A stretch of 64,000 nt of DNA from Plicaturopsis crispa FD-325 SS-3 (lineage: Eukaryota; Basidiomycota; Agaricomycetes; Amylocorticiales; Amylocorticiaceae), in contig KN832559.1 in NCBI GenBank assembly GCA_000827205.1, positions 1,462,148-1,526,147 of the forward strand. The letters run 5' to 3'. The notes beneath the pieces are model-generated. The model saw only the letters and a list, made by a program, of their open reading frames with translations, had not been told where the DNA came from and did not search any database. Each line of letters starts with the position of its first letter. Position 1 is the stretch's first letter. Made by a program: the position numbers and the translations under genes. Below, one piece after another: positions 1 through 64,000 of this stretch.

Positions 1-2112
1 CTCCGAATCTATATGATCGTCATTTTATTTAGTAGCAAAAGTTGTCACGAGCAACTTTAGAAAGTAGAATGAACGACGTTACCGTAATGTAACTCTAAAC
101 TTGAATAGGGGCTCGAGCCAGGTGTTTGGTAGGCAGAATCAAACTGTGACGGCCAGAGTCCGGAAGAGGAAACCGGAAGTCGGGAATGAGCGTGAGAGCT
201 CGGAGACCTGGAGACGAGCGAGGGAGCGAACTGAAAGGGAGAAAAGAGGAGAGAGCAAGAAGTAGCCGTAACTGGCGTTGATTCTGCGAAGGGGGAAAAT
301 ACATGGAGAGCGGTATATATATGCGTGCGGAAGCAGATAAGGACCGGGCGAAAGGTGTACGCGGAAAACTGCTGAGCTTCGGAAGCTCGCGTCGGAATCC
401 GGAAGTGAGCGACGATGTAAACGGTGGAAGGGGCCAGGCTGCGCCATGCCCCTTACAATTTCACGGTGGCGGGAATGACTTCATACGGCTAACTGGTACC
501 TGACACCAGGGGGCAACTTGAGGGACCTTGAGGAGGTCTTTCGAAGAGCTCAGCGCCGCCAAGAATCCTGAAGTTTTGAGGAACAGTATGCATGCGGTTC
601 TACTGACAGCGCGCCATGCCTGGCTCAGGTATACGTATGCAAGATCGTACTTGTTATCGGTATGTGCCTCCGCTTGACCACGTCCTCAGGCTGTATGAGC
701 CCCTCATTGCGAGACAACTGCTTGTCCAACGGCAACAGCAGTGAGTAGCGTCCCGCAATACTTGTGTCGGTTCTTCGCTGTGAGCACTACTTATCAATTG
801 CGTTGTGCGCCCGTTTAGCCATGCGGTGAGCTGATCCGAGTGCGACGCACGGCACACAGTTAGGATCCGGCGGCGTGTGTGGGCCATGGCGGACCTTGAA
901 CAAGATCGTGCTCAACGACGGCCGTCGGCGGGGCATGATCTAGGGTGCGCTTTCATGAGGCCTATGCAGCTTCAACGTTTCCACGTTTCAACATTAATAT
1001 TCCAACCAGCGTCTATGATGAACCTAATCTAATTTCAATTCTTCGTATTTTTAGAGACATTCGTTGCGCTCGTCGTGCATCACGTTGGACTCACTCCTGA
1101 TCGACATTTTGCTGCGTGCGCACGAGCCCGTATACGGCGGGGCATGTTCAACGTTGAACGACGCTATCCAAGAAGTTGAGCCGCGGAGACGGCCCGGGCC
1201 GTGGCGTTACAAGTTAGCGCCACTGTGCCAGGCGCCTATTGCAGCCTATCGCTCGAAATCACGGCGTGAGCTGAGCGCTGATCATCTATGCTCCGCCATG
1301 CCGTATCTCATCGGTCCCATCGAACTAGCCTCTACGAACACCTGCCAACCGCGGCTCGGAAGCAAACGCTGCACCTCAGCATGAGGCTCACCAGATGATT
1401 TGGCGGACTCCCGGAAGATGCTCGATGCTCCGATTTGCTACCAAAGCGCATTCCTGCAAATTTCGCGCATTCTACCTCTGCTAAGTGTTTTCGGTATGCT
1501 AATCGATGTGTGTAAGGGATGGATTTCAGCTAATTTTTACTCTTATCCACCGCTACTCTTGGTTAGAGCGTCTGTAGGGGGCCTGGTGCGATCAGAACAA
1601 TTGTTGATCATATGTTGCCAAATTGCGATATTATTGGGATATTTCCGTGTCAAAACGCGCCCAAATCTGCCCAAATGGCAAAGCCACAACGTACCTATCG
1701 CAGCATACACATACCGATCATTTGGAGGTTCTCTCATCATTCATGGCGCTCATTATTAAGTACTGACTTTGCTACCGTGTTGTTACCAGCCTGCTCCCCA
1801 TACCGTTTCGAATTGTTCTCCGCTTTTTGTCTGATTATCCTGGCATATCTCGTCGAAGGGGGGACTGCTCAGCTGCAGACTGAGGTCTCTGTCCAAGACT
1901 ACGACTCCGAAATTCAACGATAATAACGAATAGAGAGTACCGGTCACTTTGCGACAAGTAGTGACGATGCCGGGGGTTGGACAGTGCGTACACTCGGAGT
2001 GCGTCTTGGCATGGGCACATCCAGACTAACGTCGATATTCGCATGAAAGAATCGGATCCTATGTGAGCACTTTCCTCATTGCATTGTTCCCTCTCTGACA
2101 TCATGGCTATAG
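1..2112. other. No supported gene (left edge)
   Basis: All open frames here are short and overlap on both strands without a recognisable family, consistent splice sites or protein-like composition. The 5' exon or exons of the DUF6534 gene that follows should lie in the last few hundred bases, but I could not identify its start codon. I see no RNA gene or repeat in this stretch. Confidence 0.5.
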
Positions 2113-3572
2113 TTCATAGGGATCCTCCTCAACTGGTTGTTCCTCGGTTTTTTGACGTGCGTACAATCTCTATGCCTGAACTGTCCTCGACACTGATACA
2201 TGACATGACGGATCTCTTGCAGCGTGCAAGTGTGTAAGCACTGTTCTTTGGGGATCAATGCTCACAGTACTGACTAATCGAATAGACATGTACTCGCTCT
2301 CGGGCAAGAGAGATAGAATCGCCATCAAATCCCTAGGTGAGTCCTTACGCTGCCTAGCTTATGATGCTTGTCTGAACAGCATATGCGATAGTATACAGTG
2401 TCTATGGCACTGACATAATTCAAACGGTGATTACGACGCATGCGACTTGGACAATTCTCGTGGATCAATGGGGCGACGAGGATATCCTTATACACCAGCC
2501 GTGGTCTGTTGCGGCCCTACCTGTTATGTGCGGTGTCGGTGTGTATCTATCATTCTCCGTCTGTTGAGGCAGTCCTCACGCGTCCTTTTCTGGTAGTGTC
2601 TTGCATGGTTCAGATTTTCTTCGCGTGGAGGATATGGATACTGCAACAAAGTCGCATTATGCGCGTAATGGTAGTATCCCTTGTAGTTGTGAGTTCCCTC
2701 CTAGGTTATGGCCCCCCCTTGAAGCTTATAGACACTTTCCAGATTGCGTTACTGCAAACCATCTGCTCTATCGTTGGGTCGATCGAGGTCAGTGCGTTCC
2801 TCCCCTCCGCTGTTGCGGATCTTTGATGCCCAAACGCGATGCAGTATGGCCTTGGATTAACCGGTCAGACCTTAGTATCGTTAGTATCGGTCTTTACGGT
2901 GCGTCGCACATGCAGGAAAAGCAGTAACGCACGTCTCATCTCTGCTCCATTAAGGTCTGGCTCGTCGGAAGCTTCGCGTGCGATATTCTGATAACCTTAT
3001 CATTACTTGTGATCGTGAGTGCACTAATACCTGCTCGAGACTGGTTCAGGTTGTTTGACACAGCCTGTGCATAGCTTCGCAAGGCGCGCGCGCAGACGAC
3101 ATTCAAGGAGACGGAGACGGTCGTGACGAAGCTTATCGTCTTGACCGTCCAAACCGGGTTCATCACTGCCGCTGCCGCTGGCGTGCAGCTCACCTTATTC
3201 CTACTCAACCCCACGAACTTCAGCGATATACCGGCGTTCATCTTAGGCAAGATGTATTCCAACGTACTTCTTGCGACTCTCAACGCCCGAACAATCATCG
3301 CGCGCGAGGCCACACATGAAGTGCATTCGAGTAGCGGATTCGACGAGTCCAATGGCACGCGCAATGGTACAGCGAGTGGATTGGTCTTCGGGGTCCCGAC
3401 ACAACCAACACAGGCTGAAATCGGCATGAGGATATTAGATATCCACCACGATAATCCACACGAAGAAGAGGCGCCGGTGCGTATCCATACCGTCTTCATT
3501 TTGACCGTTCCAAAATTGATCATATTTCTTGTTTCGACTCTAGACGTCGAAGGTCTACTCTGTAGACTTTGA
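2113..3572 (+). CDS. DUF6534-type multi-pass membrane protein (copy A, 5' end not resolved)
   Basis: This belongs to the large basidiomycete family of about seven-helix membrane proteins with a C-terminal DUF6534 domain; their function is unknown. Spliced exons read 2113-2156 (FIGILLNWLFLGFL), 2223-2233, 2286-2336 (YSLSGKRDRIAIKSL) and from 2380 on. They continue through the hallmark VQIFFAWRIW (about 2610-2640), VWLVGSFACDILITLSLL, LIVLTVQTGFIT and FILGKMYSNVLLATLNART motifs. The C-terminal tail is polar and cytosol-like and ends at the stop at 3570-3572. Intron phases all match, so the body looks intact. The first exon, which encodes the initiator Met, is somewhere upstream of 2113. Intron positions match copy B at 4342-5771, which lies convergently on the other strand, so the two are paralogs from an inverted duplication or from a local gene family. 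Confidence 0.75.
2223..2233 (+). other. 11-nt micro-exon in DUF6534 copy A
   Basis: The sequence CGTGCAAGTGT sits between a CAG acceptor (2220-2222) and a GTAAGC donor. Joining ...AC + C GTG CAA GTG T + AC... gives T-V-Q-V-Y, the conserved TVQVY motif of the family, in frame with both neighbours. The same exon size and position occur in copy B. Confidence 0.7.
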
Positions 3573-4341
3573 GGCGATGTAATTTTCCGAAAAAAGTCAA
3601 TTGTGTGTATCCTCGCTAGGCTGCCATCCTCGACGTCCTCGGTTTTGTTGTACATGCCTTACAGCCTTTCTCTGGCGGCGCTTGTAGTCATCCATATCGT
3701 GGGCACCTTGTAATCACAACCCATCTGGCCACTCAAACATTTTACGGTCGGCGAAGAACTCTCTGCAATCGTGGATTGGACTCGGTTTTGGCGGCGGGGG
3801 CGTCATCTGGACTCGGATACTTCGATTGTTTTGCTAGAATTTTATTGTGACATATAGTGGGTTGCGGAGAGTCACGGAGTCTTGGAGTCACTTTAGCACT
3901 ACTTCACTCTATATCAACATCTAGCGACGCTTTGCAAACCATACAAAACAGCACCTGCTGTGCGTCTCCGCAGTGTAAGATTAACGGTTGACCCGTAACA
4001 CTGAACGGGCGACGAGCAAAACGATAGAGCGCTGTCATACCGTGCGGCCGTATGCTGTCTGTATACATAAGTTATGCCCATGGTCATTGATGCGTGCAAT
4101 TATAAGATAAGTCGAATAATGGTATCCCTAATAAACAAATAATCCGATATATAGAAGGTATCTACAACCTTGTAAGGGTGATGAGGGTGCAAAGGAGTGA
4201 ATGGTCGCCTAATCATAACGCGACATCGATAAATAAACTACTCCTACACATCCTTCGGATGTCAGACTGCTCGTATAGAGCGGGCGGTTTTACAGGCTGC
4301 GCGGAAGTGCGACGATACAGTGTACACAGCAGCGGAATATA
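3573..4341. other. Convergent intergenic stretch between the two DUF6534 genes
   Basis: The two DUF6534 genes end tail to tail here. The stretch is AT-richer and only small unsupported frames are present. It probably carries both 3' UTRs. No repeat or RNA gene was recognised. Confidence 0.5.
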
Positions 4342-5771
4342 TCAGAAGTCCGGCGTCGACATCCGTCCTTTGGACGCCTGGTATTCGCGTTGTGTCAGTT
4401 GATGGCATGCGAAGAAAAGGACTGTGGAACTGACATGAGCGCGGTCCAGCTCGTCATCAGTGACGATCTCCGTAGCGATATGGACGACTCCGAGTCCAGG
4501 GGTCCTCAGGTTAGCCTGGCTTGTTCGTGGCCGCCCTCCGAGTCGCAGCGCAAGGTTGGAGTTATTTGGGCCCGACTCCGTATCGTGACTAGAACGTGCA
4601 ATGTTGGTGCGCGCGTTAAGGGTAGCGAGGAGCACGTTGGAATAGATCTTCCCAATGATGAAGGCGGGGGCGTCGTAGATGTAGTTATTTTTGCAGACGA
4701 GGAACAGAATGAGGTCCACGCCTGCTGTGACGGCGGTGACAAGACCGGTCTGAACCGTCAAAACGATAAGTTTTGTAACGACAGTGTCTGTTGAGGAGAA
4801 CGCTGATTGGGCACGGGCCTCCCTAAGCTGTAGATGAGGTCACAGGTGAGTTGTGGATCGAGCTAACAGAGGTAGGATGCGCACGATATGCATCATGGAG
4901 AGCGTAATCAAGATGTCGCATAGGAAACTGCCCCCCAGCCATATCTGCGACAATGACGCATGTCAGATAGAATCAATCGCTGTGCCAAACGCGACTTACA
5001 GCGAAACCTAAGAACAACGAGTGGATCTTCCCGCCATTAAGAATGAGTGCAAACTAGATACAGGACACGTTAGCACCCCACAAGGTGATAAAGGATTCAA
5101 ACATACTCTTATAGACCCGACGATGGCACTAATTGACTGCATGAGCGCAATCTGAAATACGTTGAGTATATTCTCGCAAGGATAAAACAATGCGAGACTC
5201 ACAAGTACAATAACAACACAGATAAGGCGCATGATCATTGATCGCTGGAGCTTCCAGATTCTCCACGCGAAGAATAACTGGACCATGCAAGATACTGGCG
5301 GAAGGGCTCCTTGTCAGAGACATCGGGCGAGTGGAGAATACTGCGACGTACCAATAGCGCCAAAGATAGGCAAAGCGCAAACGGACCAAGGCTGCAGCAC
5401 AAGAACCTCAGGGTTCCCCCATTTGGCTACAAGCGTCTCCCAAGACGCGTGTGTCGTGACCACGGTCTGTGCAACGTCGATGATGTATACGCTGTAGACT
5501 GTGATGCATTGCCAGCTGTTAGGAACACGGAGACCGCGATCGAAGCTATCCACTTACCCAAGGACTTGACCCCCGCCCTATCGTGTTTGTTCGACAGCGA
5601 ATAAATATCTGAAGGAGGCGATTTGGATTGGTCGGGAGTATAGGGATTCAGCGGAGGCATACATACAGACTTGTACACTGAGCAGCGCTCGTCAGCTCAG
5701 TAGGGAAAGAAGAATGATCACACATACGTGAGACACCCTAAGAAGAGCCAATTCAAGATTGCTCCGATGAA
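4342..5771 (-). CDS. DUF6534-type multi-pass membrane protein (copy B, 5' end not resolved)
   Basis: This is the second member of the DUF6534 family and is read on the minus strand. Exons in order: 5771-5728 (FIGAILNWLFLGCL), the 11-nt exon 5677-5667, an exon with YSLSNKHDRAGVKSL, then VYSVYIIDVAQTVVTTHASW, MVQLFFAWRIWKLQ, IWLGGSFLCDILITLSMM and IIGKIYSNVLLATLNART, with the stop at 4342-4344. Every junction keeps phase and every hydrophobic segment seen in copy A has a counterpart, so it looks functional. A 13-nt candidate exon just upstream (about 5832-5844, giving TGPF) may precede 5771, but the initiator Met was not found. The role is unknown; family members are plasma-membrane-like proteins restricted to basidiomycetes. 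Confidence 0.75.
5667..5677 (-). other. 11-nt micro-exon in DUF6534 copy B
   Basis: On the minus strand this reads TGTACAAGTCT, between ...GCTCAG and GTATGT. Splicing yields T-V-Q-V-Y exactly as in copy A, although the bases differ at several positions. That argues for selection on both the reading frame and the splice sites. Confidence 0.7.
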
Positions 5772-8700
5772 CTGTATAACACAGCGTTGGTGTTCAACAT
5801 TTCAATATATTCTAAATGGGAGCTCACGAAGGGGCCGGTCCTATATATCAGTTTGTGTCGCGTCAGTGATACATCCTGATAGGAAGAGTGTACGGTGCTC
5901 ACAAGGGCTTCAAATCTGCGGGTAGAGAAGACATGACAAGACGAGTGCGTCACTGAGGGATAATTTACACCGCGGGTTGTGTTGCAGGATAGATAACAAC
6001 GTTAAAGTATACAGTCGCGGGGGCGCAGGGCGCAGGGTAGGGGAATAATGTTCGTGAGAGGGAGGGGGGCCCGTCCCGTACGGCTTCGATGCGCACACTC
6101 TTTTGAGGCAGATCAGCGCATCGCTCGACGGTGCGGAAAGATCTCGATCCATATCTTTCCTGGCTTAGAATGAACTCGGAATCCGTAGATCACTTCTTTT
6201 GATTTTTGATGTTTTTTTAGCGGCCACTCCAAGGAGCACCCGCTGCTACCACATGTGTGCGCCCGCTTCTGCAGCAACGTAGCATGTCAGTCGACAGTAT
6301 GGCTGTGCATCGCTGGGCTCACATGTCACAAGGGGCTCAATAAAATTCGGGACCGCTGAAAGCGCTTTCAGGTAGGCAGTCGAGACATGGGTCGTGCAAA
6401 GTATTTTCCCAGCATATTATACCTGTTGATGCGATCCGTGTACTACTTATCTGAAGTGAGCAAAGAGTTGGAGCTCTGATCAGGTATTGCGACTGTACCT
6501 CTGTCTGCAGTTTGACTAGTTCCATGGCGGGAGCCGAGGGCCATGCCAAGTATCTCGAGGCCTAAAAAGATGGAGATGTCGGAGAAAGCAGTGGAGGAGT
6601 GTTAGCATGGTAGGTCAAATGATTGCGACTTGTGTAGGGAAGATGGACCCGACTCGTCGGCAAACTCCGGGAAGCATCTCCGAGCTTCGTTGGACCAAGT
6701 ACGTTCAAGTTTCAACGATATCATAACATACCGCGTACCACGTTCCCCGTAGGCAAAAAAAGACTGCTTGACCTCAACGTTGCTGCCTAACAGTGCTTGC
6801 ACATGGCTCTCACTGGGTCGATCCATCCGTTGAATCCAAATAACCAAGTTGAGTCGACGTCCAGGTATGCACATTTATTCGCAGGCTGCCTTTACGCGGG
6901 GTCGCATTCCATGATGTCTGATGAGTGCATATCTCTGCAGCAGCCGATTAATATCAGCCCACTCTGGCTAAGATAGAAAACTAGCCTTTCAATGCGCTTT
7001 TGTCGACATCGCTTCTATCATGATGGCGCGCGGGAGCGCATTGATCATGCCGCGACCACGCAGTTTTGGTCAGTTTCTCGACACAGTCCTCCAGAAATCA
7101 GAACATAGTACTTATTAACCTGACTTAGGCTACGAGCATCAGTAACTTAGAAGCTGGGCCACTCGAGTACATTGCTTTTTGCTCCGGGTATGGCCTCCGA
7201 CTCCAGGCCTCGGAGCGATATTGTGATGTCTTGTGACTCTGATCGTGTCCAAAGGTTGACGGGGCCGCAGCGTCAGGGAATCGGCGCGTTTCTAGTTTGG
7301 CTTTGCAGTCTTTGCAATCCCGGACAAATACAGTGGTGGATTCCATGGCTTTATTAAGCTCGTGCAACGAGGCGGAAATCCTGGTGTCGATCCTGTAAGC
7401 TATTGCAAACAGCAACAAGGATGGCCAGACATGACAGGGCTACTATAAGAATTTTATGTCTATTGTTAAGTGTTAGGAGCCTCGTGTAAGTTTTAAGTCG
7501 TGATTGTAATCCCTTGCGATTATGAAGGCCAATTTGCATAGATTTGCGTTGAGACGGCTCAGAGACCTCGAAGTCGATCGAAGCTGCGTTCTCGCTAGTT
7601 TTCTGGGCTCTTTGATAGCTGGGCTCATATGCAATGATACATGCATTACTTACAGTTATAATACTTGGGTAGAGGGGCCCCCAGTTTGCAGTGCAAGTTG
7701 AGTCTTGACGTTGGGCAGGACCGAACTTGAAATTTCTCTAAGTCCCCAGCCGAGTTGCGCCGCTGGTCGGGGTTTCATCTCCACGTGTTGGATGAGCGAT
7801 CTCGAAATTTTCGCGCACGATATTCGCAAATCTTTCTTTCTCTGCCCCCACGTATGCACCCCAACGTCGCTTTCTTCTTCAACACCTCTCGCGAAAATCG
7901 ATAGCACGAGTATCAAATAACTCGCGGAGGTCAAATCCAGCTTTCACAAGTCATCAAGGCCTCAAAGCTCAACTGTATTTGATGATCGCTCGCCCCTCGC
8001 AGGAAGACTGGATATACTCTCCGTCAAGAACCTTCCGGGATGGGAATGCTTTCACTGTGGTGGCCCTTGCGTACACGGACCTCAGCCGAGCCAGGATTCG
8101 TTGTTGTGTCGACTCTCAGGACCCGTGAATAACATTTGGACCCAGGTTTCCGGCTGCGCTCGGCGACCCAGTGGTGGACCCTCTGTATATATCCCTGACC
8201 CCATTTTGGATGCCTGACGCAAGCGGCCCGAGGACGTGCCTAGGATGTATCCCGAAAACCTCGACCTCGTTGCCCATTGGACGGAACTGTGCACGGCGCT
8301 TGCAAATGCGCGTATTCTCTCCGGATGTGGTGTCCGTAGGATCAGTCGGGCGCGCGAGAACGATGGCGACTGGCGCGTGTCCCGTGTTAGCGTACCTGCC
8401 GAAGACCGCGCGCTCCAAGCGGTGCCTCGGCGAGCTCTCGCGCGAGCTCAACGTCGACGACTACCGCGTCGCACCCAGCCTCTCATCGTGCTCCGCCTCG
8501 CGGTCGCATTTCTAGCCCTCGACTCGGATCCTCGAGAGTCGGTAGCGCATCGTAGGACGCCAGCCCCCTCGAATCCCGATTTCTCAGTCCTCCCGGAACT
8601 CGGATGGACCAACGTCGAATCCCAAGACCGGCGGTGTAGTTTTCGTCACTTGTGGCGTCCGCGTCCCTCGTGTGTACTGGCCGCAGACGCCTCTGCCTGC

Positions 8701-9350
8701 TCGGGCCTTCCGACTGTCTGGCCCGAGCGCTACTGGTCTCTGCCATTTGTCCCCATGTCCGCGCCGGTTTACGGCGCCCCTTCTCCGTCGCGTGTATCTC
8801 GAAGGGGTCAAGGGGCGCGATTTCAGCGTCTACCTTGATTACATAGCCCGATGTATTAGCTACCCACAATGCAGTTTTTTCATTGTTCATGTTTCTAGTT
8901 TCGTGAGCAAATAAAGTCGATATCTTGCCACTAGTGATATCCCTTGCAAACACCGGTCAGACAAGTCTGAAGTCGTAATTATTGTACACATTGCTACGGT
9001 CGCCGTGAACCGCCAGGATCATCACTCGATGAAATCGGGACATTTTTGCTAAATACATCCTCAGCCCCCGGTCACCCCTGCCTTATGTCAGTTCCGCAGA
9101 TGCGTACGCTCAGTCAGTTGTAGCAACGCACTGTAATGTACTGACAGCCGTGCCCAAATGCAACGACATGGTCCAGCGGCAGCGCGAAGAGACCTCACGG
9201 CCTACCGATCTCGCAGCTAAGATGATCGCTTTCTAGATCAGAACTACGCTGGGGTAACCTGCCCAAAGGCCAGGGCAGACTCAGCGACCGCTCCCCGCCT
9301 CTGCCAGCGCCACGTCCGCAGGAAAAATACCCCCAAGGACACTACACGGC
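5772..9350. other. Gene-poor stretch with a GC-rich block near 8.1-8.85 kb
   Basis: No frame in 5772-8100 resembles a known protein or can be spliced into one. From about 8116 to 8850 the base composition becomes clearly GC-rich, and several overlapping frames of 100-200 codons open on both strands. That is what GC-rich DNA does by chance, and none looks like a family I know. It may be a degraded coding sequence or a foreign insert. 8850-9350 holds nothing I can support. Confidence 0.4.
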
Positions 9351-12300
9351 GTGGTGTCTCGTCCGACCGAAGCAGGCACAGAGGAGTCCTCCGGAAGATT
9401 CAAGATCCCCCACTCGCCGAGGCCGAAGCATGCGACGCCGCAGCAGGCAAAGCTGTACACCCATGCGCGGCGCCATACCGCAGAGCCGGAGACCATCTCG
9501 GACGCGACGTCCAGCTCCTATGCACGCTCGCGGCCAGATGCGCAGCGGCAACTTTTCGACCATCGCAAGGACGGTCCCGTATGCTTCTCCGTCCTCGCAC
9601 GACCAAACGCTAACGGTCGTCCGTCCTCCACCTCCTCATATGCCCACCCTATAACCTCATCCAATTTTGCCCTGTCTTCGAACACCACGGATGGGTTTAG
9701 TGCATGTAGTGCGCTTTTCGATCGACCGCAAAACGCGTGCGGGGACTCGGGGTCCGGTTAGTTCTCTCGCATATACCGCGTATCTCTTTGAGGCAAGGAT
9801 CATCAGCGAGCATGCCGACGAGGAGGCAGGGGATGAAGTGCGCACGGTGCAGCGGAAGGAGGTCACAGACGACCAGGACAAATGGAAGGCCGTCATCCAC
9901 GACCACAAGAAGTGTGTTTTCTTATACTCTCGCACGACTCTCACCGCTAACTTTGTTTAGACTTGCTGAGATGATGCATAATTTGCTCGAGCTCAGTCTC
10001 GCCCTCTCCGTACCCGCCTCCTTACGCAACATCCCAACAAAATATAACATCATCATCCGCCTCTGGACGCACGCCTTCCACAAACTGCTGGAGGCACTCC
10101 GACGCGCCTCCTTCAACTCCCCACTCGCGCTCGAACATCTCCAAGACTTCATTTACTACGCATACACATTCTACACCGGTCTCCTCGAGGAACAAACTCT
10201 CAAGGGCTTCCGCTCCGACTGGCTCGAAGCCCTCGGCGGCCTCGCGCGCTACCGCATGGCCGTAGCAGCCATGGTCACCGGCAGCGGCAGCGGATCCGGC
10301 GCGCTCACCGCCGCAGCCGTCTCCTCCTCCTCGGCCGCCGCTGCGGAAATGAGCGAGCCGCCCGAGGTCCCGAAGGCGCCGTCGACGAAATCTGTCAGCG
10401 ACGCGCCCGCGGCACGGATAGACGACTCGCCATCGCCGTCGGTGGGCATCGCTGCTGCGCAACTGCTGGATGTCGAGCCTGAGAAGGAGCGGTGGCGCGG
10501 GATTGCGAGGGAGTGGTATAGTGCGGGGCTTACGGACACCCCGGGAACGGGGAAGCTCCACCATCACCTTGGGTTGTTGAGCCGCGAGGTGGAGGGCGAG
10601 GACTTACGAGCGGTCTACCACTTCGTCAAGAGGTCTGTCAATCTAATTCATTTCGCACCGTTCAATTATTCTGACGTGGAAGCATTTATTTAGCATGACC
10701 TGTCTACACCCGTTCTCCACCTCACGGGAGTCGGTGCTGCCCATTTGGTCCCCCGCTGCCCAAGCCCGTCGCACCGTGCCGGACGCCTCCGTCCCCGACC
10801 TCTTCGTCCTCCTCCACGGGATGCTCTTCACCAATATACAGCTCGACGACTTCCACCCGACCCTAGCGCGTTTCCTAGAGCGCCTCGCGATCGAGGGCGC
10901 CGAGGAGCGCGAGTGGATCATGATGGCCGTCGTGAACATCGGCGCGGTCCTCGAGTACGGGAGAGCGGGCGGCGTGTTGAAGAAAGCCGGGGGCGTGGGT
11001 GGGCGTGAGGGCCTCGTGTCTGCCGCAGGTGGGAACAGCCCGAACATGCGGCTTGCAAAGAGAGGGCCTCCGACGGAGGAGGCTGAGGAGAGGAAGATGG
11101 ACGTCGACGACAACGGCGCCGGTGAGGGCGATTTTGCGAGAATTCCACCACTTGCAGATGGGCGGTCCCCATCTGCAAGTGGTGTCAACTCCACGAAGTC
11201 ACCCTCACTCTCGCGTCCCGCCGTGGCGGCGATGCAAATCTCTCCCGTTCTCCCCGAGGCCGTGGCCGCCTCCACGGATTCCGTCGAGCAACCTCCCGCG
11301 CTCAAGTTTGCATTGCAGCTTATGTTCTCCATGCTTTCTCAAGTCCTCCGCGATCCCATGCGCAAAGCGTCTCCGTTTGCAAGCTCGACGCTAAACCCAT
11401 ACTTATCCGTAGTGCTCACCTTCCTGGCCACCATACTCAAGCACTCCGCGACCCGCACAGTCCTCGGGTGCGCCGTGCCCTGGGACGCCCTCGCCGTCTT
11501 CTTCGCAACGGCACCGCGCGTCATCCTGGCCGAGCAAGACCCCCAACGATGGACGATGCTCACGAGCGGCTGCTCGCCGCCTCTCCTCGAGGACTGGTGC
11601 CTCCGCGGGATGGAGTGGGTCGGCCGGCGCGTCTTCAAGCGCGGGTTCTGGAAGTCCGGCGACGACCGCAAGATCGAGATGGACGTCCTCGACCGGGGCG
11701 AGGCGGACGGGTCGAACATGACGGACGGCGTCATCGAGGACGACGAGGACGACGGCGGCCCGGCAAGCTCGGGGACCGGGAAGGTGAACGGGAAGCGATG
11801 GGTCCGGATTGTGCGGAGCGCGGTCGCCATTTCGAATGCGATCGATGGGTTCAATTGGCATAAGGGGAGGGACTGGAGAGCTGAGGGTGTGTTGGAGAAC
11901 AAGGTCCGCCAGTGGAGCAGATACAGCGGGAGGAAGACGAGAGACGACGCAGGGGCACACAATGGGCGGTCGATGACACTATGGACGTCGACGAGGCAGA
12001 GGGTGAGGCAGAGGACGTATCTGAGGAGAGCGAGGACGACGAATACGATGGGGATGCAGTCAAAGCTCTCCGGGTAGGAATTATTTTATCATGCTTGGTC
12101 ACATTCGCTGACCACACTCTACTTAAAGGCTCGCCGCCGCTACCTTCTCAGTCTCCAGAAATCCGGCTCCTCTCCCCCTTCTCGTCGCAGCCGGCCTCAC
12201 ACATCCCGGAAAGAAGCCGTCGTTCGTCACTCCCTGAACATCGTCCCAGGTTACACCATCCTCGTCGTCGACACTAACATACTTCTCTCGTCCCTCGCCA

Positions 12301-12829
12301 TGTTCGCTACGGTCATCGGAAGCTTCCAGTAGACCGTCATCATCCCTCTACTGGTCATCATGGAGCTTGACGGGCTCTCGAGCAACACGACAGCGCTCGG
12401 CGAGGCGGCCCAGAGTGCGATCTCGTACATCACCGCCCACATCCGCACGCATTCGAACTCCCTCAAAGTCCAGACTTCGAAGGAAACTACCTGACGACGC
12501 TCAGCGTACGCGCGGTACAGATCAAGTTCGATGACGGATCCTCATGGCAGAGGAGCATGGACGATCTCATTCTCAAGGCTGCCATCTGGCAAGACGAGCA
12601 CTGAGTTGATCACTTTGCCCTTCTACAGAGCAAGACTGCCTACAAAAATATGTCTACTGCTGTCAAAGTCGTTCTGCTGAGTCTTGACCGCAGCCGTGAG
12701 TTTCATCCAATCTGTTCTATCTGCGCGTTGCTGATGTTTCACATTTCAGTTCGTTTGAAAGCAAGGTCGCGTCAACTGCCCGCCGCTAACGAAAAAGACC
12801 TCGCGTCTATTTTGACTCCGGGTCGCTGA
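9351..12829 (+). pseudogene. SMG6/EST1-like PIN-domain gene, apparently decayed
   Basis: SMG6/EST1A proteins act in nonsense-mediated decay and telomere maintenance, and the C-terminal PIN domain is the endonuclease. Visible parts are an N-terminal exon (FDHRKDGPVCFSVLARPNA, about 9560), an EST1 14-3-3/TPR-like region (KYNIIIRLWTHAFHKLLEAL; LGLLSREVEGEDLRAVYHF; SMTCLHPFSTSRESVLP) at about 9850-11000, a long variable part, and a PIN domain from about 12240 (ILVVDTNILLSSL, VIMELDGL, DLILKAAIWQDEH, VVLLSLDRS, LRLKARSRQLPAANEKDLAS) ending at 12827-12829. The frame is broken four times: a one-base loss in a G-run near 11913 (KVRQW to EQIQREED), TAG where family members have Trp near 12332, a one-base loss in a G-run near 12483 (before NYLTTLSVR), and TGA for Trp near 12603. 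Acidic PIN residues remain. Both shifts are G3 to G2, so sequencing error must be excluded. Intron boundaries near the N-terminus are uncertain. Confidence 0.7.
11121..11209. repeat. Imperfect inverted repeat (42-nt arms, 5-nt loop) inside the SMG6-like gene
   Basis: The left arm is 11121-11162, the loop 11163-11167 and the right arm 11168-11209. The inner 17 nt of each arm pair perfectly (CACCACTTGCAGATGGG) and the outer 25 are about half to two-thirds identical. Both strands encode a similar peptide (EGDFxxxxPLADGxxPSASG), as expected if the segment arose by inverted duplication of coding sequence. It lies in the variable linker of the protein. Confidence 0.85.
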
Positions 12830-14755
12830 GCCATCGCAAGGAGTCTGTCAGCATTGAATGCAATCTCTCGGATCCTCAGGTTTCGACCGTAACTCGCCCA
12901 CTGTTTGCCCCGTAGCGGTAGCCATCGATGCTGGACAGGCCTCACCATCTAACTCTTCAGTGGCATATGTTGGCTATACTTCGTTCAATCCAATCCTCAC
13001 ATCACATATCCGCACGTTCCTTGTTTTGTCGTCACTGTATACCATAGCATGTATGTTTGTATTACCATGTACATTAATGAATTACTGGTTTCCGCCAGGC
13101 CACAAATCCTAGGATCACGGCGGTACTTTTGGCGACGCGGACGCGTCCGAGCGCGCGGCGAATCACGTGTAACCGCGATACGCGTTGTTGAACAATTCAA
13201 CGGTGTCGTGTTATTTGTTCCTTGCGATCGTCGTATAAAGTCTCGACGCCCTTTGTCCCTGTCCTCCACGCACCCCAACCATATCTGCAGTTGGGAGTTG
13301 GTGGAGAAGCCTCTAGCGGCCTATTCGCGGGGTGCGTTCCCTCTCCTTGGACACTGCCGTCCTTCGCATTTCCTCCTCTCATTCCTTTTGTCCTATGCAG
13401 GTGCTTCGAGTCCTTGGCTATCAGCATGCCTCTCCTCACAGTGCATATTCATGGTTTTGGAACTAATTCCTTTGCTGATAGTGACGTGTATAGCTCTGTG
13501 ATGCAGCAAAGGATGGAATGTTGGGCGAGCAGCATGCAAGCATCTTTCAGTGAGTGTGTATACTAGTTTTTCTGCCACCTCTCCCCCCACATGCGCGCCT
13601 TTGATCGCCTAGCGACCTCTCGAGCAGATCGGGCGCGCACCTCCTTATCCCTTGCTGTCTTGATTGCCGAGTTCTCTTGTGAATTGACTGACCGCCAATT
13701 CACAGATATTCGATGTTTTGCCGTAGACTCCTTTTTCTGTAATGTGAGTTTATCTCTTCCAAGTCATGAGTCCTGCTGCCTGTATCCGCTACGCGAACTC
13801 GACGCAACGGGACTGCGGGCGGATGCAGGCAGCCCCTGCCCTCTTGAACATACGATCATTGCTAACTGTGTTTAATTCCAAGCGCAGTCCACGGCGTCAC
13901 AACAGCCCGCACGGCGAGCATAGACACTGCTGTCATCATCGGAGCTACCGACAATACGTGGTCCACCTGGTATGTGTTTTTCTCTTTTCTTCTTCTTTCC
14001 CTTTTCTATCTCGGGGGCTACAACATCAGTACGAACGTCCGCCCCTGGACGGCGGAAAGTGTTGCTGCCCTTTTCTCCATCATCTTCGGCTTATTTTCCC
14101 CCCTGCCATTTAACCCTCGACTAACACTATTTCTCTTCATCAGTACAAACAGCCTGCCTGTATCACTGTACTTGCATTCATGTGTACACCCCAACGTTGC
14201 CCGCAGCCTTGTGTTTTTATGTGAGTCTGTTTCTCACGCGAACCACGCCAATTGCACTCGCTACGCGAACTCGACGCAACGGGACTGCGGGTGGGTGCAG
14301 GCGGCTCAGTTTAACTAATCCTCTACTGAATGCATTGCTGATGGCGGTTTATTCTTACTTTGCTACCCCAACGACTGCTGTGATTGCCTTGAAAGTTGAG
14401 ACCCAGGTCAGTTTCGCAAGAATACTTGCGTTACCCATGGACTTCCCGAGTAATGTTTTCTCCCTCTCCGTTGCAGACCAAAACTGTCTTCGTTAGATAG
14501 ATAAAGGCTCAGATGAACTGTTAGCATTGCACCACATTAAGAGGCTACCATATTGCTACGTAGTGGAGACAGGATGCTACCGATCTTGCTAGGCAACTAT
14601 CTTCATGTCCTTTAGTTCCAAGTCAACGCACACCTGGTTGCATACGTGCTTCCTCTGAAAGTTTTCCACTCCGTCTGCACCAAGATCACGCCACGCTTCA
14701 CCAGGGAGAGTATCCCTATTCGTTTTAAAATGCTCAGTGTCGCTTCACAGTACCA
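12830..14755. other. No supported gene; contains a 33-nt direct repeat
   Basis: Several small plus-strand frames (about 13400-14500) end at plausible GT donors, which could suggest a many-exon gene, but the peptides match nothing I know. A perfect 33-nt direct repeat lies within. 14500-14755 is 3' flank of the minus-strand kinase paralog. Confidence 0.4.
13787..14291. repeat. Pair of perfect 33-nt direct repeats, 472 nt apart
   Basis: Copy 1 is 13787-13819 and copy 2 is 14259-14291. Both begin CGCTACGCGAACTCGACGCA and read RYANSTQRDCG in the same relative frame. Flanking bases are only weakly similar. Each copy follows a GTGAGT-like donor by a few tens of bases. This may be a relic of a segment duplication. 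Confidence 0.75.
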
Positions 14756-15652
14756 TTAAGGAGTAGAGACGCACGAGTGAGTGATTGTATCGAAGACGAT
14801 GGGGATACCGTCATCTCCGAGAAAGTCTGCCGATAAATCACGCAACAGTGAGTTACCGATAGCACTGAGATGAATGGTAAGTAATACTCACAGCATATAT
14901 CTGTGCATACAGACGCAACCCTTTCGTCCGGCTCGGAAAACAAGGAGTCGTGGTCGGTAGCAGTGTCGAAGTCCGATGAAGAGGATACAAGCGTATAGTG
15001 TGAGAATGCGTGCAGAGTGGCAGCGATTGCATCACCGTGCTCGATAGAATAGCCCGTTACGTGCTTTACTTGCGTAGACTTGGTGGCGGGGAAGCACAGC
15101 CAACGTTGATGGCTTTCGCAATCTTCTGCAACCATCATAGACGTGAAACGAAGTTCTGCAATTACAAACCTGCTCTCAGTCAAATACTCGGGCGTCTTGA
15201 GAATGTCTCACCTGGGACTGGTACACCCTTTTGAGCCGCTAGGTATTGGAAACCTGAGAGATGGTCGGAGTCTTCCTTGTTCCGAATGAGGAGTCGGAAG
15301 AAACACGAGTCTTCGCATGCGTCTCGCCTGAAGAGGCCCCAGTCGACGCCGGGAATTGTACATGCAAACCAGTCCTCACTGCCTTTATTTCCTTCGTTGG
15401 AGTTACGGTTCGGTTTGGTCATCTACATTGTCGTCTTCGGTCAGTAAAAACCACTTCCAATTGCATGGAAATTGGACGCACTCGAGCCAAACTATAAGGT
15501 CCAAGCCGCTTGGAAGGTCCGTTCTCAATTACCACTACAGCTGTTGCGAGAGCAGCGGAAAAGGCACAGAGTTGCCCGTCCATGGTCGTCGCAATGGTCT
15601 CCCGGATAGTGATTTCACGACCACTGGAGAATTCAATGGATGGCATGATCAT
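14756..15652 (-). CDS. Divergent alpha-type protein kinase paralog, incomplete domain
   Basis: Exons from the Met at 15652 read through IPGVDWGLFRRDACEDSCFF and a stretch WLCFPATKSTQV...HVTGYSIEHGD...LHAFSHYTL (about 15100-14980). An intron then leads to FLGDDGIPIVFDTITHS and the stop at 14756-14758. The WL..P...KxxTG..A..aFsHf and G...L.D..THS patterns match the alpha-kinase catalytic fold of the neighbour at 15704-18187. It lacks a recognisable ATP-lysine segment, such as the neighbour's VYAAKCF, and stops before the zinc-binding H...C...C tail. It is therefore a pseudokinase or a decaying duplicate. The N-terminal exon joins are uncertain. It starts only 51 nt after the neighbour's stop on the same strand, so the two may have been one tandem-duplicated unit. 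Confidence 0.5.
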
Positions 15653-15703
15653 TCCTATGCATACGACGTAAGTATTGTACTACATGTACAGCAAACTTGG
15701 ACC

Positions 15704-18187
15704 CTAGGCTTCACTTTTCAGATCTGCATCGTCATTGGTACTGGAATCATCGGAGTTGCTCGGGTGGGCCCGCAAGAGCTGGCTGGCAATCTCACTAGCG
15801 CTCTCCCCAGGACCTAGCCCCGGAGAGTTATGACGGAGGTGACGGAGTCCCTCGTCGGCTTCGATAGCAGCGTCGAGAATATCCTCGCAAGATGTAAGTC
15901 GGAGGTTTGAGCAAAGCGTGTTGCATGCGTGCTGCTGAGCGAAGTCTTTGATTCCGGGAAATCCTCGGTCTCCAATTCCAGACATTCCAGTACGCCTGCG
16001 AGAAAGGGTTCAGCTACTGATATTACTACAGAGGCAAGGAGAAAGGGTACATACGTGTGGGTCATGAGGTCGAGCAACACAAGATCATCAGTCCCAGATA
16101 CCCCCTGGACAGTTTTAGGAACTCGGATGCCTTACAATGACTGTAGGTTCAGCGAACAAGTATTTTAAACGTCGAACACTCAGAATTCCGTACCTTGTAT
16201 ATCGACAAGGACCAGCGTAGCATCGGATTCCATGAGCGAAAAATGTGCCAGTGCATCACATGTGTAGCCCAATAATTTGCTGTTTGCGCCGGCGTGGTTG
16301 GTCCCCGAAAACTTCGAGATAGTCGTTGTCGGGAGCATGGGATCGACCAGCCATGCATGGCCCTTGCGCTCCCCAGAAGTGACCGTGAATAAGGCACTCT
16401 GGGAGACTCGGATATCTACGAGCGTTAATGGTCAGCATCAGACATGAGCGCTGAAGGCACGTCATGTTACTCGCCGGCGATGCCAATCTTCAATGCCTTG
16501 GCCCTGTCAATGAAGGTGTCGCAGAGAGATTGTGCAACCGTGAGCACGATAAGCTCCTTCTGGAGAGCTTCAGCATTTTCGGAAGCTGTAGGTGGTTGCG
16601 AACCAAGTCCAATGTTGTAGAAGCATTTTGCTGCGTAAACACTCTCGTTGTAGGCAAGCTAAAGAAAATCTTATTGACGACTCGGAGTAAATCAAGAAAC
16701 AGAAAGTGACGTACACGAAACATGTTCTTTGTTGTCCCGGAGGCAGACTTGTTATCGTTTACCATGACCTCAAACGGTTCGTCGGCTTGAATTAGAGTCG
16801 TGCTCCCGTCCGATTCCATCGAGCAGGTGGTTCTCACGACCGTATACGCAGTGGCCACATTGAGTGTGGTGTCATAGCGATGTCTGGAGACAGTATCCAA
16901 TGCCCGGGCCTTTGCAGCAGGCACTAGCTGAGTACCTAGATTTTTGCGTCAGTTTTTGGTGGTACACAGCAGATATATGAACAAACATACCATTCGGAGT
17001 TGACATGGAGAGGGTTGCCTTGCGTTTTTGGCTATGGTTGGCAAGAGTTGTCCCAGTTTCCGTCTAGTTGCAGATGAAAAGTTAGCGAAACCCGACGTTC
17101 GCAATAACACTTCCAAAAGGAGACTTACATCGACTTTTTCGCCACATAAGATTATATGGGCGTGAAGGTTCAAAGTGCGTGAAGCAACGTGGCTCTTGGA
17201 TATGACATGATCAATGTTATCAGCCCGAATGGTATTATACCAGAGATCCCCAAGTGTGCCCCTAGTTAGAGAGGGGTCGATCTTGGTTTTCGGCAGCTCG
17301 TACATGAGCGTGATATCATCACTACATCAGAGACTTCAGTCAGACGGGATAGTATTAGAAAACACAACGACAGAGCGACAACGTACTCCGACATGAGCCT
17401 TCGATTCAAGACATGCAATCCCGCAAGCTGGCTGTCGACCTCCGTTCGGATGTTCTCCTCTATCTCAGAAAATGGAGAACTAAGGGGGTACATTTTTCCG
17501 TAGGGAATCAGCGTGAAGTTGGGGCCCTTGACGCCTCCGGCTGCCCAGCGTACTTGAAACTTCGTGACCTAGTCACAGTCAGCTATCTAAAGCTATAACG
17601 AATACCCAAAGATGCCCTACTTTCAAGAATAGCATAACTACCTTGCTCGTAGCCGATCTCGATGCTTTGGCGCCGAACGGGACAGAGGGTACTTTAGGTC
17701 CCTGCAGAGGTCCTCCCGCAGAGCTGCCAACAGCATGATGATAGCTGTTACGCATGGTCTGGTGAACTTGCTCCGCCTCGATGATGTCCTGCAAGATTTG
17801 GCCATGAATTAGATAAGGCCGTGCAGACTCCAAGTTATTGATCGTGCTTACCATCTCCGATGCTTCCCGAGTGCGGACCTGAGGGAGGGCGGCCTTGTGG
17901 GCACGAGGATTGGGTGCATTATGAAACGCCTGGTCCACCGCGGCACCAAGGTCATTGTCTAGGTAGAGAAAAGACGATGTTAGTATAACAAAATGCAAGC
18001 AGGAAAGACATGTACCGTATTGACGACAGATGCCACAAGGACTTTCTTGCAAAAACGGATACAATCTACCGCACGCGTCGCATTGAGTGCCTAGGTCGCC
18101 ACTGGCGAGACCACCTCTGAGGCAGGCAGCGCATTGGTCGGCAGTAAGAAGTCGGAACGATTTTGAGCAGCCTTTGCAGTGAGGCAT
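15704..18187 (-). CDS. vWKA-like alpha-type protein kinase with N-terminal Cys-rich module
   Basis: Alpha-kinases are atypical Ser/Thr kinases; this subtype is expanded in mushrooms. The protein starts MPHCKGCSKSFRLL (ATG at 18185-18187) with a Cys-rich zinc-binding-like block (CKGC, CAAC, CDACG, CGIC). A low-complexity middle follows. The kinase domain contains VYAAKCFYNIG (likely ATP lysine), DTFIDRAKALKIGIAG, HAWLVDPMLPTTTISKFSGT (about 16340), CDALAHFSLMES, DIQGVSGTDDLVLLDLMTHT and the C-terminal GIKDFAQQHACNTLCSNLRL zinc motif, and ends at 15704. All junctions I checked keep phase, for example ATACAAG|GTACGG joining to CAG|GGGTATC. The gene is complete. A truncated paralog follows it on the same strand. 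Confidence 0.8.
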
Positions 18188-19408
18188 CAGGATGAAGGGT
18201 AGGTGCTGGACGATCAAAGTGAAAAACTTACGCCCACTATTTAAGTGAAAATTGTGCGGCAAACACCGTTGCGGAGTCAAGAGGATGTCCTGGGGATATG
18301 CGCACATAGCCAAGAGCCACGGACGCCGGCGCATAGCTGAAACAGGGCATGCACATGCTGCACGGGGTTCCATTGCCTGGAAAATGAGCAGGGGCGAAGC
18401 CCGAATCTCAGACACTCTATGGCTTACAGATTCGAAAGGTCGCTTACCGAGTGGATACCTATAATGAGGCCAACGGGCATCTACCGCAAAAATTACGGTG
18501 TGAGTTGCGCTCGTGCATGTACGTATGGTGGCGTTTTCTGGAGATAGTAGCGGTATGTGAGAAACGAAGAAGGCGGTGACATGGCAAATTTGGCTTACCT
18601 GAAAGCACTCAAATGTGGGTCGTGTCTGAGTCTCTTAACAACGCATCTCCATGCAGGCCGCGCAATCAACCATGAATATATCACGGTGTGAACTGAAGCT
18701 GTACCGTCAATTCTTCGGATATGCGGTTGTGTTCAGGGGAGTCAGCTTACTTCAAATTGAGTGTAGCCAGAGACCGGAAGGTGCAGCAGTGCAGCCATAG
18801 ATTTGTACCGTCAGCAGTGTTGGAACGGTTGGTACAGACGAGAAGACGAAGGGACGTGGATGCTTTGGAGAGATTAGGACTAGTGAATTGTCAGCCTGGT
18901 CTCGTTGCATAGCAGGAACACCTATAAGCACTAGGACTCAACTTGATCGGAGCCCGTGTCCAAGTTTCAGGGTTATTGACCCGTAAGTGGACTGGAACAC
19001 AGTAATCGCGGCTCGCCGCAACAGCACCGCGAGACCGCTGTTTTCGTGGGTGGCAGGAAATCGTAAGGGGAAGGAAATTGATCTTGAATCTATATCTAAG
19101 ATTGTAGGAGTTTGTGTGGTGAACTGGATGAGGATGTGTGTTAGGCGAGTGACTGGATGGCGGCATACGCAATGTGAATACTAACATACTAACAACTCAA
19201 AGTACTCCAACGGTTGGTTGGATTTACCACTGAATGGGCCTTGAATAGGTTGAATGAGTGCATTAAAATGCCGACTTATTGGATGGCAGAGGTCAGAGGT
19301 CAGAGTCGACACCAAAGGAGCACATCAGGAGCAAAGATAATTGAAACACGCGCCGGCGGCTGCGCACGAACGTGAAGTCGACGTGTCCTCATGGCCAATT
19401 ATATCGTG
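18188..19408. other. No supported gene upstream of the alpha-kinase
   Basis: The reading frame of the kinase stays open upstream of 18187 up to about 18415, but this part lacks family features and is probably 5' UTR. The remaining sequence shows only small unsupported frames. Confidence 0.5.
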
Positions 19409-19647
19409 TACCGTGGCCAGGGAGTCCAAGGTTAGATTTTCAATTTCCGACGCGCGACTCTCGTTTTTGAAGTCTTGGGCGCTTGCACTTCCACTGTATT
19501 AACCTCAAATACATCGATTTTTTCGGTGTCCAGCGCCTCCTGGACGTCACAAATACGCTGCCTGACGCGCAAATGTTGCAGAAATTGCCGAGAAAGAGCG
19601 GGAGGAGGCGACATTGCCCTTGGTGAGACTCCCAGACCCGTGGGAAA
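19409..19647 (+). repeat. Left arm of a 239-bp inverted repeat
   Basis: This is the reverse complement of 20573-20811 with only three differences, all transitions (about 98.7% identity). The minus strand of this arm is open and encodes a peptide ending in TSKTRVARRKLKI; the right arm encodes the same peptide with one stop. The arm begins CCGTGGCCAGGGAGTCC just inside position 19409. Confidence 0.95.
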
Positions 19648-19760
19648 ACGCCATTTCCTTTTCCGCGTGATGCCTTTACATTCCATTCATTCTTGCTCTC
19701 AAATTTGATTGAGTCCTCTGCATATTGGAGGGGGTACTACGAGAAAAGACTCTGAGTGAC

Positions 19761-19840
19761 ATCCAGCATGAAAACCATCCGAATATGATTTCTGTGTCGC
19801 AGGGAACGATGAAATTTACCTCCTACCTTCGCGCCTCGAC
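19761..19840 (+). repeat. 80-nt direct repeat, left of the assembly gap
   Basis: This is identical base for base to 20477-20556 on the other side of the run of N. It begins ATCCAGCATGAAAACC. Identity right up to both gap edges is the usual sign of two contig ends that overlap but were not merged. Confidence 0.95.
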
Positions 19841-20476
19841 NNNNNNNNNNNNNNNNNNNNNNNNNNNNNNNNNNNNNNNNNNNNNNNNNNNNNNNNNNNN
19901 NNNNNNNNNNNNNNNNNNNNNNNNNNNNNNNNNNNNNNNNNNNNNNNNNNNNNNNNNNNNNNNNNNNNNNNNNNNNNNNNNNNNNNNNNNNNNNNNNNNN
20001 NNNNNNNNNNNNNNNNNNNNNNNNNNNNNNNNNNNNNNNNNNNNNNNNNNNNNNNNNNNNNNNNNNNNNNNNNNNNNNNNNNNNNNNNNNNNNNNNNNNN
20101 NNNNNNNNNNNNNNNNNNNNNNNNNNNNNNNNNNNNNNNNNNNNNNNNNNNNNNNNNNNNNNNNNNNNNNNNNNNNNNNNNNNNNNNNNNNNNNNNNNNN
20201 NNNNNNNNNNNNNNNNNNNNNNNNNNNNNNNNNNNNNNNNNNNNNNNNNNNNNNNNNNNNNNNNNNNNNNNNNNNNNNNNNNNNNNNNNNNNNNNNNNNN
20301 NNNNNNNNNNNNNNNNNNNNNNNNNNNNNNNNNNNNNNNNNNNNNNNNNNNNNNNNNNNNNNNNNNNNNNNNNNNNNNNNNNNNNNNNNNNNNNNNNNNN
20401 NNNNNNNNNNNNNNNNNNNNNNNNNNNNNNNNNNNNNNNNNNNNNNNNNNNNNNNNNNNNNNNNNNNNNNNNNNNN
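19841..20476. other. Assembly gap (636 N)
   Basis: Unresolved bases. Because the flanks are the same 80 nt, the true gap may be zero or negative. If so, the arms of the inverted repeat would be separated by only about 209 bp. Confidence 0.99.
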
Positions 20477-20556
20477 ATCCAGCATGAAAACCATCCGAAT
20501 ATGATTTCTGTGTCGCAGGGAACGATGAAATTTACCTCCTACCTTCGCGCCTCGAC
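20477..20556 (+). repeat. 80-nt direct repeat, right of the assembly gap
   Basis: Exact copy of 19761-19840, as described for the left member. Confidence 0.95.
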
Positions 20557-20572
20557 GCGTCGTTCGGACTAG

Positions 20573-20811
20573 TTTCCCACGGGTCTGGGAGTCTCACCAA
20601 GGGCAATGTCGCCTCCTCCCGCTCTTTCTCGGCAATTTCTGCAACATTTGCGCGTCAGGTAGCGTATTTGTGACGTCCAGGAGGCGCTGGACACCGAAAA
20701 AATCGATGTATTTGAGGTTAATATAGTGGAAGTGCAAGCGCCCAAAACTTCAAAAACGAGAGTCGCGCGTCGGAAATTGAAAATCTAACCTTGGACTCCC
20801 TGGCCACGGTA
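20573..20811 (-). repeat. Right arm of the 239-bp inverted repeat
   Basis: Pairs with 19409-19647. The outer end lies 154 nt before the ATG of the integrase-core gene. The three differences between the arms are C/T or G/A but are not in CpG context, so they do not look like repeat-induced point mutation. Confidence 0.95.
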
Positions 20812-20965
20812 ATCGTGGGACGAGCACTGACTTGGAGGCCGCGAAGCGCCTGCTTTCATTGCTTTGAAGACCCTGCGGCTCCCGCCTCCTATGCCGACAG
20901 CCTGGAATTGTTATGACATAGGTGTCGTCTGCACAAAGACCTCCGACTTACACTGGCCGAGGTAG

Positions 20966-22593
20966 ATGGCTCCTTCAAATAATGTAGATGGAAACAATCA
21001 GCACGGACCTCCAATTCGTAAGTTCTCTCTGACATCCATATGCCAGTGAGCTCCTTTCACTAACTTACGAGTTTGTGTGAATCGCATAGTGAAGCAGTAC
21101 CCGCAATTGAAGAGTATATTGCAGGAGTATCACAACGCTCGTATGGACCAAGGGACTATGGTCTTGCGCCTCGTAAAGGAGCACCAAATTAGTATGAGGT
21201 ATGAGCATCCGTATTCACGATGTCGGCCGTGCAGTGTCGTGCTCCTCAGACATACTCACAATTTTCGGACAGTATACGCAGCTTGCAACGATGCATTACC
21301 CATTTATCGATCCAGACACCGCGCAAAACCGGTCTTTCGGAAGAAGAGTTTGGCATTGCGATTGTGCAGAAACTAAAGGAGGATCCGCTCGGACGATGGG
21401 GTTATCGCAAAGTCCAGGAAAAGCTTGCCCTTGACGGGATTCACATTCCACGGTGTGTAACCATGTACACTCGTCAGCATTTCAAGTTCTAACAGGTTGA
21501 ATTTGTACAAGGGACTATATCCAGAACTTCATGCAGGCCCGTGACAAGGAAGCGGCCCTAGCGCGGAATCCAACCTCTAAACAAATGCATCGGAAGGGAT
21601 TGTGGTCTGCCGGTCCAAATGAAGAATGGGGCGGAGACGGTCACGAGAAGATATTGGAGGAGATGGGGATCTCAATATGGGGATTAGTGGACAAAGCTTC
21701 TCGTCTCGAGCTAGGGTTGTGGGCCGTGCCCAGCTCGCGCACGCCGGAGGTGCCCGTTGCACTTTATCTACTTACCGTTAAGAAGCGGAAGGGTAAGCAA
21801 GTTTTTATCTCGGTGCTCTAAGATGTTCTAACGACCGCATTGGTTTTCTGCATTGGTTTTCTGGAACCACTCAGGGATTCCGATACAGCTTCTCACTGAC
21901 AAGGGCTCCGAGACGGGGCAGGTTGCAGCGCTTCAAACTACACTACGGTATGTTTACCTGCCATGATGAATTTGTGTTCAACTCATATAGATTCTATGAA
22001 GTCTGCGTTATAGGCCTGCCCTGGACGTGGACGAATTGCCTGCGCACCGCTTTGTCAAGAGTGTGTATAACATTGTGCGCGAGCGCGCATGGCGCCCCTT
22101 GTTCCACACGGAGCTTCAAAACATTTTAGTCGCTTGGAAAGAAGGGCAGCTTGGCGCAGGATACCATCCTCTCGACGAACGTCACCAGTATGTGTTTCTA
22201 TCTATTATGTGCTATTGTGCTTAACGAGACTCGTGCAGAGATTTTGCTGTCTGGATATGGTCCCAGATAGTGCAATTGCGTCTGGATCTTTTTGTGCGGG
22301 AAAGGAACGCGCACAAGATTCGGAAGCAAAAAAACACGTACCTGCCCTCTGGTGGGTCTGCAAATGACTTCTACGACTTTCCCGGGCGGTGGGGTGGTAC
22401 TGATATGCTGATTCCGGTCGACGAGACCGAGATAGACTTGCTCTTGGCACAACATTTACCTCCTCGTCTATTCCAGTTTGCTTCTGAGGAAGGGCACGCA
22501 CTCGCTGAACTTACTTTCCAAAAGATAGGCAGACCGCCGTTGACAGTACTGACCGGATGGAATGTTTTTCGTACGATGATATCCGCTGTATGA
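20966..22593 (+). mobile_element. Integrase-core (DDE) gene of the dispersed basidiomycete type, looks whole
   Basis: The spliced product begins MAPSNNVDGNNQHGPP (ATG 20966-20968) and continues KQYPQLKSILQEYHNARMDQ. A wing-like DNA-binding stretch follows (DPLGRWGYRKVQEKLALDG, about 21390), then an rve-like catalytic core: GGDGHEKI (first Asp), LLTDKGSE (second Asp) and NIVRERAWR (Glu), and a C-terminal domain with NAHKIRKQKNTYLPSG. It ends at the TGA at 22593. At least five introns with good consensus interrupt it, which is unusual for an active element and points to a resident, possibly domesticated gene. No reverse transcriptase, gag or LTR was seen nearby, so an LTR-element origin is not supported here. 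Recognition is from memory of the mushroom 'integrase core domain' family. Confidence 0.7.
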
Positions 22594-22649
22594 TACATCA
22601 ACAAATACATATGCGTATATACTTGAAAATAAGCCATGTGGGCCTCTCC

Positions 22650-23698
22650 TTAGCCCGTGCTCCTCCAGGGCTCACCGCGTCGTGGCATACGATCCCTTGT
22701 TGCATTCGCAGGTTGGCCCGGGAGTACTCGTAGGGTGTTAACATGTGGAGTCGCTGGCTGCACACGTCGTTGGTATCGACGGCCACGGATGGGGATGACT
22801 GAGACATCATGGGTGTAGAATCTGGAATGTCGTCTTGCGAGATATAGTGAGCACATGATAGCAGACACAGTAAACCGACTTACCACAAGGGAAGACTGCT
22901 CAAGGAGCCGCCGCGTAGAATGCACAGGAAGTAGGGAAAAACTGCGAACGCCGGTCCCGGTGTTTCATCGCACTCTACTTGCGTAACGCTCAGCTTCGCC
23001 CATGTTCGAGGACCAAACATGGGAGATGTGAGTGGCGAGGATAGTGTCGATGATTGCCCGTAGATGGTCGCGCACGAGACGGGGGCGTCTCGCAGGTCTT
23101 TGTAGTCAGCAAGCTTGTAAGCATCGATTGAATGGAAACACGCTCACCACAACACCGAGTCGTTAGAACTACTCCCGAAATCCAGACGGCCACCACGCCT
23201 TGCCGGTCCAGAATTTGGTCGCAGAGGTGGTCGCTCCTGGTATGTCCGTAGCTCACTACAAGCTCGTTGATAGGACTCATAGGACTCACCCTGACCTCCA
23301 GTTCTACCTGAACGTGTTGCCGTCGGTATTGTGGGCATGTGGGCGCGTACGGAGGTGTCGTCCGAGGCGGTGAGTACTTTGAGCTGGCTCCATGTTTATT
23401 GAAGGTATCGGGGATGGGTGTTTGACGAGAGCTTGGATTATATGGTCTTGGGTGTGAAGTAATAAGGTCGGGAGGCACCTAGAAGAGAAACACACCGTGA
23501 TATGTGCGCGTGCGTGCTTTCGCTGCGTGTACGCGCCCTCCATAACTGACACGGTAGAAAAGGTGCCGCATTATATCCGTGGGTCTTGATGTCTTGAGAG
23601 CAACGTGTTAGCACCGCACGACCACCTATCACAGCAACATTCCAGACTATACTTACGGTCACGCAGGGTGCGCAACAGGATAGCGAGGTAGCCGCCAT
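22650..23698 (-). CDS. Hypothetical small protein, exon structure uncertain
   Basis: A possible minus-strand gene starts at 23698 (MAATSLSCCAPCVT), with a GTAAGT donor right after. A Pro-rich exon follows (HPRPYNPSSRQTPIPD, about 23440). The peptide is not recognised and later exons could not be fixed. It could equally be chance open frames. No domain, signal peptide or membrane helix stands out. Confidence 0.25.
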
Positions 23699-26048
23699 CG
23701 AGCAAAATAGGCGGACGCGATCTAAGTGAGACTAGAAAACCTATAACACAAGCCGCTCGGTGGTGAGGTAAAGGTTATCTGAGATATGCAAGACGATGAT
23801 GGTGGTAAGCCGTGGATCTTAGACTGGAGGGACCTCGACGAGCGATCGTTACATGGTCGGAAGTATAGCACCAATAGCTGCAGAGCGTTGAGCGCTGAGC
23901 GCTGAAGCTGCAGTGGCAGGGGTCTTTGCCAAACATGAACAACAAAAATCTCAGATTTCTTCCTGGCGGCTCGCGGCGACGGTACACATTGCAGCTGTAT
24001 TGCGAAATTTCAGAAAGGTCGCCTTAAGTCGTATTGTTCTACAAAGTGGTATACAATCATTGTGCATCTTTTATAGATTTTGACCTTTACAAGCCCTTAC
24101 GAGAGCTTTACAAGGTCTCAACATTTCCGCGCCATTTCCCTGATGAGGTTAATCGTCTTTCTCACTCGCGCTAGTTCATCGCTCGGCGGACGCTCTCTCT
24201 CCTCAAGCCCTTTAGCCCCCGGTGAACGGTGAGCGGGCTAATCGCGACTATGACATATGTGAGCAGCTTCCTATCTCTCGTATTTTTCAGTAGTCACTGC
24301 TGGATACGCTAAGTGATTAGTATGGAACAGACATCCGGTGTCATTCGATGTTATTTCGAAGAACCGCTGAATGAGCGCGTTCTTATGATATGCTGCTACA
24401 TATCCCGCCGTAGCATCAATTTGTCCACTTCGCACACCCAGGCGGCCGTGAATGCACAAAAGCAGAAGCTGCATGTTGTCGAAGTCTAGGGCTGTCTACT
24501 GGCCAGTTCACCCTGCAGTGTTGACGCTAGCTCTCCGCGCCCGGCTGAGTATGTCCATTTCTTGATGACTGAGTTCAAGATACTTTGCTGACCCTGCGCA
24601 CTTTTGTCTGATACATCTAGTCTATTGGCAGTCTTCAGCAGCTACGGTTTACAGGTCATCGAACGCGCTGCGCATGGGAATCAGAGAAGTGTGAGCATGT
24701 CTGTCTGTGCGAAATAAATTGAATGCACTGATGACCCATGCTCAAAAATAAACGCCCGAGCGCGCAGGATTAGTTTATTCCGATGTCGTAGGCAGGCAGG
24801 TCTACCTGTCAAGAATCCCGATACCCGGAAAAGATGAAGACTAAGTAGTACGTCCGTCAGGATGCTACGTGACTGGGCCCGTTTGCTGGTGCGACCTTTC
24901 CGACTTCACGCCTCGCGCCCGACCGTGCCACCATCGCGAGACGTCGCGCCGTCAAGAGCATGTCTGACGCCGTGATCCGATTCTCGGTGCTCTGACCGCC
25001 GGACGTGAAAGGCGCGTTGGTTGCATCGCTCGTAGTAGGTATGGGATCCCGATCGGCGTAAAACATTCACTCCCCGCCAACTCTGGATACCATTAGCCTC
25101 ATCGGTACATGCGCGTGTCGCCACACGTACAGAGGTCGATCGCGCCCAGTTTAATATACTGCTACTCATTTCATTTCACAACTTGTTGGGCCTGTATCGC
25201 CAATTCGACGTTGCCATTGCCGCACCTGAGCTTTGCGTAAGTGCTGCGACTCCATCGCATTGATCGTACGACACTTACGGGCGTCCTTCAAGTTTGACGA
25301 GCAAGACGCCTTCCGAGGCACTTACCGTGTAACCCGCGGTCCAATTATTAGGTTAGTGTAGGTGGCGTTATTTTGTGTTCGCCTCGGAGCTCGTTGACTA
25401 CACACTTCAGGGTTTTCTCAAGTTACGATATTCAGCATGCCGATAGAGCCAGCCCGGAGACAGACTTCCGCCCAAGTTGCTGTCGGACGGTTTCACCGTG
25501 CCAATCTGCGGGCGTGGGCTCCGGAAGGGCGTAATTCTCTGTCGGATATTCTGCATGTGTACGCCGTTCATTAACGCCCATTAACCAAGCTGGGTGCTTC
25601 GTCCGATTGTAACGTCACAGCGAGTCAGGAAAATGCCAGTGATGGAAAGCCAGTGACTGCTCCCCGGATTGCCCCCGCACCCCGACCTATATTATACCGT
25701 GCTTGTCCCATGCCGCCCCGTGACGTGCGCGTGAGCGCGTACGGTGGCTCATGGGAATCGTAACTCAGACTGCATAACAGCTTAAGTCCTTCTGAATCTC
25801 GGCGCACTTCCCCGACGCTACAAAAGTATCACGGTGCATGCTAACGTCTTACTAGGAGCTTGAGAAGTACAGGATAGCCCTCAGCTGTCCGGGCGCCGCG
25901 ACGGAGTGAAATCATACAAGGAGGGATGAACAATTTCATCCGTCCTCGAGCATCGTGATTGACTGGTAAGATCACAAGGGTACATTATACACACAACATA
26001 TCAGTACCGGTCAGTCTACAGAGGAGTCGTGAGAAGTCGTCGGCGAGT
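23699..26048. other. No supported gene
   Basis: About 2.3 kb of sequence with only short unrelated frames on both strands. I saw no repeat with its partner in the window, no RNA gene and no element ends. The last part is 3' flank of the P450 gene. Confidence 0.5.
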
Positions 26049-28230
26049 CTACTCGTACTGTTGCAAGACATCAGAAAGGGTGGACGAGCGGGGCGTGATG
26101 CGGCATGGGAATGCCTCGGCGTAACTAATGAATTCTGCAGGGGAAAAGTTAGTGCGACATCCGGACCGCGGATTGATCAAGAGAGCGTACTGGGTGAGAA
26201 CAGGTCCTCGCTGTATTCCAGCTTCACGCCGTCTTCGACGGAGATGTCGAATGCAGCGAGAACGGAGGTCATGACAATATACAAGATTGACGTCGCGTAA
26301 TGGACTCCGGGGCAGTTCCTGCGGTGGCGGTCGTCAGACGCCAAGGAAGAGGTGAAGCACACGATGACCTTACCTGCGACCAAAGCCAAAGCAGAAAGAG
26401 TAAGGATCGAGACCTTGCTCTGTGCCCAAATACCTTTCTGGCTTGAAGTTCTTCGGGTCCGGATAGTTCTCGGGATCATGCGCCATTTCCCTGTATGTAG
26501 AGTCAGTTCCCGTGTGGCTATATTGATACATATGCACGTACCAAACATTGGGCATCACCACGGCGTCTTTGGGGATATAATAATCTACAAAAATGCTTCA
26601 GAAAGTCCGGGCTAGACATGTTGTATCAGAAAACGCACCATTATAGTACTGGTCTTCCATGGATCGATGAGCGAGCCCGGTGGGGAGGGGAGGGTGCCAC
26701 CGGATGGTCTCCTTTACCAGCGCTTCCATGTAGGGCATGCTGTCCCTATCGGTGAGCGCAGGAAGTCGGTCGGTGCCGACAACCCGGTCAATCTCCTCCT
26801 GCGCCTTCTTCTGAACCTCCGGGAACATGGCCATAGCAAGGAAGAACGTGGACATGGAGGAGAACGACTATGAAATGGCTTAGTAAGATGCTTTATGGGA
26901 CATGGCGTACAGCCTACCGATTCGGTACTGGCTGTATGAGATATAAGCTTGTATATTTAGCACGACGAGCGCTGCTACTTACCACCGTACAGACTGGCCG
27001 CTGCCCATTTTGCGGCTACGGCCCACTTGTCCGCGTCGTAAGTGGTGTCCTTCTCTTGTTCGAGAAGAGTCGACACAAAAGACGGCGGTGCAACGCCGGA
27101 TTCCTGTACAAAGGCCACCAAAGTTTAAAGGAGATCCTTCGGAGAGATATATAGACCTACGAAGGCTTTCTTGACTTCCAGGTATGGCCGGTCGGCCATT
27201 TTCCACGCGCGTACCCGCGAACGTGCCGCATGGTTTTGGAAACCTGCGCCGGGAAGCCAAGAGGGAATGTGCTTGACTGGAGCAAGGTACGTTTAAACTT
27301 TGCGCAGGCGACAATGGAGTCAATGATGAACTCACGGAACGGAACAATATCGACCAGGAAAGATCCGGGGATGAGAGCATGGGAAAGATCGTGGTGGGTG
27401 ATTTCCGACAAAGTAATGTACTGTACGGAGGTAAGTGCATGAGTAATCTTGGCCCGAGTCCCAAGTCTGGTGGGGCTCACTTCGTGATCAGGCCTGTCAA
27501 TCTCAAGACCATAGGATGTCTTCAAAATATTCTTGTTCGTCAAGCTAGAGCCAAAAAAAATCAGCGACTCGAATGAAGGCCCATATTCACATGACCTACT
27601 AGCGCAGGGCCTCTCGGTACTCAGTCGGGTGTTCCAAGAGGTGGCGCACATATATACGGGCATCTTTTTCGTGATACAGCCAGTATCTCGAGGCAGCCGT
27701 CTTACTGATGGCTTGGTGCGTCAGTCTCCTCAAGAACTTCCAATACTCGCCATACGGCGCAAGAATTGTACAGTCCGAGAAACCCATCCTAAAATGAAAA
27801 TCATAAGCTCGAAATTGCAGCAGCGAAGCGGTATAAAACTTACAGTTCACCCGCCATCGTGAAGGCTGGTCTATCTGCGTACTTGGACTGCTCAAGTGTA
27901 TCGTGCGTCGCCTCAAGGGTGTTGAGGACAATGACGTGCTGGCCCATCATCTCAAGATGAAAGACATCACCTACATATCTTCGTGTTAGCGGGATAAAAC
28001 TAGATCAACGCGACTGGGGGCACACCATAGACTTTACGCCATTCACTGAACCTGCGCCATGCATTACCCTGAGGCCATTGGAGCAGATTCTTAATGACAG
28101 GGAGTCCGCGAGGGCCAGGAGGTAGTGGCAGTCCGCGAGGGTTGCGAGCTAGTGCTGCGCGGCGTCTCCAGACGTATAGAGCCGACAGGAGCAAGAGTCC
28201 TGTAACGATGTAGTCGCTCAGGCGAGGCAT
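26049..28230 (-). CDS. Cytochrome P450 monooxygenase (E-class group I, Agaricomycete type)
   Basis: Haem-thiolate monooxygenase, membrane-anchored in the ER. The ATG at 28228-28230 gives MPRLSDYIVTGLLLLSALYV (anchor) followed by LPLPPGPRGLPVI (Pro hinge). Later exons give FLKHIPSWLPGAGFQNHAAR, AWKMADRPYLEVKKAF, the I-helix ASTES motif (from a 14-nt exon), KETIRWHPPLPTGLAHR (ExxR), NFKPERYLG and the haem loop FGFGRRNCPGVHYA with the Cys ligand. The final short exon (AFPCRITPRSS) is reached through a 56-nt intron (GTACGC...CACTAAC...CTGCAG) and ends at 26049-26051; without it the protein would stop early at 26177. All parts are intact. It is divergent from the adenylating reductase at 30156, suggesting a shared pathway. 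The substrate cannot be inferred. Confidence 0.88.
26918..26931 (-). other. 14-nt micro-exon encoding the P450 I-helix motif
   Basis: On the minus strand, CCAGTACCGAATCG lies between ...CATACAG and GTAGGC. Joined as TACGGTG + CCAGTACCGAATCG + TCGTTC it reads Y-G-A-S-T-E-S-S-F, which supplies the A/G-G-x-D/E-T/S oxygen-activation motif (here with Ser for the Gly). Skipping it would delete the motif and shift the frame. Confidence 0.7.
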
Positions 28231-29325
28231 ATTGGTGGATGAATTCGCTCGAGACGAGACAGCATCTCTATATACCAAGGAACGCTGCGTTAAATACGGA
28301 GCCCAGCCTGTCGGTGGAATTCCACCGACTTGCCGTAATTCGAAATCCGACACAACCTTGTTGTTACAACGTGCATTGCTCGCTGTGCATTCTGATATTG
28401 GTATTTTCGCCCGAAATAGCAAGAATCGTGTCCTATCCGGCCAAGCCGGATGGGAGGGGACTAAAGCAGACACATCTGGTCCTCAAGGCTGCGTGGTATT
28501 CTTCAAGAAGTGATAACGGTACGTAGCAGGCACTCACGGCGTGTAGTGCTGCAGGGTACTCCTGATCTATCGGGACGCGCGTCAGTTGGTATCAAATGCG
28601 TGCAGATTAGCCGACCACGTTGTGTACCTATGGTCCTAGAACGAGGGCTATTTGTATAACCATTTCTCGAGATCTAAAGGCATGTTGTATGTGATGGATC
28701 CAAAATTGCTTTGGACACTGGGCTGACGGGACCCGTGCTATCAAGTTTTTTGGATCAGACCCCTTCGTCTGTTCGTTATCGACGTCAAGCAACGATAGTA
28801 TGTCGAAAAAGAGCGTTTGTGGTCGCGGCGGAATAGATCAGCATAGGAAACATGCAGACATTTGACAAACATCTCCAACGGTGAGCGTCAAGAATGATCC
28901 CATCACCTATCGTCCGTCTGCTTCCGTACATAATCTCGATAATGTCTTTTGGCATTTGCCGGCATTCCGGGTGGCGGAAATTTGCCCTGCCATTTTCGGG
29001 GCTCCGCTCGGCATTGTCACCGGAGTCCAAATATTTTAATATTTCTTTTGTGCTTTCGCGGGACGCTCGAAACGGTGCTGGGCTGCTAAGTCGCGCATTA
29101 CTATCCCGCCGTTCATCCTAGATATTCTGTTGGCTGCACAGAGCTCTGTTCTCTGCTCCCTAGCTTTTGCTACGCGTATTGCACTCTCCGCCGCGCGGAT
29201 CTACGGCGTTCGATGGCGCGATAAATATCAGTCTAGCAGTGGAGAGATACCAGTCCTCATGTTAGATTGCGCCAGCTTCTGTGAAGGTCGATCACCTCAT
29301 TGCAGCATATGCACAGCTGACAGTG
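28231..29325. other. Intergenic region upstream of the P450
   Basis: Between the divergent P450 and adenylating-reductase genes. Short unsupported frames only. It probably holds P450 promoter elements, though none can be named with confidence. Confidence 0.5.
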
Positions 29326-29734
29326 GGTGACTTCCCGTAAGGATTTAGAGAAAGTCTCGTTTCTCTAAATGGTTTCCAAGGAAATTTAGAGCAAAGTGAC
29401 GAGCAGATCTGTAAACCGTAACGCCCAAAATCTCTAAATTATCAGCCATCTGGAGGGCAACGGCATCGCTTCGGCAGTGACTTTTGAGATCCGCTAGAGG
29501 AGGATCGGGCAAAAACGCGTGGTTGACACGCCCAATCGAGGTTTTTGCCATCATTTCCGATAACTTCAAGTCTACGAGAGGGTCTTGACCCCCTCGTAAA
29601 CTTGCAGGTTTAGAACGACTTAAAAATACACTCCCTGACGATTTGGATCAAATATTTTGTTGGCCGAGATGCCGAGGGCAGTTTAGAGACGATTTTAGAG
29701 AAATTTCGTCTGTTAATCCTTACGGGAAGTCACC
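29326..29734. mobile_element. 409-bp MITE-like non-autonomous DNA element
   Basis: Terminal inverted repeats are perfect over 20 bp (GGTGACTTCCCGTAAGGATT at 29326-29345 and its reverse complement at 29715-29734). A 5-bp direct repeat CAGTG flanks the element on both sides (29321-29325 and 29735-29739), fitting a target-site duplication. Just inside the left end is a perfect hairpin at 29343-29370 (11-bp stem ATTTAGAGAAA, 6-nt loop), and TCTCTAAA-type words recur inside. It has no coding capacity. Superfamily not assigned. Perfect ends suggest a recent insertion. Confidence 0.85.
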
Positions 29735-30155
29735 CAGTGACAGGAGGAATATGTAAGTACTCAAGTTGTGGGCGTTGAATTCACACGTTCCTGCGAGTCA
29801 GGCTCGTCATTTCTCCGCCATGGGGAATCTGCGAATGTCAGTACGTTCCATAACAGTAGCGCCCATACTCGCCGAACGCCTGATCAGAAAGATCTTGCGT
29901 GGGTTCAATGGAATAGAATGGAATGCGGAGGACGGTATGTACTCATGATCTTCTATGATGCGGAAAGCGATGGTGACTGCTCTAAACTGCTGAGATGTGA
30001 TATCTGATCGTGTTCACGGGGATCACGCTGATAACAGTAGACGCACATAATCTCTCATTTACTGCAAACGCTGACCATCGGTTTTCAAACTCTTACAGGT
30101 TTTCTTGCATTGAATACCCCTTCCCGCTGTGGGATTATCACTCTGCTTTCCCAGC
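29735..30155. other. Upstream region of the adenylating reductase
   Basis: About 420 bp between the MITE and the start codon, presumably the promoter and 5' UTR. No specific site identified. Confidence 0.4.
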
Positions 30156-33100
30156 ATGTCTCGCGACCACAATACCGTTCAAGGGGCCACATCAACCACA
30201 TGGAAAGCTCCGCCACTCGATGGATCCGTCACTGTGCCCGAGATGTTCGATTTCCATCTCCAGAACTCTCCGGACCATCCGTTGTTCGTGTACCACAACA
30301 TCGACGGTGAAGGAGCTACTACCGTTACATGGGCACAGGCTACGAGAGCGGTCCACCGAGCGGCCAACCTTATTCTCGCTCTTACCAATGGCCACAAAGA
30401 CGGACGAAAGACTGTCGCTATCTTGGGTGTTGCCGGCGAGTCGCTATTCTCATCTGCTTCCATTTATGTCTCATTGACATGGATATGTAGACGCCCTTAC
30501 ATACACCCTTCTCGTCATGGGTATCATGCGCTCGGGCCATATCCCCTTCCCCATATCCCCCCGTAACTCGCCACCCATCGTTACGCATCTTCTGAACAAG
30601 ACGTCTGCGTCTATTCTGTTCGTCAGCCCTGATCCCGCGATGCAATCGCTTGCCGCTGCCGGCTCCAAGGATATTAATTACGCCGGACTTGAGCTTCATG
30701 ACATGCCCCTTCACGAGGCGCTCTTCCCTGCCGAGGATGGCCCCGTCCCGACTCCGCCCATTACTCAATGGCTCGCCGCGAATGAGCTAGCGCTTATTTT
30801 GCATTCTTCAGGTTGGTCTGATTTGCGTCCCGGTGAAAACATGACTTAAAGTGGACGCGTAGGATCAACGGCGTATCCGAAGCCCATACCGATTAAACAT
30901 CTGTTCGTCCTTCAGCAAGGAAAGGCGCCCTGTATGTCAATCTGACGTATTTTTGCGTGAATTTCTCTGACATGTCGGTCTGCGCGTTCTAGGGTGGGGA
31001 GAAGTCGATCTATGTGGACACATATCTGCTCTCCACTCCCTGCCCATGTTTCGTACGTGTTTTCATGCGCGTTCTGATTTCCGCGCAGCTCTGACTTAAG
31101 TGCATGCACGAATAGATATCTCAGGGTCTGCTCAAACGTGGTGGGGTGTAAGTGCTTCCGTATCTTATTGAGACCGTTATATCTTATCTATCCGGCGGCT
31201 TCCCTCCTTCAGGCGACGTCGGGCCTCATATTAGGAATCCTCCCACCTGCCCGGCCTCCAATCATCCCGACGCCCGACGTTGTTTTCGAGGGTATCGTCA
31301 AGACACGTAGCACGCTCATTTTCGGCGTCGCTGTCCATATCGAGGTCGAATTTGTTACTGCTGCCTCGAATTATTGTCGTCTAATCAAACCACTTCTTTC
31401 AATTAGATATGGTCTCGGGACCCTGCCAAGGTCGAGCACTTGAAGTCGCTCAGGGCCGTCGTAAGATTATCAGTTACAGCTACCGCGAATTATCATGTAC
31501 TGACGTATGGTCTGTGGTAGATGTACCAAGGTTCTCCCCTGGAGAAAAACACTGGCGAAAAGCTATTAAAGGCAGGTGTCAAGTGAGTTTACGGCGTCAC
31601 ATTATGTAGGGGCATCTAAAATGACACATGGTCCAGCGTTTTCCCCGTCTACGGCGGTACAGAAATGGGCGTCTTAACATGCCTCATTCCCGGTAGGCTT
31701 TCCGCAATCTGTGTCGGATACGCCACTGATGTGTCGATTCGCTAAGATAAACGCGTGGGGGACGAGTTTGAATGGTTTGTGTTCTCACCTCACTATGTGC
31801 CTCACTTCGTGCCACAAGAGGAGCCGGGCGTCTATGAGCTAGTGATGATTGTGCGTCTGTTTCCCTCGATGGAATGAACACCGTGTTCTGACATTCTACA
31901 GGGAACGGAGCGTCACGCATTGAATGTGACCAATACTAAGATCGACGGAAAAGATGCATATGCCAGCTCAGATCTCTTAGCGCAGCATCCGACGAGACCG
32001 CATCTCTGGAAAGTTTATGGGAGAGCAGACGACCAGATTACACTGTCGTCTGGAGAGAAGGTACAGTGGCGCATCACATGCTCTATGTTATCCGGAAAGT
32101 TACTCATGTCTCTTTTAGACCAACCCAGTGCCACTAGGTAACGTCTCGATTGAGCATCGAATATGGTTCTCTGTTTCTCAACCATGTGCTTTCTTACATT
32201 TTAGAGGGCTTGCTCCTGAAAGATCCCCTCATCACCTCTGCTTTGATGTATGGGCGCGGGAAGTTCAATGTCTTGATTCTCGTAGAACCGAAGGAGCCAT
32301 TCGACCCGACCGACGAAGGGGCGCTCGCGGAATTCAGGAATAAATTCTGGTGTGTTTCTTTTGGTCCGCCTTATCCCTTCGGGTCATTGACTTTCCTCAG
32401 GCCTACAGTAGAGCACGTCAACACGTTCGCGCCGTCGCATTCCCGCATCTTTAAGGAGGTCAGTGCACTCTCCGTCGATCCATGTTACCTCTCATCAAAC
32501 GATGCACGTCGCAGATGATCCTGGTCGCGAATCCATCGAAGCCATTCGAGTATACCGCCAAAGGCACGCCACGTCGGCAAGCTGTATTCAACATATATGC
32601 TGAGGAGATAGAGGCCGCTTATGCGACCGCGGAGTCTACCGCTGAGCAGAACGCCGAAGCTCCTGAGGTCTGGGATACCGCTCAAACCCTTGCATTCGTC
32701 AAAACCATCTTCGACAGAATTCTGAAAGTCGAGCTCAAGGACGACGACGACATCTTCTCTTACGGATGTGACAGGTAAGTACCGCACTCTAACCATGTCA
32801 GACAAATTTATTGATCCATTTGGAACAGTCTACAGGCGACATTCATTCGCAACTCCGTCCTGCTTGCTGTTCGCAAGACCAAACCTGCACTCGCACGGGA
32901 GCTTCCCGAAAACTTTCTTTACAAAAACCCAACAATCAACGCATTGACAAGCTATCTCGTGCAGAAAATTGGTGGCTTGTCCGTCGGAGAAGAGCAGTCC
33001 GAACTTCAGCAGATGGAGGCCCTGGTCGAGGAGCTAACGTCTAATCTTCCGACTGCAACAACACCATCAACCACAGAGGCGCCATCCTCGGGAGATGTCA

Positions 33101-34382
33101 TTTTGTTAACAGGGACCACCGGCGCTCTCGGCGCAAATGCGTTGGCAGAACTTCTGGTCAGAGACGACGTCAAACGGGTATACGCGCTTAACCGCAAATC
33201 TGAGAAAGCCCTCCCGGATCGGCAAGCACGGTCATTTGCGGAGCGCGGCTTCGACATCAAGCTCTTGGAATCCAGTAAACTCGTCCTTTTGGAAGGCGAT
33301 ACCACTCAGCCGCTCCTTGGTCTTCCGGCCGCTGTATATGACGAGGTTGGTTAGCTTTCTCTGATGGTAGACATTTGACTAATCAAACAACACCAGATCA
33401 AAGCCTCCATTACTCACGTCATTCACAATGGTACGCTGTTCACGTCGCGATGAAAATGAGCTACAACTGACAATGGAAACAACAGCTTGGACCGTAGACT
33501 TCAACTTCGCTATTGCATCATTCAAGCCAGTGCTCAAGGGTCTTCGCAATCTCATCGATCTGTCACTCCAGTCGACTGCTGGCCGTATTCCGCGCTTCAT
33601 ATTCGTCAGCTCTATAGCTGTCTTCCGGAGTACGTTACTTGGTCCGTTTTCTCCGTTTTCTCTAACATGCATGCGTCTAGATTACGACGGCGCCCTACCT
33701 ATCCCCGAAGTACCCGTCACAGACTTGCGTTCCGCCGTGGGCTTCGGTTACGGCGAGTCCAAATTGGTAGCGGAGAATATCCTCAACAAAGCGCATGCAT
33801 CCTCTTCTCTGCCTGTCACCGTTGTTCGCGTCGGGCAGTTGAGCGGCGGCAAGAATGGCGTTTGGAACACGAAGGAGTGGGTCCCCGCTCTGGTAAAGTC
33901 CGGCCAACTCGTGAAGTCTTTACCTGCCCTTGATGAGGTACGTCGTCTTGGTTCTCGTGCTATCTTCAGCTAATTTATTTCCGAACTTATCCCTGTAGCC
34001 CATATCGTGGCTTCCTCTCGACAAGGCCGCCACGGCCCTTGTCGAAGTAAGAAACTCGGACGTCACTCCCCTCCACCTGGTCCATCCTAAGCCGGCCGAG
34101 TTGCGTTCGATCATCGGTGTTATCGCTGACGGCCTGAATGTTCCCGTTGTGCCTTATGAGCAGTGGCTGAAGGCTCTCGAAGCGCAAAAGGACTCGAGCC
34201 CCGAGCACCCGGCCGTGCGCTTGCTGGACTTCTTCCGCCACCTCGAGCGGCTCCCCGCGCTTGATGTCACGAGCATCAAGAGCGTTTCCTCGTCTCTGGC
34301 AGATCCCGAACTTCCTCAACTCGGGGAGAAGGACGTGGAGAGCTGGTTGGGCTACTGGCGCAGCGTGCAATTTATCCAATGA
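30156..34382 (+). CDS. NRPS-like adenylating reductase (A-T-R)
   Basis: These enzymes activate a carboxylic or amino acid with ATP, load it on a phosphopantetheine arm and release it reductively with NADPH as aldehyde or alcohol. The ATG at 30156-30158 gives MSRDHNTVQG; the next exons keep phase over about 16 introns. The adenylation domain shows GIMRSGHIPFPISPRN, HSSGSTAYPKPIPI (P-loop), IWSRDPAKVEHLKS, VYGGTEMG, VYGRADDQI and FEYTAKGTPRR. The carrier domain has DIFSYGCDSLQATFIRN, with the Ser codon (AG|T) split by an intron near 32773. The reductase has VILLTGTTGALGANALAELL (Rossmann), RFIFVSSIAVF and YGESKLVAE (YxxxK), ending LGYWRSVQFIQ at 34382. One exon near 31100 needs an AAG acceptor and is the weakest join. 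About 1,050 residues, usual for the family. Substrate unknown. Confidence 0.88.
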
Positions 34383-34659
34383 TGTGGTGCACATACTTAT
34401 ACCAGTTCTAAGAAAGTGTATGTATGTATGTATACATGTAGAGGAGGTACTCCCATACGCTCTGTACTAACTTACCATGTATGTACGACGTACAATCTGC
34501 CTTGTTTTATGATTGTTGCAATCGTTATTATTTGTGAGTTCAGTGGCGATGTAAGGGATTTCGTGAAGAACCCCCAGCGTTGGATAACGATATGATTATA
34601 CTGGGCTTGCAATGAAAGCAGGTGCGACTAAATGACATACAACTGTACGCGATGAATAA

Positions 34660-36524
34660 TTAAATGGGTTTACTCGCACTTCTGCCCTTCCCGCCTAGGG
34701 AAAGCGTGACGCCGCTTGAACTCTGCGAAGACCCCATCCTCCCTCTCCGACCAGCTGGCAGGGGCTCAAAGAAGTGCTTTTGATCGTAGTCCCACGTCGC
34801 GTACATCCGCGCGTCTGGCAAGGGCTTGGGTGCAGCGACCTCCTTCCCTTTGCCGTTCGGTTGGCCGTTCGAAGACGCGCCTTTGCCAAGCGTGGGAGTT
34901 CCCGCTGTTGCACCGCCCACATTCGCATTCCACTGTTAGAACGACGCGATGCTATTAATATTGAGGTCATGAGGGCTCTTAGACGTGCGAAGCTCACCGG
35001 CGCATTGACCCCAGGGCCATAAGTAAGCTTCTGGTTACCGCGATGTAGCACTGGGGGATGGTTTATACGAGTAGTACGCGTGTAGACAGACCCCTACACA
35101 CGATATGAGCGTCTGGTTCAGCAAGAAAGGGGAACGAACGTACGGGCAGAACATGACGAGCTAGCTCTGGGATCCGGGAAGGCTGCTGACTGATGAGGGG
35201 CGTAAGGCGTTCTTCAAACGATATTGACCTCGGCGGAGCAGAGGGCAAACCCGACTTCCGTTCCTTCTCTTCTTCCTTGTGCTTGCCCTCCGAACCCGTA
35301 GGCGGGAATGTGCCTATTGGGATTGGAAATGAAGGCCCAATGGGAGCGACCCGAGGTGGACATGGCGCAATACTGGAGAAAAGTGTATCGGGTGGCTCCC
35401 ATCGAGGTGAAGTTTCTGTCTGGCGTAGAAGAGCCATAGTGACCTTGTGTCGCGAAGGATTTGCAACATTGAGATTGGCCGGAGGTGGATGTGTGAGTAT
35501 ATGATGGTATGCGGCGATGAGAGCTGGTTGAGTTGGGGGTGTCGGGAGATTCGAGCGGGTTTGTAATGCATGGGAACGTGGAGGTGGCCCTGGAAGGTGC
35601 CATTCCGGCGTTGCTGAAAGTGTCGACTGCGAATATGGTACGGGTGTTAAATAATCGGAGGCCGATGTTGAAGGCAGTGTCTGTGGTTGAGGTAGTGGTA
35701 TTGGGGGCTCTTCCAGTTTCAAAGGAGGCGGCTGAAAGGGGGGAGGTGAATCGGAAATATGTGGTAAAGAGGAAGATGCGTCGCGGTCGCTTGGAAATGG
35801 GGGAAGGAAGTTAGGAATATGCGGAGGTGGGCGCCAACTAGACGTCCGCGCGCGCTTGCGCGCCGGGGATGATGGATTAGATATTGGAGATAAAGGCAGA
35901 GGCGGCGTGGATGGGGGTCGCAGCCCTGGTCCTTCCTCCTTGCGATCCATTGACGGTCTGCGCGACTGTGGAATGTCTATTTCCATGGCATTATCAACCG
36001 GCGGCAGTTCTTCCACCGCAAAATCGTCTGCTTCATCTTCCTCGTCATATGCGTCGCTGTCGTCTGAAGCTGTCTCGCTGGGCACGCGCGTGTATGTCAA
36101 GGGTATCGCGTCGTCGCGATCTTGCTTCAGTCCTTCGGCAAGGTGGGCTGCAAGAAATGACATCAAAATATGGGGTGCATGAGGCACGTCCCAACTGACC
36201 CTTGAGCTCGTTCAAGTCTTCCACCCTCCTTCCCGTATGTTGAGCGTACCGCCGCAACTCGTTGCCCTCCGAGCCACAATACTCGCTCAATTCCTCCAAG
36301 CTCACGCCCATTTCCTCTAGCGCAGAAGTGGCATCGTAAACGGTAAGTCCAGTTCTTCCAGCGTGCTGCGCGTATTTAGCACAGGTCGAAGACAAGAGTG
36401 TCAAGTAGCGAGACAGCAGGTCGGTAAGAACTAACGAGGCCTGCGACGACGAGCGAGAGAAGCCTTGTGCATGTAGGGTCTTGTAGGTAGCCGCCTCTGT
36501 TATTTTGTGAGCTGCAGCGTCCAT
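34660..36524 (-). CDS. TAF8-like histone-fold (bromodomain-associated) protein
   Basis: The N-terminus (ATG 36522-36524, MDAAAHKITEAATYKTLHAQ) leads into a Bromo_TP histone fold: SSSQASLVLTDLLSRYLTLL, CAKYAQHAGRTGLTVYDATS, ALEEMGVSLEEL. An acidic stretch follows, then PPPHIPNFLPPFPSD, which resembles the TAF8 C-terminal motif that binds TAF10 and other TFIID subunits, and a long Pro/Ser-rich part. Small last exons carry LTYGPGVNAPVEWNANVGG and DYDQKHFFEPLPAGRRGR with the stop at 34660-34662. Acts in the nucleus, likely in TFIID. TAF3 is the main alternative, as both have this fold; no PHD finger is seen. Divergent from the SRAP gene with 256 bp between starts. Confidence 0.7.
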
Positions 36525-36780
36525 GTATATGCAGAATTCGGATAGGTTTTCGGTCCTGTGCTGCTGCTGGTCGTGGTTGGTGGTGACGAGGGGCAAGTCG
36601 ATTCAAGCGCCGCTCAAAATCCACGAGCGCAACAGGGGCTTTCATGTTTACCCCGCGTTCAGCAATTTCATTTCGCCTCTCAGCATTCCTCTGACCGACC
36701 CAAAACTTTACAACGCGGAAACATTGGACTTGCTTTTACAAGACTATCGTGGTCGCTAAAAAGCTCGGAAAAGGCTTGCT
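36525..36780. promoter_or_regulatory. Bidirectional promoter between TAF8-like and SRAP genes
   Basis: The two start codons are 256 bp apart on opposite strands, so both promoters must lie here. No TATA box or named motif stands out. Confidence 0.5.
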
Positions 36781-38153
36781 ATGTGTGGTCGATATGCTCT
36801 TGGGTTATCAGTGAGTATCTCACTCCATGTCAAATAGTAAATCATTTCACGCCTCCTCGACACAGCACGATGAAATACAGAATCTCTCTGGATACACTAT
36901 CCACATACGGGACTGGGTAAACAGAGACCGATTCCGTCCGAGATACAACGTCGCACCCCGTTCTCATGCACCTGTCATTCGTCGTCGAAATCCACGAAAT
37001 GAGGGCGACGACTCTGCCGAGTTAATTCTCGACACTCTCAAATGGGGGCTTGTTCCACACTGGTCAAAGCATGAAGACAAATCGATGAACACAATAAATG
37101 CTCGCTCTGAGAACCTTATAGACGGCGGCGGCATGTGGGGGAGTATCAAAGGGAGGCGGAGATGTGCTGTAGTTTGCCAAGGGTGGGCTGTCAAAGTTTG
37201 AATGCGAATGCAAGGCACTAATGCATGACTAGGTACTACGAATGGCTGAAACGAGGGAACAGTAAGCTTCCTCACTTTGTGAGGCCCAAGACTGGAGGAG
37301 TCATGCTGCTCGCCGGCCTCTACGACGTCGCAAACATCGAAGGCAAGGACCGCGTGTTTCCGAATTTAAAGCCTTAACCTTACGACCGACTGTGAAGGTG
37401 CAAGCGAACCGCTTGAAACGTTCACGGTGGTGACGACGTCTGCAAACGAAGAATTTTCTTGGCTACATGATCGGCAGCCTGTGATTCTATCGACGCCAGA
37501 GGCCCTTGCGGAATGGCTCGATACATCATCTCAAGAATGGTCGGCGAACCTAGTAAAGCTGCTAGATCCATATCATGATGCAACTCATCCCCTTGAATGG
37601 TATGTATACACCCGAACTGATGGGGCTTATTTCCAAGCTGTGTCTAAATCCTCTGCCTTCAGTTATCAGGTCCCACAAGAGGTTGGGAGTGTCGGAAAAG
37701 AGTCCCCCACATTTGTTGAGCCGATCTCAACACGCAAGGACGGTATAGAGGCCATGTTCGCAAAGCAGAAGCAGACGCAAAACTCTCCCAAGAAAAAAGG
37801 GCTCCCTACTAGTCAAACCAAACGCAAACGTAGTGCCTCTCCCGTCGTGGTTGTTACCGATAGCAAGAAGCCTCAAGCAACATTCGCTCACGCCAAATTG
37901 CCGGCGAAGAAAACAAAGACTGAGGTTCAGATCGACGACGACGACGACGAGATCGTCTGCCTCGACGGACCTCCAACTCTCCGCAATAGCGACGCCAAGT
38001 TGCCATCAGTGAGCACTCTATTTTGATCGGTCAGGACAGTGAAACGGTTGACTTACCTGCTCTGCGGTACATAGTCACCTCCGACAGCGACTAAAATAAC
38101 CAATTTTTTCCCAGCCGTGTAGCAAGGAACCCGTGGATGCTAGTCCAGCATGA
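36781..38153 (+). CDS. HMCES: SRAP-domain abasic-site protein (HMCES/YedK family)
   Basis: SRAP proteins shield abasic sites in single-stranded DNA by forming a thiazolidine crosslink with Cys2. The start MCGRYALGLS gives the Cys2 after Met removal, and the first exon is only 30 nt. Other signatures are RPRYNVAPRSHAPVI, LKWGLVPHWSK, TINARSENL (Asn and Glu of the active site), GYYEWLKRG and the His region at SWLHDRQPVIL. A GC-AG intron at 37343-37397 joins IEG to ASEPLETFTVVTTSANEEF. A Lys/Ser-rich tail with DDDDEIVCLDG follows (possibly SUMO-interaction-like). The last exon, SPCSKEPVDASPA, ends at 38153; reading through the last intron instead would end at 38026. The conserved exon joins make this secure. 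Confidence 0.9.
37343..37397 (+). other. GC-AG intron in the SRAP gene
   Basis: The donor is GCAAGG instead of GT; the acceptor is GTGAAG. Only this 55-nt removal keeps the frame (GAA-G|GT-GCA) and restores the family sequence EGASEPLETFT. The intron itself contains an in-frame stop. Confidence 0.75.
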
Positions 38154-38918
38154 CCTGCACAATCTGCCAAGCGCCGTCAATTTCTTGAACGCTTCACTTC
38201 GGCGACACCCATCTGCTACCGACGCTCAAATGGCGATTACACCTGAAGCCGCGCCGCCCGCCCTCACTTTCCACGCCGCAACCGTCTCGACTGTCCTACC
38301 TGCTGTAGATGCCGAAGTCTCGCCGTCGACTCGGACTCGGACTCTAACAGAAACCATCAAAACAGCCCGGACAGACATTGCAGCCACCGTCATGGTGTGC
38401 GCGCGCAAGGGTTCCTCGCCAGAAACCTCTACCCATCATCTTCGAAAGCATTTGTTGCGTAACCTCCTGGACCATTTTCAACCGAGCTCGCTCTTCGCGA
38501 CGAGGTCGAGTCGAATGGAGCAGATTCCAGTCATCTTCGTTTCCGACCATTACTTATTAAGGGAGCGACCCAGTCAACTCTCAACGACGGTGGATAATTT
38601 GCGGACTCTCGGTGTATGCGTGTAGTCGTATTTACAATGAATCGTGATTACCACCTACAAAGTTGGAAGTTTTGCTTGTGATCAAAAGTCGTAAAACAAC
38701 GAAAGGATACGAGACGACACCTGCAAAGAGCGAATTATGCCAGTCCAATGACAATCACCAAATGAGTTATAACGGTGCACAGAACGGAGAAAGACTGTAT
38801 GCATAGAATAATAAGCATTAAATAGTAGGAACCCGCCAAATGAACGAAGATATACATGATGAATCCCGAGTGAAAGCAGAGAAGAAAAGCTCAATCCACA
38901 AGAAAGAAAGGTCAACGG
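38154..38918. other. Convergent intergenic region
   Basis: Lies between the SRAP and phosphatase 3' ends. A 162-codon plus-strand frame (38137-38625) is present but overlaps the SRAP stop and has no family resemblance; I treat it as chance. Confidence 0.5.
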
Positions 38919-41385
38919 TCAGGAGTATGCAGAGCTTTCGAGCCCCGCCTTGCTGACGCGGCGCATGGGCTGCAGCGTTGTCTCGTCCACAGGCGGGCGG
39001 CGCGCATGGCGATACCGCCCGGACGCGTCCTTGATCTCCATCTCGTTCTGTCCCGAGTCCACCGCGCGCGACGCGGACCCCCCAGCCGACACCGGCACCA
39101 TTGGCTCGCCCGTAAACCCTGGCGGAAGGCTCTCCCGCACATGCCCCTGGCGCCGGTTCCCCGCGGTGACGGCATAGTTCCCGGTCTGCCCGCTGTTGTG
39201 ATCGCCGTCGTCGTGGTCGTTGGACGAAGGCTTCACGACGCCGACAGATTTCCCGCCGAGCTCTTGTTCCTCGAAGGTCATGAGCTCGGAGACGAAGCCG
39301 ATGTTGGGCGAGATTCCCTTTCGACGCTCGAGGACGAAAGCATAGGCACGAGAAAGCGTCCAGTGGTTCGCATGGATGAGGTAGGCCATGACGGCGGTGA
39401 CCGAGCGGGACTTTCCCGCTTTACAATGGACGTACGTTGGCGCCGAATGTAGCCGCGCATCGTCTGAGGGCATATTCAACATCGAGAGCACGCTGAATTT
39501 GAGAAAGGGCATTCGACTTACCCAGAACTTCGCATGCCTCCCGAACACCACGCGTGATGTTATCTTCCTCGACAGTATCTCGCATGGGTATACGCACATA
39601 CCGATCGAAAGTATCCCTGAGATGGAGCCCTTGGTCATCATCGCATTCAATTGCGATGTTCAATATTCGTTTCACACCAAGCGCCTGCAATGCTTCGACG
39701 TGATCAGGGGTCGAAAGCTCTGGACCAAGATACAAGAAGTTGGGGAGGATGGTGGATATAGTAAACTCCGGGAAGGGTTCTTCGGTCGTGGGAGGTGCGT
39801 CTTCCGGACGGGCGGTCCGCGGAGAAGAGGGCACCGGCATCGGCGTTAGAGGGGTACGTGGAGAGGACGAGTGAGAATGGAGGTAATGGGAGGGAGAAGA
39901 CGATATGTAAAATTCGGTTTGGCTGTTGGCACTCTGTGAGGGTGTCCATCTAGCAGATCCTGGAGGTGAGTGACTGGAGTACGCAAGGTTGAGGTGTGAC
40001 GGTGAGTTGGGCTGGATAGCGGATGGAGGTACGGACAGGGTGGCTGATTTTGTGGGTACGGCTCGTAGTTGTAGTTTTGGGAGATTCAAGTTAAGACGTT
40101 CGGCAGAGCTGGTGTCTAGTCGATTCAAGCTTGGTACGCTTGGCCGGCGAGGTGGTGGGGGCCGACGGAAAGCGATTTGGGAGGGTGGTGGTGAGGGAGT
40201 AGAGTCCATGAGGTTTCCTGAATGCATGACAGAAGCCATCATGGGTATTGGCGAATGGCCTCTGCGTTCAATTTCAGGAAGCTGCTTCGATCGCGTGGCT
40301 GCGCCAGTGTCAAGCTGGAACAGGCCACTGCCCTTTCCATTATGTCCGGGCTGTTCGTCGCGTTGCATTTCGGAGTCAACTGCACCGTGTGTTAAGAGTT
40401 TGCGCATATGGTGGTCACGGCGCGCGGCTGCGATACCTCCCTTGAGGTAGTCAACACCGCCCTCCCCCACTAATGGCGCGCATACGTGTAACAACGCCCA
40501 AGCCGGTGAAAGCACGCTGTCTCTGTTTTTCTCGTCCATGTCCTCGTCGTAGACAATGACATCGCCATCCCAAGTCGTGCCATCAGGTCCCATCAATTCA
40601 TCCCATGATGCCTTGCCGTTTTCTGTCGTGATAAATTGGCGCAGAGCATCGAGGCTGGGGAGACCGCCTCCGGGTTTGCGGCAGCGTTTGAGAATAAGCG
40701 AGGGTATGGCTATGTTGACGCTGTGGCGTATATGAAAGGTGAGGTATGATGCCGGTGGGCGGGTATCGATGAGCATAGGCCGACTGGACGCACAGAGGCG
40801 GTCGAAGAGGGAAGATGGATCGAGGGCGCTTGGGACTCGCGGTGTAAGATCTGTAGGCGCGTCGAAAAAGGCAGTATTAGGTGTCTTATTTCCTACAAAA
40901 AACGCACTGGAAGGAGGTGATCGAAAGTCGGTAGTTGGGGTATAGTAGACACTGGAAGAAGCTGTGCTGGATGCGGGGCTCCCCGAGCTGTCTGATATTA
41001 CATCCCGCCACGAAGGACCAGGCGGGGAAAAGCTAGCGGATTTAACCTTGGGCAACGAATTGCTAGATTTTATTGGCCGCAAGCGCAAATTCTGCTTGAC
41101 GCTCCTGCGCAGCTCATCGAGGACAGCCAAGTCCTTGGAGAGTTCGTCTCCGTCCGAATCTGTGTCGAACCCGGCTATTATTGGAGAGTCCGAAGACCCA
41201 GATGACGGTGACGAGGACAAGTGCGCATTTTCGTTATCGTCCTCGTCTTGTACTTCCAACGGAGACTCGAGCTCGATCGCAATGTTCGGTGGGGCGTGTC
41301 TGGTGCTAATACCGAGAGACAGCGTGGGGGGTCGTAAGCGTTTTGGAGCGGTCATTGTCTGTGACTTTGCAGCCTCGGGGGACAT
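38919..41385 (-). CDS. Dual-specificity phosphatase with N-terminal rhodanese-like domain (MAPK phosphatase type)
   Basis: Two exons (41385-39522 and 39463-38919) join in frame over a 58-nt intron to give about 802 residues. The N-terminal third is Ser/Asp-rich, and residues about 190-340 form a rhodanese-like domain (MLIDTRPPASYLTFHIRHSV; WDGDVIVYDEDMD) that lacks a catalytic Cys at the loop, as in the MAPK-binding module of MAPK phosphatases. A long Ser/Pro linker follows. The DSP domain begins near residue 545 (ISTILPNFLYLGPELSTPDH) and has the P-loop YVHCKAGKSRSVTAVMAYLI with the HCx5R signature intact. It likely dephosphorylates a MAP kinase (Msg5/Pmp1-like role), by inference from architecture. 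Divergent from DEF1, with 412 bp between starts. Confidence 0.88.
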
Positions 41386-41797
41386 TTAAGAGGCCACGGC
41401 GAACCAGATAACGGACGGGGAGCGGAAATTTAGGTAGCAGAGGATATTGTGATGGGCTTTCAGTTGAGTCGGGCGAGGTCCAAGAGGCATAGCCCCTGTC
41501 CATAGTTCCGACTTCCGACTTCCATCGCATTTTCACCTCTTAAAAACTGGCGCTTCAAGATTTTTTATGCACAGTTACCGCTGTTGAACATTTATGGCCA
41601 CAGAAATGGCTACCATATAGACGTCAAAATGTATGCAGGAATCTGGTGTACATAGTTGGTAATTGAGAAGTAATTGAAACGCCACGGTAAGGCGTCAATA
41701 TCGACCATTTCAAAGTCCGCCGCGCACAGAGACGCGCGCAACGCAGCTTGCTTTCGACTTCACCGTTTTCCGTCTCCTCCCCGCCATTTTTTCCGCC
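41386..41797. promoter_or_regulatory. Divergent promoter region, DSP / DEF1
   Basis: Shared 412-bp upstream region of two oppositely oriented genes. It contains pyrimidine-rich stretches before the DEF1 start, as is common near fungal transcription starts. No specific binding site is claimed. Confidence 0.4.
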
Positions 41798-44700
41798 ATG
41801 TCGTACAAATCTTCCTCCTTCAGGGCCCAGCCGCACTCAGAGCAACCCGATAAATACCGCTCGCAGGCAAGACAACTCCAAGAACTCTTTCCCAGCTGGT
41901 CTAGCGACGGTACGTCTTTTTTTGAAAGGCATTTTTGCGGCGCGCCTTAACACGTATTGCGTTCATAAGACCTCCACTCTGTCCTCCTCGAAGTTGCTGG
42001 TGATGTTGAACTTGCTGCCACACGAATTAGCGAAGGTACGCCTTGCAGTATGTTTTTCCCCTGTCGTTTGCTGACGTTTTTGTGCAGGCCACGCAGAGCA
42101 GTGGGGTTCCGTCACTCGCAAAAAGGACAAGAAACAACCTACGTCTGTCCCTACTTCCTCTTCCAAAGAAGGACGAGGCGCTGGTGCAGGTGGGAGAGGT
42201 GGACGGGGCGGACGAGGCGGTCCCGGCAGAGGCGGTGCCGTTGGTACGCGTGGTCGGGGTGCGCCTGGCGGAGGTCGCGGAGGAGCGGTGCATCCAGCGA
42301 CAAACGGACGGCACACCCCATCTGGTAGCACGAATGGTACCGGCGCATGGGGCAGTCCTTCGCCCGCGGTAAACGGTGTAGCGCCAGACGCGGCCTCAAA
42401 GCCTGCCGAGGAAGGAGCTCCGTGGCCAGAGGAGACTCCCGCTGCTGCCGCACCTCCTGCTGAACCTGCTCCTTCTACCTCTGAGTCGGCAGCGGCTTCA
42501 GCCTGGGGCACAACTGCAAATGCTTCGACTTGGAGCGAGCCAGAAGTGAATGGCAAAACCTCCGCCTCGAAGCCGACAAAAACGCCTGCAACATCGAAGC
42601 TTTCGTGGGCGCAAATTGCACGGTACGTATTGTTAGTCTGAAATGTTTTTCGCTGCTGACATTTTTCTCCAGGCCTCAGGAAAAACCTACCCCTCTTCCT
42701 CCAGCCCCCGTCACAGCCCCACCCCCTGCATCTGCCCCCGCTGCATTTGAACCTACCCCCGTCCCTGAGCCCGAACCAGAAGCACCCCCTCAGACAAGCT
42801 GGGAAGAACCCACTACTGTGGAGCCAACGACATGGGAGGAAGATGCACAAGCGCAACCTGCAGATGTCTGGCCACCCTCCGCAGAGCCGGTTCAAGAAGC
42901 CGCGCCCGAGGAAACCTACCAACTACCCGAACCCTCGGAGCCTGAGCCACCAGCTCCCGCCCCCTCTGCCCTTCCCGCACAACTACAGCGACAGGCCCCA
43001 GCAGAGACAGCGCCTGAGCCAGCCAAACCACAATCACGACCAGCACCCGTTTCGCACCGTAGCAGTGCACGGTATAAGAATATCGATCAGCCGGTGGTCA
43101 TGCCGAGCTCGAACTATGGCGTAGGCCTTGAGAAGATTGGTATGCAATTTGGCAGTCTGAGCCTTGGAGGCGACAGTCTCGACTCCAGCTTGTAAGTCGA
43201 TTCTACGCATGCATGCAACGGAATATCATTGACACGCCTTTGCAGGGATGACGCGCCTGCGCCAGAACCGACCATATCCCGCGCGCCTGCGCCAGAACCC
43301 AGCGCACCCGAGCCACAACAATCTCCCATCGCGCCGGCGCAAACACACGAGCCCCAGCCGCCGGCCTCCATCTCGCCCAATGCACCCCACTCGTCTCTCA
43401 GCGTTGGATCTAGCCTCTTCCAGCAAAGTATCCCGCAGCAGCAGCAGCAATCTGTGCCCCAACCCCAGCACTCTCTGCCGTCCTCCGTATCCCAGCCAGC
43501 CATCCAGCCAGCGGCACCACCTCAAAGTGCTGCGACATCCTCGCCGATGCACCAGTTCGCGCAACAGCAGCAACAGCAACAGCTCGCGAACCACCATCAA
43601 CAGCAGCAACAGCAGCAGCCTCTGCAGAGCCAATCTCATCTGCATTCGCAGCAGCACCAGTATGCCCAGCACGGCCTCGCCTCGCACCTGGACCCTACGC
43701 AAGGACAGGCTCAGCAGACACCGCAGCATGCACCACAACCAACGCAGCCCCAGCAGCAGCAGGGCGGCATTGGGCACTCGTACTTCAGGCAGACGGAGGC
43801 GCCGTACTTCCACACGCCGACGCCACCCGCGGGACAGGTACAGGAGAGTCCGTACGGGGGTGGATTCGGTGGACAGCAGGCACAACACCAGCAGGCTCAG
43901 CCATCCCACCTTGGTGGGTTTGGAAGCCAGGATTATGGCTACAATGATGGCCAGAGGGTGTGTAGCTTATCCCCCCTCTTATTCGTTTTCTCAAGGCTAA
44001 TAAACTTTTAGGGCTTCTACGAATCGTACTCTCAGCAGTCTGGCTTCGGTGGCCGGAACCCGTTGGGTCACGATGACGTGAAGGGCCTGCCGGGAGCGCA
44101 ACAACCTCCCGTCAACACCGGGCTCCCTCCTCCCGCGAACTCACAATCGGCGCAGCACGGTCCCTCTCAAGGTGCTCCTGGACAGTCGCAACCCGCCGTC
44201 GGTGGCCAGGGCCCCCAGCAGCAGCCAGGTTACGCTCCTGTACCGTACTACTACCCCTACCAGCCGAATCAATACTACGGCTCTCCCTACAACTCCGGCT
44301 ACGGCGTGCCCCAGCCATTCGTCAAGTACCCAACGATGTTCCAGCCTGGACCTCCGGGACCTGGTTCTGCGCCTTCACCCGTTGCGAAGCAGGGCCCCGC
44401 CGCTGTGCAGCCTCAATCGAACCCGTACAGCCAGAGCCTGTACGGCCAACAGCACCCTTCGTCCGGGTACGAGGATGTCGGCTACCAGCAGCACCACAGC
44501 CAGCCCAGCGTCGGGAACAACCTGCCCTCGAACGACTACGGCAAGCACCAGCAGCAGCTCTACGGCGGCCACGGTGCGCAGGGCTTCATGGGTCTCGGGC
44601 AGGGCAACGGGCCCGCCGCCGGTCCGCCCATCGGCCAGCGGGCGGGCGGTGCCTCGCCCGAGGCGGCGTACAAGCCGTATGCGCCGAGCGTGAAGGATGT

Positions 44701-44944
44701 CGGCGCTGGCGTTGGTGGCGTCGCGCAGGCCGGGGTAGCGCAGGGCCGGGCGGGCGCGCAGCCGCCGCAGAGTGGGTACTATGGCGCGAATCGGTTCGCG
44801 TCGAGTGTGACGGCGGGGCCGCAGGCACAGCAGGGCCAGCAGCAGGGCCAGGGCCCGCAGGGGCATGTGGGCTATCCGCAGGGCCAGTCGGACGGGGGCT
44901 TCTACTCGTACCAGCCGAGGCAGCAGCAGGGGTATTGGCAGTGA
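41798..44944 (+). CDS. DEF1: DEF1-like CUE-domain protein (RNA polymerase II degradation factor)
   Basis: In yeast Def1 promotes ubiquitylation and removal of stalled RNA polymerase II and shuttles to the nucleus after processing. The start MSYKSSSFRAQPHSEQPDKY (ATG 41798-41800) precedes a CUE-like ubiquitin-binding domain spread over three exons (QLQELFPSWSSDDLHSVLLE; VAGDVELAATRISEGHAEQW). An RGG-rich block (GRGAGAGGRGGRGGRGGPG), a Pro/Glu-rich middle and a long Gln-rich, prion-like tail follow, with repeats of QQQ, the YGSPYNSGYG type and a terminal GYW; stop 44942-44944. Introns near 41915, 42038, 42623, 43195 and 43958 all keep frame. Architecture (CUE plus poly-Q tail) is the basis of the call; low-complexity regions carry little evidence. 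Confidence 0.8.
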
Positions 44945-45368
44945 TTGCGAATTGAATAGCGGACACATCGTTGGCGCGTTTCAACACTCTCGTGGCCTGA
45001 TTCTTGGATGACGTTTTCCTCTCTCCCCACCTCTCTCGTCTATATGTTCCTTGCTCGTCCATATTGTCATGTGTGTCGGCTCACATTTTCTCCTCTATCA
45101 GTTTCTGTGTTTTGTTTTCATTTTTTTCGTTTTCGTTTTTGCTCGTATCATACAACTCCTCTCATTCTCATTCAACCATCGTGTACGCCTATCGACATTG
45201 TGGGCCTTTGGCCGAGACGACAAAATGATGACACTAGTCTTCTGCACATGATTATGGTGGCCGTCTTTGAGACGTTGAGAGCGTGCAGTTTGAACTGACC
45301 GGTGTAAATCAGCCACTTGAGCCAGTGAGCACTTTGTGGGGTGCGCCACCGTGACTAGTACTATAGCG

Positions 45369-45399
45369 TGATTTGTCAGCTTATCGCGAGCGTTGAGTC
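45369..45399 (+). repeat. 31-nt inverted repeat member, left of the NmrA-SDR cluster
   Basis: Perfect reverse complement of 51866-51896. It begins TGATTTGTCAGCTTATCGCG. Similarity does not extend beyond these bases. Confidence 0.9.
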
Positions 45400-45712
45400 C
45401 GTTACATGTCATTGATTGTCAGACGTGCCACCATGGTGCCACCGTTTGGCATCGATTCATCATGCTCTGGTCATATCCAGCTCGAGAACAATATTAATTA
45501 TAAAGCGGATCCCATGGCCTTGAACAACAACACTTCACGCATGATGCCCCCGCAAATTGTGCCATCGAGGGCCTTGTTTTGCTGACTACACGCTCGCCGG
45601 TGTCTGGTAAGCACCCAATTTTCTATATATATGATTATTTGTAATGCAAACTCGGGGATGTTGCTTATAAAGCTCGCATTTCTCTCTGCGAGTTGGGTCA
45701 AGGAGTGGACGT

Positions 45713-45860
45713 ATGCACCATCCTGCTGCACTTCCATTGTCGTTTGTCATGCAAATGCTTACAGATATTTCTGTAGTGCAGATGCCGTCGCGTTCATGAA
45801 GCTATCATAGCGACTATACGCCCGACATACTTATATGTAGCAGTGAATCCGAATCTGGAT
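45713..45860 (+). promoter_or_regulatory. Upstream region shared by the NmrA-SDR paralogs (copy 1)
   Basis: Blocks of identity with about 48245-48370 include CGTTTGTCATGC, TGCTTACAGAT and a TATATGTAGC/TATACGTAGC element followed by GTGAGTCC or GTGAATCC. Their order and spacing to the ATG are similar, so the duplication carried the promoter. The TATA-containing element (TTATATGTAG, about 45830) is a candidate core promoter. Confidence 0.55.
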
Positions 45861-45906
45861 TTAATATCTTGCCCCACCTCCTACATTTCAGCAGTGAACT
45901 GAAATT

Positions 45907-47865
45907 ATGTCGTCGAAGATTCTCGCTGTTATCGGCGCCACGGGCGTCCAAGGACGCTCCATTCTCGACGCCTTTTCCGAGGTCGTCAACTGGAAGGTCC
46001 TCGCGCTCACTCGCAACCCGGACTCCGCTTCCGCAAAGGAAGCGGCTCAAATCCCCAATGTCACCGTCGTCAAAGCGGACCTCAACGACCATGCGCGTCT
46101 GGTCGAGGTGCTCCGTGGCGTCGATGCCGTATACGAGAACCTAAGTGTTGATGCCTTCGGCTCAGAGGATAAAGTGGTCGAGATCGGCAAGTCCGTCGTA
46201 GATGCCGCCAAGAAAAACAACATCGGCCATTTCATACACGCGCTCCTGCCCAACCTCGCCGCTATCTCCAAGGGTGAGTACTTGCCCTCGATGCAAGTAT
46301 GCTCCAGCAGGGCTAATATAAACTTTTGCGGCTAAGGAAAATATACTAATGGCTATCACTACAACGCCTCCAACCGCATAAAGCAGTACATCGAATCGCA
46401 AAACTTCCCTGCCACCTACCTCGTCGTCGGCTGGTACCTCAGTAACCTGCACACCTACCCAGCGTACAAGTACAAGCGCGACGCCGACGGCACCTACGTC
46501 TTCTCGTGGCCCACCTCCGGCAGTGTCGATATCCCCTACATTGACGCGCGCCGCGATACTGGCAAATTCGTACGCGGCATCCTGACTGGCCCGACGGCGT
46601 TGCCGCGCCCCGCGTACAGCACGGTTCGCGCAGAATCGGGGTGGGCGACGTTCGAGGAGCTCGTCGCTACCTGGGGCGAAGTCCACGGCGTCCCTGCGCG
46701 TTTCGAGAAAGCGGAGCGTGAGTTGTGGGTGACGGCTACAGCCGCTGCAATGAACGCCCCCCGCGAGGTTGTCGCGCAGTACGTCCACGTATGCATTGTT
46801 TGATTAGCGTGCCATCTGATGCGGTTCCCCATTATCAGGCGGTCCGAGATGTTCAGCGGGTACGACGAGTTCGGGGCCACCGGGAACGACGAGTTTAACA
46901 AACGTCTCCCCTTCCGCGAGTTCGCGCAGGGCAAAGACGGCCGCGCCGACCTTTCCACCGCACGCTCCTACTTCGAGGCCACCAAGAGCACATGGGCCCT
47001 CGAATCCAGCCCCACTACCCCACCCGCGACGCCCGCGGCGAAGCCCGTGGTGTTCATCCTGGGGTACGGGAACAACATCGGAAAGTCCGTCGCAGCGCGG
47101 TTTGCGGCGCAGGGGTACAGCGTCGCGGTGGCCTCGCGGTCGTCGACGGACGGGCCTACCCCGGAAGGGTATCTCGCTATCCGGCTTAACCTGGACCGCC
47201 CGCTTTCGGTCCGCGCGGCGTTCGACACGGTCGTGAGGAAGCTCGGCGCGCCGCGAGTCGTCGTCTACAATGGTACGCCCCTCCATCCCATCGCTGTCCC
47301 TATTCACTGGCGGACACTAACCAGACACTACCTCGATGTTTAGCGGCGGCGGGCGTCTTTGCCGGCGCAGCTGATCCGCTCGTAGTCTCCGCTGCGGACC
47401 TCTCGTCCTCGCTGAACGTGAACGTCGTGTCGTCGTACACGGCGGCACAGGCCGCGCTGGCGGCCCGCGCCCCCGGCGCGCCGCTCCACTTCATCTACAC
47501 GGGAAATGCGCTGAATAAGCTCGTGCTACCCGCGCTGTTGACGCTGGGCGTGGGCAAGAGTGGGACGCTGCACTGGCTGGAGGGCGCGGCGAAGGCATAT
47601 TCGCCGTCAGGCGCGCAGTGAGTGTTTTTCGCGTCGTATCGCATATTTGGGGAAAAAAGAGCACTGACGGCGGTGTGTGTGTAGGTTCTACTACGCGGAC
47701 GAGCGCATGGAGGACGGGAAGCCTGCGTATGGGAAGATTAACGGGGAGGCGCATGCGGACTTCTATACTTATTTGGCGGGGAGGACGGAGCAGGGGCCTG
47801 TGGCGGCTACGTTTGTGAAGGGGAAGGGTTATGTGAACTTCCCGCCGGAGACGAAGCTGCAGTAG
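45907..47865 (+). CDS. NmrA-SDR fusion protein, copy 1
   Basis: Exons 45907-46273, 46337-46778, 46839-47272, 47344-47617 and 47685-47865 sum to 565 codons plus stop. Residues 1 to about 290 are an NmrA-type atypical SDR: ILAVIGATGVQGRSILDAF (NAD(P) loop), VTVVKADLNDHARLVEVLRG, YHYNASNRIKQYIES and FPATYLVVGWYLSN. The third exon runs without a stop from the end of this domain (RSEMFSGYDEFGATGNDEF) through a Pro/Ala linker into a second Rossmann domain (VVFILGYGNNIGKSVAARF, VVVYNAAGVFAG, FIYTGNALNKLVLPALLTLG, QFYYADERM), which in mushrooms is usually a separate short-chain dehydrogenase. The second domain lacks a clear YxxxK dyad. This suggests nucleotide sensing or an unusual oxidoreductase; this is inference. 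Confidence 0.85.
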
Positions 47866-48244
47866 GGCGTTTGTCTAGGTTGTAAAGTTACTCTCCCGAA
47901 GATCTAGCTGGGTAATATTTATTTCTGACTATATGTGCGTGTAGCCAGTGTATACTTTTTTTACTTGCTCTACATATGCGTTGGCGGATCGGATATGGAG
48001 ACTACGGCATGGTCACCCATGTACTCGGCGACGGACACTCGGGTGCACTGACTCTCGGGTGCACTGATAATGAATTCGGTTACCTACATAAGATGCGGCT
48101 CGGGTGCACAGACTCCGAGGATCCGCGTTCATTCTCCAAAAACGTCAATCGACCTGGTCCTGGAGGGCAATGGTAAGCCAAGCAGTATTTACATGGCGCC
48201 CTTCAGACAAGGACATCCACCCGTAAGGTCGAAAGAATCGTTTC

Positions 48245-48370
48245 CCTGCTCCAATTTCTTTCTCGTTTGTCATGCCAGTGCTTACAGATCATAGTTGGAA
48301 TAGCATTGCGCTTATGAAGCATTCCTATCGACTGCAAGAACGTATATATACGTAGCGGTGAGTCCAGGAC
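48245..48370 (+). promoter_or_regulatory. Upstream region shared by the NmrA-SDR paralogs (copy 2)
   Basis: Counterpart of 45713-45860, with TTTGTCATGCCAGTGCTTAC, a GAAGC..TATCGACT block and TATATATACGTAGCGGTGAG. A candidate TATA box lies at about 48345-48353, some 90 bp upstream of the ATG. Confidence 0.55.
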
Positions 48371-48440
48371 TATCATTTGCAGAGTTACATCCCTCTGATT
48401 CCCTTTACCACCTCTCACCTTTCAAAACAAAGCTGAAATC

Positions 48441-50371
48441 ATGTCGAAGACTCTCGCTGTCATCGGTGCCACGGGCGTCCAAGGACGATCCATTCTCGAC
48501 GCCTTCGCCGAGGTCGTTAACTGGAAGGTCCTCGCGCTCACCCGCAACCCCGACTCCGCTTCCGCGAAGGAGGCTGCTCGAATCCCCAATGTCACCGTCG
48601 TCAAAGCGGACCTGAACGACCACGCGCGCCTGGTCGAGGTGTTCCGCGGCGTCGACGCTGTGTACGAGAATATCAGCGTTGAAGACGTTGGATCAGAGGA
48701 TAAAGCGGTGGAGATTGGCAAGTCCGTCGTGGATGCAGCGAGGCAGAACAATGTCGGCCATTTTATCCATGCGCTCCTGCCCAACCTTGCCGCTATCTCG
48801 AAGGGTGAGCACTTTTACTCGATGGAGGACGCTACTTAACATGGCTAATATCTATTTTGCGCCGAAGGCAAATATACCCGCGGATACCACTACAACGCCT
48901 CCAACCGCATCAAGCAATACATCGAATCCCTGAATTTCCCGGCTACCTACCTCGTCGTCGGTTGGTATCTCAGCAACTTGTACACGTTCGAGTCGTACAA
49001 GTACAAGCGAGACGCCAACGGCACTTACGTATTCTCATGGCCTACTTCCGGAGACGTCGATATCCCCTGGATTGACGCCCGCCGCGATACCGGCAAATAT
49101 GTGCGCGGCATCTTGACAGGCCCCACGGCGCTGCCGCGCCCCGCGTACAGTACCATTTCGGCGGTTTCTGGGTGGGCAACCTACGGAGAGCTCATCGCTA
49201 CCTGGGGAGAAGTCCACGGCGTTTCTGCGCGCTTCGAGAAAGCCGAACGCGAGGCGTGGCTAACGGATGCGGCCTCTCGAACGGATACCCCCCGTGAGGT
49301 CCTCGAGCTGTACGTCGCGTTTTCTAATTATCCTGTACTATGATCTGACGTGTTTCTCTATCATCAGACGGGCTGACATGTTCAGCGGGTACGATGAATT
49401 CGGGAGTACCGGGAACGATGAACTCTACAAACGCCTGCCCTTCCAAGAGTTTGCCCAGGAAAAAGGTGGGCGCGTCGATCTCTCGACCGCGCGCAGCTGC
49501 TTCGAGGCCACCAAGAGCGAGTGGAAGCTCGAAGCTGCTCCTGCCAAGGCACCTGCAGCGGCTCCCACGAAGCCCATTGTCTTCATCCTGGGATATGGCA
49601 GCAATGTCGGAAAGTCGGTCGCAGCACGATTCGCCTCGCAGGGCTACAGTGTCGCTGTTTCCTCCCGGTCAGCCGCCGACGGGACTACGCCGGAAGGATA
49701 TTTGTCTATCCGACTCAATCTGGAGCGTCCGCTGTCAGTGCGGGCAGCTTTCGACGCCGTGGTCAGGAAGCTCGGCGCTCCAAAAGTCGTCGTCTACAAC
49801 GGTGCGTCACTTTCTTCGCAAGATTTACGGATTGACACTGACGAGATTCACCTCCATGTTTAGCGTCGGCGGGGTTCTTCACCTCCGCAGAGGATCCGCT
49901 TTCGGTCCCTGCGTCTGATTTGGCGTCTACGCTGAACGTCAACACCGTGTCGGCGTACGCGGCTGCCCAGGCCGCCTTGTCGTACCGTACCCCCGGCGCG
50001 CCCTTCACATTCATCTTCACCGGAAACGCGCTGAACAAGCTCGTCCTGCCTGCGCTCCTGAATGCGGGTGTGGGTAAGACCGGCACGCTGCATTGGTTGG
50101 AAGGCGCTGCGATAGCCTATTCGCCGCAGGGCGCTCAGTAAGTGCTGCACCGTGTGTCCGTGCAAGCAGCATATTGACGATGGTGTGCAGATTCTACTAT
50201 GCTGACGAGCGCACGGCGGAGGGGAAGCCCGTGTATAACAAAATCGACGGGGAGGCCCATGCGGACTTTTATACTTATTTGGCGGGTAGGAAGGTGCAGG
50301 GACCTGTTGCCGCTACCTTCGTGAAGGGGAAAGGGTATGTGGACTTTCCCCCGGAGACGAAGCTGCAGTAG
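48441..50371 (+). CDS. NmrA-SDR fusion protein, copy 2
   Basis: Same architecture and the same five-exon structure as copy 1, which it follows head to tail. The NmrA part starts MSKTLAVIGATGVQGRSILD and has GTYVFSWPTSGDVDIPW and RADMFSGYDEFGSTGNDEL. The linker KLEAAPAKAPAAAPTKP is again inside one exon and leads to IVFILGYGSNVGKSVAARF, VVVYNASAGFFTSAEDPL, FIFTGNALNKLVLPALLNAG and QFYYADERT; the stop is at 50369-50371. The two proteins are highly similar throughout, with substitutions concentrated in the linker and near YxxSxK-type surface positions. Both copies keep open frames, so both are probably expressed. Function is inferred only from the folds: NAD(P)-binding, cytosolic or nuclear, possibly redox-linked regulation as for NmrA/HSCARG. 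Confidence 0.85.
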
Positions 50372-50648
50372 GACGTTCGTCCCGGTTGTAATGTTACTCT
50401 CCCCCAATGTCTACCTAGATGCTTAGAAGTTGTGACCATGCATGTAGCCAGTGTACTTTGATGCGTTTTGCGTATGTGTTTTGCGTATGCAATAAACAGC
50501 ATGCATCATGAGTATCGGAAACAACTACCAATGCCCATGTCGCCAGTGGTATACTGGCACAGGGTAGTACATGCCGCCTCGTGCCCGGGCCACTCTCCTT
50601 GCCACCAAGCATGTAAGCATGTTAGCAGAAAGTTTGATTCAAGTGCGC

Positions 50649-50748
50649 GACTCAACGCTCGAGATGTTGACAAACCATTACATGCATAACATGGCAGGCG
50701 GGTAAAAATACAGCTGTTTCACTTCTAATACTACATATGCATCCTGTC
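50649..50748 (+). repeat. About 100-bp direct repeat, member 1
   Basis: Aligns with 51866-51963 at roughly 70% identity with small gaps. Both start GACTCAACGCTCG and contain GGTAAAA..TACAG and TTTCACTTC. It lies between copy 2 and the 3' end of the CsbD-like gene. Confidence 0.75.
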
Positions 50749-50778
50749 CATCACAATCCCTAGCAGGAGTGTGTGCGT

Positions 50779-51359
50779 CTAATCATGAGGCGCCCTCGCA
50801 TCGCCGCGGGCGGCAGCTTTGCCGCCTGCCTCGCGCAGCTCGCCCTTCTCATGTAGCTCGGGCTTGTGGGTGGTCTTACCAACAACCTATTAGGCATGCC
50901 TGTCAGACATGCGCAGTTCAAGCAGCTGTATGTAGTGGGATTGTACTGACCTTCTGGGCCTTGCCGATGAGTTTGTCCCCGAATCCGGCTTTCCCTTCGG
51001 GCAGGTCGTCGCGGCCCCCAATGGCTACACCGCCTATTGCACAGGAGCACAGACACTGGTCAGCTTATATTCTCGTGTAGACGATGGTCGAGGCACTTAC
51101 CCTGCTCTGTGGGACGCGTGTCTAACGGGCGCTCGCTGTTATACGCCGTGTTCCCGGACGCACTGCCCGTGCGCTGGAAGCCCGTACTCGGCTGCTCATT
51201 AGGCGTGCCAGGAAGGTCTTTGAAGGCGGAGCTCGGCTGGCGCTCGATGGTCTGGGCGCTGTAGTCGGCGGAGGGGCCGGCGCTGCCCTTGGTGCCCGGG
51301 ATAGGATCAGAGGAGTTGTGGACCTGGTGGGAAGGGCGTTGGTAGTCGGTAGCGGACAT
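50779..51359 (-). CDS. CsbD-like small hydrophilic stress protein
   Basis: The ATG at 51357-51359 gives MSATDYQRPSHQVHNSSDPI, a disordered Gly/Ser/Thr-rich first part. After a short intron comes a CsbD-like segment (GFGDKLIGKAQK, then VVGKTTHKPELHEKGELREA) ending GDARAPHD with the stop at 50779-50781. CsbD proteins in bacteria are general-stress proteins; fungal homologs are small, hydrophilic and of unknown role. It is inserted between NmrA-SDR copy 2 and the relic of a third copy, in opposite orientation. Introns are short and keep frame. Confidence 0.7.
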
Positions 51360-51602
51360 GGTGATTTAAATGAAGTGCAGGTGTCTTTAGCGAGTTGGGT
51401 TGAAGTGTCGTAGCAGTGTATGTGCGCTTGGGCTGTGGGGTTCATTGGTTGTCAGCGAGGTTCATTTTATAGAGTGTGAGTGTGATGTCATAAGGGAGCA
51501 GTGGCGAGGGAACACCATAGGTCCGTCATTACTGACGCTCTGTCAATGGTACCCACTGCATATCCACGGCGATGAAGCAGCAACAAAGTGAGTCTCCTCA
51601 AC

Positions 51603-51700
51603 GTGAAAGGGAAGGGTTATGTGGACTTTTCCCCGTCGGCGAAGTTGCAGTAGGTCGCTCGGCCAGGGCATTTAAGCTGTACCATTAGCCTCTCTCGAAG
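51603..51700 (+). pseudogene. 3' relic of a third NmrA-SDR copy
   Basis: 51603-51653 reads VKGKGYVDFSPSAKLQ plus TAG, matching the C-terminus of copies 1 and 2 (VKGKGYVDFPPETKLQ). The following about 45 bp are still similar to their 3' flanks (TAGG.CG...CTCTC.CGAAG). Nothing upstream of 51600 is homologous, so this is only the tail of a lost duplicate. Confidence 0.85.
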
Positions 51701-51865
51701 TTTTATTTAGTTGCTCACTTTTTGGGCCCCCGAGCCTTTGATGCGTTCTGCATTATAATACAGTACGCCACGAACGTGATCTGATGGGTATAAATGCGAG
51801 AATGAATTTATGCTGGTCAGCCAGGATCAGCTAAGTACCGCCGCTTCGTCGAAGTTCGGGTACCC

Positions 51866-51963
51866 GACTCAACGCTCGCGATAAGCTGACAAATCAGCAC
51901 TCAAACATTGCAGACAGGTAAAATACAGTTGATTTCACTTCCAGTACCAAGTACATCTTGTCG
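51866..51963 (+). repeat. About 100-bp direct repeat, member 2, including the 31-nt inverted repeat partner
   Basis: Partner of 50649-50748. Its first 31 nt (51866-51896) are the exact reverse complement of 45369-45399. It sits downstream of the third-copy relic just as member 1 sits downstream of copy 2, so it probably belongs to the ancestral duplicated unit. Confidence 0.75.
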
Positions 51964-52062
51964 TACAACCTAAGTAGTCAAAGAACTTCAATTGTTAGCA
52001 CCCTATCTCACTACCGAGAGAAAGGTTTAGCGAGATCCATACATACCATTCTTTCCATAACC

Positions 52063-53617
52063 TCAGGCGCCCATGTCCTCAACGCGGACACTCATATCCT
52101 TGTCCACCATGATAAGCTCGTTCTTTCCCAGCAGCTTCCACTCATCTAGCGCAAAAGCTGAATTGCACGCATTCCCGGTCAGCTCAAACCGGTGCAGCTC
52201 TAGAGGGTGCTCGGCTTACTGGTAGGCTCAGACGCAACGATGACGTGCAAGTCATGGCCGCCGTGGTGGCGTTTCTGCACGAGCTCGCTGGACGCAGGGC
52301 CAGCGTTTAACATTTCGTCCGGTGTGTTGGGGGCGTCGTGCACAGAGCCGCCGTATTGGCGGTTGAGCGTGGTGCCCGCCTTTGTGGAGACGTACAAGCT
52401 GGGCGGCTCTTCGTCCGGGTGGTCGACGTTGCGGTAGCGGCAGGCGACAAGCTGCTCTCCGTCCGCTGTAGCGCACGAGCGCTCGCTGTCATGGAATATA
52501 AACAGTAGAGAAGAGTCGGAACTCACAGGAACAGAGGTTCAGCGAGTTTCCGGCGGATTTGAGCTCCTCTGGAGTGAGGATCTGCTTTTGCACCTCTTCG
52601 ATCTGGTGGATAGCTTTGATCAAGGAGTCTCGCATGTGCCGGACTGAGTAAGATTTGTTGATGTCCCCGAGGAAAGTGAAGTACAGCGCGGCGAGATGCT
52701 CGGTGTCGGTGTTCCCGTAGATGAGCGCACTATACTCTTTCTTGATTTTGAGCAGAAGCGTAGTGCGCTTCGTATTAGCATGCTTGTGAGCCTCGTACGC
52801 GTGAACGGGAAATGTGTGCGAGTGCTCACAATCTTTGGGAAGTACGCAATGGAGCCGTTATGCATGAAGTTGTGCCGTCCGAATACGAACGGATGGTTGT
52901 TCGTAGGCACGACCGGTGGACGCGTCGCTGCACGAATGTGTGCAGAAATGACCTTGGACGCTGTGTTGGCACAGATGTAAGTAAATGTCGGATCCGTCAG
53001 GCTGTACGGAAGCTCCAGCTCAGCGGCAGTCGAAGCGACAGGCAGAGAGTGGGCTTACGCGGGAGCGACAGTCTTGTAGAGGGCGGGCAGCGGGCCCTTC
53101 GTGTCCGTATCGAAGATCGAGCGTGTGTCTGTGTACCAAGTGACTCCGAATCCGTCGATGTTGAAGAGCACATTTCCTGGGCATTGTAGTGTGTGAGGCG
53201 ACGATTTAGCGAGGACGCGGGGGTTAATGATACGAACGCAGGTCGGTCTCAGGGCCGGGCACCAATCCTGGACGGGAGCAGAATCAGCGACTAAAGTAGG
53301 TATCTGTGAAATTTCCACAAACCAGGCAGATAGTGGTCGTGAACTCTGCGAAAATTAGCGCAGATGGTCAAATTCGAGACTGGATCAAATTAAGCAGCAG
53401 GTAACCGTACTGTTTGCTTCATGACAAGAATAAAGATCAAGTGTCAGGCTTGACAATACAAATGATCATAGTAGGGATGAACGTACGTGATAGCATGAGG
53501 TGGGTTGATCAGAACATCCTCGAGCAGGACGGGTTCTCTGGCTAAGTTGTTGGGAGTTGACGCAGGCCATGAAGAGATCAGTACTTACAACGAGATGAAC
53601 GCAAACCAGCGACACAT
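52063..53617 (-). CDS. DUG3: Class II glutamine amidotransferase-like protein (DUG3 type)
   Basis: Class II GATases use an N-terminal Cys exposed by Met removal; yeast Dug3 is part of a glutathione-degrading complex. The start MCRWFAFISL (ATG 53615-53617) provides Cys2. Next come EPVLLEDVLINPPHAIT, VHDHYLP, LFNIDGFGVTWYTDTRSIF, PTNNHPFVFGRHNFMHNGSI (glutamine-binding loop), KSYSVRHMRDSLIKAIHQIE and the late part VACRYRNVDHPDEEPPSLYV, ASEPTTFALDEWKLLGKNEL and VDKDMSVRVEDMGA, with the stop at 52063-52065. The multi-exon structure keeps frame at the joins checked. A bacterial-like EgtC role cannot be excluded from sequence alone. Confidence 0.82.
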
Positions 53618-54359
53618 GGTTCCTAAGTGCGATAGAGATATCTCGAGGGGACTCGTACTTCACCTGCTCGGCATAAGGCTAAGGATTTGTACTCGGGACA
53701 TGCTTTCGCATGGATAAACTCTGCGGGGAAAGAACAGTTGCGCCGTTGCGAACAGTGTCTTAGCACTGACAGCTGGAGGGTTCCCACTGAACGGTTGCGT
53801 GCCGTTCTATGATTAAGCAACGCCTGGGGACACGGGACTGTTCAATGGACCCAAGAGGGGCGTAACCTATACAAATTTGACCATTGATAGGCATAGTCGT
53901 GAGCATCGAAACTGAACAAGTGTACAGAACCGATAGGCAGGAGGCTAGAGCGTAGATCATAGATAGGGTACTGCAGCATGTCCAAAGCGCGACGATTTGG
54001 CAGTTGGATGGTGCAGATACAGTCAGTCACGGTAGCGTGTGCGTTCTTAGCAAGCTCCAGGGTCGAACGTCACTGAATAGAGCAGCGCTGCGAATACTAG
54101 CGAAGATCGATGATAGACAGTCTAGGATATACGACAACTGAGGACGTCTGCAGGCTGCAACCTGCATGGACGTCGGGGAAAAGCAACTTGGAAAGGCGTT
54201 ACTTACAGCCTGAGGAAGACGCCGCCACAATTCCAAACAAAGTCAAGCAACGCGTGGTGCGCGTCTCTTGTTCTTTGCCACCCGCCACGCCTCCACGAAC
54301 ATACATACATCATTTGCCATTGCTAGGCATTTCTTGGGCATTTCTGGACGGCGCACAAT
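53618..54359. other. Divergent intergenic region, amidotransferase / RTT106-like
   Basis: 742 bp between two oppositely oriented start codons; presumably both promoters. Only small unsupported frames. No named regulatory site. Confidence 0.5.
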
Positions 54360-55880
54360 ATGTCGCCGACGCCATATCTCTCCAAGCTGGCCGAGTTTCT
54401 GCCTGAAGAAATGCTCGGAACAGCTCGGAGCTCAAATCACACGAAGGAAGCCCTGGACGAACTACTATGTTTCGCGCTCGGAGGACCATGTCCAACGACA
54501 GCATCCCAAAATACGCGCGCGGAATGGGAAAGAAACCAGCCTGCAGCGCGACAAGCCCTCGACGACCTCGTGCAGCCATCCGCCATCAAACGGAAGCGGA
54601 CACCAGACGCAGATCAACCGCCCGAGCCCAAGAAACCAAAGCTTGCAGGCCCAGATCCAGGCGACACGCCACATTTCACTCTCAACGCGGTATCTACGAC
54701 TTCGCCGATACGCAAAAAGGTCGACATAACTATCCATGCTTCGTCGATCCAGTTCACCCACCCAACCACGCATGCCGTCGAAGCGAGCGTACCACTCTCC
54801 GTGCTCAAACGCGCATTTATCCTGCCTACGCGGGGGAAGGGGAAGGCGCACTGGACGATCGTGCTCCTATCCGCAGACACCCCCGACGCGTCGAAGGGCG
54901 CGAACGCCCCGAATCCGCAGGTCATCTTCGGGCTCGACGCCCTCGCCACGAGCGCCTTCACCACAACGGACCACAGCGCGGACGGTGGCAGCACCAACGT
55001 CGCGAAGAAGGGCTCGGAGACGCTCCCCGCGCTGCGCGCGTGGCTGTCGCACCTCCGCATCCCGGTCCTCGAGCCGTCGACGGATGTCTTCCGCAGCGCG
55101 TGCGCGCGCGACGTCCCGGGCGTCGAGGCGTACCGCGGCGCGAAGCCCGGCAGCCTCTGGTTCCTCCGCGAGGGCATACTCGCGGACTTTGGCAAGCCGT
55201 GCGAGTTCTGGGCGCTGGAGGATCTGGTCGGGAAGAACGAGGGCGTGCGACTCGTCAGTGCCACGGGGAGGACGTGCAGTGTGATTGTGCGGAGGAAGGA
55301 TGGGAGTCTGGAAGAGGAGGGAGAAGGGGATGCGACGGGCGAGGAGGAAGGGATCGAGACGGAGTTTGGTATGGTCGAGGGGAAGGAGCAGGAGCCGATA
55401 CGCGCATGGGCGCGAGCGCACCGACATCTATTCGGGAAGAAAATAGCGCCTATTGCGAATGGGAACGCTGGTGGGTCCGCAAGCACATCTGGAAAGGTAC
55501 CTCTGGACGAGGACTCCGATCCCGAGGACGATGATTTCGAGATGGACTCCGACGATTCAGACGGGGGGTCTGTGACGAGCTCAAGTAGCGACGGCTCAGG
55601 AGCGGTCACAGGAAGTGATGATTACGGGGCCGACGAAGCGCAGGATGATGCAGAGGAAAGTAGCGAGGAAGGGGAGCCTGATGACAGCGCGGCGGAGGAG
55701 GCCGCGTTCAGGGCGAAGGCGGATAGGCATCCCCTTATGCGTCCCGGCGCCATGCCCAAGCATATCTCGCGAGCAGCCATAGACATGGTCGTTGGCATGG
55801 TAGAGAGCGATATGATGGGCGGCGGTGAGGGCGAGGAGGACGAGCTCGATGATGAAGACGAAGACGAATTGGACGAATAA
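54360..55880 (+). CDS. RTT106: RTT106-like histone chaperone
   Basis: Single exon of 506 codons (ATG at 54360). Residues about 115-370 form the tandem PH-like Rtt106 domain, with KKVDITIHASSIQFTHPTTH, SVPLSVLKRAFILPTRGKGK, AHWTIVLLSADTPDAS and a second module around KPGSLWFLREGILADFGKPC. An N-terminal helical segment, a Lys-rich nuclear-localisation-like stretch (KRKRTPDADQPPEPKKPKL) and a strongly acidic C-terminus (EDELDDEDEDELDE) complete it, a typical histone-chaperone layout. It should deposit H3-H4 behind replication forks. SPT16 middle domain and Pob3 share the fold, but their other domains are absent. Its 3' end faces the LanC-like gene with only 99 bp between stops. Confidence 0.8.
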   Translation: MSPTPYLSKLAEFLPEEMLGTARSSNHTKEALDELLCFALGGPCPTTASQNTRAEWERNQPAARQALDDLVQPSAIKRKRTPDADQPPEPKKPKLAGPDPGDTPHFTLNAVSTTSPIRKKVDITIHASSIQFTHPTTHAVEASVPLSVLKRAFILPTRGKGKAHWTIVLLSADTPDASKGANAPNPQVIFGLDALATSAFTTTDHSADGGSTNVAKKGSETLPALRAWLSHLRIPVLEPSTDVFRSACARDVPGVEAYRGAKPGSLWFLREGILADFGKPCEFWALEDLVGKNEGVRLVSATGRTCSVIVRRKDGSLEEEGEGDATGEEEGIETEFGMVEGKEQEPIRAWARAHRHLFGKKIAPIANGNAGGSASTSGKVPLDEDSDPEDDDFEMDSDDSDGGSVTSSSSDGSGAVTGSDDYGADEAQDDAEESSEEGEPDDSAAEEAAFRAKADRHPLMRPGAMPKHISRAAIDMVVGMVESDMMGGGEGEEDELDDEDEDELDE

Positions 55881-55979
55881 ACATCTGTATTATATTCACA
55901 GTGCTGTACTAATACAGGCATGTATACCAGTACAACGGCCTCTGCCGTTTGCTATAGATGATTCATTGATCTTGATGTG

Positions 55980-57488
55980 TCAGAAAACACCCTTGACACC
56001 CAAACCACCCATGCCCGGTACCCCGAGGGCCCCTACGCTCGTTTCGTCCAGTCTAGCTTCGATTACAGCGCACGCATCCACCCACGCACATACCGCTCCC
56101 GCCAGTCCCTCGAACAGCGAATCGGGATTGTCGGGAGTGTGATACGTATGCGACCGCTGAAGAGGCGGTAGCTCCGTGGAGTGCACCAAGAACGCCAGCG
56201 CGCGAGAAAGATGCAGGTCGGACAACGAAGGGGAACAGGTCGAGAGCAAGAGCAGGGGATACGCGTTCCCGCTGACGCCGTGGCATACCCCGAGACCCTT
56301 CTTTAGAAGGCCCTCGCGCCACACCTTGTCGGCGGCCATGCGCTCTGCGCGCTGGACTACCCGTGCGTTTGCACGCTCCGCCAGGAGGGCGGGGTGCAAT
56401 GAGCGGAGGGTGGCTGCGAGGAGGAGCACGCCGGGCGCGCCGTGGCAGAGCTGCACGAGGTCCCCGCCGTCGCGCTGACGGGCGGGGAGAGAGGACGGCA
56501 GACTGCCGTTCCAGGTGGTGCACACGCGGGAGAGAAGTGCTAGCGCCGATGTGTGGACAAGAATGAGGGAATTCGGCGATAGAAGGTGTGCAGGCACTTG
56601 TAGGAGAACGCTGAGGATTCCCACTGGCCGTGTGCGGTGTTTAGCATAAGCTGAGGGTACATCCAACTGGACTTGCCTGATCCATGAATTGCTCCGAGGT
56701 AGAACTTTCCGTGCCACTGCCACATCAGAGGGCACGGCGCACTCCCGTGCGACGCCTCGAACAGCTCCTTGCCTCTCTTACCAGAGTGCACTAGAATGGC
56801 AGAAAGCACCCTAACGATATCGTCGTTCACTACGCGGCGCAATTCTGCAACCCTTTCCTCCGGGATTTCCGAATTATCCGCGAGATAAGATATGTTCAGC
56901 GCGGCCCACAAGAGCCCTGCACGACCGTAGAGCACTTCTGCGCCTCCGCCGGCCTGAACCTCCGGATCTCTTCGTGCATCAATTGCAAGTTGGATGTGCG
57001 CAGCTAGTGTCCGGAGGGCAACGTTCCAGCGCCTCGCGGAGATCTCGGAGAGCTGAAGCTGCCGTATGAGTTCGAGCACCGCACGCCCGCAGGACGCGGA
57101 TCCTATGGGGGAGACCCAAGTGCGTTGTATCGCTTCATCGCGAAGATCTGGTAACACGCTCAACGCAAGCTCAGAGAGTAATTCGTATCTGGAGGGAACA
57201 TTTAAGACCGACGAAAGCGCCGGCCGTTCGAGAGAGAGGCGTAAATATACGGCAGTTATGCCTAAGAGACGTCATATCGAGGATTCGGTTTAGCCTGCTG
57301 TCAATAAACTCACCGCTCAAGCCGGTGTACGGCGCAGACGACGAGGATCGATCGCTATTTCCTAGCCGTGTAAGTCGTTGGCCGATGGCCTCTGTTAAGA
57401 TCGTATGCGCATCCCGGAGAGAGTCCTTATCGAGTGGCCATGGCTGCAAATCGTTCTGAATGTATCGTGCTTCAGCTTTGTATGGCAT
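55980..57488 (-). CDS. LanC-like protein
   Basis: Eukaryotic LANCL proteins are zinc proteins that bind glutathione and act on dehydroamino acids. The ATG at 57486-57488 gives MPYKAEARYIQNDLQPWPLD. Then come GITAVYLRLSL, GAEVLYGRAGLLWAALNISY, FYLGAIHGSVGILSVLLQVP (across a GC-AG intron), VQLCHGAPGVLLL (first zinc Cys), GVCHGVSGNAYPLLLL (zinc Cys-His pair) and a C-terminal SHTYHTPDNPDSLFEGLAG, ending at 55980. The three zinc ligands are all present. Length about 440 residues, as expected. Without the GC-AG intron the frame would be lost at about 56676. Confidence 0.88.
56624..56676 (-). other. GC-AG intron in the LanC-like gene
   Basis: On the minus strand the donor is TCAG|GCAAGT and the acceptor GGCCAG. 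This 53-nt removal joins AIHGS to VGILSVLLQVPAHLL in the correct frame, matching the family's HGSVGIL motif. No GT donor nearby gives an in-frame join. Confidence 0.75.
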
Positions 57489-58375
57489 GGTGGTGGTGGT
57501 CTGTCGATGCAAGCAAGTATCGTGCGAGTGTGTGTCTGTATTTACCATTCGGCCGAAGTCATGTCAATGTCATGCGTGCTCTCGACCTTGGTTGCTGGTC
57601 ACTGGTCTATCGCGTCAGCTCGAAACCCACACGAATCAAGTGAGGATGACGGACACAAACTCGGGGCACGACTTCGAGAACAAAGAATGGACGACTCAAC
57701 CTCGCGATGTATCCACGGCCAAGTTTATCGTCTGAGACGTGTGCAGGTCATCGACAACGGGAGTAGGACAGCAACCTATCTCAACCTGAGGTCTGCCAGG
57801 GCAAAACCAAAGTTCTTGTGACAGCTTCGATGACACTGTCAAGTGCGTCGCCGTCAAGGTCGATAAGTGCAATTGCCCGAACTCCAGGCTTGCTTCGAGT
57901 TCAGTCACGGTGTTGCATGCCTGTGCGTTGGAGACCTCCGTCTATGGTTTGTTAGACGCAGCACATTGCAAATCAAGCAGAATTAAGGAGGAAAACGAGG
58001 AGAGGAAACGAGAGCGATGGTATAACTCCTATTTTGCCGCCGCTTATTCGTGTGGCTTTTTGCCATGGCCGCGGGCGCCGCGGCTAGTTTCCTTCTAACT
58101 TGAAATCCACCCCAGTACTGCGCAGGGCACAGAACGAGCCGGGCTCCCTCGAAATCATTCCTGGCCTCAATCTACACGACCTGGATGTCTACGATGATGC
58201 AGTGCAATGGGTCTTCTCGTTAATACAGTCGGGTGCTCAGTGTGCGAGTGATATCAAATCAGAGATGCAATGTTCGAAGGAAAGCTACTCTATAAGTATT
58301 ACAGTGCTCCCACTCTATGCTCCGGATCATCGATATAGCTCGCTCCAGCTCTGAACGAAAGGCTCTCGTGGAGCC
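57489..58375. other. Intergenic region
   Basis: Between divergent LanC-like and DUF4419 genes, about 890 bp. Short frames without resemblance. Holds both promoters, presumably. Confidence 0.5.
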
Positions 58376-59653
58376 ATGCCTGTTACATTCTCTCCAGCAT
58401 CATCCCGTTACCCTGCCGTATCCTGCACGAAGGATCCAGCCAACGGAAGCCGCGACTTCCTTCAGCGCGCATGTAGCAGACAGGTGGGACGGGCCGACGA
58501 GATCCTCCAATCCTCATTTCCGGAGCATCTAGGAGACGCTATCCCTGTCGGAAACGGGTTAGTACACACCCTGAGGGACGCGTACAACGAGCACCATGCC
58601 GTCGTCATTCGTCCAGACGATGTCTGGATAGCCATCCTCACGCAGTTCAGCTTCTACGTCAACGGGAACGCGGAGGCCCTCCGCAAGCAGTTCGTGCAGC
58701 ATGAGGGCAAGAAAGAACTTACCGTGTATGGGCTAGGAACGCGGTATACCGTGGATTTTGGGCACTTGGCGAAGGAGATGACGAGGCTCATCGACGAGAA
58801 CGTCGTCGATCCTACTCTGCGCCAGTGGATCATGCCGGATTTCTCGACGACAACAGACAATGACCGTATCGTCAGCTCTGTCGTTATGATGGCCACCATG
58901 AAAGAATACTTTTCTTACGCTGGCTACTTATGGTGCGGGATCCCGCGGGTCACCCTCGAGGGCGGGAAGAGGGACTGGGAGGAGATATTAAGACGAGCAG
59001 AGAAACTCAAAGAATACGGCCACCTCACCGTGGCGTGGTACCATCTTCTACGTCTCGTTTTATCGCGTTTTGCCAATTGCTTCGACAGACCCAATGCGAC
59101 GGAAAGCCATATATTCTGGCACAATGTGGCCCACAGCTCGGCTGAGGGTAGCGGCAGTACATATATGTCGGGGTGGATTACAGCGTTCTGCGCATTCGAC
59201 TCGGATGGAAGGTGGATCGGGAATCCGTTCAAGAACGACCCTGTCGTGAGTTCAAGTCAACATTAGTCGGTATCCGCGACTGACTTGAACGTCGAGGCCA
59301 AGCAAACCGATCCGACGTCTGTCACGTCCGCGGAATTCACGTCGATTTTTTTGAAGGCGCAGCACCCGAGCCAGGATTATTTAACTCTGGACGGCGCACG
59401 GTACCACAGAGTAGACACGGCTGACACTCCGAGCGGCACCGCGGAGGTCGATGTGAAGCTGATCGACAACGGCAGAGTGTTCAAAACCATGATGGTGGCG
59501 GGCCTGGTTGGAATGCGCGTGAGCAATAGCGGGGACAAGGCGTTGTCGGAGAAGGGTGAAAAGGACACGCTGGCACCTGTTGCCGGATGGTGGATTTTCA
59601 CGAAGGGGGTGCAAGAGGAGGAGGATAGGGTGGACCCCGCAATTGCCCTTTAA
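58376..59653 (+). CDS. DUF4419 domain protein
   Basis: DUF4419 proteins are numerous in mushrooms and have no known function. The start MPVTFSPASSRYPAV (58376) fits the usual N-terminus of the family. Hallmarks: ADEILQSSFPEHL, VIRPDDVWIAILTQFSFYVN, EGKKELTVYGLGTRYTVDFG, DENVVDPTLRQWIMPDFSTT, WCGIPRVTLEGGKRDWEEIL, AWYHLLRLVLSRFANCFD and SGWITAFCAFDSDGRWIGNP. An intron of about 54 nt starts GTGAGT at 59248 and leads to AEFTSIFLKAQ..., AEVDVKLIDNGRVFKTMMVA and PVAGWWIFTKG, ending at 59653. The intron acceptor is not certain. The domain looks complete. Confidence 0.85.
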
Positions 59654-60088
59654 CGTGATTCCCGATGGGGCCCACCTCGACGTCTAGGTGTTGCCAGTGG
59701 CGCCGGAGTATTTTGACTCCAGATAGACGCCAGCGTGAGTCGTCGTACGCGCTAGCGATGTACTACTTCTCAGAGCAGGCGCTGTGCCACGCCAGGAGTG
59801 GCAGATCGATGATTTAGCATGTCTATAGCTGAAGTACAGTACACACACACCATTCATACAGAGCTGCTACAGCCTGAGTGTAAGACCTGGCAGCTGGAGT
59901 CACTAGCAGCAGTACGCGCCCCGCGGCCGCCGATGTCGGGACCAACGACCGGACTGCTGGATCGGAGCTCGGAAGACAATTTGACCCGTTCGCCCGACGA
60001 TTTTGGTCTCTTCGTCACAACCCCCATCATCTCGCAGAGCTAGAAAATCTGCGACGCTGCAAACCTATCGAACTGCCCTCATCGTTTT

Positions 60089-62687
60089 ATGCCCTATAGG
60101 CCCATCGATAAATCCCTTTCAGAACGCTCGCAACACAAACAATCTCAATCGACCCCTTCTTCCGATACCCAACATGGACTTCACCACATCTCCATCCTTC
60201 TCGACATACCCAGCGAGAGTCTCACTCATGTTACATCTTTCCTCGACCCCGTCTCGCTTTTCCGCCTGTCCAGGGCATGCAAGTACCTGCACGCCCACGT
60301 AGAGGACGATAACACTTGGCATCGCGCGTTCGTATACCAGTTCTTGGGCGTAGGTCCCGAGAGCGATGTACACAACGCGAAAACGCTCATGCTAAGGCGA
60401 TCTGAAAGTTCCTGGCGAAGGGAATTTGTCTTCCGATACAGTCTACGCAGGTGTGTACGCACTCACGCATTTTTCGAGTATATTGTCTAAGATATTCTCG
60501 TAGACGCTGGGGGCACCCTCGGAACCGTACGGTCACCCATACACCTCACCATTCCCCAGTAACGGGCATGCATCTCATGGCAGAAAATGCGCTCTTGACG
60601 TCTTCTCTTCAATACGGGATCGTTTCACGCTCAATTCCGCTTGTCGGAAAAGTCCTCAGAGGTTACCTTGACGCCGCCGGAACAGGCCTTGGCATCGGCA
60701 ACCCCAACCTCGAATTCACCCCTAACGTATCGACTTGCGCTCTTGCTAGTGACGGAGGAACGGCCAAAATTATTTGGGGATTCAGAAATGGCGAAGTTGC
60801 GGTGACAACATCAGGGAGGGCCATGGACAGCAACAGGGCCGCAGCGAAGTTGGTCAGATGCAAAGTCGAAGATCAGCACGAAGGCTCGGTGCAAAATGCT
60901 GTCTGGGACGCAGGGCTCAGTATTTTTGTCACTGGAGCTGTCGATGGCCGTGTCAAGATATGGGATGCCAAGAGGGTATCATGCATTTGGACCCTCGATC
61001 CGAATGCTAGCTTACTTGCCCCAAATCCTTGCCAAAAGGTTGTTTCTGATCTGGCTCGTGGATTGGTCGTGGCAGCGCTCTCAACCGGTGAGATCATCGT
61101 CTGGTCTGGTCTGGCGTCACTGCTGTCTGAGGACACCACTCGGCCCTCCGTTATCGAGACTCGAATCCCACCCCCAAGACACGACGCTGGATCTTCGGCG
61201 TCGCGCGATATCTTCGGTCTCTACATCGATGCAAGGGTCTCTAGCCACGTCTCTATCCTGGCAATCCACTCCAACGATCCACATTTCTACCGTTTCCGGA
61301 TCGATATCTCCTCGATGCACATTGAAACGACGACATACGGCAATGCGTCCTTTGGCCCGATATCCGCTATCAAGCCTGTGTTCGCATCGCAGGAAAGACA
61401 TCACAGCTTCATCATCGTCGGAGATCAGCTTGGCTGCGTCAGCATCTACCAATGGGACGCGCCGCCCAGTCCCACGGCCCAGCCAATCCAAGCTTTCCGA
61501 AAATTTGAAGCACACGACGATGGTGCAGTCACGTCAATCGCGTTCGATTCGGTAGTCCTTGCGACGGGCTCTGCACGGGGAACCATTGCCCTGTTCGAAT
61601 CTTTGACCTTGGAACGGCTGCGAATAATTGCAGGCCCTAGCCCCCGATACGCAGATCGTGTCAGCAAGATCATCTTGCAGCGTGAGGTACTTGTCGCCTC
61701 CATAGGACCGAACGTCACAGCAATCAAGGCTGGCGTAGTCGGGAAAGATAAGGCTTCCGGTAAGGGTAAATCCAGTAGGGCCAAACAGACTGGAGCGCAC
61801 AAATGGCACCGTACGTTACTGCCAGACATGTTCACTTGCGTTGTTGATGCTAACGGACTATACGATACGCAGAGCAATTGGAACTGAACCACGCCATCAA
61901 GGAGTCTCGCGCTGCACTCGAAGAAGAACAACGCTATAGACACAAGGTCTTCGGGCGTGAGAAAGAACAGCATTCGACGCTAGAGAACCTGGGATTGGAT
62001 GAAGTCGAGGCTGTCGAGTACGTGCTGATGCTCAGCCGCGATGATGAAGAGAGACGCCGCATGAACTCGGGCCCGTCGTTCCCGTCTTCCTCGGGCTCGG
62101 GTCCAGGCGAAGGAGACGACATGTTCGAGGATGATTTCGACGATGCTTATGCGTCCACCTCCACCCATGCTCGATCCAGTGCCGATTCTCGGCGCTCCTC
62201 GATGTCCCAGTCGACCGACCGCTCCCTCCCCCGCGTCTCCCCGTCGATATCAAATCTCAAAGTGCAGGTCTCGCCGCGCTTTCGTCCCGAGCCTACCGAG
62301 GCGGGCTTCAGCATCAGCCCGTTGAACGCCAGTGCAGGGCCTTCCTCGGGCGTGATGATTCCGCCTTCGTCGGACGCGTTTCCCCGCGTGAGCCCTACCC
62401 AGTCGCCTGCGACCAGCGTGCCGAACGGCAGTTGGGTGCGTAAACCATCCCTTCCGAGCAGCCCGGAATCTATGCGCTCTGCTTGGGGGACGGCGAGGCG
62501 TTCCGCGGCGTCGTCTGAAACGCATTCACCTGTCTCTGGTTCGCCGCTTATGTCACGGGGAACGTGGGGCGCCTCGGGACATGACCAAAACAATATGCTT
62601 CCTGAGGATGAGGAGTTGGACGAGGACTTGCGCTTTGCCATTCAACTGAGTCTTGCCGAGGCTCGTAGTCGTGGAGAGGACGTCTGA
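60089..62687 (+). CDS. F-box/WD40 protein with C-terminal UIM (UFO1-like)
   Basis: Exons 60089-60450, 60504-61810 and 61873-62687 sum to 827 codons plus stop. The F-box lies at about residues 30-75 (ISILLDIPSESLTHVTSFLD, LFRLSRACKYLHAHV), followed by WD-type repeats from about 150 to 460 (NAVWDAGLSIFVTGAVDGRV + KIWDAKR; VVAALSTGEIIVWSG; SIAFDSVVLATGSARGTIAL). A coiled stretch (ELNHAIKESRAALEEEQRYR) and a Ser/Pro-rich tail end in DEELDEDLRFAIQLSLAEAR, a good ubiquitin-interacting motif. This F-box + WD40 + UIM order is that of yeast Ufo1, an SCF substrate receptor. The first Met in frame is 60089; an upstream start is not seen. The substrate is unknown. Confidence 0.82.
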
Positions 62688-62909
62688 TAGATTCCCTAGA
62701 TCATTTTGAACATTGAATATTGAATTCTTGTGTCTCTCGAATTACTTATATCGTATGCAATATAGACATGCATCTATGCTTATGCCCTCCTTATCAGCCT
62801 TGCGAACCTGTGTGCATCGCGGTGGCGACATTCCGAGCGCGTGCTGACATGCTTGGGTAGGTCGACGCCCATCGTACACTGTCCTCGTTGCTAAGATTGG
62901 GATAATACA

Positions 62910-63549
62910 TCAGACAGTCCTCCGATCTGTCATAGCACGAACGATGCATCCAGTCCCCGCAGCCTCAGTGAGCTGTTCAAATGCGAAATTTCAGGTCAGC
63001 CGATATACATCGATGGTGTGGTACCGCTCACCTTCTCATGCCATCCGAGCAAGACACTTCCGCTCACGTCTCCCCATCCAGGCAGACCCATGCCCTTGTA
63101 CAAGTACTTCATCAGCGTATCCTGCGAGTCTTGCGAAAGGGCTTTGATAGTCGCTGATATTTCGGACGATTTTGTGCTGTTCAATATCGTGACCAAGGTT
63201 TGTAGCGTTAAGTTCTGCGATGGCAGGGATGTCAATTGGGGGTTGGCGATATGTCCTCGGCAACTCACCTTGGCTTCATCGACATTGGGACCATAGGGCG
63301 CGTTTTCCAGGGTTAACGTCAGGGCCCCGGGTATGTCTCCTCTGTAAATGAGTGTTGCCAGTTAGCACCGCGAGTACGTTTACGATGGACGACTCACTTT
63401 GCTAACGAGCTTCTGACCGCGACTTGTTTCTGTTTCGCCTCTGCTAGGACCTGCGCAGGTTCACGAGGGTCCGCTTCGTAAAGCTCAGTCTCCAACAGGG
63501 TATCCTCGTCGTAAGCGTCGATGTCGATCTTGCGGAACGCGGTATCCAT
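62910..63549 (-). CDS. ARPC5: Arp2/3 complex 16-kDa subunit (ARPC5)
   Basis: Smallest subunit of the actin-nucleating Arp2/3 complex. The ATG at 63547-63549 gives MDTAFRKIDIDAYDEDTLLE; then AQVLAEAKQKQVAVRSSLAK, GDIPGALTLTLENAPYG, TLVTILNSTKSSEISATIKA, TLMKYLYKGMGLPGWGDVSG and SVLLGWHEK. The last exon, LTEAAGTGCIVRAMTDRRTV, ends at 62910-62912. About 150 residues in four exons, the usual length. All joins keep frame. Divergent from the TPR gene with 131 bp between starts. Confidence 0.93.
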
Positions 63550-63680
63550 TGCAGCGCAGCAGGTAGCAGTGTAAAGCTGAAATACACTGATCAGCACCGA
63601 AACCGCGTTGAAAGTCCGACATAGGGGAAAAATACGCCTCGATAAGATCTTGCCGTCTCCCTTCATCTCGAATATTTATC
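63550..63680. promoter_or_regulatory. Short divergent promoter, ARPC5 / TPR gene
   Basis: 131 bp separate two opposite start codons. It contains CT-rich blocks and no clear TATA box, as is usual for constitutive fungal genes. Confidence 0.5.
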
Positions 63681-64000
63681 ATGGCCAACAAACCCAAAGG
63701 CCAGCACGATGCAGAGGGACTGAAACAGGACGCCGTTAGTGCGAAGGAAAAAGGAAACGCACTCTTCAAGGCTCGCAAATTTAAAGAGTGAGCAGCCGCA
63801 ATTTTCTTTGTGTGCGAGGATGCGAGGGCCGACGCGACGCGTTTTGCAGGTCTGTCGACTTTTACAGCGAGGTGAGTAGGACAAAGTTCTCTCATACGTT
63901 AGCTGATATGATAATTCAGGCCGAATCTCTGGACCCAGAAAATCCCGTTTACGCGTCGAATTTGAGTGCCGCCCTCTACGAGATCGGAGACTATCCAGCG
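63681..64000 (+). CDS. TPR-repeat protein, 5' part (runs off the window)
   Basis: MANKPKGQHDAEGLKQDAVS is followed by AKEKGNALFKARKFKESVDF (TPR helix A/B), then a 22-nt exon at 63850-63871 and AESLDPENPVYASNLSAALY + EIGDYPA. The pattern KGNxxFKxxxFxxAxxxYxxA...P is a canonical first TPR. The remainder lies beyond 64000, so the protein cannot be named; TTC4/CNS1, STI1-like or TPR/MLL-type proteins are all possible. Confidence 0.8.

Follow-up and report, generated by a model that had tools for sequence, protein, structure and literature searches.

Two tandem genes in the analysed stretch of DNA (64,000 nucleotides, C6:1462148-1526147 of a 33.2-Mb genome in 49 contigs; referred to below as the window) raise the question of whether an NmrA-like domain and an SDR domain are joined in one protein and, if so, what such a protein could do. 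Copy 1 (45907..47865, plus strand) encodes 565 aa plus a stop codon in five exons (45907-46273, 46337-46778, 46839-47272, 47344-47617, and 47685-47865). Copy 2 (48441..50371, plus strand) encodes 564 aa plus a stop codon, also in five exons (48441-48804, 48868-49309, 49368-49801, 49864-50137, and 50191-50371). Both frames are uninterrupted from ATG to stop. All eight introns have GT-AG borders and lengths of 53-71 bases, and their positions and phases are shared by the two copies. Splicing with introns this short identifies the DNA as fungal, probably that of a mushroom-type basidiomycete. According to the Pfam analysis, each protein begins with an NmrA-like half (PF05368), which a short Ala/Pro linker connects to an SDR half (PF00106). 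In copy 1, NmrA was matched at residues 3-285 (E 2.3e-45) and adh_short at residues 340-454 (E 3.4e-10); the E-values for copy 2 were 4.3e-45 and 2.4e-10, respectively. The scores of copies 1 and 2 were above the cut-offs for both families, namely, 155.9 and 155.0 bits for PF05368 (curated cut-off 27) and 40.2 and 40.7 bits for PF00106 (cut-off 26.6).

Exon 3 of copy 1 (46839..47272, plus strand) contains the end of the NmrA-like half, the Pro/Ala linker, and the first part of the SDR half, and its counterpart in copy 2 (49368..49801, plus strand) has the same content. In both window copies, this exon reaches into the SDR glycine loop. The earlier note had described a single exon crossing from the NmrA end through the linker into a second Rossmann domain in both copies, and the coordinates it gave for this exon proved exact. 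It had also claimed that the fusion is present in the DNA and is not an annotation error; this holds, since exon 3 spans the linker and a third fused copy is located elsewhere in the genome. The latter (C5:149015-147089, minus strand; the C5 copy below) is an intact fused gene that encodes 562 aa and matches the window copies in exon layout.

An annotation-type artefact, in which neighbouring genes were merged into one, is almost certainly not the explanation. The linker is crossed by exon 3 in all three copies, and the start of the SDR half, which is near residue 340 in copy 1, has no Met in its vicinity. Met residues are found at positions 1, 261, 274, and 514 in copy 1, at positions 1 and 273 in copy 2, and at positions 1, 273, and 520 in the C5 copy; in none of the three does a Met fall after the NmrA tail and before the SDR glycine loop. 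The SDR half therefore lacks a separate start codon both at the linker and at the glycine loop. In addition, the stretch made up of exon 3 and intron 3 contained no AATAAA-like signal in copies 1 and 2. The variant of two adjacent genes misread as one was rejected on the basis of exon 3 running across the linker and the lack of a Met near the SDR start. Each gene is predicted to encode a single two-domain protein.

The copy 1 SDR half was used for a protein search of its own genome (E up to 0.1), which found 10 places: nine exons of the three fused genes and one fragment on C38. At this threshold, the SDR type in question is present in the genome only in the fused form, with the exception of this 161-bp fragment. 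A stand-alone fungal version of this SDR type probably exists. The C38 fragment (L049 4529-4688, C38:13028-13187; 161 aligned bases, 90% identical) belongs to the C5 fused gene and contains intron 4, and therefore it was copied as DNA. As for the N-terminal half, the search of the genome with E up to 0.001 gave 11 rows: nine are exons of the three fused genes, and the other two are unfused paralogs with identities of 33% and 30%. At these thresholds (E up to 0.1 for SDR, up to 0.001 for NmrA), neither half had a close copy in unfused form in the genome. The Pfam NmrA search of the genome returned 26 rows, five of them scoring under the cut-off, which were merged by position into 23 loci. Three of these loci are the fused genes, and the remaining 20 of the 23 have no SDR partner of the fused type. 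The suggestion that the two halves are normally separate proteins was thus borne out in part, for these 20 loci and three stand-alone bacterial SDR relatives described below.

Traces of a further copy are also present in the window. A remnant of its 3' end (51602..51667, plus strand), 82% identical to the copy 2 tail, holds the last codons, the stop, and the start of the 3' flank. Separately, the DNA at 51865-51962 resembles that at 50648-50748 (76%), and therefore the array may formerly have extended further.

Protein identity is 81% between copies 1 and 2, 77% between copy 1 and the C5 copy, and 79% between copy 2 and the C5 copy. By dS, the closest relative of copy 2 is the C5 copy and not copy 1. 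Over the whole length, dS between copies 1 and 2 is 0.81 and dN is 0.12. In the N-terminal half, dN and dS are 0.100 and 0.720 for copies 1 and 2, 0.105 and 0.904 for copy 1 and the C5 copy, and 0.094 and 0.626 for copy 2 and the C5 copy; the respective values in the C-terminal half are 0.127 and 0.892, 0.197 and 1.434, and 0.161 and 0.814. The dN/dS ratio per half over the three pairs is 0.12-0.20. The 12-residue linker is 25% (copies 1 and 2), 17% (copy 1 and the C5 copy), and 67% (copy 2 and the C5 copy) identical, that is, 17-67% compared with 71-83% for the halves. The low dN/dS in the halves and the variable linker therefore indicate constraint on both halves but not on the linker. A fusion in decay was rejected, since dN/dS is low in both halves. 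Retention of the copies after duplication, which had been put forward previously, agrees with the three intact copies and the purifying selection on both halves. The fusion itself probably predates the duplications. The third-position GC content is highest in copy 1 (0.80), the others having 0.72 and 0.69.

An element of 35-37 nt (45369..45405, plus strand) ends 501 bp before the ATG of copy 1. The same element in inverted orientation, with 95% identity, is located at 51860..51896 (minus strand), its end being 500 bp upstream of an ATG at 51359 on the same strand. It is also found upstream of the C5 fused gene (C5:149532-149566, minus strand), 516 bp before the ATG, where 35 of 35 bases are identical. 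This identity contrasts with the dS of 1.1 between the copy 1 and C5 genes, and, apart from the last ~10 bases before the ATG, no other upstream alignment of these two genes was obtained (E up to 1e-3). The core of the element, with up to 3 mismatches allowed, has six matches in the genome and none for the reversed control. At the other three sites (L056, L057, and L058, the last with its match at C6:219323-219346), the element lies in otherwise differing sequence, and L056 and L057 are also alike further upstream. Copy 2 lacks the element, and the tandem repeat unit begins downstream of it. The CTTATC within the element is presumably a GATA-type site on the other strand. This 30-37 nt sequence may be either a shared cis element or a short dispersed repeat. 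By eye, the L058 element is situated just 3' of a reading frame resembling the end of a urease gene.

Ten flanking frames (of 52) were scanned; six match Pfam families (SRAP, rhodanese, Rtt106-like, DUF4419, LanC-like, and WD40-type), and four match none. The matched families are housekeeping-like or of unknown function, and therefore they indicate no metabolic cluster and suggest no pathway. The score of the LanC-like reading frame (56543-57271, minus strand) was 23.9 bits compared with a cut-off of 23.2 bits. A small gene that occurs once in the genome (50779-51359, minus strand), with an unsure model joined by eye, shows a weak CsbD-like similarity (E 0.056; score 13.8 bits, cut-off 40). 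The Rfam search of 44900-53000 gave no match at E up to 0.5. In another part of the window, the region 19713-20593 contains stop-to-stop frames of 224-266 codons in all six reading frames and lies beside a low-GC stretch (20001-22000, GC 0.38); no tandem repeat was found in this region or the low-GC stretch.

In the NmrA-like half, the nucleotide loop GATGVQG (GxxGxxG) is invariant in the three fused copies. The Lys of NmrA and NMRAL1 is replaced by Ser134 (copy 1 numbering) in all of them. Plant reductases of the NmrA-like family also carry that Lys. Among the unfused paralogs (four aligned of 11 distinct loci), two have Lys at this column and two have Arg, one of the Arg rows (L008) being a chance-level match with an E-value of 0.78. 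Judging by the aligned sequences, the Lys at this column is no feature of the whole NmrA-like family, as it is absent from CtdP and two of the four paralogs have Arg. The best match of the profile built from the three N-terminal halves was CtdP (7uf8), with an alignment at 3-315, nearly full length (E 2.5e-16); NmrA came behind it (3-200, E 4.3e-13). The copy 1 N-terminal half taken alone ranked NmrA first (E 1.5e-16) and CtdP fourth (2.6e-14).

As for the SDR half, the glycine loop GYGxNxG is kept in the three copies. Instead of the Tyr of YxxxK, copy 1 has Leu482, copy 2 has Ala481, and the C5 copy has Leu480; the Lys of this motif is kept in all three (486 in copy 1), and Asn 441 (copy 1) is also kept. 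The classical catalytic Ser is replaced by Asn (TGNALN) in the three copies, so that the SDR half has neither the complete YxxxK nor the catalytic Ser of classical SDRs. The earlier note was right that the second domain lacks a plain YxxxK. Its use of this lack as a sign of the role of the fusion fails, since stand-alone relatives are also without the Tyr. The best two of the 33 solved-structure matches of the SDR half, 5u2w and 3rih, bear the Tyr, which was checked in these two and in BdcA.

At 1e-5, a tblastn search with the copy 1 SDR half matched no plasmid. The C5 SDR half (E up to 1) gave 298 records, with the best match having 35% identity and an E-value of 1e-8. Four of the 20 listed records (298 in total) were examined: the three whose listed E-values were lowest and a weak match that was full-length. 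The former three (Streptomyces twice and Nonomuraea; L073, L074, and L075) are stand-alone SDR frames in which Leu substitutes for the Tyr and the Lys is kept, whereas the fourth (Ensifer, E 0.04) carries the Tyr and is a classical SDR. In the 11-row tree, the fungal SDR half and the three Tyr-less proteins were placed apart from five Tyr-bearing SDRs with a support of 99/98, in the presence of long-branch warnings. An earlier 12-row tree, which included a spurious wrong-strand row (L072), showed the same grouping (96/98); both trees were constructed without L068, L069, and L071, since the length and motif filter selected no frame from them. Searches of the genome contig collection with the SDR alignment and of viral contigs with the fused alignment gave 97 and 263 pattern matches, respectively, none of which was confirmed. 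In the genome contig collection, the NmrA alignment gave 72 pattern matches, of which 3 were weak partial relatives. Weak SDR matches (E up to 1e-7) were present in 4 of the 296 genomes of the phylum of G001. The loss of the Tyr is most plausibly a trait of an older SDR branch that would predate the fusion, because the stand-alone actinobacterial relatives also have Leu. The fusion as the cause of the loss was rejected, given that stand-alone bacterial SDRs share it.

The fused protein would combine an NmrA-like half and a half of the tyrosine-less SDR branch, the two being tethered through a short linker that varies freely. Each half probably binds its own NAD(P)(H), because both glycine loops are intact, and two cofactor pockets would thus be held in cis. 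These pockets may work on related or successive steps of a small-molecule oxidoreduction, the enzymatic step being the uncertain part of the proposal. From the residues present, classical catalysis looks lost. We tentatively favour, at slightly less than an even chance, a non-classical small-molecule oxidoreductase and not a classical alcohol dehydrogenase. The latter is disfavoured because the SDR Tyr and Ser and the NmrA/NMRAL1 Lys are replaced, and the former is favoured because the N-half profile matches CtdP, an enzyme, nearly over its full length and because members of the Tyr-less SDR branch occur elsewhere as stand-alone proteins. The ranking of NmrA first and CtdP fourth by the copy 1 N-terminal half counts against this oxidoreductase reading, as do the lack of a metabolic cluster among the ten flanking frames scanned and the small size (11 rows) and long-branch warnings of the tree.

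The absence of canonical catalytic residues in both halves would suit a binding or regulatory role equally well. NmrA and NMRAL1/HSCARG bind NAD(P)(H) and report the cofactor state to a partner without catalysis. A redox or nucleotide-ratio sensor, both halves of which act in this manner, is possible, if somewhat unlikely; the earlier note had proposed such a sensor or a channelling enzyme. The glycine loops are kept while the SDR Tyr and Ser and the NmrA/NMRAL1 Lys are replaced; however, the Tyr loss is also seen in stand-alone bacterial SDRs, and NMRAL1 and NmrA themselves retain the Lys that the fused proteins have lost. The Ser at the Lys column in all three fused proteins, compared with two Lys and two Arg (one of E 0.78) in the aligned unfused paralogs, is in line with a sensor, as is NmrA being the best match of the copy 1 N-terminal half alone, although this alignment to NmrA ends near residue 204. 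The intact GxxGxxG of Tar1, an Nmr homolog of the basidiomycete Cryptococcus (PMC3314646), points the same way. A double pseudo-reductase, in which two different NAD(P) pockets on one polypeptide, both without their classical catalytic residues, compare cofactor states as a ratio sensor, would be a long shot; the states compared could be, for example, NADP versus NAD or oxidised versus reduced. The short, freely varying linker, the own intact glycine loop in each half, and the three copies within one genome are consistent with an ordinary lineage-specific fusion without joint function, whose tethered domains work apart and whose architecture may be common in mushrooms. Such a fusion is nevertheless unlikely, as none of the intact copies found lacks the tether and the genome has no unfused close copy of either half at the thresholds given above.

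Among the literature matches listed, none describes an NmrA-SDR fusion. If each pocket binds a different form of the cofactor, the protein would naturally serve to read redox state through two inputs or, alternatively, to couple a pair of non-classical reductive steps. Were it an enzyme, it would still offer a handle on the tyrosine-less SDR branch, which is present in the fungus here and in actinobacteria.

Among known systems, CtdP is NmrA-like and also lacks a Lys in the Lys column of NmrA; its 348-aa chain has no SDR half. NmrA of Aspergillus nidulans (1xgk) belongs to the same family, but it is a 352-aa chain without a second domain and has Lys where the fused proteins have Ser. NMRAL1/HSCARG (2wm3, 2exx; E about 1e-11) is likewise NmrA-like, its chains of 299-306 aa being without an SDR half and with the Lys kept. 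Tar1 of Cryptococcus is an NmrA-like protein that keeps the GxxGxxG, as the fused proteins do. On the SDR side, the classical SDRs 5u2w and BdcA (4pcv) share the Rossmann SDR domain (E 3.5e-10 and 3e-5, respectively), but they have the Tyr of YxxxK, whereas the fused proteins have Leu or Ala. The Streptomyces and Nonomuraea proteins show 28-30% identity to the SDR half, with Leu at the Tyr position and the Lys kept; in contrast to the fused proteins, they are unfused, have Gly instead of Asn at the Ser position, and end in another C-terminal tail.
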